From Solobacterium sp. (lineage in GTDB: Bacteria; Bacillota_I; Bacilli_A; Erysipelotrichales; Erysipelotrichaceae), in assembly GCA_017469885.1 (NCBI GenBank), contig JAFUFO010000006.1:1-64000 (forward strand): a stretch of DNA of 64,000 bases, read 5' to 3'. Positions 1 through 64,000 of the stretch are shown in pieces. Under the pieces are notes generated by a model. It was not told the DNA's origin, made no database searches, and saw only the letters and a program-made list of their open reading frames with translations. Positions within the stretch are counted from its first letter, which is position 1; every line of letters begins with the position of its first letter. The translations under genes were made by a program, and so were the position numbers.

Positions 1-38
1 AAAACAAAATAATCAGTATAACTGAAGGCTGAGCAGTA

Positions 39-75
39 CTGGTTTTAAAAACCAGATCTATTATCTGGCCTTTTT
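39..75. terminator. Bidirectional hairpin terminator at the end of the resolvase operon
   Basis: CCAGAT (52-57) pairs with ATCTGG (63-68), followed by CCTTTTT on the plus strand; on the minus strand the same stem is followed by a T run, so it can end the resolvase transcript. An alternative hairpin, CTGGTTTT (39-46) with AAAACCAG (48-55), shares the CCAG segment and would be mutually exclusive with the first. The rest of 1-161 shows no gene. Confidence 0.6.
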
Positions 76-161
76 GTCGTGGATTAATATAGATTTTCGA
101 ATTTCATTTAAAATAACATTGACATACATTAGCAGGTTTGTAGAATTCCTGAAACAATGAA

Positions 162-794
162 TCAAAACAGGGAAACCTGATCATATCCATGGCCTAGTGA
201 GTCAATCATCTGTTCCGTTTTTAATGTGGATGAGTGTTCAAAATCAGTGATACGTCTTGATAGGGTGGTGCGGCTCATATTCAGTTTCTTGCACATATAC
301 TTCTGAGTCACTTCACCGGCTTTCCACTGGCGGTAAAGCTGTTCAAAAAGGTAATGATCATAGTGGATAGGCTGTCGGCCAGTATACTTTCCGTTTCGTT
401 TTGCTATTGCAATGCCTTCAGCCTGCCGCTGGCGAATCTGCTCTCGTTCCAATTCCGAGAGCGCCGCAAATACTGTCAACATGAATTTGCCCTGGGGAGT
501 ATTGGTATCAATGCATTCTTTCTGTGAGATGAACTGAACACCTTTCTGGTGCAGCTGATCAATGATCTGAAGCAGATCTCTGGTGGATCGGGCAAGACGA
601 CTGAAGGATTCCACATATAAAGTGTCTCCTTCACGGACATACTCCAGCATGGCCTGCAGTCCAGGTCGATTGGTATCCTTGCCGGATAACATATCGGTAA
701 ATACTTTTACGCAGCCAAGAGAACGCATTGTCTCTTCCTGACGAGCGGGATTTTGATCCTCAGTACTGCATCGTATGTAAGCTATTTTTGCCAT
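162..794 (-). CDS. Serine recombinase (resolvase/invertase family)
   Basis: A small serine recombinase of 210 aa that would cut and rejoin DNA through a phosphoserine link, resolving or inverting element DNA. The N-terminal catalytic domain shows YIRCSTEDQN with Arg8 and Ser10 in the usual places, followed by the SFSRLARST and SELEREQIRQRQ segments typical of resolvases. The C-terminus (about 150-190) has a helix-turn-helix that would bind DNA. I chose the start at 794 because GGGAGG lies six bases upstream; a longer reading begins at 815. It is the last gene of the element's minus-strand gene series and has a 30-bp palindrome about 100 bp upstream that may be its site. The family is certain; resolvase versus invertase cannot be decided. 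Confidence 0.93.
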   Translation of the reverse strand: MAKIAYIRCSTEDQNPARQEETMRSLGCVKVFTDMLSGKDTNRPGLQAMLEYVREGDTLYVESFSRLARSTRDLLQIIDQLHQKGVQFISQKECIDTNTPQGKFMLTVFAALSELEREQIRQRQAEGIAIAKRNGKYTGRQPIHYDHYLFEQLYRQWKAGEVTQKYMCKKLNMSRTTLSRRITDFEHSSTLKTEQMIDSLGHGYDQVSLF

Positions 795-892
795 AAGGCC
801 TCCCGAATGTTTCAATAGAATCGTTATTTTTATCGATACAAATATGTTCCGTGTGGGTTATTGAATTTGATATTTTGATAAACTGTCTGGCT

Positions 893-922
893 ATGCCCGT
901 TAGGGTATACCCTAATGGGCAT
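893..922. repeat. 30-bp near-perfect palindrome upstream of the resolvase gene
   Basis: Two 15-nt arms (ATGCCCGTTAGGGTA and TACCCTAATGGGCAT) match except for one position and centre on a central AT. Size and position fit a serine-recombinase crossover site or an operator; which one is inference. Confidence 0.6.
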
Positions 923-950
923 TGAATATTTTCCTGGAACTGCTATCATA
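923..950 (+). promoter_or_regulatory. Candidate promoter for an RNA antisense to the holin-like toxin
   Basis: TTGAAT (about 923-928) and TATCAT are separated by 16 nt on the plus strand and point toward the 3' end of the small toxin gene. This is the arrangement of type I antitoxin RNAs, but the promoter is only predicted by eye. Confidence 0.35.
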
Positions 951-993
951 AAACTGTAAAAGGATCACCGATGCCGGTTGTCCTGGTTAATTA

Positions 994-1039
994 ACGAAAA
1001 CGATCGTCAATCTTTGCAGGAGCGGCGATCGTTTTTCGT
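994..1039. terminator. Bidirectional terminator overlapping the toxin 3' end
   Basis: ACGAAAACGATCG (994-1006) pairs with CGATCGTTTTTCGT (1026-1039), and the toxin stop codon lies in the loop. Runs of T occur on both strands, so both the toxin mRNA and a convergent antisense RNA could end here. Confidence 0.6.
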
Positions 1040-1123
1040 TTGATAAATTGATGCAATCTGCATCCCGAGGGCAATACAGGATATTACCAGCGAGAGTAAA
1101 CCGATCAAAGTCCCAACGTCCAT
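1007..1123 (-). CDS. Small holin-like toxin, candidate type I toxin
   Basis: A 38-aa protein with one hydrophobic segment (about residues 4-27, TLIGLLSLVISCIALGMQIA) and a charged tail (KNDRRSCKD). This matches the size and layout of holin-like type I toxins found on Firmicutes plasmids and integrated elements, which insert in the membrane. The start at 1123 has AAAGGAGG seven bases upstream; an upstream in-frame reading to 1216 lacks such a site. A convergent plus-strand promoter and a bidirectional terminator suggest an antisense antitoxin RNA. It would help maintain the element. The family call rests on size, hydrophobicity and context only. Confidence 0.6.
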   Translation of the reverse strand: MDVGTLIGLLSLVISCIALGMQIASIYQTKNDRRSCKD

Positions 1124-1240
1124 ACGCATACCTCCTTTCAGTGAGTGAAACTCACCGGAGAAGGCTGCCATACCTTCTCCTGACGTTTCCGTAACAGAAA
1201 GAAGGACAACCGCCACCGTTATGGTGATCCAATACAGGTG

Positions 1241-1867
1241 TTACCCTGCAGAAAGAGTATAACACTCTTCCAAGTCGTTTTCTTTGGCCGTATAGTTCAA
1301 TATCTGAAACAATTCAGTAAGATCGATTTCTTTCAGTTTTTCCCTGCAGTTGTCAGGTGATTCAGAGCCATTCACGAATCGGTTTTTCTCATCGATCCAG
1401 TCAGCTACCTTTTGGATTTCTTCTGACAGATCCATATTCTCTTCTGGTGTCCATCCATCAGACATGGATTGTATTTCTTCTCCCAATGAAGTGATGATCT
1501 CTGTGAGCCGCTCTATGTCACCCGGCTCTTTTTCTTCCGGATGCGTATTCAGATAGTCAGTTTCTTTGACCAATGTGTCGAGCTCGCTTATCAGTTCGAA
1601 ATACTCTTCCGGATCATAATCCCAGTTAAGCAGATGATTAAGCAATGTCTTCTCTGGAAACATTCCGAACCAACAGCAATCAAACCATTCACTGGCAGCT
1701 CGACGTTCGTCACTGCCATTTGTATATCTGCCTCCGGCAAGATCACCGGCAAAGTTTTCAAAGAGCTCATTGATTGTAATACCGTGTTCTCCACATTTGA
1801 TCATCAGCGTCTTACAATCTGATTCAGTGAGTCGAATTGTAATCGTCCGTTCTTTACGTTCACTCAT
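1241..1867 (-). CDS. Unknown acidic element-borne protein with RHH-like N-terminus
   Basis: A 208-aa protein that I do not recognise. The N-terminus (RTITIRLTESDCKTL, residues 6-20) resembles the strand and first helix of a ribbon-helix-helix DNA-binding fold. The remainder is rich in Glu and Asp, with no membrane segment or obvious catalytic motif. The start at 1867 has AAGGA eight bases upstream, better placed than for the ATG nine bases earlier. Its stop-to-start distance from the relaxase gene is 11 nt, so it is probably co-transcribed and may be an accessory mobilization or partition factor. That role is inferred from context alone. Confidence 0.75.
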   Translation of the reverse strand: MSERKERTITIRLTESDCKTLMIKCGEHGITINELFENFAGDLAGGRYTNGSDERRAASEWFDCCWFGMFPEKTLLNHLLNWDYDPEEYFELISELDTLVKETDYLNTHPEEKEPGDIERLTEIITSLGEEIQSMSDGWTPEENMDLSEEIQKVADWIDEKNRFVNGSESPDNCREKLKEIDLTELFQILNYTAKENDLEECYTLSAG

Positions 1868-1878
1868 GATAATCATCC

Positions 1879-3150
1879 TTATCGATAATACTGGTTTGGA
1901 GAGTATTCCAGATCTTCTGCTCTGGTTTCAATTTCATCTTTGTCAATGAAATCAGGAAGTTCCTTATCAACATCATCTTTCAGTTCCTCTACTTCCGGAT
2001 CTTCATAATCTCTGGAAAAGATGTGAACACGGGCAGCCATGTTCAGGATGGAATCCTTCAGATCATGAAGGGTTTCTTTAAGTTGTTCAAACCACCCCTG
2101 GATCACTTTCATTACAGATTTTGACGGCTCTTCCGGAATATCGTTATAGTTCAGCGTTGTCTGGATCGGAATCTCTTTCATGATTTCGGAACCGACATTT
2201 ACTGCGACTGTATGCAGATCCTGATTCAGCTGTTCTGCATATTTGATCAGACGCTCATTGTCTTTCACCATTTCCGGATAAGCCTTGGCGCTTGGTGAGC
2301 ACGATGTCTGAATGATCAGATCGGCTAAAGCTTCTTTTTCTTCCAGTTCGGATTCCTTTTCTTTCAGCAACCGGTCTTTGGAATTGATTGCGGCTGCACT
2401 TGCCTGGAACTTCTTTCTGTCTTCATCAATTGCATCCTTCTTAACGAGATAGGAGATGCCCTGAGCGGCCAATTCCTTCAGGTGCCTGTCTTCCTCTGGC
2501 GAATAGCTTACATCCTGAGAAAGCAGTTTTTTCTTGCCTTGGGGCAATTCTTCTACCAGCTTGGTCTCTGCTTTGAGCTGGCTGATCGTTTTATTACCTC
2601 CCTGAGCTTTTGTGATTCCGGAAGTGATACTGATGTGATAACCCATCCGCACATCCATAGCTGCCTGAAGTTCTTTGTGAAACTTCTGCAGCTCGGTCCG
2701 ATTGATCACCGCTTTGGCATTCAGTTTTTCTGTTCCATCCTCCAGTGTTTCCACCGGAATGAAACTGAAGTGCATATGCGGTGTATTACCGACCTCATCC
2801 ATATGGACGTAAGCAGAGATTACATTTTGGACTCCGTACCGGTCTATGAGAAACCGATACACATCCTGGAAGAATCTTTTGCTGTCTGTTTCTTTAACGT
2901 CGGTCGGCTGGGTGATCACCCAGTCCACCATGACGTTCTGATTCTTCCGACCATTGGTCTTGACCTGCTTCAGCCGGATCCGAAGAAATCTCTTCTGAGG
3001 CATCGGCTGATCAGCTGCCGCAAGATTGTAATTGAGATGTGTGCGGCTCTTATCAATATCTTTATTGGACAGACTGTGACCGGGACTCCGATCATAATGG
3101 ATGAAGATCCCGGTAACGTCTGCCATCGTATATTTTTCTACGTGTGCCAT
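1879..3150 (-). CDS. MobV-family relaxase (Mob/Pre)
   Basis: A 423-aa plasmid mobilization relaxase that would nick oriT and pilot the strand into a recipient, using conjugation machinery supplied by another element. Two MobV motifs are visible in the N-terminal half: NKDIDKSRTHLNYNL, and the metal-binding motif HMDEVGNTPHMHFSF with its His residues. The C-terminal half is charged and probably coiled (about 250-330). The start at 3150 has TTGGAG five bases upstream; a longer reading to 3219 adds low-quality sequence from the oriT region. A hairpin-rich stretch directly upstream is the likely oriT. No type IV secretion genes are present, so the element is mobilizable rather than self-transmissible. 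Confidence 0.93.
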   Translation of the reverse strand: MAHVEKYTMADVTGIFIHYDRSPGHSLSNKDIDKSRTHLNYNLAAADQPMPQKRFLRIRLKQVKTNGRKNQNVMVDWVITQPTDVKETDSKRFFQDVYRFLIDRYGVQNVISAYVHMDEVGNTPHMHFSFIPVETLEDGTEKLNAKAVINRTELQKFHKELQAAMDVRMGYHISITSGITKAQGGNKTISQLKAETKLVEELPQGKKKLLSQDVSYSPEEDRHLKELAAQGISYLVKKDAIDEDRKKFQASAAAINSKDRLLKEKESELEEKEALADLIIQTSCSPSAKAYPEMVKDNERLIKYAEQLNQDLHTVAVNVGSEIMKEIPIQTTLNYNDIPEEPSKSVMKVIQGWFEQLKETLHDLKDSILNMAARVHIFSRDYEDPEVEELKDDVDKELPDFIDKDEIETRAEDLEYSPNQYYR

Positions 3151-3225
3151 AAACGCTCCAATCTTTTTCCGGCAAGGGAGTATCTGACGAAGATACGAAT
3201 GCCGGTTTGCCGGAGGCAATCAGCA

Positions 3226-3348
3226 GCCGTCCGGCGAGGACCCTCCGGAGGACAAGTGTAACCAACGCTGTTGGTGTAACTTGCTACACCAAGAATTGGT
3301 GTTTCTTCACCTCCTTCGGAGGTTTGCTTTGCAAAGCTCAAACTGTGA
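3226..3348. other. Candidate origin of transfer (oriT), hairpin cluster
   Basis: This gap between the rep-like gene and mobV holds five perfect palindromes or hairpins: CCTCCGGAGG (3242-3251), ACCAAC-GCT-GTTGGT (3261-3275), ACACCAA-GAA-TTGGTGT (3286-3302), ACCTCC-TTC-GGAGGT (3309-3323) and GCTTTGCAAAGC (3326-3337). Minus-strand GTAGCAAGTTACACCAAC lies between two of them. MobV relaxases act on hairpins directly upstream of their own gene, so this is the natural oriT candidate. The nick position cannot be seen. Confidence 0.55.
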
Positions 3349-4125
3349 CTAATGAAATTCATTCTTGATCATTTCAATAACGTATCCAATTTTGTTTCCG
3401 ACGGATCGCTCCGGGCCGTCATAAATGGAAGTATCAAACAATTCGAAAAAGATTCTTCGCCAGAAACCATACAGAGAATCAAGGTCAGCAGAATTGATTG
3501 CTTTTATAGTTTTCGGGTCTTTAATCGCATGAAGTGCTTTGAAAAAAACCTCACACGACTGTTCAATTTCCTGAATACTTGTACCTAGTTCAAATGCTTT
3601 TTGTTTCTCGAGCTGAATGTATGGATCAAGAAGCGCGCGGATCCGATCAAGGGCGAGGGCGCAATCATCATCAATTATTGAATGAGTATTGTTTATTATT
3701 CTTATTCTATTAGTATTATTAGCACCCCAATTTCCCGGGGCTGGATTTCCCAGGTCTGGATTCCCCAGACCTGGGAAATTAGGGTCTGGGGAAATGTCAC
3801 ACAAAGAATCTTTCAAGTCATATTCGTAAACAAAACCGGAATGGGTGTTTGTTTTTTCAATTGTCAGATATCCAATCTGTACCAGATTGTTCCAGCAGGT
3901 ATCAAATGCATAATCTCCTTCTTTGCAGAAAGTTCGGAGATGCGATTTGTGCAACGTGAATTTTGGTATTGTGATGAAATGCTGGATCAGGGCATAGAGT
4001 CCTTTTGCACCGAGAGACAGTCTTTTATCCTTGAGTACTTCATTCGGAATCATAGTGAATGGAGTCGTTTTTGGTTTGAACTGACCGCTTTCCTTTTGCA
4101 AATTGTGTTTCGAGTTCTTACTCAT
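3349..4125 (-). CDS. Replication-initiator-like helix-turn-helix protein
   Basis: A 258-aa protein whose N-terminus (FTMIPNEVLKDKRLSLGAKG, about 23-42) is the winged-helix segment common to phage, plasmid and ICE replication initiators of the DnaD/RepA_N-like type. It probably binds the element's origin. A short glycine/asparagine repeat (GLGNPDLGNPAPGN) links the N-terminal domain to a helical C-terminus. GGAGG lies a few bases before the ATG. The gene follows the integrase by 11 nt, so it is likely in the same transcript. Having its own initiator would let the excised element replicate during transfer. The exact family is not certain. Confidence 0.7.
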   Translation of the reverse strand: MSKNSKHNLQKESGQFKPKTTPFTMIPNEVLKDKRLSLGAKGLYALIQHFITIPKFTLHKSHLRTFCKEGDYAFDTCWNNLVQIGYLTIEKTNTHSGFVYEYDLKDSLCDISPDPNFPGLGNPDLGNPAPGNWGANNTNRIRIINNTHSIIDDDCALALDRIRALLDPYIQLEKQKAFELGTSIQEIEQSCEVFFKALHAIKDPKTIKAINSADLDSLYGFWRRIFFELFDTSIYDGPERSVGNKIGYVIEMIKNEFH

Positions 4126-4136
4126 ATGACCTCCGT

Positions 4137-5222
4137 TTACCTTTGAGATTTCATCTTTTTTCTGAAGTCGGTCAGGATATTGGGGTCAATGTTGCTGTAA
4201 GAAACATGAGAATAGATGTTCAATGTAACAGCTGCGGTCTTGTGGCCCATCAGATACTGAGCAACTTTTACTGGTACACCGGCGAGAGCGAGGTCGGTAC
4301 AAAAGGTGTGGCGGAACATTTTTGAGGTAATATCTCCTGGAATATCAATGTGGTATCGTCTGGCGGTTTGATCCATTTTCTTCTGGATGCTTGCCCACAT
4401 TCTTTTGTATGAGGTTGCGCTGATAGGAGTATCACTCGTTCCGTTAGTGAAAAGAAAATCTGTTTTGATCTCTTTGAATGCGTTCTGAAAAAACGGAATA
4501 TCTTCTTCTGCAAGCGGAAGAATCCGCTCTCCACTGACGGATTTTGTGCTTGAAAGCTCCGGCTGGTTATGTCGATAGGTGAATGCCTGTTCGATAATCA
4601 GTTTCTTTTGGTCAAAATCGAAGTGCTTTTTTTCAAGGGCGAGAGCTTCTTCTTTACGAAGACCATAGTTCCGAATCAGTGCAAGAAAAAGCTGTTCGCG
4701 CAGCGTAAAGACAGTTTTTTCAATCACCTCAAGTTCGTTGTTCGTGACAACTCTGGTTTCTTCCTTTCGATATCTCAGCTTCGCAACATGGTCGCAGGGG
4801 TTCATTAGGAGGATTCCGAGCCTGACGGCATCACTGAAGATCTGATCCAGTGTGCTGAGAACTTTATTTGCCTGATTTGGTGTGTCAGATATCTCAGAGA
4901 TCAGATCTTGGATATCGGAAGGGGATACGGAATCCAGTGAACGTGGGAAAAAAGAAGTGAGATGATTAAATACAGTATCGTACATTCGATGCGTATTCTC
5001 ACTTGCAGAACTCTTGCTGCGCCGGTACCAGTCGTCCGCAAATGCCTTAAAGTGCATACTGCCGGAGTATACCTGCTTCTTTGTCTTTTCAACATTCTGA
5101 AGCAGTTCTTTCTGGGTTTTGCCATATACATATTTCTTTATCTTCTCTCCGGACAGCGGATCAATTATGAGAACGGAGGTAGAGAATCGACCGTCTTCTC
5201 TTTTCTTTCGCTTTGCCGGCAT
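4137..5222 (-). CDS. int: Tyrosine site-specific integrase
   Basis: A 361-aa phage/ICE-type integrase that would insert and excise the element. An N-terminal AP2/SAM-like DNA-binding part (1-150) precedes the catalytic domain. Visible catalytic positions are the Arg in NYGLRKEEALAL, the His-Arg segment MFRHTFCTDLALAG, and LMGHKTAAVTLNIYSHV with the nucleophilic Tyr. Length is normal. The gene lies directly after the small excisionase-like gene, with only a few bases between them. No duplicated attachment site is visible inside the window, so the element boundaries remain unknown. Confidence 0.95.
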   Translation of the reverse strand: MPAKRKKREDGRFSTSVLIIDPLSGEKIKKYVYGKTQKELLQNVEKTKKQVYSGSMHFKAFADDWYRRSKSSASENTHRMYDTVFNHLTSFFPRSLDSVSPSDIQDLISEISDTPNQANKVLSTLDQIFSDAVRLGILLMNPCDHVAKLRYRKEETRVVTNNELEVIEKTVFTLREQLFLALIRNYGLRKEEALALEKKHFDFDQKKLIIEQAFTYRHNQPELSSTKSVSGERILPLAEEDIPFFQNAFKEIKTDFLFTNGTSDTPISATSYKRMWASIQKKMDQTARRYHIDIPGDITSKMFRHTFCTDLALAGVPVKVAQYLMGHKTAAVTLNIYSHVSYSNIDPNILTDFRKKMKSQR

Positions 5223-5225
5223 AGG

Positions 5226-5465
5226 TTAGGCCTCGTAATAGTCTTCTTCATTGATCCCGTAGTATTCCATGTAATACTTCCGGAACAGGCAGCCGCGCTT
5301 TGGAAGACGATCATCCGTAAGACCATAAGCTTTTTTGATTCGATTGAACAGTTTACAAGCCTGAGGATAGGAGACTCCGAGCTCTTCAGCCATCTCCTCC
5401 ACAGTGATTGTCAGCCGTCGAGACTGACCTTTGCCGTTTCCGGCGAGTTTTCCTACCATTGCCAT
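5226..5465 (-). CDS. Small excisionase-like / HTH protein
   Basis: A 79-aa basic protein beginning MAMVGKLAGNGKGQ, with a helix-turn-helix (TVEEMAEELGVSYPQACKLFNRIK, about residues 21-44). Size, HTH and position immediately before the integrase suggest an excisionase or directionality factor. I chose the start at 5465 because GAGGAG lies seven bases upstream; the longer reading to 5654 runs through an operator-like intergenic region. It is probably the first gene of the integrase-rep transcript. The excisionase function is inferred from context. Confidence 0.65.
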   Translation of the reverse strand: MAMVGKLAGNGKGQSRRLTITVEEMAEELGVSYPQACKLFNRIKKAYGLTDDRLPKRGCLFRKYYMEYYGINEEDYYEA

Positions 5466-5518
5466 AAATAGTCTCCTCTCCGGGCGTGTTATAATAATCA
5501 CGCCGCTAATGGTGGCAG

Positions 5519-5594
5519 ACAAGGAAGTGTTCTTTTGCGGGAAGGCTTCCTTGTTTTGATAACCAGATATGTCTTTATACATATCTAAAGACAT
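5519..5594. promoter_or_regulatory. Inverted repeats in the divergent control region of the element
   Basis: Between the divergent excisionase-like and HTH genes there are two perfect 9-bp inverted repeats: ACAAGGAAG (5519-5527) with CTTCCTTGT (5546-5554), and ATGTCTTTA (5569-5577) with TAAAGACAT (5586-5594). The second looks like a dimeric repressor operator, perhaps for the adjacent HTH protein. The first could form a hairpin in the leader of the minus-strand transcript. Confidence 0.5.
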
Positions 5595-5715
5595 TATAAA
5601 GCAATAATCGGGTGTGTAAAGAAAAATGTCTTCAAATATATCTAAATACAACAAAAGAGATGTAGTGCGAAATAGAATAAAATAGTGTTATAAATGAAAA
5701 TAAGGAGAATGATTT

Positions 5716-6441
5716 GTGAGATTCAGCCAATATTTTCAGACAGTGTGTGATTTGAACGGCGTGTCATCAATACGTAAAGCTGCGTCCTTTTTTTCCATTG
5801 GGAAATCCGGTGTAGAACGTATTAAAGCCGGTGAATGTGATATACCCACAGAAAATATGGTAAAAAAAGTTTCCGCAATCTCTGGAAAGGCTGTTGAAAC
5901 GATCTATAACGAATTGGATTATCTTCCAATTTATAACAGCTATGCAATAAATAAAGACATTAAAGAGATTATTGATTATCGAGATCTGCATCTTCCTGAT
6001 GGGAAAGAGGCAGAGAAGGCGGTGAATGATTATTTCCGGGATTATTATGCGTCAGCAACAAACAATCATTTCGATATGTGGAATAAAAAACATGTATTAG
6101 GCGCGAATGACAATCCTGAATGGATCGCTGATTTCTGGGTCTATGACTATGATAATCAGAAGAAAATCTGTTTTGATTTATTCCGGCACTATACTTCGGG
6201 GAATGCATTTCTATCAACAGATGATAATTTCCGCATATTCATTACCAGAATGCTCTCTATTTCAGATTGCGATGAATATGTAATTGTTTTTATGGACGAG
6301 AACGAAGCAAAGTATATTTTGGAAAATCAGAAAAACAGAATTGTAAACACAACTGTAAAAGTATCTGTCAGTTATTATTGCAAGACTACTGGCATCTTCA
6401 ATATCGAAAGGCTGGATCAATCAAGATATAAAGGTTTATGA
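5716..6441 (+). CDS. HTH-containing protein of unknown function, element-borne
   Basis: A 241-aa protein starting at GTG, chosen because AAGGAG lies eight bases upstream; the nearby ATG is in another frame. The first about 65 residues form an XRE-like helix-turn-helix (SIRKAASFFSIGKSGVERIK). The rest (about 80-241) is an unrecognised domain rich in Asp, Asn, Tyr and Phe, without membrane segments. It is divergent from the excisionase-integrase transcript, the usual place for the element's repressor. The large C-terminal domain is longer than in a simple Cro/CI repressor and may sense a signal. Confidence 0.75.
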   Translation: MRFSQYFQTVCDLNGVSSIRKAASFFSIGKSGVERIKAGECDIPTENMVKKVSAISGKAVETIYNELDYLPIYNSYAINKDIKEIIDYRDLHLPDGKEAEKAVNDYFRDYYASATNNHFDMWNKKHVLGANDNPEWIADFWVYDYDNQKKICFDLFRHYTSGNAFLSTDDNFRIFITRMLSISDCDEYVIVFMDENEAKYILENQKNRIVNTTVKVSVSYYCKTTGIFNIERLDQSRYKGL

Positions 6442-6537
6442 GTACGTAAAAAGCCTATGAACAGAAAATGTTCTGGAGTAAACCGATAGCTTCATCTCGT
6501 CCAGCAATAATGATCTGGTTCAGCAAATCGAGATCAA

Positions 6538-6598
6538 TGACAACTTTTGACAACTCGGTTTTTGGTGAAAACAGGGTTTTGACAACTTTTTGACAACT
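6538..6598. repeat. Four direct TGACAACT repeats
   Basis: TGACAACT occurs at 6538-6545, 6548-6555, 6580-6587 and 6591-6598, as two close pairs. Short direct repeats at the edge of an integrated element could be integrase arm-type sites or replication iterons. The surrounding stretch 6442-6769 shows no convincing gene. Confidence 0.5.
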
Positions 6599-6772
6599 TT
6601 TTTTCGAGATACCAGCTATTTTTGCCTGTTTTTCGTGATAAATACTCTCCACAGAATATGAATAAGAAATCGCTCGCCTGGAGTGAATCATTACCAATGA
6701 AGAAAAAATGTCAGTCATAAAAGCAGAGACGAATGGCAGAGAAATGCTTTAATCGTCCGTCCCGTGAGGCAT

Positions 6773-6796
6773 AAAAAAACCGCATAACCATGCGGG
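6773..6796 (-). terminator. Rho-independent terminator downstream of tRNA-Lys and its hairpin repeats
   Basis: On the minus strand CCGCAT-GGTT-ATGCGG is followed by seven T residues. It is placed to end a transcript that begins at tRNA-Lys and runs through the three hairpin repeats. Confidence 0.75.
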
Positions 6797-6815
6797 AATC
6801 AGCTATATATGTACA

Positions 6816-6910
6816 CACTCAGCGATCTGAGTGCGATTGGCAGTTATATATTACACGTCTGAGCTGCAGACGGGATTGCCAATATATTTACACACCTGAT
6901 TGCTCAGGTG
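6816..6910 (-). repeat. Three tandem hairpin repeats downstream of tRNA-Lys
   Basis: Three stem-loops spaced about 38-40 nt apart: CACTCAG/CTGAGTG (6816-6833, loop CGAT), CGTCTG/CAGACG (6856-6872, loop AGCTG) and CACCTGA/TCAGGTG (6893-6910, loop TTGC). Stem sequences differ but pairing is kept. Linkers are similar: on the minus strand each unit starts near TTGCAAGCC, TTGGCAATCC or TGCCAATCG and ends TGTA plus an AT-rich run. They lie between the tRNA 3' end and a terminator, so they are probably transcribed. No known RNA family is recognised. Confidence 0.6.
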
Positions 6911-6925
6911 AGGCTTGCAAGAGAA

Positions 6926-7001
6926 TGGTGGTTCCTGAGGGACTCGAACCCTCGACCCACTGATTAAGAGTCAGTTGCTCTACCAACTGAGCTAAGGAAC
7001 C
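6926..7001 (-). tRNA. tRNA-Lys (anticodon CTT)
   Basis: A complete cloverleaf of 76 nt including an encoded CCA. The acceptor GGTTCCT pairs with AGGAACC, the D arm is GCTC-AGTTGGTA-GAGC, the anticodon stem is ACTGA/TCAGT with loop CTCTTAA giving anticodon CTT, and the T arm is GAGGG-TTCGAGT-CCCTC. On the minus strand a promoter-like TTGCAT-17-TATTAT lies just upstream (about 7009-7040). It is followed by three hairpins and a terminator. Confidence 0.97.
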
Positions 7002-7008
7002 ACACGCT

Positions 7009-7040
7009 CGATTATAATACCCCATCCCGATTGGGAATGC
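7009..7040 (-). promoter_or_regulatory. Promoter of tRNA-Lys
   Basis: On the minus strand TTGCAT and TATTAT (overlapping TATAAT) are 17 nt apart and end a few bases before the tRNA. The IS target duplication begins about 15 bp upstream of the -35, so the insertion spared the promoter. Confidence 0.6.
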
Positions 7041-7061
7041 AATGACATTTTTAAAAAATTT

Positions 7062-8201
7062 CGCTTAATTTAACAAAAATGTAGTTCTGAGCCAAAAATG
7101 GGACAGTGAGATAGGAGGCTTGGTAATAGTCTGACTTCACGGAGGTCTTGATAGATATGAGACAGAGTGAAGTATTAGTCAGATTTTCAAAACTTACAGA
7201 GAGTCAGAAAGAACGAATTCGCCGTGAGGTTGATGACTTCATCGCAATGAATGAAGCGTTATCTGGTCAAAGGCCGGAATGTTGCCCTAAATGTAAAAGC
7301 GAATATAAGCTGATCGGTCATGGAAAGCAGAAATCCAATCAGAAGCCTAGATTTACATGTGCCGACTGTGGACAAACGTTTACCTATGATTCCGGTACGA
7401 TATTCAGTAATCTTAAGATCTCGAAAGATGAGTTTATTGAAATCTGCTTGGATACGCTGAGCCTTGTGCCAATTAAAGAAACAGCAGCCAGACTGAACAG
7501 ATCTGTGCCGACAGTACATATGAACCGGCATAAGTTCCTTGCGGTATTAGAAGAGATCCTCGATGCGGAAGCAGCGCTTCTGTCCGGAACTGTTGAAATA
7601 GACGAGACATACGAGCTTGAGAGTACCAAAGGCAAAACACCGCCTAACAGAAAGGCTCGCCGACGCGGCGAGCCGAGTAAGTTCAGGGGAATATCTCATG
7701 AACAAGTCTGTATCGTCACCACAACAGATAGAAATGGACACGAGATATTCAAGGCAGTTGGCTTTGGGAAACCAACTACCGAAAGTATAACCGATACATT
7801 CGGGAAACACATCAGAAAGAAATCTGTCATTTATTCAGATGGGATATTCATATATGACCAACTTTCCAAGAATACGGAATCAAAGCTGATTCAGCTGGTC
7901 GGACATGAATCCTATAACATGGTCGAACATCTGAATACGGTCAATTACATTCACAAGATGATCCAGGATACGTTCAAGTACTACAGAGGCATTGCCACAA
8001 AATATATGAACCGATATATGGCCCTGTTCGTCATGAAACGTAGATTTCAGGATATGGATGACAATGAGATGGCAGATCTTCTTATTCGCAGGTTGCGGAC
8101 ATTCCAGTGCCACATTACCCGAAAGTCCTTAAAAACATCACATGTGTTCGCTGTTTAAGCGAATTTCACAGATTTCTAATACTAATTGGTTAAATTAAGC
8201 G
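7062..8201 (+). mobile_element. Complete IS1595-family insertion sequence
   Basis: The element is 1140 bp long. It has perfect 13-bp terminal inverted repeats CGCTTAATTTAAC (7062-7074) and GTTAAATTAAGCG (8189-8201), flanked by the 8-bp target duplication AAAAATTT (7054-7061 and 8202-8209). It carries one intact transposase gene. The 8-bp duplication fits IS1595. It is inserted between the divergent tRNA-Lys and lipoprotein genes, and its intact state suggests recent movement. Confidence 0.9.
7157..8158 (+). CDS. IS1595-family transposase
   Basis: A transposase of 333 aa from the ATG at 7157, with a possible TTG start at 7148 that sits too close to GGAGG. An N-terminal zinc finger (CCPKCKSEY ... 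CADCGQTF) binds DNA. The ISXO2-like catalytic domain follows, with GTVEIDETYE, VIYSDGIF and NTVNYIHKMI, the D-D-N/H positions typical of IS1595 rather than the classical DDE. The C-terminal KYMNRYMALFVMKRRF segment is also typical. The frame is intact end to end, so the copy is probably active. Confidence 0.93.
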   Translation: MRQSEVLVRFSKLTESQKERIRREVDDFIAMNEALSGQRPECCPKCKSEYKLIGHGKQKSNQKPRFTCADCGQTFTYDSGTIFSNLKISKDEFIEICLDTLSLVPIKETAARLNRSVPTVHMNRHKFLAVLEEILDAEAALLSGTVEIDETYELESTKGKTPPNRKARRRGEPSKFRGISHEQVCIVTTTDRNGHEIFKAVGFGKPTTESITDTFGKHIRKKSVIYSDGIFIYDQLSKNTESKLIQLVGHESYNMVEHLNTVNYIHKMIQDTFKYYRGIATKYMNRYMALFVMKRRFQDMDDNEMADLLIRRLRTFQCHITRKSLKTSHVFAV

Positions 8202-8322
8202 AAAAATTTTGATATTTTTTTATTATGTTCAAAAACAAGGTATCCGGCATGGGTATTCCGGGCATATTACTGTTCCCCGGACAGCCGGTTATCTAAGATG
8301 AAAGCAGGAAGGAGTGTCTGCG

Positions 8323-9072
8323 ATGCGGAAACAAGTGCTTACAGTAATAGCGGCTCTGATGCTTGCCGGATGTACGGCGGTGTCGGAAACACCGGAGCCG
8401 GCGAATGCGCCGGCAGGGAATCAGGGATGCGATGCGTTTGAAGCCTGCGAAGACGCATCCGCAGATCAGAGTGAAACCGTAATGACATTTAAGGAAGATT
8501 ATGAATCACTCAACGGCGTTGCCAACAGCTCCGGCAAACTTCATCGGATCATCACCATTTCCAAAACACATCCGTTTGTATACGCACAGCCGGCAGATAT
8601 TCTCAATATGATTCAGAATAAGGAATCCTTCTGGCTTTATGTCGGAGATTCGAAATGTCCCTGGTGCCGTGCCGTCATTGAATCGGCCATTGCGGCTGCG
8701 GCAGAACAGGGGGTTACAGCCATTCAGTATCTTCCGATCTGGGACAGCGAGGGAAATGAAATCCTGCGGGATAAGTACGAACTGGTATCGGGAAAACCTG
8801 TAAAGGTCAGCGACGGAGCTCCGGAATATGCGGAACTGTTAAGCGTTCTTGAGCCGCTCCTGAGACCGTACGAACTGGAAGGGGAGAATGGTCAGATGGT
8901 GGATGTCGGCGAGAAACGTATCTACGCACCGAACTATGTCCGGATTGAAGAAGGTAAGCCGGTGCGTCTGACAACGGGAATTCCGAACGAACTCTCTGAT
9001 CCAAGGGGAGAACTCAGCGCCGAACAGGTTGCGGATGAAATGGCTCAGTTCACAGAATTCTTTGCGGAATAA
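8323..9072 (+). CDS. Lipoprotein with thioredoxin-like CPWC motif
   Basis: A 249-aa exported lipoprotein. The signal peptide MRKQVLTVIAALMLAGC ends in a lipobox with Cys17. After a disordered linker the mature part carries a thioredoxin-like fold with DSKCPWCRAVIE (about 104-115), a CxxC redox centre preceded by a strand (FWLYVG). It probably handles disulfides at the outer membrane face or in secreted proteins; the partner is unknown. I chose the ATG at 8323, with GGAAGGAG eight bases before it, over the GTG nine bases earlier. It stands alone between the IS and a symporter gene. Confidence 0.8.
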   Translation: MRKQVLTVIAALMLAGCTAVSETPEPANAPAGNQGCDAFEACEDASADQSETVMTFKEDYESLNGVANSSGKLHRIITISKTHPFVYAQPADILNMIQNKESFWLYVGDSKCPWCRAVIESAIAAAAEQGVTAIQYLPIWDSEGNEILRDKYELVSGKPVKVSDGAPEYAELLSVLEPLLRPYELEGENGQMVDVGEKRIYAPNYVRIEEGKPVRLTTGIPNELSDPRGELSAEQVADEMAQFTEFFAE

Positions 9073-9084
9073 TCGAATAATGTA

Positions 9085-9150
9085 AGAATTTTCATTTATG
9101 TGAAAATGATTGCATGCAATGAAAGAAAATGATAAAGTCATCCTATAGTT
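9085..9150. promoter_or_regulatory. Palindromes and promoter-like sequence upstream of the alanine symporter
   Basis: The gap contains TTTTCA-N6-TGAAAA, the perfect palindrome ATTGCATGCAAT, and a possible promoter TTGCAT-17-TAAAGT. An operator for the symporter gene is plausible but unproven. Confidence 0.3.
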
Positions 9151-9193
9151 TTTGTGGAATTTGTGCGTAACAGTTCCGAAGGGGGAAAAGACT

Positions 9194-10678
9194 ATGGGGT
9201 TTCTGGATTTTATTGAACACATCAACAATTCGGTAAACGCATTCGTCTGGGGTGTTCCGATGCTGATATTACTGATCGGCACCGGCATCATGATGACTGC
9301 GCGTACCGGATTTTTTCAGTTAACGCATTTCAGACACTGGGTTTCCAATACGATCGGTGCCATCTTCAAGGATAAGAATGTCACGGCGCATACCGGACAG
9401 GAAGATAAATCCATCTCTCAGTTCCAGAGTCTCTGTACTGCGCTTGCGGCGACGGTCGGTACCGGTAATATTGCCGGTGTATCTGCGGCCATCGTCTCCG
9501 GCGGTCCCGGTGCGGTCTTCTGGATGTGGATCGTTGCCTTCTTCGGAATGATGACAAACTATTCCGAAAATGTTCTTGGTATCTATTACCGTCAGAAGAA
9601 TGAGCGCGGCGAATGGTGCGGCGGCGCAATGTATTATCTCCGCCACGGTCTCGGTTCCCGCAAGGGCATGCAGAAGGTCGGCAATGTGCTGGCATGGCTG
9701 TTTGCGCTGTTCTGTGTGATCGCATCCTTCGGTATCGGAAATATGAGCCAGGTAAATACGATCGCGGCGAATATGAACAAGACATTCGGTCTTTCCACCT
9801 TCCTGATCGGCGTTCTGCTGGTTGTTCTGTCCGCATTTGTCATCATCGGCGGACTCAAGCGCATTGCCTCTGTCACAGAACTTCTGGTTCCGTTCATGGC
9901 AATCGCCTATATTCTCTTCTCATTTGTCATTATCTTTAAAAACATCAATATGATGCCGGCAGTCCTGGCATCCATCTTCAAGGGAGCGTTCGCAATGCGT
10001 TCGGTCGGCGGCGGTATTGTCGGCTACGGCGTCATGACCGCTCTTACCTGGGGTATGAAGCGCGGTGTCTTCTCCAATGAAGCGGGTCTTGGTTCAAGCG
10101 TCATGGTGCATTCCGCATCCAACGTCAAGGAACCGGTTGCGCAGGGCATGTGGGGTATCTTCGAAGTATTCGCGGATACGATCATCATCTGCTCGATCAC
10201 CGCATTCGTTATTCTCTCGACCGGTCTTGTCGATCTTGAGACCGGCGTCATGATCAGCAACTCCACCAGTACAGCGCTGGTATCCGAGGCATTCTCGGTC
10301 GTCTTCGGACGCGCCGGTGCGGGATTCGTCGCAATTGCGATCTTCCTGTTTGCCTACAGCACGACGCTTGGCTGGAGTGAATACGGCTCCCGTGCCTTCG
10401 AGTATCTTTTCGGCACAAAGCGGGTCATCATCTTCCGTATCATCTTCGTCTGCTTCATCATGGTCGGCGCAACGATGAACCTTCAGCTGGCGTGGGATCT
10501 CTCTGATACCTTTAACGGCATGATGGCGATTCCGAACCTGATCGGTGTCATCTCCTGCAGCGGAACAGTCATTGCGATCACAAAGAACTATGTGGACCGC
10601 AAGATCCGCCACAAGGATATCAGGCCGATCTATTCCAACTGGGAAGATATCCAGAAGATGCAGGAAGAAAGCGACTGA
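9194..10678 (+). CDS. Sodium:alanine symporter family protein (AGCS)
   Basis: A 494-aa polytopic membrane protein that would import alanine or glycine with Na+. About eleven hydrophobic segments are visible. AGCS signatures include ALAATVGTGNIAGVSAAI near residue 90 and GVFSNEAGLGSS near 295. Length is typical of AlsT/DagA. GGGGG lies just before the ATG at 9194; an upstream in-frame ATG at 9152 has no such site. A strong terminator follows, so the gene is monocistronic. Confidence 0.93.
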   Translation: MGFLDFIEHINNSVNAFVWGVPMLILLIGTGIMMTARTGFFQLTHFRHWVSNTIGAIFKDKNVTAHTGQEDKSISQFQSLCTALAATVGTGNIAGVSAAIVSGGPGAVFWMWIVAFFGMMTNYSENVLGIYYRQKNERGEWCGGAMYYLRHGLGSRKGMQKVGNVLAWLFALFCVIASFGIGNMSQVNTIAANMNKTFGLSTFLIGVLLVVLSAFVIIGGLKRIASVTELLVPFMAIAYILFSFVIIFKNINMMPAVLASIFKGAFAMRSVGGGIVGYGVMTALTWGMKRGVFSNEAGLGSSVMVHSASNVKEPVAQGMWGIFEVFADTIIICSITAFVILSTGLVDLETGVMISNSTSTALVSEAFSVVFGRAGAGFVAIAIFLFAYSTTLGWSEYGSRAFEYLFGTKRVIIFRIIFVCFIMVGATMNLQLAWDLSDTFNGMMAIPNLIGVISCSGTVIAITKNYVDRKIRHKDIRPIYSNWEDIQKMQEESD

Positions 10679-10688
10679 GTTAAAAAAA

Positions 10689-10727
10689 TACTGTGATCAC
10701 AGGTTAATCCGGATCACAGTTTTTTTA
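10689..10727. terminator. Bidirectional terminator between the symporter and tgt
   Basis: ACTGTGATC pairs with GATCACAGT, followed by seven T on the plus strand and preceded by an A run. The convergent genes at 9194-10678 and 10738-11868 can both end here. Confidence 0.85.
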
Positions 10728-10737
10728 TGCGCAATGA

Positions 10738-11892
<1,155 letters not shown>

Positions 11893-11964
11893 TTATCCTG
11901 CGGTCTTTGATTAAGGTAACATATCTTTTTAAAAATGCCTAATCCCGGATTATCAGCTGCTAAA

Positions 11965-11973
11965 TGATATAAT
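11965..11973 (+). promoter_or_regulatory. Extended -10 (TGATATAAT) close to the start codon
   Basis: An extended -10 element ends 11 nt before the ATG at 11985, and no Shine-Dalgarno sequence is present. The mRNA leader would be only a few bases long. Confidence 0.5.
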
Positions 11974-11984
11974 TCTATTTAGTT

Positions 11985-12437
11985 ATGAAGTCACAGTCGA
12001 TCAAGACACGCAATCTTCCGGTCATGGAGACACAGCCGTATACCGTACACGTCAAGCCGATCGCCGCACTTGCGCTCATGGGACTCGCAGGGGTCGGACT
12101 GCTTTTTACGCGTTCGGTATGGGGCGGGGCAGGAGTCGTCATGATCCTGGTCTCGGTGTTTTCGCTGTTGATGCTGCCGGACAGGTATCTGATTCAGTTT
12201 ACGCCGGACTATATGGTTCTTTACAACCACCGCAGTATGGAAGAATGCACGATTGTGTACTGGGATGATATTGTGAACTGGCAGTATGAATATCATAAAG
12301 GCTTCGATGTGCTGGTGCTTTCGCTGACGGATGGCTCGACCCAGAGCATCGAACTCTACAGCAAGCGCTCCATCGAGCGCTTCATGAATCAGTATGCGCC
12401 CGGCAAGGAACTGAAGAGCGTACGCAGAAAGGACTGA
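11985..12437 (+). CDS. Unknown two-TM membrane protein
   Basis: A 150-aa protein I do not recognise by family. Two adjacent hydrophobic segments (about 28-45 and 48-66) are followed by a cytosolic part (RYLIQFTPDYMVLYNHRSM ... IVYWDDIVNWQYEYHKG) that looks like a small PH-type beta domain (YdbT/YvbH-like). It may be a short membrane-associated regulatory or scaffold protein. The ATG at 11985 lies right behind an extended -10; an in-frame ATG at 12024 also lacks a Shine-Dalgarno site. It is followed after 6 nt by the ArsR-type regulator and is probably co-transcribed with it. Confidence 0.7.
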   Translation: MKSQSIKTRNLPVMETQPYTVHVKPIAALALMGLAGVGLLFTRSVWGGAGVVMILVSVFSLLMLPDRYLIQFTPDYMVLYNHRSMEECTIVYWDDIVNWQYEYHKGFDVLVLSLTDGSTQSIELYSKRSIERFMNQYAPGKELKSVRRKD

Positions 12438-12443
12438 ACGAAC

Positions 12444-12773
12444 GTGAATTACGTGGATCCCGAAAAGGTGGAACAGTGCCGTGAAAATATGATCGGTGAA
12501 GATGAATACGACGATATGTCGATGATTTTTACCATGTTCGGAGACAGCACCCGTCTGAAGATCATGAATGCGCTGTTCACGAATGAACTGTGTGTCAGTG
12601 ATCTTGCAGGATTACTGCAGATGAGTCAGTCCGCGATCTCGCATCAGCTGGCAAGTCTCAAGAAAACAAAACTGGTCACGTCCCGGAAAATCGGCAAACT
12701 GGTCTACTATTCCATGGCCGATGAACATATCAAGAATATCTACCGTATGGCGCTGGAGCACATCCGCGAATGA
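12444..12773 (+). CDS. ArsR/SmtB-family metal-sensing repressor
   Basis: A 109-aa winged-helix repressor starting at GTG. The recognition region is ELCVSDLAGLLQMSQSAISHQLASLKK, close to the ELCVCDLA motif of SmtB/CzrA but with Ser for the second Cys. The C-terminal helix ADEHIKNIYRMALEHIRE places D, H, H and E at offsets 0, 2, 13 and 16, exactly as the alpha-5 zinc site of SmtB. It should therefore sense Zn or Co through alpha-5 rather than cysteines. No metal exporter is adjacent, so its target is unknown. Its stop overlaps the next start by 4 nt. Confidence 0.9.
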   Translation: MNYVDPEKVEQCRENMIGEDEYDDMSMIFTMFGDSTRLKIMNALFTNELCVSDLAGLLQMSQSAISHQLASLKKTKLVTSRKIGKLVYYSMADEHIKNIYRMALEHIRE

Positions 12774-13327
12774 AAGTCACCGCAATTGATTTTGAAACCG
12801 CAAATAACAGTCCCGCCTCAGTATGTTCTGTCGGACTCTCCGTTCTGGAGGACGGCTGTGCAGAGGAGGCTTTTTACTCGCTGATCAAACCGGAAGCGAA
12901 TGTTTCCCGTTTTCTTCCGTTCAATATCAAGATTCACGGGATCCGGCCGGAAGACACTGCGGATGCGCCGGAGTTTGCGGAAGTGCTGCGGAAGATGAAA
13001 CCGTATTTTGAGGATTCGATTGTCTGTGCGCATAATGCGCCGTTTGATATGAGCTGCCTCAGGGCTGCCTGTCTCAACTGCGGTCTTCCGGTTCCGCAGA
13101 TTCGGTATTTCGATACGGTTGCCCTGAGCCGCCGCATGTTTCCTGCCCTGGAACATCACCGGCTGAATGATATGTGTTCCTATCTGAATATCGAGCTGGA
13201 TCATCATAATGCCGCATCGGACGCCTTTGGCTGTCTGATGATCGTTGTGCAGACGATGAATCTTACCGGAATCTACGAAATTGAGGATCTTCTGGATGCT
13301 CTGAATATTCGGATAAAGAATCTTTAG
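12770..13327 (+). CDS. DEDDh 3'-5' exonuclease (DNA polymerase III epsilon-like)
   Basis: A 185-aa exonuclease of the DnaQ/RNase T fold. Exo motifs are AIDFETANN (Asp and Glu), CAHNAPFDMSCLR (Asp) and DHHNAASDAFGC (His and Asp). It is single-domain, without helicase or polymerase fusion, as in the many small DnaQ-like nucleases of Firmicutes. It would trim DNA or RNA 3' ends in the cytoplasm. Its ATG overlaps the stop of the ArsR gene (ATGA), which points to translational coupling, although no functional link is obvious. Confidence 0.9.
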   Translation: MKVTAIDFETANNSPASVCSVGLSVLEDGCAEEAFYSLIKPEANVSRFLPFNIKIHGIRPEDTADAPEFAEVLRKMKPYFEDSIVCAHNAPFDMSCLRAACLNCGLPVPQIRYFDTVALSRRMFPALEHHRLNDMCSYLNIELDHHNAASDAFGCLMIVVQTMNLTGIYEIEDLLDALNIRIKNL

Positions 13328-13333
13328 GCGGAT

Positions 13334-13388
13334 AGTTTTGAAAATTTTTTGAAAATGATGAAATCGGTTTTACATAATTTTCAAAACT
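13334..13388. repeat. 13-bp inverted repeat overlapping a promoter
   Basis: AGTTTTGAAAATT (13334-13346) and AATTTTCAAAACT (13376-13388) are perfect inverted repeats. The right arm lies within the spacer of the promoter for the gene at 13426, so the pair could be an operator or a loop-forming site. Confidence 0.5.
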
Positions 13389-13397
13389 GAGTATAAT
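13369..13397 (+). promoter_or_regulatory. Promoter of the pyrophosphatase-like gene
   Basis: TTTACA (13369-13374) and TATAAT (13392-13397) are 17 nt apart, a near-consensus vegetative promoter, with the transcription start about 25 nt before the ribosome-binding site AAAGGGG. Confidence 0.75.
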
Positions 13398-13425
13398 GGT
13401 TTCACACATCACATAAAGGGGAATT

Positions 13426-13815
13426 ATGGCACTTTACGAAAATAACGCCTACTTCTGGCAGAAACTTGACACACTGTATCTCTCAAGCGGATTTACCGTT
13501 GCACGAAAAAAAGGTGAGCGGCACCCGGAGTTCGCAAATCTGATCTATCCGGTTGACTATGCGCATCTCAATGACACCAATGGTGTTGCAGACGGTGTTT
13601 CGGTTTATCTTGGATCGAAGAGTCACTACTCGATCACAGGTATCGTTGTGGCAGCGGATATTCTGAAGAAGACACTGGATATCAAGATCCTTGCCGGCTG
13701 TACGGATGAAGAGGAAAAGGATGTGCTTCGTTTCCTGAATCAGACCGATTATCAGAAAACCGTTCTGATCCGCCGCGGCAATGAGATTCCAAGCTGGGGC
13801 GAAACAGAAAACTGA
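13426..13815 (+). CDS. Inorganic pyrophosphatase-like protein, degenerate active site
   Basis: A 129-aa protein resembling the family I pyrophosphatase fold: NLIYPVDYAHLNDTNG corresponds to the YPxNYGxI strand, followed by DGVSVYLGS where active enzymes have DGDPLDVLV. The metal-binding Asp residues of that loop are mostly lost. The C-terminus (FLNQTDYQKTVLIRRGNEIPSW) is highly charged. It may bind a phosphorylated ligand rather than hydrolyse pyrophosphate, or represent a divergent activity. It has its own promoter and is followed by a strong terminator. A related domain occurs fused to an acetyltransferase at 51036-51800. Confidence 0.65.
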   Translation: MALYENNAYFWQKLDTLYLSSGFTVARKKGERHPEFANLIYPVDYAHLNDTNGVADGVSVYLGSKSHYSITGIVVAADILKKTLDIKILAGCTDEEEKDVLRFLNQTDYQKTVLIRRGNEIPSWGETEN

Positions 13816-13828
13816 ATCTGACGATATA

Positions 13829-13861
13829 CATCGCATATCACGGATATGCGGTGTTTTTTTA
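13829..13861 (+). terminator. Rho-independent terminator
   Basis: CATCGCATATC pairs with GATATGCGGTG around a 3-nt loop, followed by eight T. It ends the gene at 13426-13815. Confidence 0.85.
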
Positions 13862-13885
13862 TGAAAAAACAGCACCGGAGTGCTG
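13860..13885 (-). terminator. Rho-independent terminator of the aminotransferase-side operon
   Basis: On the minus strand ACAGCAC-TCCG-GTGCTGT is followed by a T run. It ends the convergent transcript of the phospholipase C-like gene. Confidence 0.75.
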
Positions 13886-13895
13886 TTCAGATTGT

Positions 13896-14762
13896 TTACA
13901 GAATGGTCTCGCCGAACGGAATGCCGTTGAAGTTTTTCTTGATCATTGCCGGATCGGCATCGGGAATCAGCTTCAGCGCATATTCCCGTGCTTCATCCAT
14001 CAGCTCGGGGAATGTCTTGCGGCTTTCACCGTACCATACCCATAATGCATGGTCCGGATTGAGCACGGCGGGCTGCGCATTCTCCTTGTCGGTAAGCATC
14101 ATGCCGGTAATCAGGTGCGGCATGCGTGCAAGCGTTTCAACACCGCGGGCAATTCTGTGCTTTGTTTTCTGCGGACGAAGCTGGCGGGTAATACGCATGC
14201 AGTCGCGGCACGCGTTTTCGATTGTCTTTTCGGGAATATTCAGCGCATAAACGATCTGGAAGAGGCCGTGATACATCCTGGCGAGTTCCTTTACTTCCTG
14301 ATCCGAAATCTTCAGCATGTTGTAGACGTTGTAATCCTTAACCGAACGGCCGAGTTTGTTTAACAGCCAGCCGTCAATCTCTCCCTCCAGGCGGAAGTGC
14401 GCTTCACTTACGTGGGTGCCGTGGAGATCCTGTTCCATCTTCGCGAAGGCATTGATGATCGGATGACAGAAGGCGTCGAGCGAATAATGCGTCAGGAATC
14501 CGCAGTAATAACTGTGCAGGGCAGGGGTAGGCGTGTGCGCCTTCATATACGCAATCGTCTCCTTTACCTTCTGACTGTGCATCAAGTTGCCGTATTTATG
14601 CAGAGAGTTGGGCAGAAACATGTAACGGTGGAAGAAAAACAGGTCGGGTCCCTGGGAACCGAGATAGTACATCGGAAGACTGGTGATTTTCTGTTTTTTC
14701 TCTTCCGGCATCGCTTCATAGACGCTCTTTGCAAATTCGGCATGAGTTGTAGCTGCTGGCAT
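13896..14762 (-). CDS. Zinc-dependent phospholipase C-like protein
   Basis: A 288-aa member of the zinc-dependent phospholipase C family. His and Asp residues suitable as zinc ligands are visible in MPAATTHAEFAK, GSQGPDLFFFHRY, CGFLTHYSLDAFCHP and THVSEAHFRLEGEIDGW. No signal peptide is present, unlike classical secreted phospholipases, so it probably acts in the cytoplasm on an unknown substrate. It lies 14 nt after the aminotransferase gene and likely shares its transcript. Confidence 0.85.
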   Translation of the reverse strand: MPAATTHAEFAKSVYEAMPEEKKQKITSLPMYYLGSQGPDLFFFHRYMFLPNSLHKYGNLMHSQKVKETIAYMKAHTPTPALHSYYCGFLTHYSLDAFCHPIINAFAKMEQDLHGTHVSEAHFRLEGEIDGWLLNKLGRSVKDYNVYNMLKISDQEVKELARMYHGLFQIVYALNIPEKTIENACRDCMRITRQLRPQKTKHRIARGVETLARMPHLITGMMLTDKENAQPAVLNPDHALWVWYGESRKTFPELMDEAREYALKLIPDADPAMIKKNFNGIPFGETIL

Positions 14763-14776
14763 GGGTTTTCCTCTTT

Positions 14777-16009
14777 CTACTGAACGGTATCGATGATCTC
14801 CCGGATCCGTTCCGCAAGACCTGCGGTTTTACGGACGGGCAGGGAACATACGGCGACACGGATGCCGCCGGGCATGGTTACGGTATAGATATGATTCTTC
14901 ATAAGCGCTTCATGGATCGCTTCCGTTTTTGCCGGATCGGTCTTAATGGTGATAAAGAATCCTTCCTTGTAGGGATATAACGGAAGACCGCAGGCTTCTG
15001 CTTCCTTCAGAAACAGGCCGCTGCGCTGTTTTAACAGATCGATGTACTGCTGTTTTTCCGCAAGATATGCCTCGCGGTTTTCATTTACGACCCAGCTGAA
15101 GTTTGCCATTGCGGCATTCGGAATATTCGACCAGATCGCACGTGCGGTTTTCTCGAAGACAATTTCTGCTTCCCGAACCGCTTCCTGTTTCTGCGCAAGA
15201 ATCACGGCTGCGCCGCAGCGAAGTCCATAGGATGTCAGTGCCTTGGAACAGGAGAATGCGATGACCGCCATGACATTGTCCGAGAAGGAATTGAACGTAT
15301 TCATATATGCACGGCTCTGTGCGGTGTCATATGCGTAATCAATATAGGCGATATCATCGATCAGGATGACCGGTCCCTGTGCAGAGACTTCATTCAGGAT
15401 GCGGACCAGTTCTTCCCATTCTTCCATGGTGAGGGAGTATCCGGTCGGATTGTGGCACGGGTCATTTACGACAAGTACCGCGCGTCCCTGTGTATTCATT
15501 GAGGAAACGAGTGCTTCCTTCACCGAGGCAAGATTGAACCGGTCCCCGTCAAACATCTGATAATGCACAAAATTGATGTTATTCTGTGCGGCCATAAGTT
15601 CATAGGAACTCCATCCGATATCCGGCAGGATAATTGTTTCGCCCTTGTCGAGGAACGTTGTAATGGCGGACGAAATTGCGCCGCTTCCGCCGGGTGAGGC
15701 AATGACGGAATGGGCAAGGGAAAGTTCGGTTCCCTGGGTCACCCAGGTATAAACATCCTTACAGAAATCGGGATTGCCGAGAAAACTTGAGGCATAGGCG
15801 CCTTTGATGCGGTGATCGAGCGCGTCATAGTGATCAAATACACTGTGAAATGCGACAAACCTGCCGTCTTCATCAAACAGCGAGCCGATCGTCGCGTCCG
15901 TGACGAGATCGCCGTTTTCTTCCTTATCCAGCATTGCGTACATCGCAACCGCGAATACGGTGTCGACAATCGGATTCGGGTTTGCGTCTTTTCTTACAAA
16001 TGACATCAT
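14777..16009 (-). CDS. PLP-dependent aminotransferase class I/II
   Basis: A 410-aa fold-type I aminotransferase, aspartate-aminotransferase-like. PLP features are SPGGSGAISSAI (phosphate-binding loop), NDPCHNPTGYS (Asn), LIDDIAYIDYAYD (Asp/Tyr) and FSCSKALTSYGLRCG with the Schiff-base Lys. Substrate cannot be told. The start is ATGATG at 16009 or 16006, with AGGAGG a few bases upstream inside the end of the previous gene. It directly follows the YggS-type gene without a gap, a pairing that fits PLP homeostasis. Confidence 0.93.
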   Translation of the reverse strand: MMSFVRKDANPNPIVDTVFAVAMYAMLDKEENGDLVTDATIGSLFDEDGRFVAFHSVFDHYDALDHRIKGAYASSFLGNPDFCKDVYTWVTQGTELSLAHSVIASPGGSGAISSAITTFLDKGETIILPDIGWSSYELMAAQNNINFVHYQMFDGDRFNLASVKEALVSSMNTQGRAVLVVNDPCHNPTGYSLTMEEWEELVRILNEVSAQGPVILIDDIAYIDYAYDTAQSRAYMNTFNSFSDNVMAVIAFSCSKALTSYGLRCGAAVILAQKQEAVREAEIVFEKTARAIWSNIPNAAMANFSWVVNENREAYLAEKQQYIDLLKQRSGLFLKEAEACGLPLYPYKEGFFITIKTDPAKTEAIHEALMKNHIYTVTMPGGIRVAVCSLPVRKTAGLAERIREIIDTVQ

Positions 16010-16657
16010 TCAGTCCTCCTGAAACAGTTTGGATCCGATCCGGACCATATTCGAACCTGCCTCCAGGGCAAGCAGATAATCATCGCTCATGCCCATGGAG
16101 AGGATGTGAATGGAAGGGTATTCCGCCCGCAGACGGTCATAGAGTCCGCGTCCTTCGCGGAATACCGCGCGGACCGCGTCTGCGTCATCCGTATGCGGTC
16201 CCATTGCCATGATGCCGTCGATGGAAAGATGCGGCAGGTTCTGACATGCCTGTATCATCGCATCGGCTTCTTCCGGGAGAAGTCCCGTTTTATGCGGATC
16301 CTGTGAGGCAAGATGGAATTCCAGCAGACAGGAGACCGTCCGTCCGAGAACAGCGGCTTCCTTCTCGATGGTTTCCGCAAGCCGAAGTGAATCCAATGAC
16401 TGAATGCAGGAAACATACGGGAGAATCTGCTTTACCTTGTTTCGCTGCAGATGGCCGATGAAATGCCACTGAATGTCCTTCGGCAGAGAATCTGCCTTGG
16501 CAAGCAGTTCCTGGGCCTTGTTTTCTCCGAAGATCCGCTGACCGAGTTCATAGGCACGCATGATCTCTTCCGGAGAATGCCGTTTTGACACCGTGCAGAG
16601 CGATGCGCGGCCTTCAAGTTCCTTCAGTACAGTCCTGTATTCTGTTTCCGCAAACAT
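16010..16657 (-). CDS. YggS/PROSC-family PLP homeostasis protein
   Basis: A 215-aa PLP-binding protein of the YggS (COG0325) family, which buffers pyridoxal phosphate and affects amino-acid and keto-acid pools. Typical segments are LCTVSKRHSPEEI with the PLP-binding Lys, RIFGENKAQELL, WHFIGHLQRNKVKQI, IQSLDSLRLAETIE, and GMSDDYLLALEAGSNMVRIGS. I place the start at 16657 because a TATAAT lies only 6 nt upstream, giving a leaderless mRNA; an in-frame ATG at 16675 would lie upstream of that -10. The divergent gene at 16690 shares the same tiny control region. Confidence 0.92.
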   Translation of the reverse strand: MFAETEYRTVLKELEGRASLCTVSKRHSPEEIMRAYELGQRIFGENKAQELLAKADSLPKDIQWHFIGHLQRNKVKQILPYVSCIQSLDSLRLAETIEKEAAVLGRTVSCLLEFHLASQDPHKTGLLPEEADAMIQACQNLPHLSIDGIMAMGPHTDDADAVRAVFREGRGLYDRLRAEYPSIHILSMGMSDDYLLALEAGSNMVRIGSKLFQED

Positions 16658-16663
16658 GTAAAC

Positions 16664-16683
16664 ATTATACGACATGCTATAAT
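16664..16683. promoter_or_regulatory. Overlapping divergent -10 elements
   Basis: A minus-strand TATAAT (16664-16669) serves the YggS gene and a plus-strand TGCTATAAT (16675-16683) serves the CapA-like gene. Each ends 6 nt before its start codon. The -35 region of each promoter would fall inside the beginning of the opposite gene. Confidence 0.6.
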
Positions 16684-16689
16684 TAATCC

Positions 16690-17787
16690 ATGGAAAATCG
16701 CTCGAAATTCTGGGATACCTACGGTAAATTCTTTATCGCGCTGGCCATTGTTCTGAGTGCCACAAGCCTTGTGATGAACCTGCTTTCACGCCGGCTTGAA
16801 ACAGAGGCGGAACCGGAGCCTACCGCAAGCGGGGAATTCTGGATCGGAAAAGAAGAAACCAATGTCATCAACGTGCTCTCGGCAGGCGCAGTCATGCCGT
16901 GCAGCGATATTCAGCCGGATCATGTTTTCGCAAGTCTCGGCAGTCTTGTGAAGAACTATGATGTGGCTGCTGTTTCCATGCATTCTCTGGTCGGATCCAA
17001 TACGACACGTTCCTTCGGCGAAGAACTGATTGCGCAGGGATACGGCATGTACGGACTTGCCTATCCGGATGCGCTTGCCTTTGGAAAAGAGGGCATCGAT
17101 AAATCCATGGCTTTCTGGGATGCACAGCGGGTACGCACCAGCGGAACCCATACCTCAACCGATACCAGCAATCTCATCCGGATGAGTGAATACAACGGCA
17201 TCTCCGTCATTTATCTTTCCTACACGGATGTACTGGACGGAACGCTTCCGGAAAATGAAAACTATCTCGTTAATGTATACAATGACGAAAAAACGCCGCT
17301 CTTTGTGAATGAAGCGGCGAATATGGCAGATCTTGTGATTGTCTCGATCACCTGGGCCGGGGAACCGGGGGCACTGCCCAATGAGCGGCAGCGCACGATT
17401 GCGGAAGCACTGGCCGGTGCCGGCGCATCGATCATCTGCGGCTATTCGGAACACGCCGTACAGCCGGCCTGCTGGATCGATGATACGCTTGTCTTTTACT
17501 CCCTTGGCGATCTGTACTCCGAAGAGAAGGATGTCACCGGACGGATCGGTGCACTCGGTGCGGTTACCGTAACGGAAACGATCTACGGCGACAAGAGCCG
17601 GGTGGAACTGATCAACCCGAAAGTGGATCTTGTGGTCTCTGTACCGGCTGAGGAAGGGCACAGCGATGTGAAACTCCTGAAGGATGCGGACGACAGCGAG
17701 GCCCCGGATCACAAACAGCTTTATGAAGGATATACCCAGACGCTTCAGCGGATGGATGACAGTATCCGGATCGGCGGTCTGAACTGA
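16690..17787 (+). CDS. CapA-like protein (metallophosphoesterase fold), membrane-anchored
   Basis: A 365-aa protein with an N-terminal membrane anchor (about 11-31) and an extracytoplasmic CapA/PGA_cap-type domain. The pattern NVINVLSAGAVMPC ... VKNYDVAAVSMHS ... LIAQGYGMYGLAYPDALAFG ... IICGYSEHAVQPACWID ... VFYSLGDLY follows poly-gamma-glutamate synthesis CapA proteins. Several metal-binding residues of CapA are replaced (the usual GDxM is GAVM; the GHxPHxxQ-like segment is GYSEHAVQP), so activity is uncertain. No other capsule genes lie nearby. Its start lies 6 nt behind an extended -10 and has no Shine-Dalgarno site. Confidence 0.75.
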   Translation: MENRSKFWDTYGKFFIALAIVLSATSLVMNLLSRRLETEAEPEPTASGEFWIGKEETNVINVLSAGAVMPCSDIQPDHVFASLGSLVKNYDVAAVSMHSLVGSNTTRSFGEELIAQGYGMYGLAYPDALAFGKEGIDKSMAFWDAQRVRTSGTHTSTDTSNLIRMSEYNGISVIYLSYTDVLDGTLPENENYLVNVYNDEKTPLFVNEAANMADLVIVSITWAGEPGALPNERQRTIAEALAGAGASIICGYSEHAVQPACWIDDTLVFYSLGDLYSEEKDVTGRIGALGAVTVTETIYGDKSRVELINPKVDLVVSVPAEEGHSDVKLLKDADDSEAPDHKQLYEGYTQTLQRMDDSIRIGGLN

Positions 17788-17804
17788 TGGTTCAGGCCGT
17801 TTTT
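17775..17804 (+). terminator. Terminator overlapping the end of the CapA-like gene
   Basis: CGGTCTGAAC pairs with GTTCAGGCCG, followed by TTTTT. The stop codon lies in the loop, and the stem reaches into the 3' end of the convergent folate transporter gene. Confidence 0.75.
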
Positions 17805-18358
17805 ATGATCCCGCGGCGTTCGAGTACCGGACAGAGTGCACGCAGAAGCGCATACAGCAATAATGCCTCCACCGGAAGAAGGATCGTATTCTTGATCAGC
17901 GACGTGGTCGCATAGAACAGAAATGCTCTTCCATACAGCATGGAACTCCAGAGAGATCCAAGACCGACATTGACGATATAGTTGATGAGTGCCTTTGCGA
18001 TCAGGACATCCCGGAATCTGAATTTCCGGCGGTAGAAAAACAGCCCGAAGATGATGCCGCCGAGTGCCTTGGAAAGCATATAGCCGGGAAAGTACGGGCC
18101 AAACGGCGAGAGAAATCCGGTCAGAAAGTCGGTGATCACTGCGGAAATGATGGCGGCGCCCGGACCGACAACCATGGCTTCCACGGCAGTCGGAATAAAG
18201 GTAAGCATGATGTTGAGGTTGTCTGCGACAGGAATCCGGAGATTATTGAGCAGATACTTCAGTGCGATCATCAGTCCGATGATGGCGAGATAGCGGGTAT
18301 CCTTCATCTTTGCGAAGGAAGAGGCCCAGTAGTCTTTTGTAAAAATGGCAGAAAACAT
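17792..18358 (-). CDS. folT: Folate-specific ECF transporter S component
   Basis: A 188-aa integral membrane protein with about six hydrophobic segments. RYLAIIGLMIALKYLLNNLRIP and a later FGPYFPGYMLSKALGGIIFG are characteristic of FolT, the substrate-binding subunit that takes up folates with the shared EcfA/A'/T energizing module (not in this window). I chose the start at 18358, where AAAGGAG precedes the ATG; a longer reading runs through the riboswitch. The THF riboswitch upstream supports the folate assignment directly. Confidence 0.92.
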   Translation of the reverse strand: MFSAIFTKDYWASSFAKMKDTRYLAIIGLMIALKYLLNNLRIPVADNLNIMLTFIPTAVEAMVVGPGAAIISAVITDFLTGFLSPFGPYFPGYMLSKALGGIIFGLFFYRRKFRFRDVLIAKALINYIVNVGLGSLWSSMLYGRAFLFYATTSLIKNTILLPVEALLLYALLRALCPVLERRGIIKTA

Positions 18359-18426
18359 AAAAATCTCCTTTCGTCTTTTCACCCTTCGGTGAGAAAGAGA
18401 AAAAGAGATCTTTCTCAGTTTCAGGG

Positions 18427-18507
18427 GAACGAACAGCCACCGCAAGCAACTGTGCTTTTCGTCCGGAGATTTCCCGATTCTCCGGCACTTAACGCGACTG
18501 CTAGATG
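18427..18507 (-). promoter_or_regulatory. THF (tetrahydrofolate) riboswitch controlling folT
   Basis: The minus strand reads AGCAGT-CGCGTTAAGTG, a stem CCGGAGA/TCTCCGG, ACGAAAAGC, a small hairpin, and GCGGTGGCTGTT. The CGCGTTAAGTG and GCGGTG segments and the closing stem (AGCAGTC with GGCTGTT) match the THF class I element. Folate binding should reduce expression of the importer. The expression platform between the aptamer and AAAGGAG holds GAGAAAGA/TCTTTCTC and CACC-GAAG-GGTG hairpins. Confidence 0.88.
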
Positions 18508-18577
18508 TTGTACAAACACAAACTAGCATTGATGGTTCTATGCCGTCAAGTATCTTTTCCTGCCCGTAAGGATACGG

Positions 18578-18583
18578 TACAAT
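18578..18583 (+). promoter_or_regulatory. -10 element 6 nt upstream of the U32 operon
   Basis: TACAAT ends 6 nt before the ATG at 18590, and no ribosome-binding site is present. This is another possible leaderless start. Confidence 0.4.
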
Positions 18584-18589
18584 GCCTTC

Positions 18590-19426
18590 ATGGAACCTTT
18601 TTATGTCGGCGTTTCCACAAATGAGCAGGCGGATGCAGTGTACGCGGAACAGGCAGTTCCGGTTTTTGCGCTCAGCGATCACGCATTCAGCGGCTTACAG
18701 GAAACCAAACTGGACCAGCTTGATACTTCACGCCCGTTCGGCGTGCTTATAAACCGTCTGTACCGGGAAACGGAACTTGCACAACTGCAGGAGATCCTGA
18801 ACCGGCTGGCAGAACTTCAGCCGGAGCGCATCTGGTTTGCAGATCCGGCGGTGCTTTCCCTGTGCGATGCATCGCTTCGAAACCGTCTTGTCTATCGGCC
18901 GGAAACCCTGATGACCAGCTGTGAGGATATCCGCTTCTGGGAAGAAACCGGAATCCGGGGAGTCAGTGTTTCTCCGCTGCTTACGGCAGAGGAACTGTAC
19001 CGGATTGCGGAAACGGAGCCGGGCGCGGAATTTGTGATCCATGGACATCTTCTGATGTCGGTATCTGCCCGGAAACTGCTTTCCTCCTGGGCGAAACAGT
19101 ATGATATCACGCTGCCGGATGAGCCGCTGTATCTGCGGGAAGAGACACGGAATGACCGTTATCCGATCAGAGAAACAGCCCATGGAACGATGATTTTTAC
19201 TGACTATGTTCTGGAAAGCTTTGATTATATCAAGCCGCTTGCGGAACACGGCGCATCCGCATTTTATATTGATGGATCCTTTCTCACGAAGGAACATCTG
19301 ATCAGCGCGCTTCGCCTGTATCGGGCGATACTGCATGATGAGGAAGCACCGAAAGAGGCAGATGCCTGGCGTCTGGCGCATCCGGAATGCACGGAGGGGT
19401 ATTATGGACAGGAAACGATACTCTAA
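18590..19426 (+). CDS. U32 family protein, short (YrrN/TrhP1-like)
   Basis: A 278-aa U32 protein. In Bacillus the analogous pair yrrN-yrrO (trhP1-trhP2) makes 5-hydroxyuridine at tRNA position 34 from prephenate-derived chemistry, so a tRNA hydroxylation role is likely here. Segments such as RIWFADPAVLSL, RPETLMTSCEDIRFWEETG and FVIHGHLLMSVSARKLLSS fit the short member of the pair. Its end overlaps the next gene by 23 nt. The absence of a long Cys cluster fits the short subunit. Confidence 0.82.
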   Translation: MEPFYVGVSTNEQADAVYAEQAVPVFALSDHAFSGLQETKLDQLDTSRPFGVLINRLYRETELAQLQEILNRLAELQPERIWFADPAVLSLCDASLRNRLVYRPETLMTSCEDIRFWEETGIRGVSVSPLLTAEELYRIAETEPGAEFVIHGHLLMSVSARKLLSSWAKQYDITLPDEPLYLREETRNDRYPIRETAHGTMIFTDYVLESFDYIKPLAEHGASAFYIDGSFLTKEHLISALRLYRAILHDEEAPKEADAWRLAHPECTEGYYGQETIL

Positions 19427-20627
19427 ACCGGAACTGCTTGCGCCGGCAGGCGATCTTCTGCGGCTGAAGACCGCGGTGGATTACGGCGCCGATGCGGTAT
19501 ATCTCGGCGGGAAACAGTACAGCCTGCGCAGCCGTGCCTCCAATTTCACGCATGAAGACATCCGGGAAGCATGCGCTTATGCAAATGCGAGGAATGTCCA
19601 CGTCCATGTCACGGTCAACGAAATTCCCCATGACAGGGACCTGGAAGGTCTGGAAGATTATCTGTGTTTCCTGCAGGAGGCCGGTGTTACGGCAATCATC
19701 GCCGCAAGTCCGGCGGTGATGCGCCTTGCGAAACGGGTCGCGCCGAAGCTGGAAGTGCATGCGAGCACACAGTGTTCGATTCTGAACTCCGCTGCCGCAA
19801 ATGCGATGATAAACCTCACGGGCTGCGACCGGGTGGTGCTCGCCAGAGAATGTTCACTGGACGAGATCCGTAAAATTCAGAAAGCGACGGACAGGGATAT
19901 CGAAGTATTCATTCACGGCGGCATGTGTGTAAACTTCAGCGGCCGATGCACGCTGTCCAACCGGATGACCCTGCGGGATGCCAACCGGGGCGGCTGCGCG
20001 CAGTCCTGCCGCTGGAATTATGAAGTATGCGCGAAGGATCAGCCGATCAGCACCGGGGACAGTTTCTTTACGCTTGGCTCACGGGACCTCTGTGCGGCGC
20101 GGTATCTTCCGCAGCTGATGGAGATCGGCGTGAAGTCTCTGAAAATTGAAGGGCGCATGAAGACCGAGTACTATGTGGCCTCGGTCGTCAGTGCGCTGCG
20201 GCATATGATCGATGAGCTGTATGAAACACAGGAGCCGCTGTCCGAAGAGCGGATGAATTATCATCTTCGGGAAGTGCTTGCGGCGCAGAACCGCGAAGTC
20301 TGGAACGGCTTCCTGAACAATCCGGATGGTGTGGATTCCATTATCTATCATGCTAATTCGGATGCGGATGTATCCCATGCATTCCTCGGCACGGCAAAAT
20401 CGTGCAGCGGCGGCATGCTGGAAATTGAAACACGGAATCCGATCGATCCCGGTGACCGGATCGAAGTACTGGAACCGGGAAAAACAAACCGGGTATTTGA
20501 ATGCCGTTTCCTTCGGGATGAAGAAGGAAACGAGCTTGCGGTGAGCAGGGTGCCGATGCGCCGGATCTTCATGCCGGTGCCGTTTGAGGTCGCACCAGGC
20601 GCACTGCTCAGAAAGGCGGCAGTATGA
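19404..20627 (+). CDS. U32 family protein, long (YrrO/TrhP2-like)
   Basis: A 407-aa U32 protein. The N-terminal LLAPAGDLLRLKTAVDYGADAVY-type segment, GGMCVNFSGRCTLSN (Cys cluster) and NRGGCAQSCRWNY are the family's hallmark, with Cys residues that may hold an Fe-S centre. RlhA and TrhP of this family hydroxylate rRNA or tRNA; next to its short partner the TrhP role is more likely. The start at 19404 is preceded by GGAGGGG; upstream in-frame ATGs lack such a site. It overlaps the next start by 4 nt. Confidence 0.9.
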   Translation: MDRKRYSKPELLAPAGDLLRLKTAVDYGADAVYLGGKQYSLRSRASNFTHEDIREACAYANARNVHVHVTVNEIPHDRDLEGLEDYLCFLQEAGVTAIIAASPAVMRLAKRVAPKLEVHASTQCSILNSAAANAMINLTGCDRVVLARECSLDEIRKIQKATDRDIEVFIHGGMCVNFSGRCTLSNRMTLRDANRGGCAQSCRWNYEVCAKDQPISTGDSFFTLGSRDLCAARYLPQLMEIGVKSLKIEGRMKTEYYVASVVSALRHMIDELYETQEPLSEERMNYHLREVLAAQNREVWNGFLNNPDGVDSIIYHANSDADVSHAFLGTAKSCSGGMLEIETRNPIDPGDRIEVLEPGKTNRVFECRFLRDEEGNELAVSRVPMRRIFMPVPFEVAPGALLRKAAV

Positions 20628-21376
20628 TACTGGAAGGAAGTATTTCCGTAAAGGCGGCATTGCTGGGGAAACACCGTACGGTGAATACGGTCTATCTTGA
20701 CCGCGCAAGGCATGACAAGGAAGCACGCTTCATCCGCCGGACAGCAGAGGCGGCAGGGGTGCCCGTGGCGGAACAGACACGGGAAGAACTTGATGCGATG
20801 GCTTCCGGCCGCACGCATGGCGGTGTGCTCTGTGATGCAGGACCGCGGATCTATGACAGCGAAGCAGATCTTTTTGCGTGTGAGAAGCCGTTTCTTGCGG
20901 TTCTGGAAGGCGCAGAAGATCCATACAACCTCGGCTATGTGATCCGGGCACTGTATTCGGGCGGCTGTACCGGTCTGATCCTGCGAGCACGATCCTGGGA
21001 AACGGCGGAGCCGACCATTCTGAAATCGAGTGCCGGCGCATCCGAGTATCTTCCGATCGTCATGAGCGAAGATCCATCCGCAGTGATCCGCCATGCCAGA
21101 GAACATGGAATCAGAGCGTATGCGGCGATGCGCAGGGACGCATCTCCGATTTATGAAGCGGATTTTACGGTGCCGGTTCTGATCGCAGTCGGCGGTGAGA
21201 TGCGCGGGCTGTCCGCATCCGTGCTGGATGCCTGTGATGCGAACCTCTATATCCCGTATGCCAATGATTTCCGCAATGCGCTGAACGCGGCCGGCGCGGC
21301 TGCCGTACTTGGATTTGAAGTCAACCGCCAGCGCAATTACGCAGGCAGTAAGCTGAAACAGAAAGAAGAATTCTGA
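20624..21376 (+). CDS. SpoU/TrmH-family RNA 2'-O-methyltransferase, RlmB-like
   Basis: A 250-aa SPOUT methyltransferase. An N-terminal substrate-binding part ends in SGRTHGGVLCD, then the knot domain shows DPYNLGYVIRALYSGG, KSSAGASEYLPI, and IPYANDFRNALNAAGAAAVLGFEV. It would methylate a ribose in rRNA or tRNA with AdoMet. The usual GxEGxG motif reads VGGEMRGLS. It starts within the previous stop (ATGA) and is followed after 1 nt by a second SpoU gene, forming an RNA-modification operon. Confidence 0.88.
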   Translation: MILEGSISVKAALLGKHRTVNTVYLDRARHDKEARFIRRTAEAAGVPVAEQTREELDAMASGRTHGGVLCDAGPRIYDSEADLFACEKPFLAVLEGAEDPYNLGYVIRALYSGGCTGLILRARSWETAEPTILKSSAGASEYLPIVMSEDPSAVIRHAREHGIRAYAAMRRDASPIYEADFTVPVLIAVGGEMRGLSASVLDACDANLYIPYANDFRNALNAAGAAAVLGFEVNRQRNYAGSKLKQKEEF

Positions 21377-21377
21377 T

Positions 21378-22127
21378 ATGGAACAGATCGAATCATCCGC
21401 TAACGGGCGGATCAAGGAATGGGCAAAGCTCCTGCAGAAAAAAGAACGGGATAAGACCGGCCGTTTTCTTGCGGAAGGAGACCATCTGATTGAAGAAGCG
21501 CTTCGGGAAGGTCTTGTCGAAGTGATCATCTCCGATCATGCGCAGGATTATGCGTTTGAACCGAAGATCCTTGCGCCCTCACATGTGGTCGCAAAACTGA
21601 GTGCCAGTGTATCCGGCGCACATTCCGTCGCCGTATGCCGGCAGAAGAAGGCGGAACCCACCGCCATGAACCGGATTCTGATGCTGGATGGAATTCAGGA
21701 CCCGGGCAATCTTGGAACCCTGATCCGCACGGCGGTCAGTTTTCAGTATGATGCGGTCATCTGTTCGGAAAAGACGGTCGATCTGTACAACGATAAGGTG
21801 ATCCGCAGTACACAGGGAAGTCTGTTTCATATTCCCGTGCTCCGTACAGATCTTGAAACCTGTGTCCGGCAGTTACAGAACGACGGTGTATGCGTGATCG
21901 CGACCACGCTTGAGGATGCCGTACCGCTTGGCAGTCTGAACCGTCCGGAACGATATGCCGTGATTCTTGGAAATGAAGGAAGCGGTGTTTCCAGAGTGCT
22001 TCAGGACAGCGCGGATGTACGCGTGCGGATTGAAATGGCCGGCTTTGAATCGCTGAATGTGGCGGTTGCGGGCGGCATCATGATGTATGAACTGTCCGGG
22101 AAAAAAGAGAACGGAGGCAGGCAATGA
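21378..22127 (+). CDS. SpoU/TrmH-family RNA methyltransferase, TsnR/RlmB-like
   Basis: A 249-aa SPOUT methyltransferase with all three motifs: MLDGIQDPGNLGTLIRTA, VILGNEGSGVS and ESLNVAVAGGIMMYEL. An N-terminal L30e-like substrate domain begins with NGRIKEWAKLLQKKERDKTG, typical of 23S rRNA ribose methyltransferases. It lies in the operon with two U32 proteins and another SpoU enzyme. Its stop overlaps the next start by 4 nt. Confidence 0.92.
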   Translation: MEQIESSANGRIKEWAKLLQKKERDKTGRFLAEGDHLIEEALREGLVEVIISDHAQDYAFEPKILAPSHVVAKLSASVSGAHSVAVCRQKKAEPTAMNRILMLDGIQDPGNLGTLIRTAVSFQYDAVICSEKTVDLYNDKVIRSTQGSLFHIPVLRTDLETCVRQLQNDGVCVIATTLEDAVPLGSLNRPERYAVILGNEGSGVSRVLQDSADVRVRIEMAGFESLNVAVAGGIMMYELSGKKENGGRQ

Positions 22128-23950
22128 AGAAACTCATAACGGCGGCTCTCTGTACCGCGATGCTGGGAGGCATGCTTACATCTGTGTCGGCAGAAGGGGA
22201 TGCGGTGCACTGTTCCTTTACGTATCCGGCAATGGATACGTCCAATCCGGAACTTACCGCAATGTATCCCTATGAAGGTTCTGACTCGGTTTATGTCTCT
22301 GCCTGGCAGGAGGAAACCGTATATCTCAAGGCAGCCGTGACTGCGGACACGGATATGCATGTCAGCGCATCCATGGATGCCCTGAGCGGTGTCCGGCAGG
22401 AAGATCAGCCTGCAGCATCCATCGGTCTTCTCAAACCGGTCAGTGCCGGACTTGGCATGGGAAACGATCCGTATCTGCCGCATGTGAATGCATACGATCG
22501 GATCAGTCCGGAAACGGAAACGGATCTTGCGGCAGGGGAGACGGCATATTTCTGGATTGAGATCACTGCCGGTCCGGAATCGTCCGGCCGTTACGACGGT
22601 GATGTGATCATCCATGCGGACCGTGACTATGAACTGCATGTTGAGCTTGTCGTAACACCGCTGAAACTTTCCCGGCAGGAACTGTCGGTGGATCTCTGGC
22701 AGTATCCGTTTGCGTCCTCCAGTTACTATGAAAACATCACCGAACCGTTCAGTGAAACGCATCTTTCTGCACTGCGGAAAGAACTGGCACTGTACAAGCA
22801 GGCCGGCGGGAATCATATCACCTGCACGATTACCGATGAACCGTGGGCGCATCAGACCTGGTATGACTGTCCTTCGATGGTGAAGTGGAACATCGACGGA
22901 AGCGGCAACCTCTGGTTTGATTTCAGCCGGTTTGATACCTGGGTGGAACTCTGTGAGTCGGAAGGGCTCACCGGTCCGATCGAGTGTTTCTCCATCCTGC
23001 CGTTTGACAATGATCTGACGATCTACGATGACATGAACAATCCGTTCCGTGTCGTGCTTACGCCCGGCAGTGAGGAATGGCGCTGGTACTGGGAAACTTT
23101 CCTTTATATGTTCACCGGACATCTGAAGGAGAAGGGCTGGCTCGACCGTACGGTCATGTTTGTGGATGAGCGCGGGATTCCGTATTTCCAGACCGCAATC
23201 GATCTTGTCCATTCGGTTCCGGACGGCGATCAGATCACCTTTGCGGCGGCAGTCAATGTGATTCCAAGAGATACCGCACTGTATGATCAGATCGACTATC
23301 TTTCCATTTCCATCGCCTCGGTTCCGGAAAATGATCCGGAGTTTGATGCATTTCTTTCCCATCGTGCCGGTCTCGGGCTTACGACCACGCTGTACAACTG
23401 TTCTACCAATTATCCCAATGCGTTTGCGACGAGTGATCCGTGCGAATCCGTATGGACGATGCAGTATCTCGCCTTACGCGGCTTTGACGGATATCTGCGG
23501 TGGGCACTGAATGCCTGGCCGGAAGATCCGCGGTCCTGTTCGGATGCGCCGCACTTTGAGTCGGGTGACACCTTCCTGATCTATCCGGATGAACGCACCT
23601 CTGCCGATCCGGTTCCGGAACCTTCCGTCCGCCTGCGGATGATCACACAGGGACTGAATGATGTACGAAAGTATTACGCTCTTACAAAGATCCTTCCGGT
23701 AAACGATGCGGAGACACTGCGTCAGGTATTCCGGAGTCTCGAGCGGTACGGCGGCACTTATAACGCCTATGGCGCGATGAGTGCTGTGTCGGATGAAAAC
23801 CGTGCCTCGATCGCTTCGCAGATCCTGCGGACCGAAGAGGGCATCAGAAAAGCCGCACTGATTGCGGTGACAGCACAGCGCGGCAACAACGGGAATTCTG
23901 TTTCGGAAGCCCTCCGGGCATTTCTGACTCAGTACCAGGAAGCGGAGTAA
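22124..23950 (+). CDS. Secreted GH123-like (DUF4091) glycoside hydrolase
   Basis: A 608-aa exported protein with signal peptide MKKLITAALCTAMLGGMLTSVSA. After a beta-sandwich (to about 180) comes a TIM-barrel domain with LYKQAGGNHITCTITDEPW and a catalytic-type VDERGIPY (Asp-Glu pair, about 348), which fits the GH123/DUF4091 group acting by substrate assistance on N-acetylhexosamines. The substrate could be a host glycan, but this is inference. Its ATG overlaps the upstream methyltransferase stop, giving an odd operon of RNA-modifying enzymes with a secreted hydrolase. The 3' end overlaps the convergent acylphosphatase gene by 22 nt. Confidence 0.8.
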   Translation: MKKLITAALCTAMLGGMLTSVSAEGDAVHCSFTYPAMDTSNPELTAMYPYEGSDSVYVSAWQEETVYLKAAVTADTDMHVSASMDALSGVRQEDQPAASIGLLKPVSAGLGMGNDPYLPHVNAYDRISPETETDLAAGETAYFWIEITAGPESSGRYDGDVIIHADRDYELHVELVVTPLKLSRQELSVDLWQYPFASSSYYENITEPFSETHLSALRKELALYKQAGGNHITCTITDEPWAHQTWYDCPSMVKWNIDGSGNLWFDFSRFDTWVELCESEGLTGPIECFSILPFDNDLTIYDDMNNPFRVVLTPGSEEWRWYWETFLYMFTGHLKEKGWLDRTVMFVDERGIPYFQTAIDLVHSVPDGDQITFAAAVNVIPRDTALYDQIDYLSISIASVPENDPEFDAFLSHRAGLGLTTTLYNCSTNYPNAFATSDPCESVWTMQYLALRGFDGYLRWALNAWPEDPRSCSDAPHFESGDTFLIYPDERTSADPVPEPSVRLRMITQGLNDVRKYYALTKILPVNDAETLRQVFRSLERYGGTYNAYGAMSAVSDENRASIASQILRTEEGIRKAALIAVTAQRGNNGNSVSEALRAFLTQYQEAE

Positions 23951-24219
23951 AAATCGTACCGGAACTTTGTCTCCTTCGGATCAACGGCAGTCTCCTTGAT
24001 GGAAATATCGTCCACCCGGATCCAGCGGTTTCCTTCGCGGATCTTATGGATAAACTGAACCAGATCATTCTCTTCGCCCTGTACAAAGATCTCAACCATT
24101 CCGTTTTCCATATTCCGGACGGAACCGGTGAGATTGTATGTCAGGGCCTTCTGCATGCAGAAGGAGCGGAAGCCGACGCCCTGAACGCGTCCTTCCACGA
24201 TCATGTGATATCGCTTCAT
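23929..24219 (-). CDS. Acylphosphatase
   Basis: A 96-aa acylphosphatase that hydrolyses carboxyl-phosphate bonds. The N-terminal GRVQGVGFRSF holds the catalytic Arg, and SVRNMENGMVEIF the catalytic Asn. Length and ferredoxin-like pattern are normal. AAGGAAA precedes the ATG. The gene is convergent with, and overlaps, the end of the GH123-like gene. Confidence 0.95.
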   Translation of the reverse strand: MKRYHMIVEGRVQGVGFRSFCMQKALTYNLTGSVRNMENGMVEIFVQGEENDLVQFIHKIREGNRWIRVDDISIKETAVDPKETKFRYDFYSASWY

Positions 24220-24291
24220 TGAATGATTTCCTTTTTTTCTTCAATTACACTATAACATTTACAGAGCCGGAAGGCGGAAAGTGAGGCGGAG

Positions 24292-24972
24292 ATGAAACGT
24301 ACGCTGATTGCGAATAAAACAAATTTTGACAGGCCATGGGCTGCGGAATTTCTGTCACAGGTTTTCCGGCCGGGCATGCAGGTATGCGTGCTTACCACCG
24401 AGCATGACGAGGGCTGGGCAAGCAGTTCCGGCGACTGGGAACACCAGTACGGGGAAACCGGCGATTTCCGCTATGACATAGAGCGTCCGCTCCGGAATTA
24501 CGGTATCCGATCCTTCCGCTGGCTGGATCCGCAGCGTGATGAAGAAGAACAGATCCGCCGCACAATCCGGGACTGTGACGTCACCGTTCTGTTCGGGACA
24601 GATCCTGCCGCATGCATGGATGTGCTGGAAGATCATGGACTCGCGGATGTGATTCTCGATTCTCCGGGTATTCTGGTCACACTTTCGGAAGTATCCGCGG
24701 CGGTATGCGGAGAATTTGAAAACGAGGCGCTGTATGACCGATCGCTGCGGCGGGGGCTTGGCATCATGAACGGTGCGCACTTATGCATGCATTATGATGA
24801 ATCGGAAGAACAGCTGCGGCGGATGATCCGTCAGCTGGAAATCCACGGCGGAAGTCTCCTGGTGCTCTCTGAACAGAGCGGGGTATATCTGGAAGACGGC
24901 CATATCGAACTGCTGGGAGATGCGTTTATCGCAGATGACAGTGATCTAGAGGAGCTGTATTCCTTACTCTGA
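24292..24972 (+). CDS. Peptidase S51-like protein of unknown function
   Basis: A 226-aa protein with the layout of the S51/class I glutamine-amidotransferase-like fold: VTVLFGTDPAACMDVL, then VSAAVC in place of the G-x-S-A-G nucleophile elbow, RGLGIMNGAHLCMHYD, and a C-terminal VYLEDGHIELLGDAF. The Ser may be kept (VSAA) but the glycines are not, so dipeptidase activity is doubtful. It has GAGGCGGAG just before its ATG and stands alone. The fold assignment is tentative. Confidence 0.6.
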   Translation: MKRTLIANKTNFDRPWAAEFLSQVFRPGMQVCVLTTEHDEGWASSSGDWEHQYGETGDFRYDIERPLRNYGIRSFRWLDPQRDEEEQIRRTIRDCDVTVLFGTDPAACMDVLEDHGLADVILDSPGILVTLSEVSAAVCGEFENEALYDRSLRRGLGIMNGAHLCMHYDESEEQLRRMIRQLEIHGGSLLVLSEQSGVYLEDGHIELLGDAFIADDSDLEELYSLL

Positions 24973-24976
24973 CCGG

Positions 24977-25019
24977 TTGCGTTTTCCGGTATTTCCGTTT
25001 ATTATTTTCGTTGTTGACA
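24977..25019 (+). promoter_or_regulatory. Promoter candidates of the pheST leader
   Basis: TTGCGT (24977-24982) and TATTAT (25000-25005) are 17 nt apart. A TTGACA (25014-25019) follows but lacks a good -10 at the right distance. The first pair would start the T-box RNA near 25012. Confidence 0.5.
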
Positions 25020-25034
25020 AAGCGTTGAAGAAAA

Positions 25035-25253
25035 GACAAGTACCTGTGCAGTGCGACGTCCAAGAGAGGAGATCATACGCTGAAAGATCTCCGGCAGAGC
25101 GCACAGCGAATTCACTTTTCCAGTGAGACTAATCCTCTCCGGGCGATCCCCGTTACGGATCATAATTAAGGTGTATATGCGTACATGCGCATATAAATCA
25201 GGATGGTACCGCGTGATCAGCGTTCCTGGGTTTGACAGGAACGTGTTTTTTTT
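25035..25253 (+). promoter_or_regulatory. T-box riboswitch, Phe-specific, upstream of pheST
   Basis: Stem I contains AGAGAGGA, CTGAAAGATCTCC and the specifier in GAATTCAC, with TTC (25111-25113) in the position after GAA. The T-box AGGATGGTACCGCG is at 25200-25213. The terminator CGTTCCTG/CAGGAACG (25221-25243) ends in eight T. Uncharged tRNA-Phe should stabilise the antiterminator and switch on pheS-pheT. Confidence 0.93.
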
Positions 25254-25264
25254 GGAGGCAAACT

Positions 25265-26302
25265 ATGATTGAGCAGATCGAACAGGTATTACAGGAAGCA
25301 CTTGCCGCAATCAGTGCGGCAGACACCCCGGAAGCGCTCAATGCCGTACGGATCCAGTATCTCGGCAAGAAGGGCAGCATCCAGGCACTGATGACAAAAA
25401 TGAAGGATCTTCCCAAGGAGGAGAAGCCTGCCTTCGGACAGAAGGTCAACGGACTGAAGACTGCCGTCAGCGAACAGCTTGAAGCACGTCAGGCTGCGCT
25501 GAAGGAAGCGGTTCAGAAAACCAGAATGGCTGCCGAGGCGATCGATATTACGCTTCCCGGCACAAAGCTGGAAGCCGGAACGACGCATCCGCTGATTATG
25601 ATTCAGCAGGAACTTGAATCGCTCTTCGTCGGTATGGGATACAAGATCGCCGAAGGTCCGGAAGTTGAGGAAGATTACTACAACTTTGAGCTTGCCAATA
25701 TTCCGCAGGATCATCCGGCCCGCGACATGCAGGATACCTTCTACATTGATCCGCGCACACTGCTCAGAACCCATACCACGGCGATGCAGATGCGCGAGCT
25801 GGAGAAGGCAAAGGGCGGTCTGCCGATCAAGCTGATCTGCCCGGGCAAGGTATACCGCAGAGACGATGATGATGCGACACACAGCCATCAGTTCATGCAG
25901 TGTGAAGGCCTGGTCGTCGGTGAACATATCACACTGGCTGACCTCAAGGGAACGCTGGAATACATGGCAAACACCATGTTCGGCGAAGGCCGCAAGGTCC
26001 GTTTCCGTCCGAGTTACTTCCCGTTCACGGAACCGTCCGTAGAAGTCGATGTTTCCTGCCCGTTCTGTAACGGAAAGGGATGCAGTGTCTGTAAGGGATC
26101 CGGCTGGATCGAGATTCTCGGTGCCGGCATGGTTCATCCGCATGTGCTTGAGATGAACGGATTCGATCCGGAAAAATGCAGCGGCTTTGCGTTCGGTGTC
26201 GGACTCGAGCGTGTGGCGATGCTGAAATACGGCATCGATGATATCCGTAATTTCTATATGAACGATCTTCGCTTCCTGAAGATGTTCGATCGGTTTGACT
26301 GA
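25265..26302 (+). CDS. pheS: Phenylalanyl-tRNA synthetase alpha subunit
   Basis: A 345-aa class II synthetase subunit that charges tRNA-Phe as an alpha2-beta2 tetramer. The N-terminal coiled coil (1-85) is followed by motif 2 ([15 protein letters not shown]) and motif 3 ([14 protein letters not shown]). [15 protein letters not shown] and the [10 protein letters not shown] segment are typical. GGAGG precedes the ATG at 25265. It is followed by pheT after 11 nt, under T-box control. Confidence 0.98.
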
Positions 26303-26313
26303 GGAGGTGCATC

Positions 26314-28710
26314 ATGCGTTTAAGTTATAAATGGCTGAGTGAATATGTAGATCTTACCGGTGTTACGCCGGAAGAGCTGGCTGAGAAAATGACCACTGCC
26401 GGACTGGAAGTGGAAGGCATTGAGCCGATGGCGCAGGGCACGAACCTCATCATCGGTGAAGTAATGTCCTGTGAAGACATTCCGGGAACCCACCTGCATG
26501 CGACCGTTGTCCGCACGGGTGACGGGGAAGAAAACCTTCATAAGATCGTCTGCGGCGCACCGAATGTGCGCACCGGACTGAAAGTTATCGCAGCGCTTCC
26601 GGGTGCGGAGCTTCCGGGCGGAACCATTCAGGCACGTCCGGTCCGCGGTTATGAAAGCAACGGCATGATCTGTGCGCTGTTCGAACTTGGCGTTGATAAA
26701 AAGTCCCTCCGTCAGGATCAGATCGACGGTATCGAAGAGCTTCCGGCAGATGCGCCGGTCGGCGAAACAAAGGTATTTGAGTATCTCGGTCTCGACGATA
26801 CTGTACTGGATGTTTCCATGACTCCGAACCGGGCAGACTGCTCTTCCATGTGGAATATGGCCAAGGAAGTCGGCGCGATTCTCAACCGCAAGGTCACCTG
26901 GCCGGATTACGCCGGAAAGAGTGACATTGGCGAGAAGGGAACGTTCAAATTTGCGTCAAAGACCGAAAAGTGTCCGCTGTTCTTCGGAAAGGTCGTCAAC
27001 CATGTCAAGGTCGGACCGAGCCCGAAGTGGATGGTCAATTACCTCCATGCGGCAGGCATGAATTCCATCAATAACGTTGTCGATATCAGTAACTTTGTCA
27101 TGCTGGAAACGGGTCAGCCGCTTCATTACTATGATCTGGCAAAACTTCCGCACCATGAGATCACGGTTGTGGATGATGTGGATACCGTGATCACTGCACT
27201 TGACGGTGTGGAGTTCAATATCCAGAAAGGGGATATCCTCATTACGACCGGCGGAGAAGCCACCGGTGTTGCCGGCATCATGGGCGGTGAGGAATCCAAG
27301 ATCGATGAAAATACCAAAGGCATTGTCATCGAAGCTGCTCATTTCGATCAGGCAAGTGTCCGCCGTACCTCGATCCGGCTGAACCTGATCACGGAAGCTG
27401 CACAGCGCTTTACAAAGGGTGTTGAACCGCTCTCCTGCCGCAAGGGCGTGGATCGTTCGGTTCAGCTTCTGAAGGAATATGCGGATGCGTCCGGATTTGA
27501 AGAGACCGAAATCGCCGGAGCGGAAGTATACAACCCGGTAACTGTCACAGAAACGCTGACCCACTGCAACTCCCTGCTTGGCACGGAATTCACGATGGAT
27601 CAGGTAAAGGATGTACTGGAACGTCTCGACTTCCATCCGGAAGTAAACGGCGATACGATCGTCAGCCACATTCCGAGTTACCGTACGGATATTGAACGGG
27701 ATGCGGATATTGATGAGGAAGTGATCCGTCTGATCGGATTCGACAATCTCGCATCCACGCTTCCGGTCATGGAGACAACCGTCGGAAAACTGACACCGGC
27801 GCAGTCCCTCCGCAGAGAGACACGGAAACTGCTCAGCGGCTTTGGCCTGCATGAAATCGTCAGCTACACGCTTGTCGGCGAGGATATGCTGAAGTGCGCA
27901 TACCAGCCGGCCGGGGAACCGGTGGAACTGGCAATGCCGATGAGTGAGGCAAGACGGTATGTCCGTACCTCACTGATCGGTTCCGTTCTTGAAGTGATCA
28001 AATACAATGAGGCACACTCCAATACCGATGCCGGATACTATGAAATCTCCAAGGTATACGGAAAGGGTGTGGAACAGGAGCGCCTTGCGGTATTCCTGGA
28101 CGGTTCGATCATGAAGGATGACCTGCATCGCTTCAATGTGAAGGGTGACTTCTATACGCTGAAGGGAATCCTGACCGACTGGCTGAAGAAGACCGGCTAT
28201 ACGGAAGCACGCATTCAGGTAAAGCCGAACAAGACGGATACAGAGCATTTCCATCCGTACCGCAGTGCTGAGCTCTGGATCGATTCCACAAAGCTGGGTG
28301 TCTTCGGTGATGTGCATCCCGATCTCCTGCATGCATTTGATCTGAAACAGGGGGTCTATGCGGAACTGATCATTGATCCGCTGTTCGACGGCAAGAAGTC
28401 CCGTGTGAAGTTTGAGGCACTGGACCGTTATCCGGCAGTCAACCGTGATATCGCGCTGGTGGTAAGCCGTGATACAACCGCCAAGCAGATCCTTGACGTG
28501 ATCCGCAAGGAAGGAAAACGTCTGGTCCGCAGCTGCGATGTATTCGATATTTACGAAGGCGAACATATCGGTGAAGGCTTCAAGTCCATCGCACTCCGCA
28601 TTACCTATCAGGCGGCGGATCATACGCTGAAGGAAGAGGAAGTCAGCACGGTTCATTCTTCCATCCTGGAAGGACTCAGCAGTAAGCTGAATGCACAGCT
28701 CCGTGCATAA
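26314..28710 (+). CDS. pheT: Phenylalanyl-tRNA synthetase beta subunit
   Basis: A 798-aa beta subunit of full length. In order: N-terminal domain, EMAP-II-type tRNA-binding domain (about 40-150), B3/B4 editing domain, B5 domain (with DIERDADIDEEVIRLIGFDNL), catalytic-like core, and a C-terminal anticodon-binding FDX-ACB domain (KFEALDRYPAVNRDIALVV onward). GAGGAGG precedes the ATG. A strong terminator follows. Confidence 0.98.
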   Translation: MRLSYKWLSEYVDLTGVTPEELAEKMTTAGLEVEGIEPMAQGTNLIIGEVMSCEDIPGTHLHATVVRTGDGEENLHKIVCGAPNVRTGLKVIAALPGAELPGGTIQARPVRGYESNGMICALFELGVDKKSLRQDQIDGIEELPADAPVGETKVFEYLGLDDTVLDVSMTPNRADCSSMWNMAKEVGAILNRKVTWPDYAGKSDIGEKGTFKFASKTEKCPLFFGKVVNHVKVGPSPKWMVNYLHAAGMNSINNVVDISNFVMLETGQPLHYYDLAKLPHHEITVVDDVDTVITALDGVEFNIQKGDILITTGGEATGVAGIMGGEESKIDENTKGIVIEAAHFDQASVRRTSIRLNLITEAAQRFTKGVEPLSCRKGVDRSVQLLKEYADASGFEETEIAGAEVYNPVTVTETLTHCNSLLGTEFTMDQVKDVLERLDFHPEVNGDTIVSHIPSYRTDIERDADIDEEVIRLIGFDNLASTLPVMETTVGKLTPAQSLRRETRKLLSGFGLHEIVSYTLVGEDMLKCAYQPAGEPVELAMPMSEARRYVRTSLIGSVLEVIKYNEAHSNTDAGYYEISKVYGKGVEQERLAVFLDGSIMKDDLHRFNVKGDFYTLKGILTDWLKKTGYTEARIQVKPNKTDTEHFHPYRSAELWIDSTKLGVFGDVHPDLLHAFDLKQGVYAELIIDPLFDGKKSRVKFEALDRYPAVNRDIALVVSRDTTAKQILDVIRKEGKRLVRSCDVFDIYEGEHIGEGFKSIALRITYQAADHTLKEEEVSTVHSSILEGLSSKLNAQLRA

Positions 28711-28720
28711 GAAACCATAA

Positions 28721-28758
28721 AAAATGGGGAATCACTTTGGTGACTCCCCATTTTTTTT
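28721..28758. terminator. Terminator after pheT, bidirectional
   Basis: ATGGGGAATCAC pairs with GTGACTCCCCAT (one mismatch), followed by eight T and preceded by an A run. It also serves the convergent ABC-transporter operon. Confidence 0.9.
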
Positions 28759-28773
28759 ATGAATATTCCGAGG

Positions 28774-30966
28774 TTATTCGGCGTCTTCGTCAATCATCTG
28801 ACGTGACACGAGATCGGCGAAGAAGCCGTTCTTTGCGATGAGTTCGTCATAAGTGCCGTCTTCGATGATCTTTCCGCCGTCCAGTACGATGATGCGGTCG
28901 CAGTGTTTGATTGTGCTGAGGCGATGCGCGATCATGATACGCGTGCACTTCAGTGCGTCGAGGGCTTCAATGACCTTCTTCTGCGTGATGTTGTCGAGTG
29001 CCGATGTCGCTTCATCAAAGATAAGAATCTTTGGTTTCGGCGCAATGGCACGGGCAATCATCATCCGCTGTTTCTGACCGCCGGAGAATCCGCCGGAGCC
29101 TTCCGAGATCACGGTATGCATGCCCATCGGGAGCCGTCGGATATCATCGCCCAGACCGGCGATTTCCGCTGCCTCCCAGGCATCATCCATGGAAAGCCAT
29201 GGTGCGGAAATAACGATATTTTCATAGATACTTCCGGAGAAGAGTTTGCCGTCCTGTGTGACGGTACCGATCTTCTGACGCAGGGACTTCATATCGATCG
29301 TGGCGATGTCCTTGCCGTCATAGAAGATACCGCCGCTCACCGGCTTTTCAAAGCCAAGCAGAAGACGCACCAGCGTGCTCTTTCCGCAGCCGCTCTTTCC
29401 AACGATCGCGATGTACTGACCAGCCCGGATCTTGAATGACAGGTCGCGCAGGACAAACGGACGGTTTGCCTCATACCGGAAGGAGAGATTGGTAACTTCG
29501 ATGGATCCGCTCAGTGAACTGAGATATTCTCTTCCTTCACTTGTCTCCGGCTCCTCTTTCAGAATCGGATCGATCATCTCAATGATCGGCTGTATTCCCG
29601 CAAGGGAAGCCGCAATACCGGTAATGCCCATAAAGGCACTGAATACCATGCCGTAGGCGGTATTGAATGCGAAGTATTCCTGATAGGAGATGGAATGGGC
29701 AATCGCAGCGCGGTAGATGAGCAGTGTTCCGACAAGTCCGATCGCGGAAGAGATAACGGAACTGCTCTTCAGAAACATCGGAGGGTTATAGGTAAGCCCG
29801 AGAACTTCCGAATAGAGATTTCCCCAGCGGGAGAAGAAGCGCTTTTCCGAACCGGACAGACGGATTTTCTGAATGCCGCTGATCATTGCGAAACTCATGC
29901 CGCTTTCCTTTGCGCTCAGCTTCATCCGTTCGCGGGATATCTGAAGCTGTGTAAGGGTGGTCAGGATATAGACCACAATGCTGGAGAGAATCACGAGTGC
30001 CGCAGGAATCAGAAGTGACGGTGCGTAATGGAGAATCTGTGTGATGTAGATCAGCGAGAACAGGGAATTCAGGATCGCACCGTATGCGCTCGAGAAGATC
30101 ATATCCAGCAGAGCCTGAATGTAGCCGCTGCGGGTTGCCAGTTCACCGGAACTGTATTTCTTGAAGAAGGACGCCGGCAGGGAAAGAATGCGCATCATGA
30201 CTGCTGCCCGGACCTGAATGTTCTGACGGGTGCGGATCCGCTCTGAGATGATCGAAGTCGTAACGGTGTTCAGCGTCTGACAGATGGACAGACCGATCAG
30301 GAAGGCGGCGATGCCGACGAGGGCATTCATATTGCCGCTCTTCAGGATCTTTCCCATCAGAAGGTAACTTGCCCTGGTCGCAATCACGCCGAGTCCGGAG
30401 GCAATTGCGAGCAGTCCGAGGTAGGCGGTGTTGTCCGACAGGGAACGGGTCGACCATGTATAGACCAGCAGATCCCGTACGGTCATGGACTTGAGCGGGA
30501 ACGGCTTATAGAAACATACGCCGCGATGGAGAAGCAGTTCTGCCGAACTCTTGTCCAGATGGATCGTTTTCCCGGTTTTCGGATCCTGGAAGCTGTATCC
30601 GTATAGCTTTCCGGGCAGAAGGGCAACCGGAACATTTCCGTCTTTCAGAAATCCCAGCATTGGACCGATTGCGTCACGCCACCATGGTCCGGTGAGTTCC
30701 ACTTCCCGCCGCATGATGCCGTTCGGCCGCGTTAAATACTCGATCTGTTCATTCAGATCGGTAATCTGATCCGGAACGTCTTTCGGGGTAATGTGGTACC
30801 ACCGGAGGATCTGTTCCATCGCAGACTTTGCCTGTCCGGCGTCATCCAGCTGACTGATATAGGATCGGTCACCGGTGACAGAAGCTGCGATTCTGGAAAA
30901 TGTCTCACTGAACGCCCGCTCATCACTGATCTGACGTTGTTTGATCTGTTCTTCAAACCAGCCCAT
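28774..30966 (-). CDS. NHLM-type bacteriocin ABC transporter, ATP-binding/permease
   Basis: A 730-aa half transporter without a peptidase. A cytosolic N-terminal part of about 165 residues, where others have C39, is followed by six membrane segments and an ATPase. The ATPase shows IVGKSGCGKSTL (Walker A), GGFSGGQKQRMMIARA (signature) and ILIFDEATSALD (Walker B). The long N-terminus and pairing with a C39 transporter identify the NHLM bacteriocin-export type, where the two form a heterodimer. It is last in an operon of sigma factor, HlyD-like protein, C39-ABC and this gene. Confidence 0.88.
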   Translation of the reverse strand: MGWFEEQIKQRQISDERAFSETFSRIAASVTGDRSYISQLDDAGQAKSAMEQILRWYHITPKDVPDQITDLNEQIEYLTRPNGIMRREVELTGPWWRDAIGPMLGFLKDGNVPVALLPGKLYGYSFQDPKTGKTIHLDKSSAELLLHRGVCFYKPFPLKSMTVRDLLVYTWSTRSLSDNTAYLGLLAIASGLGVIATRASYLLMGKILKSGNMNALVGIAAFLIGLSICQTLNTVTTSIISERIRTRQNIQVRAAVMMRILSLPASFFKKYSSGELATRSGYIQALLDMIFSSAYGAILNSLFSLIYITQILHYAPSLLIPAALVILSSIVVYILTTLTQLQISRERMKLSAKESGMSFAMISGIQKIRLSGSEKRFFSRWGNLYSEVLGLTYNPPMFLKSSSVISSAIGLVGTLLIYRAAIAHSISYQEYFAFNTAYGMVFSAFMGITGIAASLAGIQPIIEMIDPILKEEPETSEGREYLSSLSGSIEVTNLSFRYEANRPFVLRDLSFKIRAGQYIAIVGKSGCGKSTLVRLLLGFEKPVSGGIFYDGKDIATIDMKSLRQKIGTVTQDGKLFSGSIYENIVISAPWLSMDDAWEAAEIAGLGDDIRRLPMGMHTVISEGSGGFSGGQKQRMMIARAIAPKPKILIFDEATSALDNITQKKVIEALDALKCTRIMIAHRLSTIKHCDRIIVLDGGKIIEDGTYDELIAKNGFFADLVSRQMIDEDAE

Positions 30967-30973
30967 AGTTCAC

Positions 30974-33166
30974 CTATTGATTTGTCACGAGCTGCTTGTA
31001 AAGCTCGCAGTTTTTGTAGAGATATTCATGCGTGCCGCGGTCGACCACATTGCCATGGTCCAATACGATGATCTCATCGCAGTCACGGATCGTGGAAAGG
31101 CGATGTGCGACGACAATGCAGGTGATACCGCGTGCGACGATCGCATTGACGACTTCATATTCTGTTCGGGCATCAAGGGCAGAGGTGGCTTCATCAAGAA
31201 TGATGATGCGCGGATCCTGCGCAAGGACGCGGGCAATTTCAATCCGCTGGCGCTGACCGCCGGAGAAGTCGCTGCCGCCTTCCACCAGCACATGCCGGTA
31301 ACCGTTCGGCCGGGAAACGATATCCTCATGGATCTGTGCGTCTTTCGCCGCAAGGATCATTTCAAAATCTTCGATGGAGTTGTCCCACATCTTGATGTTG
31401 TTTGCGATGGTGTCCTCAAAGAGGATGATATCCTGGTCAACGACCGCAAGGGATCCGGTGAAGACGCTGCGGTTGATTTCCTGCTGGGTCTTTCCGTCAA
31501 AGGTAACGGTGCCTTCCCAGGGCTGATACAGGCCGCTGATCAGCTTTGCGATCGTGCTCTTTCCGCAGCCTGAGGTGCCGACAAGCGCAACGCGGGAACC
31601 CGGTTTCAGGGACAGCGAGAAGTTTTTGATCAGCGGAGCCGCAAGCGGGGAATAGCCGAAGGTGACATTGTTTACTTCGACCGCACCGGAAAGCTTCTGA
31701 TACTGTGTATCGTCATCGGTATCTGCCGGGGTATTGAATGCAGGGTCGGTTTCATATGCCATGACATCTTCTACGCGTTCAATGCTGGTGCGCATTTCCT
31801 GAATGGTCTGACCGGCAGAAATCAGGGACTGTGCCGGGGCTTCAAACCGGGAGAGATATCCCTGAAACAGCATGATCGTGCCGGCTGTGAACTGGCCTTT
31901 CATCGTGAGATAGACACCGAGGATAAGAATGACGTTGTTCAGCACGGCACGCACCAGTGAAGGTACCGTTCCGAGCAGGCTGTTCAGACGGGCAAAATCC
32001 ACCGACGCCCGGTTGACGCTTGCCTGATAACCGCTCCAGCGTCCGAAGAATCCGTTTTCCGCACCGGTCGCTTTGATCGTCTCGATCATCTGGATGCCGG
32101 AGGTAGTAGCGCCGGCCAGTTTTCCCTGATCACGCATAGCAACCCGTGTGAGATTGACGCGTTTCTGTGAAATGACGTTTGCCAGCACAAGGTTGATGAT
32201 GATGGAAAGCAGACCGATCGAAGTCAGAAGGGGACTGTAATGGATCATGATGCCGAGATAGACAAACATCATGACCGCATTGAGCAGTAACGGTGCCATC
32301 GTCTGCACGAGGGTGGAGGCGATTTCCGTATTGCTCGACATCCGTGACTGAATATCACCGGCCATACGCTGCGAGAAGAAATTGATCGGCAGCTGCAGAA
32401 CCTTCCAGATATAGGTGGTTGTTCCGACAGCATCTAGCTTTCCGTTGATTTTCAGTGAGTAGATGGTACTGATCCACTGAACGAGTAATTGCAGAAGAGA
32501 GAATGCCGCCAGCATCCCGAGAAACGGGACTGCCCAGGAAAGATTCTTTCCCTGCAGGAGATAGTCGACAAATACCTTGGAGAACGCCGGCTGAATCAAA
32601 TCAAACAGCGATGCGATGATTGTCGTCAGCACGACAAAGATGACCGCGGTCCGGGAGTTCTGCAGGCGCTTTGCGACATAAGAAAGCATACTTGCCGGTT
32701 TGCCTTCGGGTACGAAGGAATCCGACGGTTCAAAGCAGAGCGTGATACCGGTAAAGCAGCGGTCGAATTCTTCCAGCGGGACTTTCACGGTTCCGCGGGC
32801 GGGATCGTTCAGGACAGCTTCCTTCTTTCGGGTGAATCCGTTCAGAACGACAAAATGATTAAAATTCCAATGAATGATGCACGGGAAAAGACCTTCCTTC
32901 TGGATGCTTTCCAGTTCAAACCGGTAGCCGTTGGCTTCAAGACCGTAGGAACGGGCAGCCTTCAGGATATTCAGCGCATTGGAACCATCACGCGATACAC
33001 CGCAGTCCTGCCGTACTTTTTCCAGGGGAATCCATTTATCGTAATACGCAAGAATCATGGTCAGGCAGGCAGCGCCGCATTCCAGCGCTTCCAGCTGCAT
33101 GATGACAGGAACCTTTGCGATGCCTTTTGTGACCGGCTGTTTGATTTTTCTGTTTGTGGACGGCAT
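30974..33166 (-). CDS. NHLM-type bacteriocin ABC transporter with C39 peptidase
   Basis: A 730-aa peptidase-containing ATP-binding transporter. The N-terminal C39 domain shows LECGAAC (Cys30), WNFNHFVV (His104) and LNDPARG (Asp121), which cleave leader peptides after a double-glycine-type site. Membrane segments occupy about 165-450. The ATPase has LVGTSGCGKSTI, GSDFSGGQRQRIEIARV and IIILDEATSALD. It would export and mature a peptide together with the 28774-30966 partner. No precursor gene is visible nearby. Confidence 0.92.
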   Translation of the reverse strand: MPSTNRKIKQPVTKGIAKVPVIMQLEALECGAACLTMILAYYDKWIPLEKVRQDCGVSRDGSNALNILKAARSYGLEANGYRFELESIQKEGLFPCIIHWNFNHFVVLNGFTRKKEAVLNDPARGTVKVPLEEFDRCFTGITLCFEPSDSFVPEGKPASMLSYVAKRLQNSRTAVIFVVLTTIIASLFDLIQPAFSKVFVDYLLQGKNLSWAVPFLGMLAAFSLLQLLVQWISTIYSLKINGKLDAVGTTTYIWKVLQLPINFFSQRMAGDIQSRMSSNTEIASTLVQTMAPLLLNAVMMFVYLGIMIHYSPLLTSIGLLSIIINLVLANVISQKRVNLTRVAMRDQGKLAGATTSGIQMIETIKATGAENGFFGRWSGYQASVNRASVDFARLNSLLGTVPSLVRAVLNNVILILGVYLTMKGQFTAGTIMLFQGYLSRFEAPAQSLISAGQTIQEMRTSIERVEDVMAYETDPAFNTPADTDDDTQYQKLSGAVEVNNVTFGYSPLAAPLIKNFSLSLKPGSRVALVGTSGCGKSTIAKLISGLYQPWEGTVTFDGKTQQEINRSVFTGSLAVVDQDIILFEDTIANNIKMWDNSIEDFEMILAAKDAQIHEDIVSRPNGYRHVLVEGGSDFSGGQRQRIEIARVLAQDPRIIILDEATSALDARTEYEVVNAIVARGITCIVVAHRLSTIRDCDEIIVLDHGNVVDRGTHEYLYKNCELYKQLVTNQ

Positions 33167-33175
33167 CTTGTCTCC

Positions 33176-33652
33176 TCAGTTCAAAATCAGCTCGGAAGGC
33201 CGCAGCTTCGCCATGATGACGCGGGCTTTATAGGATCCGTCCGCCAGTGTTGTCTCTGCGGAAACCGCGTAAACCATATCGTTCGGACGCAGATCGTATA
33301 CCGCAAGCTGCTGTTCATCCATCACATCGGCCGCGCGCATCACGTTGGAGACGGCACTGATCTTATACTCGGTTCCGTTGATGGCAATCGTACTCTGCTC
33401 GGTGAGGTCCGCCGCATCTTTCTCAGGCACATATGCGGTGAGAATTCCGTTATTGGAAACCGCACTGACTTCCACATGGCTGTCAATGGTTCCGTTGATA
33501 CTCCAGATCACGACGCCGATCAGAAATGCGATGACTGCACCCAGCACAATAAAAACACTCGGATTCGCGACACGGATATAATCATTCAGCTGTTCCGGAC
33601 TGGAGAACTGTTCAAGACTTTTCTCACGAAAAAGGGATTTCTGTTCGCTCAT
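33176..33652 (-). CDS. NHLM-system HlyD-like membrane-fusion protein, short
   Basis: A 158-aa protein with one membrane segment (PSVFIVLGAVIAFLIGVVIW, about 31-50) and an outer beta-rich part (NNGILTAYVPEKDAADL). HlyD adaptors of ABC exporters are usually longer and have a coiled coil, so this is a reduced form. It lies between the sigma factor and the C39 transporter, and its start overlaps the sigma stop by 4 nt. It probably links the exporter to the cell surface. Confidence 0.75.
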   Translation of the reverse strand: MSEQKSLFREKSLEQFSSPEQLNDYIRVANPSVFIVLGAVIAFLIGVVIWSINGTIDSHVEVSAVSNNGILTAYVPEKDAADLTEQSTIAINGTEYKISAVSNVMRAADVMDEQQLAVYDLRPNDMVYAVSAETTLADGSYKARVIMAKLRPSELILN

Positions 33653-34185
33653 AGATCCTCCTCAGTGATGTGGTATTCTTCCGCAATCGAACGGCACTTG
33701 GCAAGCAGCCGGCGGTAACGTTCGGATACGGCTTTCGGCGAAATATTCAGAATCTTACCGATTTCCTCATTGGAAAGCTCCTTGTTGTAGCGAAGAGCGA
33801 GAAACTCGCGGTCGCTGTCGGGGAGGTGCGAAAGGATCTTGAAAAGCTTCTGGTTGATCGCGTCGGTAAGCAGATTATATTCATCTTCCACACCCGGTTC
33901 GACGATGTCATCGATATCCACATGCGTCTGATTGCGCTTGAGACGGAAAAAATCCGTCACCGTATTGCGCGCAATATTGCACAGCCATGTGCGGATGCTG
34001 GAAAGAGAGCTGTTGTAACTGTCATAATGCGTCATTGCCTTGGTGAACACGGAACTGACAATATCTTCCGTATTCTCCCGATGCAGAAGACGCATGTAGA
34101 CGTAGTTATATATGTAGCTGTAATTGTCGAGATAAACCTGTTCAAACGGAGGTTTCTGTTCATTACTGTTCATATTCTTCCCCAT
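33649..34185 (-). CDS. ECF-type sigma factor heading the exporter operon
   Basis: A 178-aa sigma-70-family factor. Region 2 is visible in IYNYVYMRLLHRENTEDIVSSVF (about 24-47), with region 4 in EFLALRYNKELSNEEIGKILNISPKAVSERYRRL. No anti-sigma gene is adjacent. It probably controls the exporter operon, perhaps in response to envelope or peptide stress. The start could be 34185, 10 nt behind a TATAAT, or 34173, with GGGGA five bases upstream. Region 1.1 and 3 are absent, as in ECF factors. Confidence 0.88.
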   Translation of the reverse strand: MGKNMNSNEQKPPFEQVYLDNYSYIYNYVYMRLLHRENTEDIVSSVFTKAMTHYDSYNSSLSSIRTWLCNIARNTVTDFFRLKRNQTHVDIDDIVEPGVEDEYNLLTDAINQKLFKILSHLPDSDREFLALRYNKELSNEEIGKILNISPKAVSERYRRLLAKCRSIAEEYHITEEDL

Positions 34186-34225
34186 CTTAATATTTATTAT
34201 ATAATATCATCGGTTCGCCACAAAA
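34186..34225 (-). promoter_or_regulatory. Promoter of the sigma/exporter operon
   Basis: On the minus strand TTGTGG-16-TATAAT ends about 10 nt before the ATG at 34185. No ECF-type GAAC -35 is obvious here. The divergent gene at 34326 starts about 100 bp away. Confidence 0.45.
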
Positions 34226-34325
34226 ACGGATAACGAACAGGTATGTGTTCATGCATTATTTCGGAATATGTGTGGATAATGCCGAATCAGAACGTATATA
34301 GAAGTGTAAAAAGGAAAACCCAACT

Positions 34326-34655
34326 ATGAAAGACCTCGAAAAGTTATTGGAATCAGCTGATTTTTCCCGGGAGACAACGCAGAAAAACCAGCTTTATTAT
34401 GAACTGTTTCATAAGCCCGTTCCGGTGTCCGAAAGCCGGCCGTCTCTGCTTGGAGATTTCAATCTTGGCCTTGTGAACGGCGGTGTCCGATCCATGCCGG
34501 CGGACAGTCCGGAAGCGGAAGGTGTCATTGTCCGGCAGACCGAGCAGGGCGCTGTCGTCCTGGTTGATGCAGGACAGGAACAGCTGGTCACAGATGACAT
34601 GGCTCCCGGCATTAAATCCATGCGGCCGGGAGAGCGGATTCGTTTCCGCCGCTGA
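34326..34655 (+). CDS. Unknown protein divergent from the exporter operon
   Basis: A 109-aa soluble protein beginning MKDLEKLLESADFSRETT, a short N-terminal pattern seen in small clostridial proteins near sigma factors and NHLM transporters; this recollection is not proof of function. The rest has a beta-rich part (GVIVRQTEQGAVVLVDAGQEQ). There is no double-glycine leader or Cys-rich core, so it is probably not the exported peptide. AAGGA lies about ten bases before the ATG. A terminator follows. Confidence 0.7.
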   Translation: MKDLEKLLESADFSRETTQKNQLYYELFHKPVPVSESRPSLLGDFNLGLVNGGVRSMPADSPEAEGVIVRQTEQGAVVLVDAGQEQLVTDDMAPGIKSMRPGERIRFRR

Positions 34656-34671
34656 TTCCCGGACGTGACAT

Positions 34672-36378
34672 TCAGTGAGTAGAACGGTCTCTTTGAAGGC
34701 CGTTTTTTATGTACAGGAACAGTATCCCGGCTGCCGTAAGCAGTGACAGTGGAATACAGATGCGGCGCAGTGCAGTACCCCGATACCAGACACGGATCGT
34801 TCCGTTCTTTTCCGGCTGAATCAGGACTAGAGAACGGTCTGATGTGTGAACCGGAACTTCGGTTCCGTTTACCGTGCATGCATAACCCTTGTAAAACGTA
34901 AGCGGCAGTTCCAGGATTCCGTCTTTGGGAAGATCATTCATTGCGATGATCAGTTCCGCGCCGTTTCGGAAAACGGCCGCATCAAGCGGATTGCCGTATC
35001 GGTCGCGTACAGCAGGTACTTCCGTCCGGAAATCCGGAGACCCGATCGGCAGATAATCTCCGCCTGCGAGCTCGACCCGCATATATGTGGCGGAATAGTA
35101 TGGGTCTATCAGTTCGCCGGAAGTGATATCCTGCCATGTCGTTTTGGAAGTGATCCCAAACGGACGGTCAAATGCAGGGATAAGATGCCAGATTCCCTCA
35201 CACAGCAGAAGGGCGGTGAATACCAGGACCGGAACCGCTTTGCGTCGGAACAGGCGGTCTGTTGTAACAGCCGCAGCCGGCAGTAACAGAATCAATGCCG
35301 GCGTCATCAGACGCCATGGGAACTGCAGAACACGAAGGGCTGAAAAGGAAGCCCACGGAAACACATTCCATGGCAGGATAAGACATACCACGCCAAACAC
35401 CCAGGCAACAGTTTCAAACCGCGCAGGCTTTGGTCTGCGTGTTCGAATAACGGTAAAAGGATACAGCAGAGAGAGCACTGTGACGGCAAGACCAGTGTTC
35501 ACGATCATCTGCATATCCCTTGGAATATCGTTTTCTCCATAGCCAAATACGGTCTGTTCTGCGAAATATTTCCAGAGCGGCATCGCATATCGCTCCAGCT
35601 GGGAGGAACCGGCGTAATAATGCAGGATAAACTCCTGGCTGTGCAGCTGTTCAATCATCGGCAGGGTAAACCAGGCAGTGGTAAGAAACGCTCCAAGCAC
35701 CGCTGAAACACCGGCACGAAGTACATCTGTGCTGATCCGGTCCATATACGCGGCTGTTATCAGAACCACTGATAAAGCACCGAACAGAAAGGTCAGATTA
35801 TGAGAGAAGATGAGTCCGCAAAGACCGGCATACAGCAGCCATCCGCCGTGCGTATCCCTGGACTCCAGAAGATCCCGAAGTCCGGCAGCGACGACCGCCA
35901 GAAAGCCGATGGCCATCATTTCACCGACTGCCCCGCGGACATAGACATCGGTGATCCGGTAACTGGAAAAGCAGAATGCCGTGCTGAGTGCGACGGCGCT
36001 GTATGAATTCCTGACAACCCGGACAAGCAGGCGCAGCACCGCATAGGTGCTGAACAGCGTAGCGGCGAAAATCAGAAGTTTGTAACACCATGAAAGCGGA
36101 AGCCCTGCAAGATACAGCAGGCTGAACGGAATCAGAAGAATATCGCAGTAGAACAGCGGACTGGCGTAGCCGAATCCGTTGTTTTTGTATGGATAAAGCG
36201 CCGGCAGAAAATCACCGCGGCGAATCGCTTCGGAAAGACCTTCGATGCGCGACAGGTGAAACAGGGTGTCGTGTTCAAGCGCAAGAACATCCGAACAGAA
36301 ATAGGGAAGACAGAAAAGCGCCGCAAGCACTGCGGCGATGATCAGGCAGACGCTTCTGCGGTTCAGCCGAAGTACCAT
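34672..36378 (-). CDS. Polytopic membrane protein, PTPS-related/GT-C-like
   Basis: A 568-aa protein with about ten to twelve membrane segments and an extracytoplasmic C-terminal domain (about 410-540) before a final membrane helix. The N-terminus LEHDTLFHLSRIEGLSEAIR carries a His/Asp loop as in GT-C glycosyltransferases, and the overall layout matches the PF10131-type PTPS-related membrane family. It overlaps the upstream PMT gene by 16 nt, so both likely glycosylate surface molecules with lipid-linked sugars. The donor and acceptor are unknown. Confidence 0.8.
   Translation of the reverse strand: MVLRLNRRSVCLIIAAVLAALFCLPYFCSDVLALEHDTLFHLSRIEGLSEAIRRGDFLPALYPYKNNGFGYASPLFYCDILLIPFSLLYLAGLPLSWCYKLLIFAATLFSTYAVLRLLVRVVRNSYSAVALSTAFCFSSYRITDVYVRGAVGEMMAIGFLAVVAAGLRDLLESRDTHGGWLLYAGLCGLIFSHNLTFLFGALSVVLITAAYMDRISTDVLRAGVSAVLGAFLTTAWFTLPMIEQLHSQEFILHYYAGSSQLERYAMPLWKYFAEQTVFGYGENDIPRDMQMIVNTGLAVTVLSLLYPFTVIRTRRPKPARFETVAWVFGVVCLILPWNVFPWASFSALRVLQFPWRLMTPALILLLPAAAVTTDRLFRRKAVPVLVFTALLLCEGIWHLIPAFDRPFGITSKTTWQDITSGELIDPYYSATYMRVELAGGDYLPIGSPDFRTEVPAVRDRYGNPLDAAVFRNGAELIIAMNDLPKDGILELPLTFYKGYACTVNGTEVPVHTSDRSLVLIQPEKNGTIRVWYRGTALRRICIPLSLLTAAGILFLYIKNGLQRDRSTH
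34683..34708 (+). terminator. Rho-independent terminator
   Basis: AACGGTCT pairs with AGGCCGTT around a six-base loop and is followed by six T. It ends the gene at 34326-34655 and overlaps the 3' end of the convergent membrane-protein gene. Confidence 0.75.
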
Positions 36379-38345
36379 GAGGGAATGATCTCCAGAATGT
36401 GCACCATATCACGGGTTGTGCCGAAACCGGTGAGGACCGGCAGCCAGATGATAAACACAATCAGAACCAGCACCGCAAACAGACCGGGCAGCCATTTCAG
36501 GGACGGCCGCTTTGAAACGAGCCGGTAAAAACACCATGCGATGGAGGCAATCATAAAGATGCTGGTGGGATAAAAATGGTATGCAAATACGCAGCGGTCC
36601 ACCATGAACCAGGGGGCCAGCGCGGTAAGATAGCCGATGGAAATTACGACCGGAGCGGTTTTGCGGGTGCGCAGCGCATCCGCAAAGGTAAAGAGTGCGG
36701 TAAACAGTCCTGCCAGAGAAAGCAGCGGATTGGTGAAGCAGGCAATCGTATGATATGCGCCGGAGAGGTCTTCCTTGCTGTAATACCAGACCGGACGTTC
36801 ATCCAGCAGCCACTGATTCCAGGTGCTCTGATAAGGATGTGTCGCATCAAGGTTGATGTGATATTCATACATGTAACGGATCTGATCTGCGACAGCCTTC
36901 GGGGACCATCCGCCGCGTGTAATATGGCAGGGGATATATGCCAGAAAGTAGATCACGAGCGGAATGCCGATGAAAAACAGGAACGACCAGAGGATCGTCT
37001 TGCGGAAGTCCGTCGGAAAATGTTCTGCACGCCGGATGATCCTGCGCTCAGCTTTATTCAGCGACTCGCCGCTTTGAAGTGCAGTGAGTTTCAGCGTGCG
37101 GTATTCACCGTATCGCATGATCATCGAATAAGCATAAATCAGCGCCAGACCGACCGCACTGTAACAGGCGGTCCACTTAATTGCGATGCCGATCCCGGTT
37201 GCAATGCCGCAGAACAGCAGTTCCCGCAGCGATGCGGAGAGCGGACGGTCAAAGAAAGAGGTTTTGACCCAGCGGACCATAAAGATAAACATGACCAGAA
37301 TGGCGCATACACTCATCGGTTCCAGTGTGGCGATTCGTGACGTGGTGATATGCATGAAGTCACACGCAAACAGCGCCGCACCAAGCAGGGCAGGTTCTGC
37401 CCGGCCGCTGAGAAGCCGGATCAGATACCAGAGCAGCGGTACCATCACGATACCGGTCAGCGCGCCGGGAAGGCGCCATGCGAGGGGGTTGTGACCGAAG
37501 AGTTTAATGGAAAGGGCAATCATCTGCGTGCCAAGAAGCGGATGAACAGAGGCATACATGTACTGTCCATGCGCAATCTCCCAGGCGTTCCGCGGATGGT
37601 AGACTTCATCAAAGAAACTTTCATCGTAGCAGGTGTTATCCGTAATGACTTCTGACTGTTCGTCAATCATCCGTCCCGCAGGATAGGCACTGTCAGCGCA
37701 CGGATCTTCCAGGACGCGTACCGGAAGCACCTTCTGCATTGCATTATTCACAAATGCGATCTCTGTTACCGCATCCGCATCACTGGAACTGGTGAGGCGA
37801 ATATAGCGCTTGTTCCAGTAACCAAAGGTATCGATGTACTGGCAGTAGCGCTGCTCATTCAGCACCGCTGCGGTTTCCCAGGATGTCAGATCATCGGATA
37901 CTTCGACTGTAAATTCGTTCAGTCCGAACTGATATCCGTCGGTGCGGGCGTTATTGTCGCCTTCACCGGTAAGAATCATGATCCGATCAAACAGGGTATC
38001 TTCATACAGTTCCAGTGTGACACTCTGCGGCGTCTGGACCGGCTGCCAGGTTGTGTGGGGCAGTACCGGACTGCCGAGACGATGAAGACTGACCATGCCA
38101 TAGAGCAGGGTGATCAGCACAAGCAGGGTCCATTCCCGGGCGCTCGGATGAACGGAAATATCTGTCGGTTGGAAGAAGGGCAGGTGCGGAAGATCCGCAT
38201 CCTTTTTCCGCTCCTGCTTTGGAAACGGAAAAAAACGCCGCATCAGACCGCACAGAAGGAGGATGACTGCGGCTTTCAACAGAATTGCGATCAGTTCGCT
38301 GTTGCCAAAGAGGGCAAGCGATGTGTCAGAAACGGTTTTGAACAT
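36363..38345 (-). CDS. Dolichyl-phosphate-mannose-type protein mannosyltransferase (GT39)
   Basis: A 660-aa integral membrane glycosyltransferase. The extracytoplasmic loop has the acidic motif DESFFDEVYHPRNAWEIAHG and the arrangement HPLLGTQMIALSIKLFGHNP typical of PMTs. An inserted beta domain (about 115-215) may bind a carbohydrate. It would transfer a mannose-type sugar from a polyprenyl carrier to secreted proteins. The ATG follows a TATAAT by only 7 nt, so its mRNA is probably leaderless. The next gene encodes another GT-C-like protein. Confidence 0.88.
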   Translation of the reverse strand: MFKTVSDTSLALFGNSELIAILLKAAVILLLCGLMRRFFPFPKQERKKDADLPHLPFFQPTDISVHPSAREWTLLVLITLLYGMVSLHRLGSPVLPHTTWQPVQTPQSVTLELYEDTLFDRIMILTGEGDNNARTDGYQFGLNEFTVEVSDDLTSWETAAVLNEQRYCQYIDTFGYWNKRYIRLTSSSDADAVTEIAFVNNAMQKVLPVRVLEDPCADSAYPAGRMIDEQSEVITDNTCYDESFFDEVYHPRNAWEIAHGQYMYASVHPLLGTQMIALSIKLFGHNPLAWRLPGALTGIVMVPLLWYLIRLLSGRAEPALLGAALFACDFMHITTSRIATLEPMSVCAILVMFIFMVRWVKTSFFDRPLSASLRELLFCGIATGIGIAIKWTACYSAVGLALIYAYSMIMRYGEYRTLKLTALQSGESLNKAERRIIRRAEHFPTDFRKTILWSFLFFIGIPLVIYFLAYIPCHITRGGWSPKAVADQIRYMYEYHINLDATHPYQSTWNQWLLDERPVWYYSKEDLSGAYHTIACFTNPLLSLAGLFTALFTFADALRTRKTAPVVISIGYLTALAPWFMVDRCVFAYHFYPTSIFMIASIAWCFYRLVSKRPSLKWLPGLFAVLVLIVFIIWLPVLTGFGTTRDMVHILEIIPSWYFG

Positions 38346-38352
38346 TGTATTT

Positions 38353-38358
38353 ATTATA
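38353..38358 (-). promoter_or_regulatory. -10 element 7 nt upstream of the PMT start
   Basis: Minus-strand TATAAT followed by AAATACA and ATG, with no ribosome-binding site. It matches the short-leader pattern seen elsewhere in this window. Confidence 0.5.
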
Positions 38359-38376
38359 TCGCTGATGCGGGCGCAG

Positions 38377-38403
38377 AAAAAAACCGGATTACAGGAAATC
38401 CGG
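38377..38403 (-). terminator. Terminator of the queA-queH operon
   Basis: On the minus strand CCGGATT-TCCTGT-AATCCGG is followed by seven T, just after the queH stop. Confidence 0.85.
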
Positions 38404-38410
38404 CAGGTGA

Positions 38411-39097
38411 TCAGGATTCCGGAAGTACCTGATCCGGATGGGTGTTTTTCCAGGAATAGATACAGCCGCAGTAATCCTGGCGATAAAGGTCATGCGCATC
38501 ACAGAGTTCCTTCTGCCGCACCTGTCCGCCGCCTTTTTTGAAGTCACTGTAGAAATAGCGGACAGAAGGGTGAAGACGGGAAAGAGAACGTCCGATCTCA
38601 TTGATTTTCTGGCTGTCCTTCTGGCGGGAGATGGACATCACGGTCGTAAAGAAATCGAAGCCGTGTTCCTCTGCCCATGCATACGCCTGATTCATCCGGA
38701 CCGCATAGCAATAGAAACAGCGTCCGAATCCTTCCGGGTCATCTTTCATCGGTTCGAGCGGTTTCATATATGCGTCATTGTCATATGGAACCGTGATCAG
38801 CGGAATATCCATACCGGTTTCACGCAGATATCGGCGCAATTCTTCCAGCCGCCGGTCATACTCCGCCCTGGGCCAGATGTTGGAATTATTAAAGAAGATG
38901 GTCACGTCAAAGGTCTGCGAAAGAAACTCGAGCGGAAAAGAAGCACAGACCGCACAGCATGCATGCACAAGCATGCGGGGTCTGCGGTCATAGGATGCCC
39001 GGATTTCATCGAGTTCCTTCAGCGACATCAGGTAATAATTGACCTTGTGGGAACTCTTTCGCTGTTTCAGATAATTGAGATACGCATCTTTATTCAT
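38411..39097 (-). CDS. queH: Epoxyqueuosine reductase QueH
   Basis: A 228-aa enzyme that reduces epoxyqueuosine to queuosine in tRNA, the non-orthologous alternative to QueG. It shows HACCAVCASFP with a Cys pair, GRCFYCYAVRM, and YCGCIYS, the cysteines of a Fe-S centre. I place the start at 39097 (MNKDAYLNYLKQ), overlapping the queA stop by 8 nt. Together with queA and tgt it covers the late steps of queuosine synthesis. Confidence 0.95.
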   Translation of the reverse strand: MNKDAYLNYLKQRKSSHKVNYYLMSLKELDEIRASYDRRPRMLVHACCAVCASFPLEFLSQTFDVTIFFNNSNIWPRAEYDRRLEELRRYLRETGMDIPLITVPYDNDAYMKPLEPMKDDPEGFGRCFYCYAVRMNQAYAWAEEHGFDFFTTVMSISRQKDSQKINEIGRSLSRLHPSVRYFYSDFKKGGGQVRQKELCDAHDLYRQDYCGCIYSWKNTHPDQVLPES

Positions 39098-40121
39098 TGG
39101 TAATGAACATGCAGTCACCGAACGAGAAGAAACGATACCGTTCGTTTACTGCCCTTTCATAAGCCTTCATGATCAGGTCCTTTTCCGCAAAGGAACAGAT
39201 CATCATAAGCAGCGTTGACTTCGGAAGATGAAAGTTGGTAAGCATGGCATCGACCGTATGCCATTCATATCCCGGATAAATGAACAGCTTGGTTTCGCCG
39301 TCGCATTCCTCAAATCTGCCGAATCGGTTCCATACGCTTTCCAGCGTGCGGACACTGGTCGTGCCGACCGCAATGATGCGGCGCTGTTCCGTTTTTGCAT
39401 GGTTGAGAATATCAGCGGTTTCCCGCGACATGGAATAGACTTCTTCATGCATGATATGTTCTTCGATCGTGTCGGTGTCCATCGGACGGAAGGTGCCAAG
39501 ACCTACATGCAGGGTAACATCCGCAATGGTAACGCCTTTTGCGCGAAGCTCATCGAATACTTCATCGGTAAAATGCAGACCGGCCGTCGGGGCGGCAGCG
39601 CTTCCGTCAATTGCCGCATAAACGGTCTGGTAACGGTCGGGATCGTCCAGCTTTTCCCGGATATACGGGGGCAGGGGAACATTGCCGAGCCGGTCCAGAA
39701 TCTCGTTGAAAATACCGTAGTAATGCATCTTCATCTGCCGGATGCCTTTTTCGCCGACGCCGACACATTCCGCGCGCAGCTCGCCTTCATGAAAGGATAC
39801 GAAGACTCCGGGCTTGACGACTTTGGCGTTTCCGACAAGGCATTCCCACACGTCATCCTTGCCCTGTCTTAACAGAAGGAGTTCGACGTGGGCGCCGGTT
39901 TCTTCCTTCGTGCCGAACAGGCGTGCCGGAATGACACGGGTGTTGTTGCGGACGAGCACATCGCCCGCATGAAAATAATCCGCAATATGCGAGAAGGAGG
40001 TATCTTCGATCTCTCCGGTTGTTTTATGTACGACCATCATCCGGCTTCCCGCACGGTTGGCAAGCGGTGTCTGCGCAATCAGTTCCTGAGGAAGCTCGTA
40101 ATCAAATTCACTTGTTTTCAT
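39090..40121 (-). CDS. queA: S-adenosylmethionine:tRNA ribosyltransferase-isomerase
   Basis: A 343-aa QueA, which adds the epoxycyclopentane ring from AdoMet to preQ1 in tRNA. Signatures are FDYELPQELIAQTPL, RNNTRVIPARLFG, PTAGLHFTDE and GTTSVRTLES. Length is normal. GGCGGAG lies somewhat far upstream of the ATG. Its stop overlaps queH. Confidence 0.97.
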   Translation of the reverse strand: MKTSEFDYELPQELIAQTPLANRAGSRMMVVHKTTGEIEDTSFSHIADYFHAGDVLVRNNTRVIPARLFGTKEETGAHVELLLLRQGKDDVWECLVGNAKVVKPGVFVSFHEGELRAECVGVGEKGIRQMKMHYYGIFNEILDRLGNVPLPPYIREKLDDPDRYQTVYAAIDGSAAAPTAGLHFTDEVFDELRAKGVTIADVTLHVGLGTFRPMDTDTIEEHIMHEEVYSMSRETADILNHAKTEQRRIIAVGTTSVRTLESVWNRFGRFEECDGETKLFIYPGYEWHTVDAMLTNFHLPKSTLLMMICSFAEKDLIMKAYERAVNERYRFFSFGDCMFITNE

Positions 40122-40164
40122 AGATGTTGTTCTCTCCGCCGAATATCTTAGCGCATTTCCGTAA

Positions 40165-40758
40165 TTAATAATATGTTTTGGCGGAAATCACCTGTCCCAG
40201 GATCGTGACCGGAATATCACGGACTTCCTGGGCGGTAAAGTAACGGCTCTGCACTTCCGGATTGGCCGCTTCCAGAATCATCATGCGTTCCTTTTTGACC
40301 ACACGCTTGACGGTGACTTCATCACCGACCAGAACGACCGCAATCTTTCCGCTGTCCACATCCGTGCACTGCCGTACCAGCACGAGTGAGCCGTCAAGGA
40401 TACCGACACCGTTCATGGAGTCGCCGGTGACCTTCAGATAATAATCGCCTTTAGCCGCATCTTCGATCGATGCTTCTTCTTCCCCGAGATAGTTTTCTTC
40501 CGCAAAGAGGTCATAGCCTGCTTTGACATATCCGAGCACCGGAAGGCGTACATTGATATTCATGCCTTTCATGACCGGTTCAATATTAAAGCCGACCATT
40601 TCGCTGACCCGCCGCATGGTTTCACCGGAAATGCGGCGTACGGTTCCGCTCGACCAGCGTGTGACCGTAGAACGCGATACACCGGTGCGGGCAGCGATAT
40701 CCGCATCGGATGCACCGGTTTTCTTTTTATAGGTGCTGATGATTTCTCTGAGATCCAT
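40165..40758 (-). CDS. HTH/S24 LexA-like repressor
   Basis: A 197-aa repressor. An XRE-type HTH (DADIAARTGVSRSTVTRWSSG, about 18-38) is joined to an S24 peptidase domain with the self-cleavage region GYVKAGYD, the catalytic Ser in VTGDSMNG, and the catalytic Lys in EVTVKRVVKK. This suggests release upon DNA damage through RecA-stimulated autocleavage, as for LexA and CI. It is divergent from a small gene and shares a palindromic operator with it. It is not canonical LexA because the HTH is XRE-type. Confidence 0.9.
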   Translation of the reverse strand: MDLREIISTYKKKTGASDADIAARTGVSRSTVTRWSSGTVRRISGETMRRVSEMVGFNIEPVMKGMNINVRLPVLGYVKAGYDLFAEENYLGEEEASIEDAAKGDYYLKVTGDSMNGVGILDGSLVLVRQCTDVDSGKIAVVLVGDEVTVKRVVKKERMMILEAANPEVQSRYFTAQEVRDIPVTILGQVISAKTYY

Positions 40759-40796
40759 AGATATTCCCTCAAATTCATTTCAATTATAGTCGATAA

Positions 40797-40856
40797 ATGC
40801 GCATCTTCTGAATGAAATACAGCGAAGATGTGCATATATGATTGAAATATGCACAT
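40797..40856. promoter_or_regulatory. Palindromic operator between the S24 repressor and a small gene
   Basis: Perfect inverted repeat ATGTGCATAT (40828-40837) and ATATGCACAT (40847-40856), plus a related ATGCGCATCTTC (40797-40808) facing GAAGATGTGCAT (40824-40835). The sites overlap the spacer of the plus promoter (TTGAAA 40842-40847, TATAAT 40866-40871) and of the minus promoter. Autoregulation by the S24 repressor is the likely reading. Confidence 0.65.
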
Positions 40857-40871
40857 ATCGGGCGGTATAAT
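40842..40871 (+). promoter_or_regulatory. Promoter of the small gene next to the repressor
   Basis: TTGAAA (40842-40847) and TATAAT (40866-40871) are separated by 18 nt, with the operator palindrome in between. Confidence 0.6.
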
Positions 40872-40893
40872 CAGAAACACAGGAGAACGGACA

Positions 40894-41136
40894 ATGCAGG
40901 TATATAAACGATATGTGGATGTGATTCTCAGGCATCATAAAAACGGAGAAGTTCAGCCGCTCTATGTATGCTGGGATGACGGTCTGAACTATAAAATCGA
41001 AAAGATCATCGGGAAAGCCCGCCGTGCATCTCCTGCAGGGGGATGCGGAATCCGGTTTGCCTGTATGATTCACGGCCAGCAGCGCAATCTTTATCTGGAA
41101 AAGGATAAGTGGTTCATCGAAACCTGTAAGCCGTGA
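40894..41136 (+). CDS. Small unknown protein, probable repressor target
   Basis: An 80-aa basic protein starting MQVYKRYVDVILRHH, with a compact beta pattern (PLYVCWDDGLNYKIEKIIG) and Cys residues in GGCGIRFAC. I do not recognise its function. AGGAG precedes the ATG; a reading from 40849 would lie inside the operator. Divergence from an S24 repressor through a shared operator suggests induction upon DNA damage or another repressor-inactivating signal. Confidence 0.75.
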   Translation: MQVYKRYVDVILRHHKNGEVQPLYVCWDDGLNYKIEKIIGKARRASPAGGCGIRFACMIHGQQRNLYLEKDKWFIETCKP

Positions 41137-41165
41137 CACCATAGTACAATTCCAACAAGGTCTGT

Positions 41166-41171
41166 TATAAT
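41166..41171 (+). promoter_or_regulatory. -10 element 9 nt upstream of the LarC-kinase gene
   Basis: TATAAT ends 9 nt before the ATG at 41181, without a ribosome-binding site. Confidence 0.45.
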
Positions 41172-41180
41172 CGGACTGTT

Positions 41181-42563
41181 ATGACTTCAACAAGTAAAAA
41201 AATGCTGGTGCTGGACTGTTCCGCAGGGCTGAGCGGCGATATGGCCGCCGGCGCAGTGGCGGATCTTCTGAATGATGACGATGCGGTTCTTGAGGCGCTT
41301 TCGTTTCTGAAAACGCACGGATATCAGGCGGGATTTGAAACCGTCAGAAAACAGGACAGAACGTGCCGGCATTTTTATGTGCGGCCGATCGATCCTGACA
41401 TGAAGAAGCCGTCCCATGTTCATCGGACCCTGCAGGATGTCACGGCAATCATCGCTGAAGCATCTCTGACGACTTCCGCACGTGCTCTGGCATATCATGT
41501 ATATGACATTATTGCCCAGGCGGAGGCAATCGCCCATGACATGCCGGCAGAGGAAGTTCATTTTCATGAAGTTGCCTCACTGCCTTCCATCGCGGATGTG
41601 ATCGCATTCAGTGTCTGTTATGATCGGCTTGGTATCGGCGGTGCCGTGATTGATTCTCTTTATGAGGGAAGGGGAACTGTTCAGTGTGATCACGGGGAAC
41701 TGGAAGTTCCGGTTCCGGCAGTGCGTAACATTCTTTCCGCAAATCAGCTTCCGCTGAATCGGGCAGACGCTTCAGGAGAAATCCTGACACCGACCGGCGC
41801 TGCGATTGCGGCAGCAGTCCGCACGGCAGAATCACTGCCGGACGATTACCGTGTCCTTGCGGAAGGATACGGTGCAGGCATGCGTGATACCGGTCTTCGC
41901 GGTTATGCATCGGCACAGCTGATCGAGCTGGCAGAAAGGAATCAGAGAATGAACAACGATACTGTTCCGGTACAGGAATATGCTTATATGGAGACACTGA
42001 AGGCGCACCTGATGCACCTTCTTGAAACAACTCCGAAACGCCTGATCATCGCCGCAATTGACGGACGGTGTGCTTCCGGAAAGACGACCGCCGCAAATCT
42101 TCTGCAGAAACAGTACGGCTGGACGGTCGTGCATGCGGATGATTTCTTCCTGCGGCCCGAACAGCGCACGCCAGAGCGTTATGCAGAGCCGGGCGGAAAC
42201 CTTGACCGGGAACGTCTGAAGGAAGAGGTGCTGATCCCGCTTCGTGAGGGGAAAGCGGTAAACTACCGTCGGTTTGACTGTTCAAAAATGGAACTTGGTG
42301 AAACGGTTGCCGTTCCCATGACGGATCTTGTCATCGTGGAAGGGTCCTACTCCCTGCATCCGGAACTGCGGGAACTGTATGATCTGAAAATCTTCTTTGA
42401 TGTTTCCGCTGATGAACAGCTGCGGCGGATCGCAGCGCGCAGCGGCAGGGAAAAGCTGCAGGCATTCATCGATCGGTGGATCCCGCTGGAGGAGAAGTAT
42501 TTCTCCAGCTGTTCCGTATCGGAAACCGCGGATCTTCATATTAATACTTCGATGCAGGAATGA
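41181..42563 (+). CDS. LarC N-terminal domain fused to a uridine-kinase-like P-loop domain
   Basis: A 460-aa two-domain protein. Residues 7-250 match LarC1 of nickel-pincer cofactor synthesis: DCSAGLSGDMAAGAV, VHFHEVASLPSIADV, DHGELEVPVPAV and LTPTGAAIAAA. The catalytic LarC2 C-terminal domain is missing. Residues 285-455 are a uridine-kinase/phosphoribulokinase-like P-loop enzyme with DGRCASGKTT (Walker A), HADDFFLRPE and IVEGSYSLHP. Residue 257 is a Met (41949) with its own AAAGGA eight bases upstream, so the kinase may also be made alone. No larB or larE is nearby, so a lactate-racemase role is not supported. Confidence 0.8.
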   Translation: MTSTSKKMLVLDCSAGLSGDMAAGAVADLLNDDDAVLEALSFLKTHGYQAGFETVRKQDRTCRHFYVRPIDPDMKKPSHVHRTLQDVTAIIAEASLTTSARALAYHVYDIIAQAEAIAHDMPAEEVHFHEVASLPSIADVIAFSVCYDRLGIGGAVIDSLYEGRGTVQCDHGELEVPVPAVRNILSANQLPLNRADASGEILTPTGAAIAAAVRTAESLPDDYRVLAEGYGAGMRDTGLRGYASAQLIELAERNQRMNNDTVPVQEYAYMETLKAHLMHLLETTPKRLIIAAIDGRCASGKTTAANLLQKQYGWTVVHADDFFLRPEQRTPERYAEPGGNLDRERLKEEVLIPLREGKAVNYRRFDCSKMELGETVAVPMTDLVIVEGSYSLHPELRELYDLKIFFDVSADEQLRRIAARSGREKLQAFIDRWIPLEEKYFSSCSVSETADLHINTSMQE

Positions 42564-42628
42564 ATTTGAGATATACTGAGAGTAAGATCTCAGTATTTTT
42601 TTCTAATTGAAAATGCAAAGGAGCTATC

Positions 42629-43720
42629 ATGGGCAAGCAGAAGAACAAGCCTTCAAAGGCACTGCGGCAGCGGCAGAAGGAAATCGGACTGCCGGCAATT
42701 ATCTTCAGTTTTGACGGAACTGTAATGGACACGGAGCCTGCAATTTTCGCCTCTTACCGGCAGATGTTTTCACAGTTTGGTAACGGACGCCGGTTCACGG
42801 AAAAAGAGGAAGAGCGGGTCGTCGGTCAGCCGTCCATAAAGATGCTGGAAGAATTTTTCCCGGACGAAGATATCAATCACGTCATGAAGGAATACCGGAT
42901 GTATCAGTATTTCCATCTGTCGGATCTGATTCAGCCGATGGCGGGCATCCGCGACTTTCTGAAATGGCTGAAGGAAAACGGATATCCGGTCGGCATTATT
43001 TCAAGCCGTAACCGTGCATCCATCGTAAACATGCTTGAACATGCCGGTCTGATGCAGTACATCGATGTCATTATCGCTAGCACCACGAAGGAACATGAGT
43101 TCTCCGGCAGTCAGTCGCTCCGGATGTGCGCAAAGCTTCTGAAGAAGAAGGTATGCATTTATATCGGACACACACCGACCCATATCCTGAACGGACATAT
43201 GGTCGGAGTGTTCACGGTTGCCTTCAACAGCAACCCCAAGATGCTCTATCAGATCATCGAAGCCGGACCGGATTTTGTGACGGCGGATTACAAGCAGATT
43301 ATAAAACTCCTGAAGGGCCAGCCGCTCTGGCTTGCCTATGAAATCTATGAACCCGAACCGGAACCGAAGAAAGAGGAGGCCCCTGCGGAGCCGGTGAAGG
43401 AAGAACCGAAGGAACCGGTGAAAGAGGAGAAGCCCGAGAAACCGGTGAAGGAGGAGAAGTCCGAGAAACCGGTGAAGGAGAAGAAAGCAGTTTCGAAGAA
43501 ACCGGAGAAGCCTGTCAGGCCGGCGAAGGAAACGAAAGCCGCTCCGAAGAAACCGAAAGAACCAGCCAGACCGGTGAAAAAGGAAACAGCGAAACCGAAG
43601 AAGCAGGCAAAACCTGAAAAAGCGGCAGGCGTGAAGAAAGCGGCGCCGAAGAAACAGGAAACACCTGCCAGACCCGTTCGCAGAAAACGCACCGCAAAGA
43701 CACCGAAGAGCCCGGCATAA
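42629..43720 (+). CDS. HAD-fold pseudoenzyme with Lys/Glu/Pro-rich tail
   Basis: A 363-aa protein. Residues 22-235 follow PpaX/Gph-like HAD hydrolases (IIFSFDGTVMDTEP, GIISSRNRASIVNMLEHAGL), but the nucleophilic Asp of motif I is Ser27, the motif III Lys-Pro region is absent, and motif IV reads IGHTPTHILNGH where active members have GDT..D. Phosphatase activity is therefore unlikely. The tail (about 241-363) is low-complexity with repeated EKPVKEE- and KKP-type units and is strongly basic toward the end, suggesting binding to nucleic acid, ribosomes or acidic polymers. The frame is intact and AAGGAG precedes the ATG, so it is a maintained gene. Confidence 0.82.
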   Translation: MGKQKNKPSKALRQRQKEIGLPAIIFSFDGTVMDTEPAIFASYRQMFSQFGNGRRFTEKEEERVVGQPSIKMLEEFFPDEDINHVMKEYRMYQYFHLSDLIQPMAGIRDFLKWLKENGYPVGIISSRNRASIVNMLEHAGLMQYIDVIIASTTKEHEFSGSQSLRMCAKLLKKKVCIYIGHTPTHILNGHMVGVFTVAFNSNPKMLYQIIEAGPDFVTADYKQIIKLLKGQPLWLAYEIYEPEPEPKKEEAPAEPVKEEPKEPVKEEKPEKPVKEEKSEKPVKEKKAVSKKPEKPVRPAKETKAAPKKPKEPARPVKKETAKPKKQAKPEKAAGVKKAAPKKQETPARPVRRKRTAKTPKSPA

Positions 43721-43814
43721 ACCGGGTTTTCTTTTCGCGGTTCTGTCAAAACAGTAGCGGTTATCACAGAAAATGAGATACAATCAGTTCGTTTAATCAA
43801 TGAGGTATCAGAGT

Positions 43815-44855
43815 ATGGAAATGCAGATGGAATTCATTCGGAAACTTCCGACACCGCAGGAACTGAAACAGGAATTCCCGCTGGACGATGCGATTCGGAA
43901 ACTCAAGGAAGACCGTGACCGTCAGATCAGAGATATTTTTGAAGGACGCGACAACCGTCTTCTGCTTGTGATCGGTCCGTGTTCCGCTGACCGGGAAGAT
44001 GCTGTGCTGGATTATATCAACCGGCTTGCGAAGCTGCAGGAAAAGGTAAAGGACCGGATCTTCATCATTCCGCGTGTTTATACCAATAAGCCGCGTACAA
44101 AGGGGACTGGATATAAAGGCATGCTGCATCAGCCGAATCCCCACAAGGAAGAGGACATGCTCGCAGGAATCATCGCGATCCGTGAAATGCATACACGGGT
44201 AGCCCGGGAGACCGGATTCACCTGTGCGGAGGAAATGCTGTATCCGGAGAATCACCGGTATCTCAGTGATCTTCTGAGTTATGTCGCGGTCGGTGCGCGT
44301 TCCGTTGAAGATCAGCTGCACCGGATCGTCGCCAGCGGCATCGGCATTCCGGCCGGCATGAAGAATCCTACTGGAGGTGATATCTCTGTCATGATGAATT
44401 CCATTACCGCTGCGCAGAGTCCCCAGAAGTTCGTATACCGCGGCTGGGAAGTCCGTACCAAGGGCAATCCGCTGGCGCATGCGATTCTGCGCGGCTACGT
44501 GGACAAGTTCAATCATTCCATGCCGAATTATCACTATGAGGATCTTCGCGGTCTGCTTGATCTCTATGAGGAAACCGGACTTGCCAACCCGGCAGTCATT
44601 GTCGACTGCAACCATTCCAATTCCGGCAAGCAGTATCTCGAACAGATCCGGATTGCGAAAGATGTCATGTACAGCTGTCATGTGAATCAGGACATCCGCT
44701 CCATGGTGAAGGGACTGATGATTGAAAGCTATCTTCTCGATGGCTGCCAGAAGCCGGAAGACAGTGAATACGGACTTTCCATTACCGACCCGTGCCTTGG
44801 CTGGGAAAAGAGTGAAGCGCTTGTGCTTGAACTTGCGGAATCTGTAGAAATGTAA
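43815..44855 (+). CDS. aroF: DAHP synthase, class I (AroF/G-type)
   Basis: A 346-aa 3-deoxy-7-phosphoheptulonate synthase that condenses PEP and erythrose-4-phosphate, the first shikimate step. Type I-alpha features include LLLVIGPCSADRE, RVYTNKPRTKGTGYKG, PTGGDISVMMNSI and VDCNHSNSGKQ. I chose the start at 43815, with GAGG nine bases upstream; an ATG at 43800 is also in frame. It is followed by a terminator and is probably monocistronic. Feedback specificity cannot be read from the sequence. Confidence 0.93.
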   Translation: MEMQMEFIRKLPTPQELKQEFPLDDAIRKLKEDRDRQIRDIFEGRDNRLLLVIGPCSADREDAVLDYINRLAKLQEKVKDRIFIIPRVYTNKPRTKGTGYKGMLHQPNPHKEEDMLAGIIAIREMHTRVARETGFTCAEEMLYPENHRYLSDLLSYVAVGARSVEDQLHRIVASGIGIPAGMKNPTGGDISVMMNSITAAQSPQKFVYRGWEVRTKGNPLAHAILRGYVDKFNHSMPNYHYEDLRGLLDLYEETGLANPAVIVDCNHSNSGKQYLEQIRIAKDVMYSCHVNQDIRSMVKGLMIESYLLDGCQKPEDSEYGLSITDPCLGWEKSEALVLELAESVEM

Positions 44856-44864
44856 CTATGAACG

Positions 44865-44892
44865 AACGCGTCTCCTGCAGGAGGCGCGTTTT
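44865..44892 (+). terminator. Terminator after the DAHP synthase gene
   Basis: AACGCG-T-CTCCTG pairs with CAGGAG-G-CGCGTT, followed by T residues. Confidence 0.8.
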
Positions 44893-44964
44893 CTGAACCG
44901 TGCAGTCATTTTTCTGAGGCGGGAGTATGGTATTCTGAGAACAGGGAAGGAACCAGACAGACCT

Positions 44965-46107
44965 ATGACCGACTGCACGATTCTTGACTATATCCGCTGG
45001 CGGGGCGATCTTTCATTTAAGACCAGCCCGTTTTGCCTTGCGGACAGTGTTGTGCTGTGTCAGCTCAGTTACGTGGATTTCTCTCAGGTGCTGTTTCCCA
45101 ACAGTTCCAAAGCCGTAACACTTGAGAAGGCATGCGAATCCATTATGGAGAAGGATTGTTTCCGTCTGCTTACGGCATTCGGCGGAGATGATGAGTTTTT
45201 CCGTGCTGCGGCCGCCTCAAAGCGGTTCGGCCAGCTGAAACTCACACATTACACGGATATATTTGACAAAAACTATACGCAGTTTGCGGCAATTCATTTT
45301 GAACTGGACCGGAATACATCCTATGTGGCATTCCGCGGTACAGACTCCAGCATCATCGGCTGGAAGGAAGACTTCATGATGAGTTTTCAGAGCGTGCCGG
45401 CACAGGACGGCGCAGCACTGTATCTTGCGGGAACGATGCGGGGAAGAAAAAAGTATTATGTCGGCGGGCATTCCAAAGGAGGAAACCTGGCTGTCTATGC
45501 GGCGTCGAAGCTCAGACCTGCAGAACAGCGGAAGATTCTGCGCATTTATGCCAACGACAGCCCCGGGTTCAGCCCGGATGTTTATCCGCTTGATTCGATC
45601 CTTGCGCTGAAACCGCTGATCACAAGACTTGTCCCGGTATACGGTATCATCGGAAGGCTGTTCCAGATGGAGGCCGAAACAACGAAAATCGTTTCAAGCA
45701 CCGCCAGCGGCATCCTCCAGCATGATCTTATGACCTGGAAACTCAACGGTCCGGAATTCTGTTTTGCGAATCAGTTTGACGTCGGTTCGGAAGTACTGAT
45801 ACGCACGTTTCATAACTGGATCGAAAATATCGATGAGGACGGCAGAAAGAAATTTGTGGACTGGCTGTTTGACAGTCTTTCGGTCAAAGGCGCAGTCACC
45901 GTCAATGATCTGAAAATGAAGGATCTGCCGGATGTGCTCAAATCCATTTTCTCTGCCAGTAAGGAAGCCAAGGATATGGCGATGGATCTTCCGAAAACGT
46001 ACTTTACGGAAGCCGGGAAAGAGATCTATGACGAATGGAATGAATATTTTAAGTCGATGAAGAAACAGGCCGAAAAAAAGAAGGCTGATGCGGATTCAAA
46101 AACGTGA
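44965..46107 (+). CDS. Mbeg1-like alpha/beta hydrolase (DUF2974)
   Basis: A 380-aa lipase-like hydrolase. YVAFRGTDSSIIGWKEDF and YYVGGHSKGGNLAVYAA, with the Ser in GHSKG, define the nucleophile elbow. A conserved Asp and His are expected further on (YANDSPGFSPDVY). There is no signal peptide, so it acts in the cytoplasm. The natural ester substrate is unknown. GGAAGGA precedes the ATG at a rather long distance. Confidence 0.85.
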   Translation: MTDCTILDYIRWRGDLSFKTSPFCLADSVVLCQLSYVDFSQVLFPNSSKAVTLEKACESIMEKDCFRLLTAFGGDDEFFRAAAASKRFGQLKLTHYTDIFDKNYTQFAAIHFELDRNTSYVAFRGTDSSIIGWKEDFMMSFQSVPAQDGAALYLAGTMRGRKKYYVGGHSKGGNLAVYAASKLRPAEQRKILRIYANDSPGFSPDVYPLDSILALKPLITRLVPVYGIIGRLFQMEAETTKIVSSTASGILQHDLMTWKLNGPEFCFANQFDVGSEVLIRTFHNWIENIDEDGRKKFVDWLFDSLSVKGAVTVNDLKMKDLPDVLKSIFSASKEAKDMAMDLPKTYFTEAGKEIYDEWNEYFKSMKKQAEKKKADADSKT

Positions 46108-46163
46108 ATGCATACCTGTGATATAACAGAGATATAGGCAATAGATTCAAAAGGGGAATAGAA

Positions 46164-46397
46164 ATGGGTAATTGGTTCTGGATGCTGTTTACAGCGGTGA
46201 TGCTTATCTTTGCATTCATTCTGAAGATAAACGGCAATACGATTATGGGATGGGAACTGTTCATTCTGCTGGGGATACTGTTTCCGATACAGTACCGCGC
46301 GCGGATTCAGCACATGTCCCGCACGGTTCAGATCGCAAGCTGGGCGTTCCTGATCATCATGAATGCACTGTTTGTCTATCTGTCCTGGCCAGCATAA
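46164..46397 (+). CDS. Small membrane protein, unknown
   Basis: A 77-aa protein with three hydrophobic segments (about 4-19, 27-42 and 56-74) and short charged loops (RARIQHMSR). GGGGAA lies just upstream of the ATG, supporting translation. No family is recognised. It is followed by a terminator. Confidence 0.7.
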   Translation: MGNWFWMLFTAVMLIFAFILKINGNTIMGWELFILLGILFPIQYRARIQHMSRTVQIASWAFLIIMNALFVYLSWPA

Positions 46398-46400
46398 GCA

Positions 46401-46449
46401 AAAAAGTGACCGTTCAGTAATGAAGAATCATTACAGGACAGTCGCTTTT
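46401..46449. terminator. Bidirectional terminator
   Basis: An imperfect long stem (GTGAC ... AGTAATGA / TCATTAC ... GTCGC) flanked by an A run and a T run between convergent genes. Confidence 0.65.
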
Positions 46450-46462
46450 TACATGCGTCTTT

Positions 46463-47830
46463 CTAAAGCGTGATAATACTGAATGCACTGGCAACGGAAC
46501 TGATCAGAATGATCAGAACGAACAGCGGACAGATGTAACGGATCATGAACCGGAAGATGGCTTCCCGGCGGAAGGAATGACCGTTCGTCCGCACTTCCGA
46601 AACCACCGTCTGGACACCCATGTACCGTGACACAAGAACACAGATCAGCAGGGCAGAGATCGGCATCATTACGGAATTGGTCAGGAAATCGAAGAAGTCG
46701 AGAAACGGCATGCCAAGCGGTGTGATGAATGACAGTACGCCGTATCCAAGACAGGACAGCGTGCCGAGCAGAATCATGATGATACCGGTAACGGTGGTTC
46801 CTTTTGTGCGGGACCAGTGGAGTTCATCGGAGAAAACCGAAACTGCACATTCCGTCAGCGCAATGGAACTGGTCAGCGCCGCAAAGAGAACGAGTGCAAA
46901 GAACAGGATACCGATGATTCTTCCGAACTGCATCTGCGCAAAGATCTTTGGCATGGTGATAAACATCAGGGAAGGGCCGGCATTCAGCGCATCCGGATTA
47001 CCTCCGGAAAAAGAGAAGACTGCCGGAATGATCATGAGACCAGCCATAACCGCAATTGCGGTGTCGAAGAATTCGACCTGACGGGTGGAGTCTTCGATGC
47101 TGATATCCCGTTTCATATAGGAACCAAACGTTATCAGAATACCCATCGCAATCGACAGGGAGTAGAACATCTGGCCCATCGCCGCGACAACCGTCATGAA
47201 GGAAAAATCTGAGAAATTCGGAATCAGGAAGTATTTCACACCCGCAAGCGCACCAGGTCGGGTAAGCACATAGCCGGAAATGATGAGCGCAAGTACGACA
47301 AGCAGCGGCATCATGATTCTGGAAACCTGTTCGATGCCGTTCTCGACACCCATGAAGATAACGCCGAGTGTCATTGCCGCAAAGACAATGAACCAGAATT
47401 CGGCAGACGGACCGCCGCTGATAAAGGCTGTAAAGAACGTGTCGCTGGCAATCAGTGCCGGGTCATGAATGATGAACTCATAGAGATATTTGCATACCCA
47501 TCCGCCGATGACCGAGTAATAGGGGACGATCAGGATCGGAATTACCGCATTGATCCATCCGCCGAATTTCATTGATCTGGAAGAGGAGTAGAAGCGGAAG
47601 GCACTGACCGGACTTTTTCCGGTAGAGCGGCCGATGGCGGTCTCCGCGACGATCATCGTATACCCGAAGGTAACCGCAAGCAGAATATAGATGAGAAGAA
47701 ACACTCCGCCGCCGTATCTTGCCGCAAGATATGGAAAACGCCAGATATTGCCAAGGCCAACCGAGGCACCGGCCGCAGACAGGACAAAGCCGAGTTTTCC
47801 TGTAAAAGAACCACGTTCGCTGTTGTTCAT
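46463..47830 (-). CDS. Sodium:neurotransmitter symporter (SNF) family transporter
   Basis: A 455-aa transporter of the LeuT fold with about eleven membrane segments. The N-terminus has GKLGFVLSAAGASVGLGNIWRFPY, containing the unwound TM1 that binds substrate and Na+. It probably imports an amino acid. Spacing of GGGGGA before the ATG is good. It is monocistronic. Confidence 0.93.
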   Translation of the reverse strand: MNNSERGSFTGKLGFVLSAAGASVGLGNIWRFPYLAARYGGGVFLLIYILLAVTFGYTMIVAETAIGRSTGKSPVSAFRFYSSSRSMKFGGWINAVIPILIVPYYSVIGGWVCKYLYEFIIHDPALIASDTFFTAFISGGPSAEFWFIVFAAMTLGVIFMGVENGIEQVSRIMMPLLVVLALIISGYVLTRPGALAGVKYFLIPNFSDFSFMTVVAAMGQMFYSLSIAMGILITFGSYMKRDISIEDSTRQVEFFDTAIAVMAGLMIIPAVFSFSGGNPDALNAGPSLMFITMPKIFAQMQFGRIIGILFFALVLFAALTSSIALTECAVSVFSDELHWSRTKGTTVTGIIMILLGTLSCLGYGVLSFITPLGMPFLDFFDFLTNSVMMPISALLICVLVSRYMGVQTVVSEVRTNGHSFRREAIFRFMIRYICPLFVLIILISSVASAFSIITL

Positions 47831-47917
47831 CTGATAAATCCCCCAATTTGTATCCGTTCTATCGTAGCCAAAATCCGCACAAAATACAAATTGTGAGAAC
47901 GTATGTCAAATATAAAA

Positions 47918-47941
47918 TCCCCGCTGGCAAGCGGGGATTGA
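47918..47941. terminator. Hairpin between the symporter and HtrA genes
   Basis: ATCCCCGCT-TGCC-AGCGGGGAT (minus strand) followed by a short T-rich stretch. It is the likely terminator of the protease gene. Confidence 0.6.
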
Positions 47942-47951
47942 AGATATTGAA

Positions 47952-49448
47952 TCAGCTGAGCATGGATTCGAGCGGTCCTGTCAGTTTGACGGTTACCGTG
48001 GAGAATTCTCCTTCCCGTTCGATTTCCATTTCGATTTCATCACCAACCTTAAGATCGGTGAGCAGTTTGGAAAGATCGGTATAGCTGTTCACTTCGGTTC
48101 CGTTTACGGAGACGATACGGTCATACTCCTGCAGGCCGGCAGCTTCTGCACCGCTTCCTTCATATACCTGCGTGATATAGAGACCGGCTTTGTAATCTCC
48201 GTAATCGGAGTCCAGTGTGGAAAGACCGATGCCGATGGTCGGACGGGATGCCACATATCCGTTTTCCTTCAGTTCGTTCGCAATCGCATACGCGGTGTTG
48301 ATCGGAATGGCGAAGCCAAGACCTTCGATAACGGTTCCGCTGCTGGTCATGCCGCTGTCTTTTGCGTTGACAATACCGATCAGTTTTCCGTTTGCGTCAA
48401 ACAGGCCGCCGCCGGAGTTGCCGGAGTTGATTGCCGCGTTGGTCTGAATCAGATTCATCGACTGGTTGTTGATGACCATGTCACGGTTGGTTGCGGAGAT
48501 GATTCCGTTTGTGACGGTTCCGCCGAGTGTTCCGAGCGGGTTTCCGATGACAAGTGCTGTATCACCGACACGGAGCTGATCCGAGTCGCCGATTTCCGCG
48601 GCGTCAAGGCCGGAGGCGTCAATCTTGATGACCGCAATATCCGTCTTCGCGTCAGTACCGATCAGCTGTGCCTCATATTCTTCGCCGCTGTAGGTCTTCA
48701 CAGTGATCTTCTGGGAATTTTCCACAACGTGGTTATTTGTGATGATATAACCATCGCTGGTGATAATGACACCGGATCCGGCTGCCTTTGAAGTATAGGT
48801 TCCGCCGAACAGGCCGTAACTTGTGACGGTGTTTTCTGTCTGGATCTCGACAACAGTCTTACTGGCGGCTTCCGCGACATCCTGGATGGAGACAGTGGAT
48901 ACCGCTGCGGGAATCGGTTCGTTTACGGTTTCCTGCGGGGCTGCGGAAGGTTCTTCTGATACCTCAGGGGCAGGTTCTTCCACAGGCTGCGTCTGCGGGA
49001 GAAGGGTAACCGGGCCGATGTTGCGCATCGCAAGCACCGCACCGCCGTATCCGCCGCAAAGACCGAGCAGGCCGGCAAGCAGCGCTGTCAGGATCGGATG
49101 GGATTTTTTAACTTTCTGTACAGGCTGTGCAGGTGCCGGTTCCGGAATGGATGCGGCCCGCGCAACAGGTTCTTCTGCCGGTTTTGGTTCTTCCGCAGGC
49201 TTCGCTTCTTCAGTCGGTTTTGTTTCTTCTGCCTTGACCGGCTCTTCCGGCTTGATTTCCTCTGTGACCGTTTCTGCCGCAGTGGTTTCCGTTACGACGG
49301 GTTCTGCCGGTTCCTGGGTGACGGGAGCTGCTTTTTCCGCAGGTTCTTCACTTACCGGTTTCGGTGTGCCGCATGCCGTACAGAAGTTGGTGTTATTCTC
49401 CTGACCGCATACGGGACAGGTCCATGTGTTGTTTTCAAAGTCTGTCAT
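47952..49448 (-). CDS. HtrA/DegP-type serine protease with N-terminal zinc ribbon
   Basis: A 498-aa membrane-anchored protease. A cytosolic zinc ribbon (Cys11, Cys14, Cys23, Cys26: CPVCGQ ... CTACG) is followed by a low-complexity Pro/Glu/Ala stretch (about 30-115), one membrane helix (ILTALLAGLLGLCGGYGGAV), the trypsin-like domain with YIITNNHVV (His), KTDIAVIKID (Asp) and NSGNSGGGLFD (Ser), and a PDZ domain. It degrades or refolds damaged envelope proteins. I chose the start at 49448, with AAAGGAGG upstream. The zinc ribbon is an unusual addition for HtrA. Confidence 0.93.
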   Translation of the reverse strand: MTDFENNTWTCPVCGQENNTNFCTACGTPKPVSEEPAEKAAPVTQEPAEPVVTETTAAETVTEEIKPEEPVKAEETKPTEEAKPAEEPKPAEEPVARAASIPEPAPAQPVQKVKKSHPILTALLAGLLGLCGGYGGAVLAMRNIGPVTLLPQTQPVEEPAPEVSEEPSAAPQETVNEPIPAAVSTVSIQDVAEAASKTVVEIQTENTVTSYGLFGGTYTSKAAGSGVIITSDGYIITNNHVVENSQKITVKTYSGEEYEAQLIGTDAKTDIAVIKIDASGLDAAEIGDSDQLRVGDTALVIGNPLGTLGGTVTNGIISATNRDMVINNQSMNLIQTNAAINSGNSGGGLFDANGKLIGIVNAKDSGMTSSGTVIEGLGFAIPINTAYAIANELKENGYVASRPTIGIGLSTLDSDYGDYKAGLYITQVYEGSGAEAAGLQEYDRIVSVNGTEVNSYTDLSKLLTDLKVGDEIEMEIEREGEFSTVTVKLTGPLESMLS

Positions 49449-49547
49449 TTTATCTGTACCTCCTTTGATACATAGAGAAGCGTACTCCTCCAATGTGAAC
49501 GATATGTGAACGTTTGTTTAAAACAACGCGAATATGTGTATTAGAGA

Positions 49548-50123
49548 TTAATAAGAAGAACGTCTGCGCGGACGTACGGACATCCCGTAAACCGCTCCGA
49601 TGGCACCGCCGACGATATGCGTAAGCTGGCTGATGTTGTCGGACGAAATGACACCGTTGTAGAGTTCCTGACCGATATAGATCACCGCCACGATAAGCAT
49701 GGTCAGCGGGATCTCGTTTTCATTCCGTGTACCGGTGACGCTTACCAGCAGGATGAAGGCAAATACAATGCCGCTGGCGCCGAGCAGGCCGGTGTTCGGG
49801 GAGAGAAGAATGTGAATCAGTCCGGTCACTACAGCGACGATCAGAATGATTTCGATCAGCCGTTTACTTCCGTATTTTTCTTCAAGAATCGGGCCAATCA
49901 GAAGAAACATCATCATGTTTCCGGTGTAGTGGGTCAGATTCTGGTGTCCAAGCACATGCGTGAACAGGCGAAGATAGAACAGCGGGTCCATGAACGAGGT
50001 CTTATAACAGACGAAGAACCGGTCGCGGATCAGCCCTCCGGTCGCATAGCTTGCCGCAAGGACAATTGCGGAGATAATCGCAAACCACAGTACGACCGGT
50101 GAATTGAATTTGATACGTTTCAT
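49548..50123 (-). CDS. Rhomboid family intramembrane serine protease
   Basis: A 191-aa polytopic protein with about six membrane segments. GLLGASGIVFAF has the catalytic Ser and THIVGGAIGAVYG the catalytic His; HYTGNMMMFLLIG is the conserved HxxxN loop. It would cleave membrane proteins within the bilayer. The start at 50123 has GAGG upstream; an in-frame reading to 50180 lacks one. Confidence 0.9.
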   Translation of the reverse strand: MKRIKFNSPVVLWFAIISAIVLAASYATGGLIRDRFFVCYKTSFMDPLFYLRLFTHVLGHQNLTHYTGNMMMFLLIGPILEEKYGSKRLIEIILIVAVVTGLIHILLSPNTGLLGASGIVFAFILLVSVTGTRNENEIPLTMLIVAVIYIGQELYNGVISSDNISQLTHIVGGAIGAVYGMSVRPRRRSSY

Positions 50124-50229
50124 AGTTTTATGCACCTCAGCGATAATTATAGCAGTGTTTGCGGGGTGCACAGGGTTCACAAAAAAAGTATTATTTCCTA
50201 AAATAAGGGACGGGAGATTTCAGAATATT

Positions 50230-51039
50230 ATGGCAAAAAAACAGATGAAACAACCCGTGATCAAACGGATCGACGCTTCCGAGGTGCGCAATGACACTCT
50301 GAAGGAAGCGATGCACACACTCCATGAGACACGGACAAAAGATAACGAGATCCGCATGTTTGAAGAACTGCAGAAGGCAATGTTTCTGGTTCCGGTTCGC
50401 TTTGAAGGAACACAGGGCAGCCTGAAGGCACATTTCATCATGATCAGCACACCGGACAAGAAGAACTTCTTTCCGGTATTTACGGACGCACAGGAAGCTG
50501 AGCGCATGGCGATACCGGAAGGACAGAAACGCGAGTTTCTCGGCCGCACCCTGAAGGAATTTGAACCGATTTTCAAAGACACCCGCGGGCAGGCTGCCGG
50601 TATTGTCGTCAACCCGTTCTCCGAAAATATCCTCCTGCAGAGGGACCTGATCAGCAAGCTCAATACGCAGAAGGCTGCCGCCGTAAGCGGAGCGCCGGTC
50701 AATGCGAAGAAGGGCGAGGTTCCCCAGGAACTTCCCGTACGGTTCGATGAACCGCGTGTTTATCCGACCGCACTGGTCAACGCGGTATATGAGGCATGCC
50801 GCTCGATTCCCGAAGTCAGCCGCGTCTGGTACAAGCAGATGCTGATCGGACCGAATGTCAATCATGGCCTGATTGTGGAAACCGATAAGTTCACCCAGGA
50901 ACTGGGAGAGAAACTGCGGACTGCCGCAGAACCTTATGCCAAGAACGTTCCGGTACAGGTCCTGAAGCTGACCCCGGAACTGGATAAGAATGTCATCAAA
51001 GATGCGGTCGCACTGTACGACCAGATTCTGGAAGTATGA
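50230..51039 (+). CDS. SseB-like protein
   Basis: A 269-aa protein with an SseB N-terminal domain (residues about 30-130, with VPVRFE and FFPVFTDAQEAERM) and a C-terminal SseB domain that includes DEPRVYPTALVNAVYEACRS. SseB was named for enhanced serine sensitivity; its molecular role is unclear. The ATG at 50230 is preceded by GGGAG about 14 bases upstream. Its stop overlaps the next start by 4 nt. Confidence 0.75.
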   Translation: MAKKQMKQPVIKRIDASEVRNDTLKEAMHTLHETRTKDNEIRMFEELQKAMFLVPVRFEGTQGSLKAHFIMISTPDKKNFFPVFTDAQEAERMAIPEGQKREFLGRTLKEFEPIFKDTRGQAAGIVVNPFSENILLQRDLISKLNTQKAAAVSGAPVNAKKGEVPQELPVRFDEPRVYPTALVNAVYEACRSIPEVSRVWYKQMLIGPNVNHGLIVETDKFTQELGEKLRTAAEPYAKNVPVQVLKLTPELDKNVIKDAVALYDQILEV

Positions 51040-51800
51040 CAACGGTCCGCAGACTGTCTGACGATGAGGTGCTGGATGCGCTGAACCTTGTGCGGGAAGT
51101 GTTCTTCGCAGAGGGAAATCTCGGCTATCCCAGAGAAGGCGCTAAGGCATTTCTGGAATTTGTCTCCGCAAAGGGCGAGGAACTTTCCTGGTACGGCGCG
51201 TATGACGGGACACTGGAAGGTGCGCTTGGATTTACGGAAGACTTTCATATCGCACTGCTGTTTGTGCGGAAGGAAAAGCAGAAAACCGGAATTGCCCGGC
51301 AGTTGTTTGAAGCACTGCGCAAGGAAGCACGTGCCGCTGCCTGTTCCCGCATCAGCGTCAATGCGGCCATATCCGCAAAAGGCGCTTATGAAGCGCTTGG
51401 ATTTGAGACCTGCGGAGAAGAAGAGACCAGAGACGGCATCACCTCTGTACCGATGGAATATCTGATGGGAACCGAGTATCTTGGAAAAACGGTGACCGTC
51501 ACCGTCGACCGGCCGTACGGCAGTCTCCATCCGCATTATCCGGATACGGAATATCCCTGCAATTACGGGTATGTGGAAGATGTGCTTGCGGCAGACGGGG
51601 AATTCCAGGACGCCTATATCGTCGGCGTATATGAACCGGTTGAGACCTTTACGGGCATTGTTATTGCAATCATCTACCGCCGCAATGACAGTGAGGCGAA
51701 ATGGGTCGTCACAAAGACCGCTTCCTATGATCGCCAGGAAGTCATCGACGCGGTTGGTGAAGTGGAACAGTACTTTGAAACGCGCTTCGTCTGGCTTTGA
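51036..51800 (+). CDS. GNAT acetyltransferase fused to a pyrophosphatase-like domain
   Basis: A 254-aa two-domain protein. Residues 1-143 are a GNAT acetyltransferase (LFVRKEKQKTGIARQLFEAL binds acetyl-CoA). Residues 144-254 resemble family I pyrophosphatase: YPCNYGYVEDV and DGEFQDAYIVGV, with acidic residues near the positions of DGDPLD, and EKWVV-like end strands. The tandem could couple acetyl transfer to removal of a phosphorylated by-product, or use the second domain only for binding. It starts within the stop of the SseB gene. A strong terminator follows. Confidence 0.75.
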   Translation: MTTVRRLSDDEVLDALNLVREVFFAEGNLGYPREGAKAFLEFVSAKGEELSWYGAYDGTLEGALGFTEDFHIALLFVRKEKQKTGIARQLFEALRKEARAAACSRISVNAAISAKGAYEALGFETCGEEETRDGITSVPMEYLMGTEYLGKTVTVTVDRPYGSLHPHYPDTEYPCNYGYVEDVLAADGEFQDAYIVGVYEPVETFTGIVIAIIYRRNDSEAKWVVTKTASYDRQEVIDAVGEVEQYFETRFVWL

Positions 51801-51812
51801 ATCAGAAGACAG

Positions 51813-51844
51813 GAGAGCGTACGGCACAACGTACGCTCTTTTTT
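51813..51844 (+). terminator. Terminator after the GNAT fusion gene
   Basis: GAGCGTACG pairs with CGTACGCTC around GCACAA, followed by eight T. Confidence 0.9.
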
Positions 51845-51866
51845 GCGTAACTGTTTCAGACACTGT

Positions 51867-51875
51867 TGTTATAAT
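51867..51875 (+). promoter_or_regulatory. Extended -10 6 nt upstream of the GDPD gene
   Basis: TGTTATAAT ends 6 nt before the ATG at 51882, with no ribosome-binding site. Confidence 0.55.
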
Positions 51876-51881
51876 TTACAT

Positions 51882-53780
51882 ATGGCAGAACAGGTTATGA
51901 CAGAACAGAAACAATCTACCGATACGGAGAACAGAACACAGGAGGAACCGAAGTGTGACGAAATGGTCCGCAGGGCAATACGCAGTCCGTTTCTTCTGAT
52001 CCGGAGAAACTACCGTGCACTGATTTCCTTCGAACTGCGTTATAAGATTTTTGTGATGCTCATCGTATTTCCGCTCCTTTCCTACAGCGAACGTCTTCTG
52101 CTTGTGGTCAATCAGGAATCCAACATCGCCATGTACAATGTCGTGGATATGCTGAAAAATCCGCTGTCCTGGGTCGTGCTGCTGTTTATGGGCATCCTGA
52201 TGAGCATTTTTACGGCGATTGAACAGATTGGAATTCTCCGCATTCTGAATGCCTCCGTATTTAATATCAAAGCGGATGCCAAACAGACGTTTGCGGATAC
52301 AGCGAATATTATTATCCAGCAGTGCAAATGGAAAAATCTGACGATTCTTCCGTATTTTCTGATCGTATTTCCGATTGCTCAGGCGTTTGATACCTCCAGC
52401 GTTACCAGGTTTATCCGGATTCCCGGTTTCATTCTGGAACACTTTCAGAAATATCCGGCATTCCAGTATGGCTACATTGCCGCATGCCTGATTCTGACGC
52501 TGCTGAGCATGCGTATCATTTACTCAATGACGATCATGACGGTGGAAGGGGATGACTTTCCGACAGCCTGCCGTAAAAGCCTGAAGCTGACCACGCTGAA
52601 AAGGCTGCCGTCTCTGCTGTTTGCCATGTTCAGAACCGTTATCCTGTACGGTACGCTCGTGGTTATCTTTTCGATTCTGGTTCTGGTTCTGATCCTCGGT
52701 GTGATTCACTGGCTGGAACCGGCATATGACCTTATGAATCTTCTCACAACGGAATTCGTGATGATCTATACGCTTGCGGTCGGGACCATAGCGTCCTGGA
52801 TCTTCATTTCCTTCTTCCAGTCCGTCGTCATGTCAAATTATTATGGATACTGTTTCAAGGAAACCGGTACGGTTCCGCCGCTTCGGAAGTGCCGGTCGAT
52901 GTTCAACCGGCGTATCGCACACGCGGTGTTTGCGGTCGTGTGCGCGGTGGTGCTGTATTTCTCCGTTCCTTCCCGCTATCGGCAGTTCAAGACGATTCTT
53001 TCCGGCAATACTGCCGGTGTAATGGTCATGGCGCATCGAGGGTATTCGAATGCTGCGCCGGAAAATACAATGCCGGCATTTGAGAAGGCATATGAGATCG
53101 GTGTCAACTCGATTGAACTGGATGTTCAGATGACAAAGGACGGAGAGATCATCGTCATGCATGATGATAACCTCAGACGGACGACCGGCGTCGATAAGAA
53201 CGTCTGGGAAGTGACCTATGACGAGATTAAGGATCTGGATAACGGATCGTTCTTTTCCAGGGAATTTGCGGGAACGAAGATTCCCACCCTTGAAGAAGCA
53301 ATCCGTTTCTGCAAGGGCAGGATGTATATCAATATTGAAATCAAGCGCAACGGGCATGACGAGGGAATCGAGGACCGCGTCGTGGAGATCATCCGGGCCA
53401 ATGACTTCCAGTCAGAGTGCGATATCACGTCTCAGGACTATGACACGCTGAAGAGTGTTCGGGAAAAGTATCCGGATATCATGCTGGCATATACATCCGT
53501 CATCGGTATCGGTGATGTTCAGAACCTTGACGCCTGCGATATTCTTTCCATTCAGGAGACCTTTGCGACATTCGATACGGTGGAGGCGCTTCACCGGCAG
53601 GGAAAACGGGTATTTGTCTGGACGGTCAATGAGCAGGAGACCATGGAACGTCTGATCGGTCTGAATGTGGATGCGATTCTGACAAATGATCCGCAGCTTG
53701 CGCTGGATACGATCAAGAATCATCAGGGATTTGCGGATTTCTATTATCGCCTGAGTCAGGTTCTCCTTTATATTCAGTGA
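51882..53780 (+). CDS. Membrane-anchored glycerophosphodiester phosphodiesterase
   Basis: A 632-aa protein. The N-terminal half (about 45-380) has six to eight membrane segments, and the C-terminal half (about 385-620) is a GDPD domain starting VMVMAHRGYSNAAPENTMPAF, with the catalytic pair HRG and IELDVQMTKDGEIIVMHDD. It releases glycerol-3-phosphate from glycerophosphodiesters, possibly from lipoteichoic acid or phospholipid breakdown at the membrane. The start follows an extended -10 by 6 nt. Confidence 0.92.
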   Translation: MAEQVMTEQKQSTDTENRTQEEPKCDEMVRRAIRSPFLLIRRNYRALISFELRYKIFVMLIVFPLLSYSERLLLVVNQESNIAMYNVVDMLKNPLSWVVLLFMGILMSIFTAIEQIGILRILNASVFNIKADAKQTFADTANIIIQQCKWKNLTILPYFLIVFPIAQAFDTSSVTRFIRIPGFILEHFQKYPAFQYGYIAACLILTLLSMRIIYSMTIMTVEGDDFPTACRKSLKLTTLKRLPSLLFAMFRTVILYGTLVVIFSILVLVLILGVIHWLEPAYDLMNLLTTEFVMIYTLAVGTIASWIFISFFQSVVMSNYYGYCFKETGTVPPLRKCRSMFNRRIAHAVFAVVCAVVLYFSVPSRYRQFKTILSGNTAGVMVMAHRGYSNAAPENTMPAFEKAYEIGVNSIELDVQMTKDGEIIVMHDDNLRRTTGVDKNVWEVTYDEIKDLDNGSFFSREFAGTKIPTLEEAIRFCKGRMYINIEIKRNGHDEGIEDRVVEIIRANDFQSECDITSQDYDTLKSVREKYPDIMLAYTSVIGIGDVQNLDACDILSIQETFATFDTVEALHRQGKRVFVWTVNEQETMERLIGLNVDAILTNDPQLALDTIKNHQGFADFYYRLSQVLLYIQ

Positions 53781-53788
53781 GAACTGTT

Positions 53789-53857
53789 TGAAAACATTTT
53801 CATAACATTTTGAAATTTCCGAAAATAATTTCATAAATAAGTTGAAAATAATTTTCT
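53789..53857. repeat. Palindromic ARG-box-like sites upstream of the arg operon
   Basis: TGAAAACATTTTCA (53789-53802), CGAAAATAATTTCA (53820-53833) and TGAAAATAATTTTCT (53843-53857) resemble the ArgR consensus TGAATWWWWATTCA in length and symmetry. The last overlaps the -35 of the arg promoter. Confidence 0.45.
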
Positions 53858-53869
53858 TTCCTTTATAAT
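53842..53869 (+). promoter_or_regulatory. Promoter of the arginine operon
   Basis: TTGAAA (53842-53847) and TATAAT (53864-53869) are separated by 16 nt, followed directly by the T-box leader. Confidence 0.8.
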
Positions 53870-53874
53870 ATCGC

Positions 53875-54119
53875 TAAAGCAAAGAAGTGGAGTAGTAGGT
53901 CCGCAAGCGATTTGAAGCGAACCCGGTATGGTGAGAGCGGGGAAAGGAAATCGGACTGAACGTGCCATGGAGCAGAATCCGCGACGGAAACCGAGCGGAT
54001 TACGTAGAAGACCGCGTTAAGGGAGAGAGTGTCCGGAGGAGTACTGCCTCCGGGAAGAAAAGGTGGCAACGCGCATAACACGTCCTTTGAGCATAGTGCT
54101 CGAAGGACGTTTCTTATTT
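53875..54119 (+). promoter_or_regulatory. T-box riboswitch, Arg (CGU) specific, upstream of argG
   Basis: Stem I pairs GTCC-CGATTT with AAATCGGAC. The specifier follows GAA in GAACGTGC, giving CGT (53961-53963), the same layout as GAATTCAC in the Phe leader of this window. The T-box AAGGTGGCAACGCG ends near 54073. The terminator ACGTCCTT/AAGGACGT (54080-54110) is followed by TTCTTATTT. Uncharged tRNA-Arg should permit transcription of the arg genes. Confidence 0.88.
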
Positions 54120-54129
54120 GGGGGAATCA

Positions 54130-54198
54130 ATGATGAAAACAAGGCGACGAACCAGACAGCTTTATATCACCACCAACCGCATCAATTCGAACCGATAA
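54130..54198 (+). CDS. Arginine-rich leader peptide ORF before argG
   Basis: A 22-codon ORF starting ATGATG, preceded by GGGGGA five to eight bases upstream. It encodes [12 protein letters not shown]... and ends TAA 19 nt before the argG start. Six of 22 codons are Arg (AGG, CGA, CGA, AGA, CGC, CGA), four of them in the first nine codons. It lies after the T-box terminator, so it is made only when the T-box reads through. It looks like an arginine-sensing leader peptide; this is inference, and its product could also be merely incidental. Confidence 0.55.
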
Positions 54199-54217
54199 AC
54201 AGAAAGAGGAAAAAAAC

Positions 54218-55441
54218 ATGAATAAGGAAAACATCAAAAAGGTAGTTCTTGCGTACAGCGGCGGTCTCGACACGTCGATCATCATTCCCTGGCTGAAGGA
54301 AAACTATAATAACTGCGAAGTCATCGCAGTATCCGGAAATGTCGGACAGGCAGACGAACTGGAAGGCCTTGAAGAAAAGGCACTGAAGACCGGCGCATCC
54401 AAACTGTATGTGCTTGATCTTACTGATGAATATGTCAATGACTTCATCATTCCGTGTGTGAAGGCCGGCGCCAAATATGAAGATTATCTGCTCGGCACCA
54501 GTCATGCCCGGCCGATCATCGCCAAGGGTCTTGTCGAAGTGGCATTGAAGGAAGGTGCGGATGCGATCTGTCACGGATGCACCGGAAAGGGAAATGACCA
54601 GGTCCGGTTTGAACTGGCGATCAAACACTTTGCGCCGAACATGCCGGTCATCGCACCTTGGCGGGAGTGGTCCATCAAATCCAGAGATGAAGAAATCGAT
54701 TATGCGGAAGCACACAACATTCCGCTTCGGATCTCCCGGGAAACCAACTACTCCAAGGATAAGAACCTCTGGCATCTGAGCCACGAAGGTCTCGATCTGG
54801 AAGATCCGGGAAATGAACCGCAGTATGACAAGCCGGGCTTCCTGGAAATGAGCGTATCCCCGATGGCAGCGCCGGATCAGCCGGAAGTCATCGAAATGGA
54901 ATTTGAACAGGGCGTGCCGGTCAGCCTCAACGGGGAGAAGATGAGCGCCAAGGACATCGTCCTCAAGCTGAATGAAATCGGCGGAAGAAACGGCATCGGT
55001 CTGCTTGATATCGTGGAAAACCGTCTGGTCGGCATGAAGTCCAGAGGTATCTATGAAACCCCGGGCGGAACGATCCTCTATGAAGCGCATAAGTATCTTG
55101 AAACCATCACACTCGACAAGATGACCGCACATAAGAAGGACGAACTCTCGATGACCTTCGCAGACCTCGTCTATAACGGTCAGTGGTTCACACCGCTGCG
55201 GGAAGCACTCTCCGCATTTGTGGACAAGACACAGGAAACCGTAACCGGTAAAGTAAAGATGAAGCTCTATAAGGGCAACATCATCAAAGCCGGTGTATGG
55301 AGCGATTATTCCCTGTACAGCGAGGATCTCGCGTCCTTCGGCGAATCGGATTATGATCAGACCGACAGCAGAGGATTCATCAATCTCTTCGGTCTGCCGA
55401 TCAAGGTACAGGCACTTGTAGATCAGAAAAATAAAAAGTAA
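54218..55441 (+). CDS. argG: Argininosuccinate synthase
   Basis: A 407-aa enzyme joining citrulline and aspartate with [19 protein letters not shown] is the ATP-pyrophosphatase loop, and [13 protein letters not shown] binds ATP. Length is normal. AAAGAGG precedes the ATG. It opens the operon under T-box(Arg) control and is followed after 16 nt by argH. Confidence 0.98.
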
Positions 55442-55457
55442 GCAAAGGAGACGGCAT

Positions 55458-56843
55458 ATGGCAAAGCTGTGGGCAGGAAGAACGGACGGAACAACCGACC
55501 GGACCGCGGACGATTTCAATTCTTCGATCCGTGTGGATCAGCGCATGTATTACGAAGATATCAGCGGCTCGATTGCCCACGCGGATATGCTGGGAAAGCA
55601 GGGGATCATTCCTGCGGAAGCGGCAGATCATATTATTGCGGCGCTGAAGGAGATCCGCAGTGATATCGAAACCGGAACGCTGGAAATCGATCCTGCGGCA
55701 GAAGACATCCACATGTTTGTGGAACAGGTGCTGACCGGCCGTATCGGGGCGGAAGGAAAGATGCTGCATACCGCGCGCAGCCGCAATGATCAGGTTGCGC
55801 TGGATACCCGCATGTATCTGCGAAAGGAATCCGGAGCGATTCGGAATCTGATTCTCGACCTGATCGAGGTTCTGAAAAAAGCCGGGATGCAGTACCGCGA
55901 TACGATCCTGCCGGGATATACGCACATGCAGCGGGCGCAGCCGATCATGTTCGGCCATCACCTGCTCGCATATGCAATGATGCTGCTGCGGGACTATGAC
56001 CGGCTGAGCGACGGGGAAAAGCGGATGAACGTATCTCCGATCGGCGCGTGTGCACTGGCCGGAACGACCTATCCGACCGACCGGGACTATGAGGCGCAGC
56101 TGCTTGGCTTTGACCGCGTTGCCATGAACAGTATGGATGCGGTGTCCGACCGGGACTTCTGTCTGGAACTGATGAGCGCATTGTCGATTCTCATGATGCA
56201 TCTGTCGAGATTCAGTGAAGAGCTGATTCTCTGGTCCAGCTGGGAATTCGGCTTTGTGGAACTCTCGGACGCATATACGACCGGTTCCTCCATCATGCCG
56301 CAGAAAAAGAATCCGGACATGGCGGAACTGATCCGCGGCAAGACCGGCCGGGTATACGGTGATCTGATGACGCTGCTTACGACCATGAAGGGTCTTCCGC
56401 TTGCCTATAACAAGGACATGCAGGAAGACAAGGAACCGGTATTTGACGCAGTGGATACGGTAAAGCTGTGCCTTGGCATCCTGACACCGATGCTGAAGAC
56501 CATGAAGGTGAAGGAAGACAATATGTACGCCGCTGCACAGCGGGGATTCATCAATGCGACTGATCTTGCGGACTATCTTGTCACGAAAGGTCTCCCGTTC
56601 CGGGAAGCCTACAAGATTTCCGGCGCAATCGTCTCTCACTGCATCGCAAACGGTCAGGTACTGGAAACACTTCCGCTCAAGACGTATCAGACATTCTCCG
56701 ACGTCTTTGCAGAAGATCTCTACGACGCAATTGATCTCAGAAACGCGGTAAACCGCAGAACTTCAAAAGGCGGAACCAGTGCTGCCTCTGTGGAAGAACA
56801 GTGCAGCTGGCTGGACGCACAGCTTGCCGCACGAAAGGGGTAA
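55458..56843 (+). CDS. argH: Argininosuccinate lyase
   Basis: A 461-aa lyase that splits argininosuccinate into arginine and fumarate. It has the fumarase-superfamily signature GSSIMPQKKNPDMAEL and HTARSRNDQVALD. GGAGACGG precedes the ATG. It lies between argG and argC. Confidence 0.98.
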   Translation: MAKLWAGRTDGTTDRTADDFNSSIRVDQRMYYEDISGSIAHADMLGKQGIIPAEAADHIIAALKEIRSDIETGTLEIDPAAEDIHMFVEQVLTGRIGAEGKMLHTARSRNDQVALDTRMYLRKESGAIRNLILDLIEVLKKAGMQYRDTILPGYTHMQRAQPIMFGHHLLAYAMMLLRDYDRLSDGEKRMNVSPIGACALAGTTYPTDRDYEAQLLGFDRVAMNSMDAVSDRDFCLELMSALSILMMHLSRFSEELILWSSWEFGFVELSDAYTTGSSIMPQKKNPDMAELIRGKTGRVYGDLMTLLTTMKGLPLAYNKDMQEDKEPVFDAVDTVKLCLGILTPMLKTMKVKEDNMYAAAQRGFINATDLADYLVTKGLPFREAYKISGAIVSHCIANGQVLETLPLKTYQTFSDVFAEDLYDAIDLRNAVNRRTSKGGTSAASVEEQCSWLDAQLAARKG

Positions 56844-56846
56844 TCC

Positions 56847-57776
56847 ATGACGAATATCTTCATTGACGGAAGTTCCGGCACCACCGGGCTTCAGATCCGG
56901 GAGCGGCTGAGCACCCGGACAGATATCCATCTGATTGAGGTTCCCTATGAGGAACGCCACAGTGAAGCAGTGCGGAAAGAAGCGTTGAACCGTGCGGACA
57001 TCGCATTCCTGTGTCTGCCGGATGATGCGGCGGAAGTATCCGCATCACTTGTCGAAAATGAACATACCGTTGTCATTGACACTTCCACGAAGCACCGGAC
57101 AGCACCCGGATGGGTATATGGGCTTCCGGAACTGGAAGGACAGCGTGAACGGATCCGCAATGCAAAACGGATTGCCAATCCGGGCTGCCACGCAACCGGC
57201 TTCATCACCCTGGTTGAACCGCTTGTGCGTGCCGGTATTCTTGCGAAGGAAACTCCGTTGCAGTGCTTCTCTCTGACCGGCTATTCCGGCGGCGGAAAGA
57301 AGATGATCGCGCAGTATGAAGATGATGCACGGGAACTTCTGCTGGATGCGCCGCGGATGTACGGGCTCACGCAGAATCACAAGCATCTGAAGGAAATGAA
57401 ACAGATCTCAGGTCTGGAGAAAGAACCGGTATTCTGTCCGATCGTTGCGGATTACTACAGCGGGATGGAAACCGTCGTGCCGCTGTTTGCGGACTGGATC
57501 CATGGAGATATGGACTGGATTAAGGAAGTGTATCGCAACGTATACACGGACGGCCTGATCCGCTTTGCGGAAGACAATAACGAAAACGGATTCTGTGCCG
57601 GCAACGCATTTGCCGGACGGGATGATCTTGAAGTAAGAGTTGAAGGAAATGCAGAGCGCATTCTGCTCATTGCACGCTTCGACAACCTCGGAAAGGGAGC
57701 CTGCGGGGCAGCGATTCAGAATATGAATCTGGTCATGGGCATTCCGGAGACAACCGGATTACGTACAGGAGGCTGA
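56847..57776 (+). CDS. argC: N-acetyl-gamma-glutamyl-phosphate reductase (short type)
   Basis: A 309-aa NADPH-dependent reductase. GSSGTTGLQIRERL binds the cofactor and NPGCHATGFI holds the catalytic Cys. The short length fits the type 2 ArgC form, shorter than the roughly 345-aa common form. It starts 3 nt after argH. Confidence 0.95.
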   Translation: MTNIFIDGSSGTTGLQIRERLSTRTDIHLIEVPYEERHSEAVRKEALNRADIAFLCLPDDAAEVSASLVENEHTVVIDTSTKHRTAPGWVYGLPELEGQRERIRNAKRIANPGCHATGFITLVEPLVRAGILAKETPLQCFSLTGYSGGGKKMIAQYEDDARELLLDAPRMYGLTQNHKHLKEMKQISGLEKEPVFCPIVADYYSGMETVVPLFADWIHGDMDWIKEVYRNVYTDGLIRFAEDNNENGFCAGNAFAGRDDLEVRVEGNAERILLIARFDNLGKGACGAAIQNMNLVMGIPETTGLRTGG

Positions 57777-57780
57777 CAAC

Positions 57781-59001
57781 ATGAAGTTTACGGAAGGCGG
57801 TGTCTGTGCCGCAAAAGGATTCTCTGCATCCGGCATGCATTGCGGGATCCGCAGAGGAAAGACAAAAGAAGATCTTTCACTGATCTGTTCAAAGATACCA
57901 TGTCAGGGAGCCGGCCTGTTCACCCGCAACCAGGTGAAAGCAGCACCGGTGCTTCTGGATATGGAAACAATCAAAAATGAGTCGTTTCATGCGATTATTG
58001 CAAATTCCGGTATTGCCAATGCCTGTGCACCGCACGCGATGGAAAACGCTAAGAAAATGCAGAAGGCAGCTGCGGCGGCACTGGGCGTGGAGGAAACTTC
58101 GGTTCTGATCGGTTCCACCGGTGTCATCGGTGTGGATCTTGATGTATCCAAGATCGAAGCCGCGCTTCCGGAACTGATCGGTCTGCTTGCAGGAACACCG
58201 GAAGGATCCGACAAAGCCGCAAAAGGTATCATGACAACTGATACGAAGAAAAAGGAACTTGCGGTGGAATTTGAACTCGACGGCAGGACTGTCCGGCTGG
58301 GCGGCATCTCCAAGGGATCGGGGATGATTCACCCGAACATGGGAACGATGCTCTGCTATCTCACAACGGACTGTGCGATTTCCAAGCCGATGCTGAAACA
58401 GGCACTGAAATATGTCTGTGACCGGACATTCAACCGGATCAGCGTCGACGGTGATACCTCGACAAACGATTCGCTGATCATCCTGGCAAACGGATGTGCA
58501 GGGAATACCCCGATCGAATCCGAAGGAACGTCCTTCAGCCTGTTCTGCGATGCACTGCTGATGCTGTGCACGGAAATGGCACGGCGGATGGCAGCGGATG
58601 GTGAAGGTGCATCGCATCTGATCACCTGCAACGTATCGGAATGCGAAAGTGAAGCAAAGGCGGAGACCCTTGCCAAGTCGGTAATCTGTTCCCCGCTGAC
58701 CAAGGCTGCAGTCTTCGGATGTGACGCAAACTGGGGCCGTGTGCTCTGTGCGCTTGGCTATTCCGGTGAATCCTTCGATGTGGACAGCGTCGATATTCAG
58801 TTTGCCTCCGCGGCAGGCACGGTCGATGTCTGTAAAGACGGCAAAGGTCTGAACTTTGACGAAGAACTTGCGGAAGCGGTCCTGAAGGAACCGGAAGTCA
58901 TCATCAACGTAACCATGCACGAAGGAACAGAACACGCCACCTGCTGGGGCTGTGATCTGACCTATGACTATGTAAAGATCAACGGAGATTACAGAACATG
59001 A
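57781..59001 (+). CDS. argJ: Bifunctional ornithine acetyltransferase / N-acetylglutamate synthase
   Basis: A 406-aa self-cleaving enzyme that recycles the acetyl group from N-acetylornithine to glutamate. The cleavage and nucleophile motif reads HPNMGTMLCYLTTD, with Gly where most members have Ala before the Thr. GNAGNTPIESEG and the C-terminal WGRVLCALGYSG are typical. Presence of argJ means a cyclic pathway, so argA and argE are not required. Its stop overlaps argB by 4 nt. Confidence 0.95.
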   Translation: MKFTEGGVCAAKGFSASGMHCGIRRGKTKEDLSLICSKIPCQGAGLFTRNQVKAAPVLLDMETIKNESFHAIIANSGIANACAPHAMENAKKMQKAAAAALGVEETSVLIGSTGVIGVDLDVSKIEAALPELIGLLAGTPEGSDKAAKGIMTTDTKKKELAVEFELDGRTVRLGGISKGSGMIHPNMGTMLCYLTTDCAISKPMLKQALKYVCDRTFNRISVDGDTSTNDSLIILANGCAGNTPIESEGTSFSLFCDALLMLCTEMARRMAADGEGASHLITCNVSECESEAKAETLAKSVICSPLTKAAVFGCDANWGRVLCALGYSGESFDVDSVDIQFASAAGTVDVCKDGKGLNFDEELAEAVLKEPEVIINVTMHEGTEHATCWGCDLTYDYVKINGDYRT

Positions 59002-59864
59002 ACGCAGCCATGATCAATAACAGCACACGGGCAGAGATCCTTGTACAGGCGCTGCCGTATCTGAAGCGTTACTACGGAAAAACCATTGTCGTGAAGTACG
59101 GCGGGAACGCCATGATCAGCGAGGATCTGAAAGAACAGGTCATGGAAGATATCGTTCTGCTTTCCATGGTCGGAATCAAGGTGGTGCTTGTTCACGGCGG
59201 CGGACCGGAGATGTCTGACCTTATGAAGCGGCTCGGAAAACAGCCGGAATTTGTTGACGGACTTCGCGTCACCGATCAGGAAACGATCGATATTGCGGAA
59301 ATGGTGCTCGCCGGCAAGATCAACAAGAGCCTCGTGAGTCTCCTTCAGATGAAAGGCGGAAAGGCCATCGGACTTTCCGGAATTGACGGACGTATGATCC
59401 AGGCGGATTTCAAGGATGAGCGCCTCGGTTATGTCGGCAATGTCACAAAGATCAATGCAGAGCCGATCTTTACGGTACTGAATCAGGGCTATATCCCGGT
59501 CATCTCCACGATCGGCTGTGACAAGCGCGGAAATACCTTCAACATCAACGGAGACACTGCCGCAGGCAAGATTGCGCCGGCAGTCAATGCCGTGCGTCTC
59601 ATCATGATGACGGATATTGAAGGTATCCGGAAAGACAGGGATGATCCTTCCACCCTGATACCGGAACTTACGGTTTCAGAAGCGGAAGAAATGATTAAGA
59701 GCGGTGAGATCTCCGGCGGAATGATTCCGAAAGTCCGCTGCTGTATCGATGCGCTTAACGACGGCGTCAAGGCAACCGTCATTATCGACGGACGCGTGCC
59801 GCATGCCACACTGATGGAAATTCTGACAGACGAAGGTGCCGGCACAATGTTCAGAAAGGACTGA
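58998..59864 (+). CDS. argB: Acetylglutamate kinase
   Basis: A 288-aa amino-acid-kinase-fold enzyme that phosphorylates N-acetylglutamate. VVKYGGNAM and VLVHGGGPEMSDLM are the nucleotide and substrate loops; NGDTAAGKIA lies near the active site. The extended N-terminal helix (residues 1-25) suggests the arginine-sensitive hexameric class. It overlaps argJ by 4 nt. Confidence 0.97.
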   Translation: MNAAMINNSTRAEILVQALPYLKRYYGKTIVVKYGGNAMISEDLKEQVMEDIVLLSMVGIKVVLVHGGGPEMSDLMKRLGKQPEFVDGLRVTDQETIDIAEMVLAGKINKSLVSLLQMKGGKAIGLSGIDGRMIQADFKDERLGYVGNVTKINAEPIFTVLNQGYIPVISTIGCDKRGNTFNINGDTAAGKIAPAVNAVRLIMMTDIEGIRKDRDDPSTLIPELTVSEAEEMIKSGEISGGMIPKVRCCIDALNDGVKATVIIDGRVPHATLMEILTDEGAGTMFRKD

Positions 59865-59867
59865 ATC

Positions 59868-61049
59868 ATGAAAGATATAAAAACACTGGATCAGACATAT
59901 GTCGCATCGACCTACGGAAGATTTCCGGTCGTCATCACCGGCGGGAAGGGATGTATCGCAGTTGATGATCAGGGTAAGGAATACATTGATATGGGTTCCG
60001 GCATCGGAGTCAATCTGTTCGGTTACAGTGATCCCATCTGGAAAGAAGCGGTCATCGCACAGCTCGATGCGGTTCAGCATACCTCGAATCTGTATTACAC
60101 AGGCCCATGCGCACAGCTTGCGGAACTGCTCTGTGAGCGAACCGGTCTGAAGAAGGTGTTTTTCTGCAATTCCGGCGCGGAGGCCAATGAATGTGCAATC
60201 AAGGCTGCCCGCCGTTATGCCCAGCTGAACAAAGGGGATGACTTCTATACGATCATCACCCTGAACAACAGTTTTCACGGCCGCACCCTCACAACCCTTG
60301 CGGCGACCGGACAGGAGAAGTTCCACAAGCTGTTTCATCCGCTGACACCGGGATTTGTGTCGGTACCGGCCAATGACAGTGATGCACTGCGTGATGCAGT
60401 AAAAAACAATAAAACTGCCGCAATCATGCTGGAGTGTGTACAGGGAGAAGGCGGCGTCAATCCGCTCGATCAGGCATTTATCGACACTGCAGTTGAACTG
60501 GCGGAAGAATACGATCTGCTCATCATCGATGATGAAGTACAGACCGGAAACGGCAGAACCGGAACACTGTATGCATACATGCAGTACGGATTTCAGCCGG
60601 ATATTGTGACAACGGCCAAGGGACTCGGCGGCGGTCTTCCGATCGGCGCGACAATGCTGGGAGAGAAGGTGAAGGATATCTTCACACCCGGTGACAACGG
60701 TTCCACCTTCGGCGGCAATCCGGCGGTATGTGCCGGTGCGGTTTCCAACCTGAAGCGGATCGATGAAGCGCTCCTTGCGGATGTCAGAAGAAAATCGGAT
60801 CTGATTTTCAGCACTCTGAAAGGAAAAACCAACGTAAAATCGGTCGCCGGCATGGGACTGATGATCGGAATCGAGCCGGAACAGGGAACAGCGGGAGACA
60901 TTGCGAAGGCATGTCTTGAACACGGCGTTCTCGTACTGACTGCCGGCGGCAATAAAGTGCGGCTTCTGCCGCCGCTGAACATCAGTGATGACGAACTGAA
61001 CCGTGCACTGAATGTAATTGCGAATGCATTTGCAAACGGAAAGGAATGA
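59868..61049 (+). CDS. argD: Acetylornithine aminotransferase
   Basis: A 393-aa PLP aminotransferase. VFFCNSGAEANECAIKAAR, LIIDDEVQTGNGRTG and TTAKGLGGGLPIGA with the Schiff-base Lys are class III signatures. It converts N-acetylglutamate semialdehyde to N-acetylornithine. Its stop overlaps argF by 4 nt. Confidence 0.97.
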   Translation: MKDIKTLDQTYVASTYGRFPVVITGGKGCIAVDDQGKEYIDMGSGIGVNLFGYSDPIWKEAVIAQLDAVQHTSNLYYTGPCAQLAELLCERTGLKKVFFCNSGAEANECAIKAARRYAQLNKGDDFYTIITLNNSFHGRTLTTLAATGQEKFHKLFHPLTPGFVSVPANDSDALRDAVKNNKTAAIMLECVQGEGGVNPLDQAFIDTAVELAEEYDLLIIDDEVQTGNGRTGTLYAYMQYGFQPDIVTTAKGLGGGLPIGATMLGEKVKDIFTPGDNGSTFGGNPAVCAGAVSNLKRIDEALLADVRRKSDLIFSTLKGKTNVKSVAGMGLMIGIEPEQGTAGDIAKACLEHGVLVLTAGGNKVRLLPPLNISDDELNRALNVIANAFANGKE

Positions 61050-62038
61050 GTTTTATGAATCTGAAGGGAAGAGACTTTCTGACGCTGCTTGATTTCACAC
61101 CGGAGGAGATTACATATCTGCTTGATCTTGCGGCGGATCTGAAACAGAAAAAGAAGAATCATGAACCGCATCATCTCTGCGAGGGAAAGAATGTTGCGCT
61201 GATTTTTGAAAAGACCAGCACCCGCACCAGATGCGCCTTTGAAGTCGCCGCGAGTGATCTTGGCATGGGCAGCACGTATCTTGGTCCGACCGGTTCACAG
61301 ATCGGCGTCAAGGAATCGATTCCCGATACCGCACGCGTTCTTTCGCAGATGTATGACGCAATCGAATACCGCGGATTCGGACAGGAGATCGTTGAAGAAC
61401 TCGCAAAGTATTCCGATGTCCCGGTATATAACGGCCTGACGAACGAATTTCATCCGACCCAGATTCTTGCGGATATGCTTACGATCCGGGAACATTTTGG
61501 AACCCTGAAGGGCATTCACATGGTGTATATGGGCGATGCCAGATACAACATGGGCAGATCCCTCATGATCGGCTGCGCCAAGCTCGGGCTTCACTTTACC
61601 GCATGTGCGCCGGATGGCTACTTTCCGGACGCAGCACTGACGGATACCTGTCAGAAGATCGCGGAGACAACCGGTGCCGTGATCGATTTCTCGAGTGATC
61701 CTGCGTCTGCCGTAAGCGATGCGGATGTGATCTATACCGATATCTGGGTTTCCATGGGAGAACCGGAGGAAGTATGGACGGAACGCATCAACCTCATGAA
61801 GCCGTTCCAGGTTAACAGCGCATTGATGGCGCACGCAAAACCTTCCTGTATTTTCATGCACTGTCTGCCTTCCTATCATGATCACCGTACGGAGATCGGA
61901 AAGAAGGTCGGCGAGACCTATGGCATGGAAGCGCTGGAAGTAACCGATGATGTATTTGAAGGCCCGCAGTCGGTCGTCTTTGAGGAAGCGGGAAACCGCA
62001 TGCATACGATCAAGGCGGTGATGGCGGCGACCTTATGA
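61046..62038 (+). CDS. argF: Ornithine carbamoyltransferase
   Basis: A 330-aa enzyme that makes citrulline. EKTSTRTRCAFE binds carbamoyl phosphate and FMHCLPSYHDH is the ornithine-binding His-Cys-Leu-Pro loop (Ser where many have Ala). YNGLTNEFHPTQILAD is also conserved. An anabolic role is supported by the neighbours. It overlaps carA by 4 nt. Confidence 0.97.
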   Translation: MSFMNLKGRDFLTLLDFTPEEITYLLDLAADLKQKKKNHEPHHLCEGKNVALIFEKTSTRTRCAFEVAASDLGMGSTYLGPTGSQIGVKESIPDTARVLSQMYDAIEYRGFGQEIVEELAKYSDVPVYNGLTNEFHPTQILADMLTIREHFGTLKGIHMVYMGDARYNMGRSLMIGCAKLGLHFTACAPDGYFPDAALTDTCQKIAETTGAVIDFSSDPASAVSDADVIYTDIWVSMGEPEEVWTERINLMKPFQVNSALMAHAKPSCIFMHCLPSYHDHRTEIGKKVGETYGMEALEVTDDVFEGPQSVVFEEAGNRMHTIKAVMAATL

Positions 62039-63114
62039 CCCGGACCAGGGCATATCTGGTGCTGTCTTCCGGGGATGTATTTGAAGGCTGGGCATTCGGT
62101 GCCGAGGCGGATCATATTGGCGAACTGGTATTCACCACCAATATGTGCGGCTATATCGAAACGCTGACGGACCCGAGTTATGCCGGACAGATCGTCATCC
62201 AGACCTTTCCGCTGATCGGAAACTATGGAGTCATCCGGGAAGATTTTGAAGGTGCTTGCCTGCTCAACGGCTATGTGGTGCGGGAGTACAGTGATACACC
62301 GTCCAATTTCCGGTGTGAGATGACACTTGATGCATTTCTGAAGGAACAGGGGATTCCCGGTATTTTCGGCGTGGATACCCGTGCTCTGACGCGCATCATC
62401 CGAGAGAGCGGTGTTATGAATGCGATGATCTGCAGGGAAGTGCCGAAAGACCTGAAGTTGATTCAGAAGTATCAGGTTCAGGGCGTCGTCGCAGAGGCGA
62501 GCTGTAAGAATGTGGAAACCCATCCGATCACTGACTCGGATTATCATGTGGTCCTGATGGACTTCGGTGCCAAGCGGAACATTATCCGCGAACTGAACCG
62601 GCATGGATGCAGTGTCACGGCTGTGCCGTATGATACCTCCGCAGAGGAGATCCTTGCGCTTCATCCGGACGGCATCATGCTTTCAAACGGCCCCGGTGAT
62701 CCGGCAGAGAATACCGGCGCCATTGAACAGATCCGCAGACTGTTCGGGAAGGTACCGATGTTTGGAATCTGTCTTGGACATCAGCTGGCGGCGCTTGCGG
62801 CCGGAGGAATCACATACAAGATGAAATATGGCCACCGAGGTGCCAATCAGCCTGTGACCGATAAAGTGACCGGCCGTTCCTTTATTACGACGCAGAACCA
62901 TGGTTATGCGGTGGATCTGGAGTCCCTGGACGGGATTGCGGAAGTGCGCATGGTCAATACCAATGACGGAACCTGCGAAGGCCTGGATTATCCGGACCGG
63001 AAGTGTTTTACCGTACAGTTTCATCCGGAAGCCTGCGCCGGTCCGAAAGATACGGAATTCCTGTTTGACCGCTTTATCCGCATGATGGAGGACAGTAAAC
63101 ATGCCCAGAGATAA
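62035..63114 (+). CDS. carA: Carbamoyl-phosphate synthase, small subunit
   Basis: A 359-aa glutaminase subunit. [14 protein letters not shown] holds the nucleophilic Cys and FHPEACAGP the His/Glu of the class I glutamine amidotransferase. The N-terminal half contacts CarB. It supplies ammonia for carbamoyl phosphate used by argF. Its last bases overlap the carB start by 14 nt. Confidence 0.97.
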
Positions 63115-64000
63115 TTCCATCAAAAAAATACTGGTGATCGGTTCCGGACCGATCATTATCGGCCAGGCCGCAGAGTTTGATTATGCCGGCGCGCAGGCGT
63201 GCGGTGTTTTAAAAGCGGAAGGAATCAATGTGGTGCTTGCCAATTCCAATCCGGCAACGATCATGACCGACAAGCATCTTGCGGATGAGATCTATCTCGA
63301 ACCGCTCAATGCGGAAACTCTGAAGCGGATCATTGTGAAGGAACAGCCGGACAGTCTGCTTGCCGGGCTTGGCGGACAGACCGGTCTTACACTGGCGATG
63401 CAGCTGTGCGAAGACAACTGGCTTGCGGAACACGGCATCCGTCTGCTTGGCCCAGACATTGAAGCCATCAAACGGGCAGAGGACCGTGATCTGTTCCGGC
63501 ATGCCATGCAGAAGATCCATCAGCCGGTCGTCGCTTCGGAAATCGCAACCACGGAAGAAGAAGCACTTGCCAGTGCGGAACGGATCGGGTATCCGGTCAT
63601 TGTCCGTCCGGCATTTACGCTCGGCGGAAGCGGGGGAGGAATCGCAAATGACCCGCAGGAACTTCGCCAGATCGCCCATTCCGGACTCGAACAGTCACCG
63701 ATCACCCAGATCCTGATCGAGCGCTCGATTGCCGGCTGGAAGGAAATCGAATTTGAGACGATGCGTGATTCCATCGGCAACGTGATCGCGGTCTGCTCGA
63801 TGGAGAATGTCGACCCGGTGGGTGTACATACCGGTGACAGTATCGTCGTCTCCCCATGTCTTACACTTGCGGACAAAGAATTTCAGATGCTGCGGAAAGC
63901 ATCGCTTGATATCATCACCGAACTGAATATTGTCGGCGGCTGTAACGTGCAGCTGGCACTGAATCCGGAAAGCTTTGAATATGCGGTCATTGAAGTCAAT
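63101..64000 (+). CDS. carB: Carbamoyl-phosphate synthase, large subunit (5' part)
   Basis: The first 300 codons of the roughly 1060-residue large subunit, open at the window end. [60 protein letters not shown] and [15 protein letters not shown] identify the N-terminal ATP-grasp carboxy-phosphate domain. The ATG at 63101 lies within the end of carA. It completes the arginine operon; it may also feed pyrimidine synthesis. Confidence 0.97.

Follow-up and report, generated by a model that had tools for sequence, protein, structure and literature searches.

The closest described relative of the locus reported here is the rtpA (yczA, anti-TRAP) operon of B. subtilis, in which a tryptophan T-box is followed by RtpLP, a leader peptide with Trp codons (PMC11255114, PMC2311275). 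Anti-TRAP is thus under T-box control and under translational control via tRNA-dependent ribosome stalling (PMC11255114; PMC2311275); complete translation of RtpLP prevents the translation of rtpA (PMC2311275). This work on RtpLP and anti-TRAP is that of Chen and Yanofsky (2003, 2004), as cited in PMC11255114. In the papers searched, such a tandem of T-box and leader peptide is known so far from this one operon type. A second point of reference is the Salmonella speF leader, SpeFL or orf34, in which low arginine leads to ribosome pausing and to increased downstream expression (PMC6386406). Our literature search, whose scope excluded most subscription journals, found no paper on an arginine version of the tandem. 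In this report, we describe one, in which the same transfer RNA is probably checked twice, during transcription and then during translation.

The window, i.e., the whole 64,000-nucleotide stretch analyzed, comes from a draft assembly of 2.66 Mb (95.7% complete); the closest named relatives of this assembly are rumen ‘Solobacterium’ MAGs. The features of interest follow one another in the order T-box, terminator, leader ORF and argGHCJBDF-carAB:

53873..54090, + strand: T-box leader, arginine type (Rfam RF00230), 94.1 bits against a gathering score of 93
53961..53963, + strand: specifier codon CGU, matching tRNA-Arg(ICG), read from the sequence at the expected site
54059..54073, + strand: T-box sequence / 5' part of the antiterminator, AAAGGTGGCAACGCG
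54080..54119, + strand: intrinsic terminator hairpin and U-rich tract, -22.4 kcal/mol, z -8.7
54120..54125, + strand: Shine-Dalgarno-like GGGGGA of the leader ORF
54130..54198, + strand: leader peptide ORF of 22 codons; alternative start at 54133; in-frame relatives at 100 loci
54145..54150, + strand: CGA CGA (Arg6-Arg7), conserved core and proposed stall site
54204..54210, + strand: argG Shine-Dalgarno (SD), AAGAGGA
54218..55441, + strand: argG, argininosuccinate synthase (TIGR00032)
55458..56843, + strand: argH (TIGR00838)
56847..57776, + strand: argC (TIGR01851)
57781..59001, + strand: argJ (TIGR00120)
58998..59864, + strand: argB (TIGR00761)
59868..61049, + strand: argD (TIGR00707)
61046..62038, + strand: argF (TIGR00658)
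62035..63114, + strand: carA (TIGR01368)
from 63101 past the window end, + strand: carB-like ORF, named by its translation alone

The first of these elements contains the Stem I, antiterminator and T-box sequence of RF00230, although its score exceeds the gathering score only narrowly. Its specifier follows the GAA of the specifier loop and is itself followed by G, and the amino acid specified is that of the downstream genes: CGU precedes an arginine operon, and specifiers in the relatives inspected read CGU, CGC or CGA. The UGGC of the T-box sequence is predicted to pair with the discriminator base, G73, of tRNA-Arg; because G73 occurs in every tRNA-Arg gene seen, this pairing cannot discriminate among the tRNA-Args. 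Elsewhere in the window are a THF riboswitch (RF01831; 18432-18502, - strand; 39.2 bits, gathering score 36) and a second T-box-like element (25024-25230, + strand; 71.8 bits, under the gathering score), the gene after which has a pheS-like start.

The leader ORF itself is real. It runs from an ATG at 54130 (another ATG, at 54133, is better spaced from the SD-like element) to a TAA at 54196-54198, and its Arg codons are numbers 5 (AGG), 6 (CGA), 7 (CGA), 9 (AGA), 17 (CGC) and 22 (CGA). The initial annotation had described an ORF of 22 codons with a ribosome-binding site, six Arg codons (four of them in the first nine), an end 19 nt before the argG start and close to the argG SD, and a tRNA-Arg T-box upstream; all of these particulars are borne out, the argG start being the ATG at 54218. 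Pfam searches with the peptide and two of its relatives, all very short queries, returned no match at E up to 1.

To place the leader among its relatives, regions 5' of argG were gathered from the same order (Erysipelotrichales-like) and from named genomes, and duplicates were removed. A leader was scored as an ORF behind the terminator with two adjacent Arg codons, or with CGA and a near miss; spacers were measured from the T-box sequence to argG, those >110 nt forming the long class. By these measures a leader ORF is present at 44 of the 46 distinct T-box argG loci with long spacers and at none of the 22 with short ones. It is likewise missing from all 69 argG loci that lack a T-box, many of them from Clostridia and Oscillospiraceae in the named-genome set. 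The loci are related, and these counts are therefore not independent; on a tree of 34 ArgG proteins, the leader was gained or lost at least 4-5 times. The two long-spacer exceptions, L135 and L142, have no Arg-Arg motif and instead carry the short ORFs MKLKDV and MKLHR, which perhaps are decayed leaders. A search for argG on plasmids yielded nothing useful.

What has been conserved in these peptides is narrow. In a motif-anchored alignment of 94 leaders, Arg occupies the two core positions in 94/94 (1.00) and 91/94 (0.97) cases, the next two positions at frequencies of 0.44 and 0.21, and positions from the fifth on at 0.02-0.10. Of the Arg codons in the window leader, only the CGA CGA pair at codons 6-7 is kept, and none of the remaining four is conserved. 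The initial annotation had staked its proposal on conservation of the Arg codons in relatives, and the contrast between 100% and 97% at the core and 2-10% from the fifth position on is in its favor. The trait that it had singled out must nonetheless be redrawn: a pair of Arg residues in specific CGA codons is maintained, whereas a general richness in Arg is not. With that amendment, the comparison of relatives supports the idea that T-box and leader may sense in tandem. Natural variation exists within the core, as the leaders of L154 and L155 have CGA AAA (Arg-Lys) and thus differ by a single codon at the second Arg. Because the peptide is not conserved outside two residues, tandems of this kind can be missed.

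The codons chosen for the pair point to a particular tRNA. CGA is found at the first core position in 85 of the 94 leaders and at the second in 90, and the pair is nearly always CGA CGA or CGG CGA; further along the same leaders, Arg is mostly encoded by AGA. These frequencies must be read with the origin of the leaders in mind: the transporter loci described below were selected with the pattern CGRCGA, which biases their codon choice; codons played no part in the selection of the argG set, although five listed hexamers served to call its motif. In the genes of the window, CGA accounts for 6.7% of Arg codons, and none of the 66 Arg-Arg pairs is CGA CGA. ARAGORN, run on the best 30 of 42 tRNA matches in the draft assembly and on their surroundings, gave tRNA-Arg anticodons ACG (twice), CCG, CCT and TCT; tRNA-Arg(UCG) (anticodon TCG) was not among these best 30 of 42 matches and is likely absent from the genome. 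Because no such tRNA was seen, CGA is taken to be decoded only by tRNA-Arg(ICG), the species that the T-box also reads with its CGU specifier. Further, Arg-Arg pairs containing CGA are among the slow pairs in Salmonella (PMC4046918). A CGA pair is therefore well suited to sensing a shortage of tRNA-Arg(ICG), and we suggest that it may do so here. If so, these leaders would show that a codon pair can be selected in nature as a sensor because it is poorly decoded.

The tandem is not restricted to argG. In 315 genomes of the order, we looked for CGRCGA at 40-70 nt after a T-box core; 87 genomes from 24 genera matched, against ~20 genomes for the reversed pattern. The codons CGYCGY are read well by the same tRNA-Arg(ICG), and this control pattern was found in 6/315 genomes, with no leader among the matches listed. 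The non-argG loci that were fetched mostly have an in-frame leader ahead of a gene for an amino-acid ABC transporter whose start resembles that of a lipoprotein, and two example proteins match SBP_bac_3. We kept 56 distinct motif-found loci, excluding L293 and L294 as false positives. Almost all of them lie before the gene of a probable arginine ABC transporter; a few have no gene in the available sequence, including L252, at the end of a contig, which probably is an argG leader. Where they could be read, the T-box specifiers of the transporter loci are CGC, CGU or CGA, from which the transporters are probably arginine-specific. Since this set was found by its motif, it is unfit for estimating how frequently transporters have a leader. 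In L265 and L267 no stop separates the leader frame from the transporter gene, such that the Arg-Arg leader would be an N-terminal extension of the protein.

Two further T-boxes in the window's own genome deserve mention. L188 (C20:60293-60505) has a CGC specifier and precedes an amino-acid transporter gene without an Arg leader, although relatives of this locus have one; L181 (C30:2969-3203) is followed by an IS200-like transposase (Y1_Tnp), and the usual gene is absent. We considered whether T-boxes in this genome generally have a leader behind the terminator and rejected the notion: the other T-boxes that were read run straight into genes, apart from three that were truncated or ambiguous, and L188 is leaderless. 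Beyond the order, no case was found in class and phylum samples with a pattern that requires CGRCGA, the phylum draw having returned the same class only. In sum, the arginine tandem is common to two operon types in about 24 genera and recurs at about 100 distinct loci within one order of gut bacteria. The initial annotation was right to call the arrangement unusual insofar as it is rare; it is not new, given the precedent of the rtpA operon with its Trp T-box and RtpLP.

We propose that T-box and CGA CGA leader form a tandem sensor of tRNA-Arg(ICG), with occlusion of the argG SD in the manner of RtpLP, and put the probability of this reading at roughly 60%. By the known T-box mechanism, uncharged tRNA-Arg would pair with both the antiterminator and the CGU specifier, allowing transcription to read through the terminator. 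A ribosome would then initiate on the leader ORF just past the terminator and meet CGA CGA, decodable in this genome, it appears, by tRNA-Arg(ICG) alone via I-A wobble. With charged tRNA-Arg scarce, it would stall at codons 6-7, about 70 nt 5' of argG; a ribosome held at 54145-54150 would leave the argG SD uncovered and the ribosome-binding site free. With charged tRNA-Arg plentiful, ribosomes would reach the stop codon, their leading edge at about nt 54208, and the terminating ribosome would partly mask the SD and reduce the translation of argG, in parallel with the effect of RtpLP on rtpA.

The anatomy of the locus, the in-frame conservation of the Arg-Arg pair, the codon choice and the co-occurrence with T-boxes can be read directly; from them we infer that ribosomes stall, that the SD is occluded and in which direction expression changes. 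It is likely that the leader senses by ribosome stalling, because CGA needs tRNA-Arg(ICG), which the T-box reads as well; how a stall would raise expression is the more conjectural step. We defined an occlusion geometry as a leader stop that lies past the gene start or <=26 nt ahead of it. The window has this geometry, with its stop ending at 54198 and the SD beginning at 54204, as do 20 of the 44 argG leaders and 23 of the 52 transporter leaders. Because under half of the leaders fit, occlusion is not the universal output. In relatives whose leader stop lies far upstream, the stalled ribosome would probably be used otherwise; it might, for instance, protect the mRNA as a 5' roadblock. Further, some relatives get by with a T-box and no leader; because there are many of these, the separate contribution of the leader could be tested with natural variants.

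The roadblock could also be the general answer, at the window's locus too. The sensor would be the same, and the ribosome at CGA CGA would stabilize the read-through mRNA against RNase J, as in ermC; on the return of arginine the roadblock would clear and the mRNA would decay fast. B. subtilis mRNAs are stabilized by stalled ribosomes, and its thrS T-box leader is cleaved 5' of the terminator (PMC3997798); in Salmonella, Arg-Arg pausing in speF orf34 protects the mRNA (PMC6386406). The genome encodes two RNase J paralogues. In the argG set, terminator and stall site are separated by a fairly constant distance (40 +/- 9 nt), whereas the distance between stall site and argG is variable (81 +/- 35 nt), with stop positions from -149 to +34; what the stall brings about may therefore hinge on the 5' side. 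It is because the former varies less than the latter that we retain this as the main rival. The fixed distance, however, may merely mirror where initiation sites are placed, and the terminator hairpin by itself may already shield a processed 5' end. On balance we consider this explanation possible, though unlikely. Its broadest form, a lineage-wide tandem with both parts reading tRNA-Arg(ICG), the T-box setting synthesis and the leader setting decay as a 5' roadblock with no occlusion of the ribosome-binding site, strikes us as rather doubtful.

Amino-acid leader peptides usually act through RNA structure, and a stall might switch alternative hairpins, which would hide the argG SD or act as another terminator. 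In one genus, a few loci with long spacers (L147, L152, L172) do fold somewhat better than shuffled sequences. The leader-to-argG spacers as a whole, however, fold like shuffles (mean z 0.04), the argG SD is mostly unpaired (mean 0.80), nucleotides 54120-54240 of the window have z +0.86, and no second terminator occurs in the spacers read. With no conserved structure between leader and argG and a mostly open SD, attenuation by hairpins is very unlikely.

One might also suspect a chance or remnant ORF without function, or a nucleotide motif that only looks coding; neither the C-terminal part nor the stop, after all, is conserved, and the ORF is missing in some relatives. When start codons were picked by a score for SD and start codon, frame disregarded, the motif nevertheless proved to be in frame with the best-scoring start at 100/100 loci. 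Among shuffled argG leaders, 0.46 of 44 would be expected to have the motif at codons 2-7, as opposed to the 44/44 observed in frame. The start-to-motif distance shifts by whole codons, the motif lying at codons 2 to 6 and mostly at 4 in the first set counted. These facts, with the conservation of the Arg pair, render a functionless ORF highly improbable. Pairing of CGACGA with CGUC of the terminator was considered separately and rejected on inspection, as CGGCGA is kept alongside an ACCUC terminator (L025, L026, L161, L162) and the motif never falls out of frame. Attenuation by Rho under the control of leader translation, although it operates in Salmonella speF orf34, is scarcely credible here, since no rho was found in the 95.7% complete assembly: the only matches, of about 51 and 29 bits, stay below the cut-off of 509 and fall on neighboring ORFs that are probably ATP synthase subunits.

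Among known systems, several share one element or another with the tandem that we propose. Leader peptides of his operons in other Erysipelotrichales (PMC9413887) belong to the same order and also contain codons for the relevant amino acid, but they are terminator/antiterminator transcription attenuators of genes without a T-box and form no tandem. The window leader is not of the his/trp attenuator type, as its terminator lies 5' of the leader and the spacers are unstructured; nor is it of the erm type, in which a stall frees the SD from a hairpin, as the SD is open and the spacer z is about 0. The S. aureus rbfL leader (PMC13009471) resembles it in sensing arginine with rare Arg codons, but those codons are AGA/AGG, there is no T-box, and the pause blocks the downstream ribosome-binding site and represses. 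SpeFL shares the two consecutive Arg codons, which there are codons 12-13 of a conserved peptide domain (DUF2618, PF10940, to which the window leader has no match), and it works with Rho and RNase G and without a T-box.

The rtpA operon remains the nearest parallel. In both, a short leader ORF with its SD stands right behind a T-box terminator and has consecutive codons for the amino acid, and the tRNA, that the T-box senses; in both, a check on transcription would precede one on translation, and in the window the leader stop likewise lies near the SD of the next gene. The differences are that the amino acid is arginine rather than tryptophan, that two codons, CGA CGA or CGG CGA, replace three Trp codons, that the stop position is not conserved, such that occlusion cannot be the general output, and that operons of biosynthesis and transport in about 24 genera are controlled directly and not via a regulator. 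The arginine tandem is thus a widespread variant of the tandem known from B. subtilis anti-TRAP.
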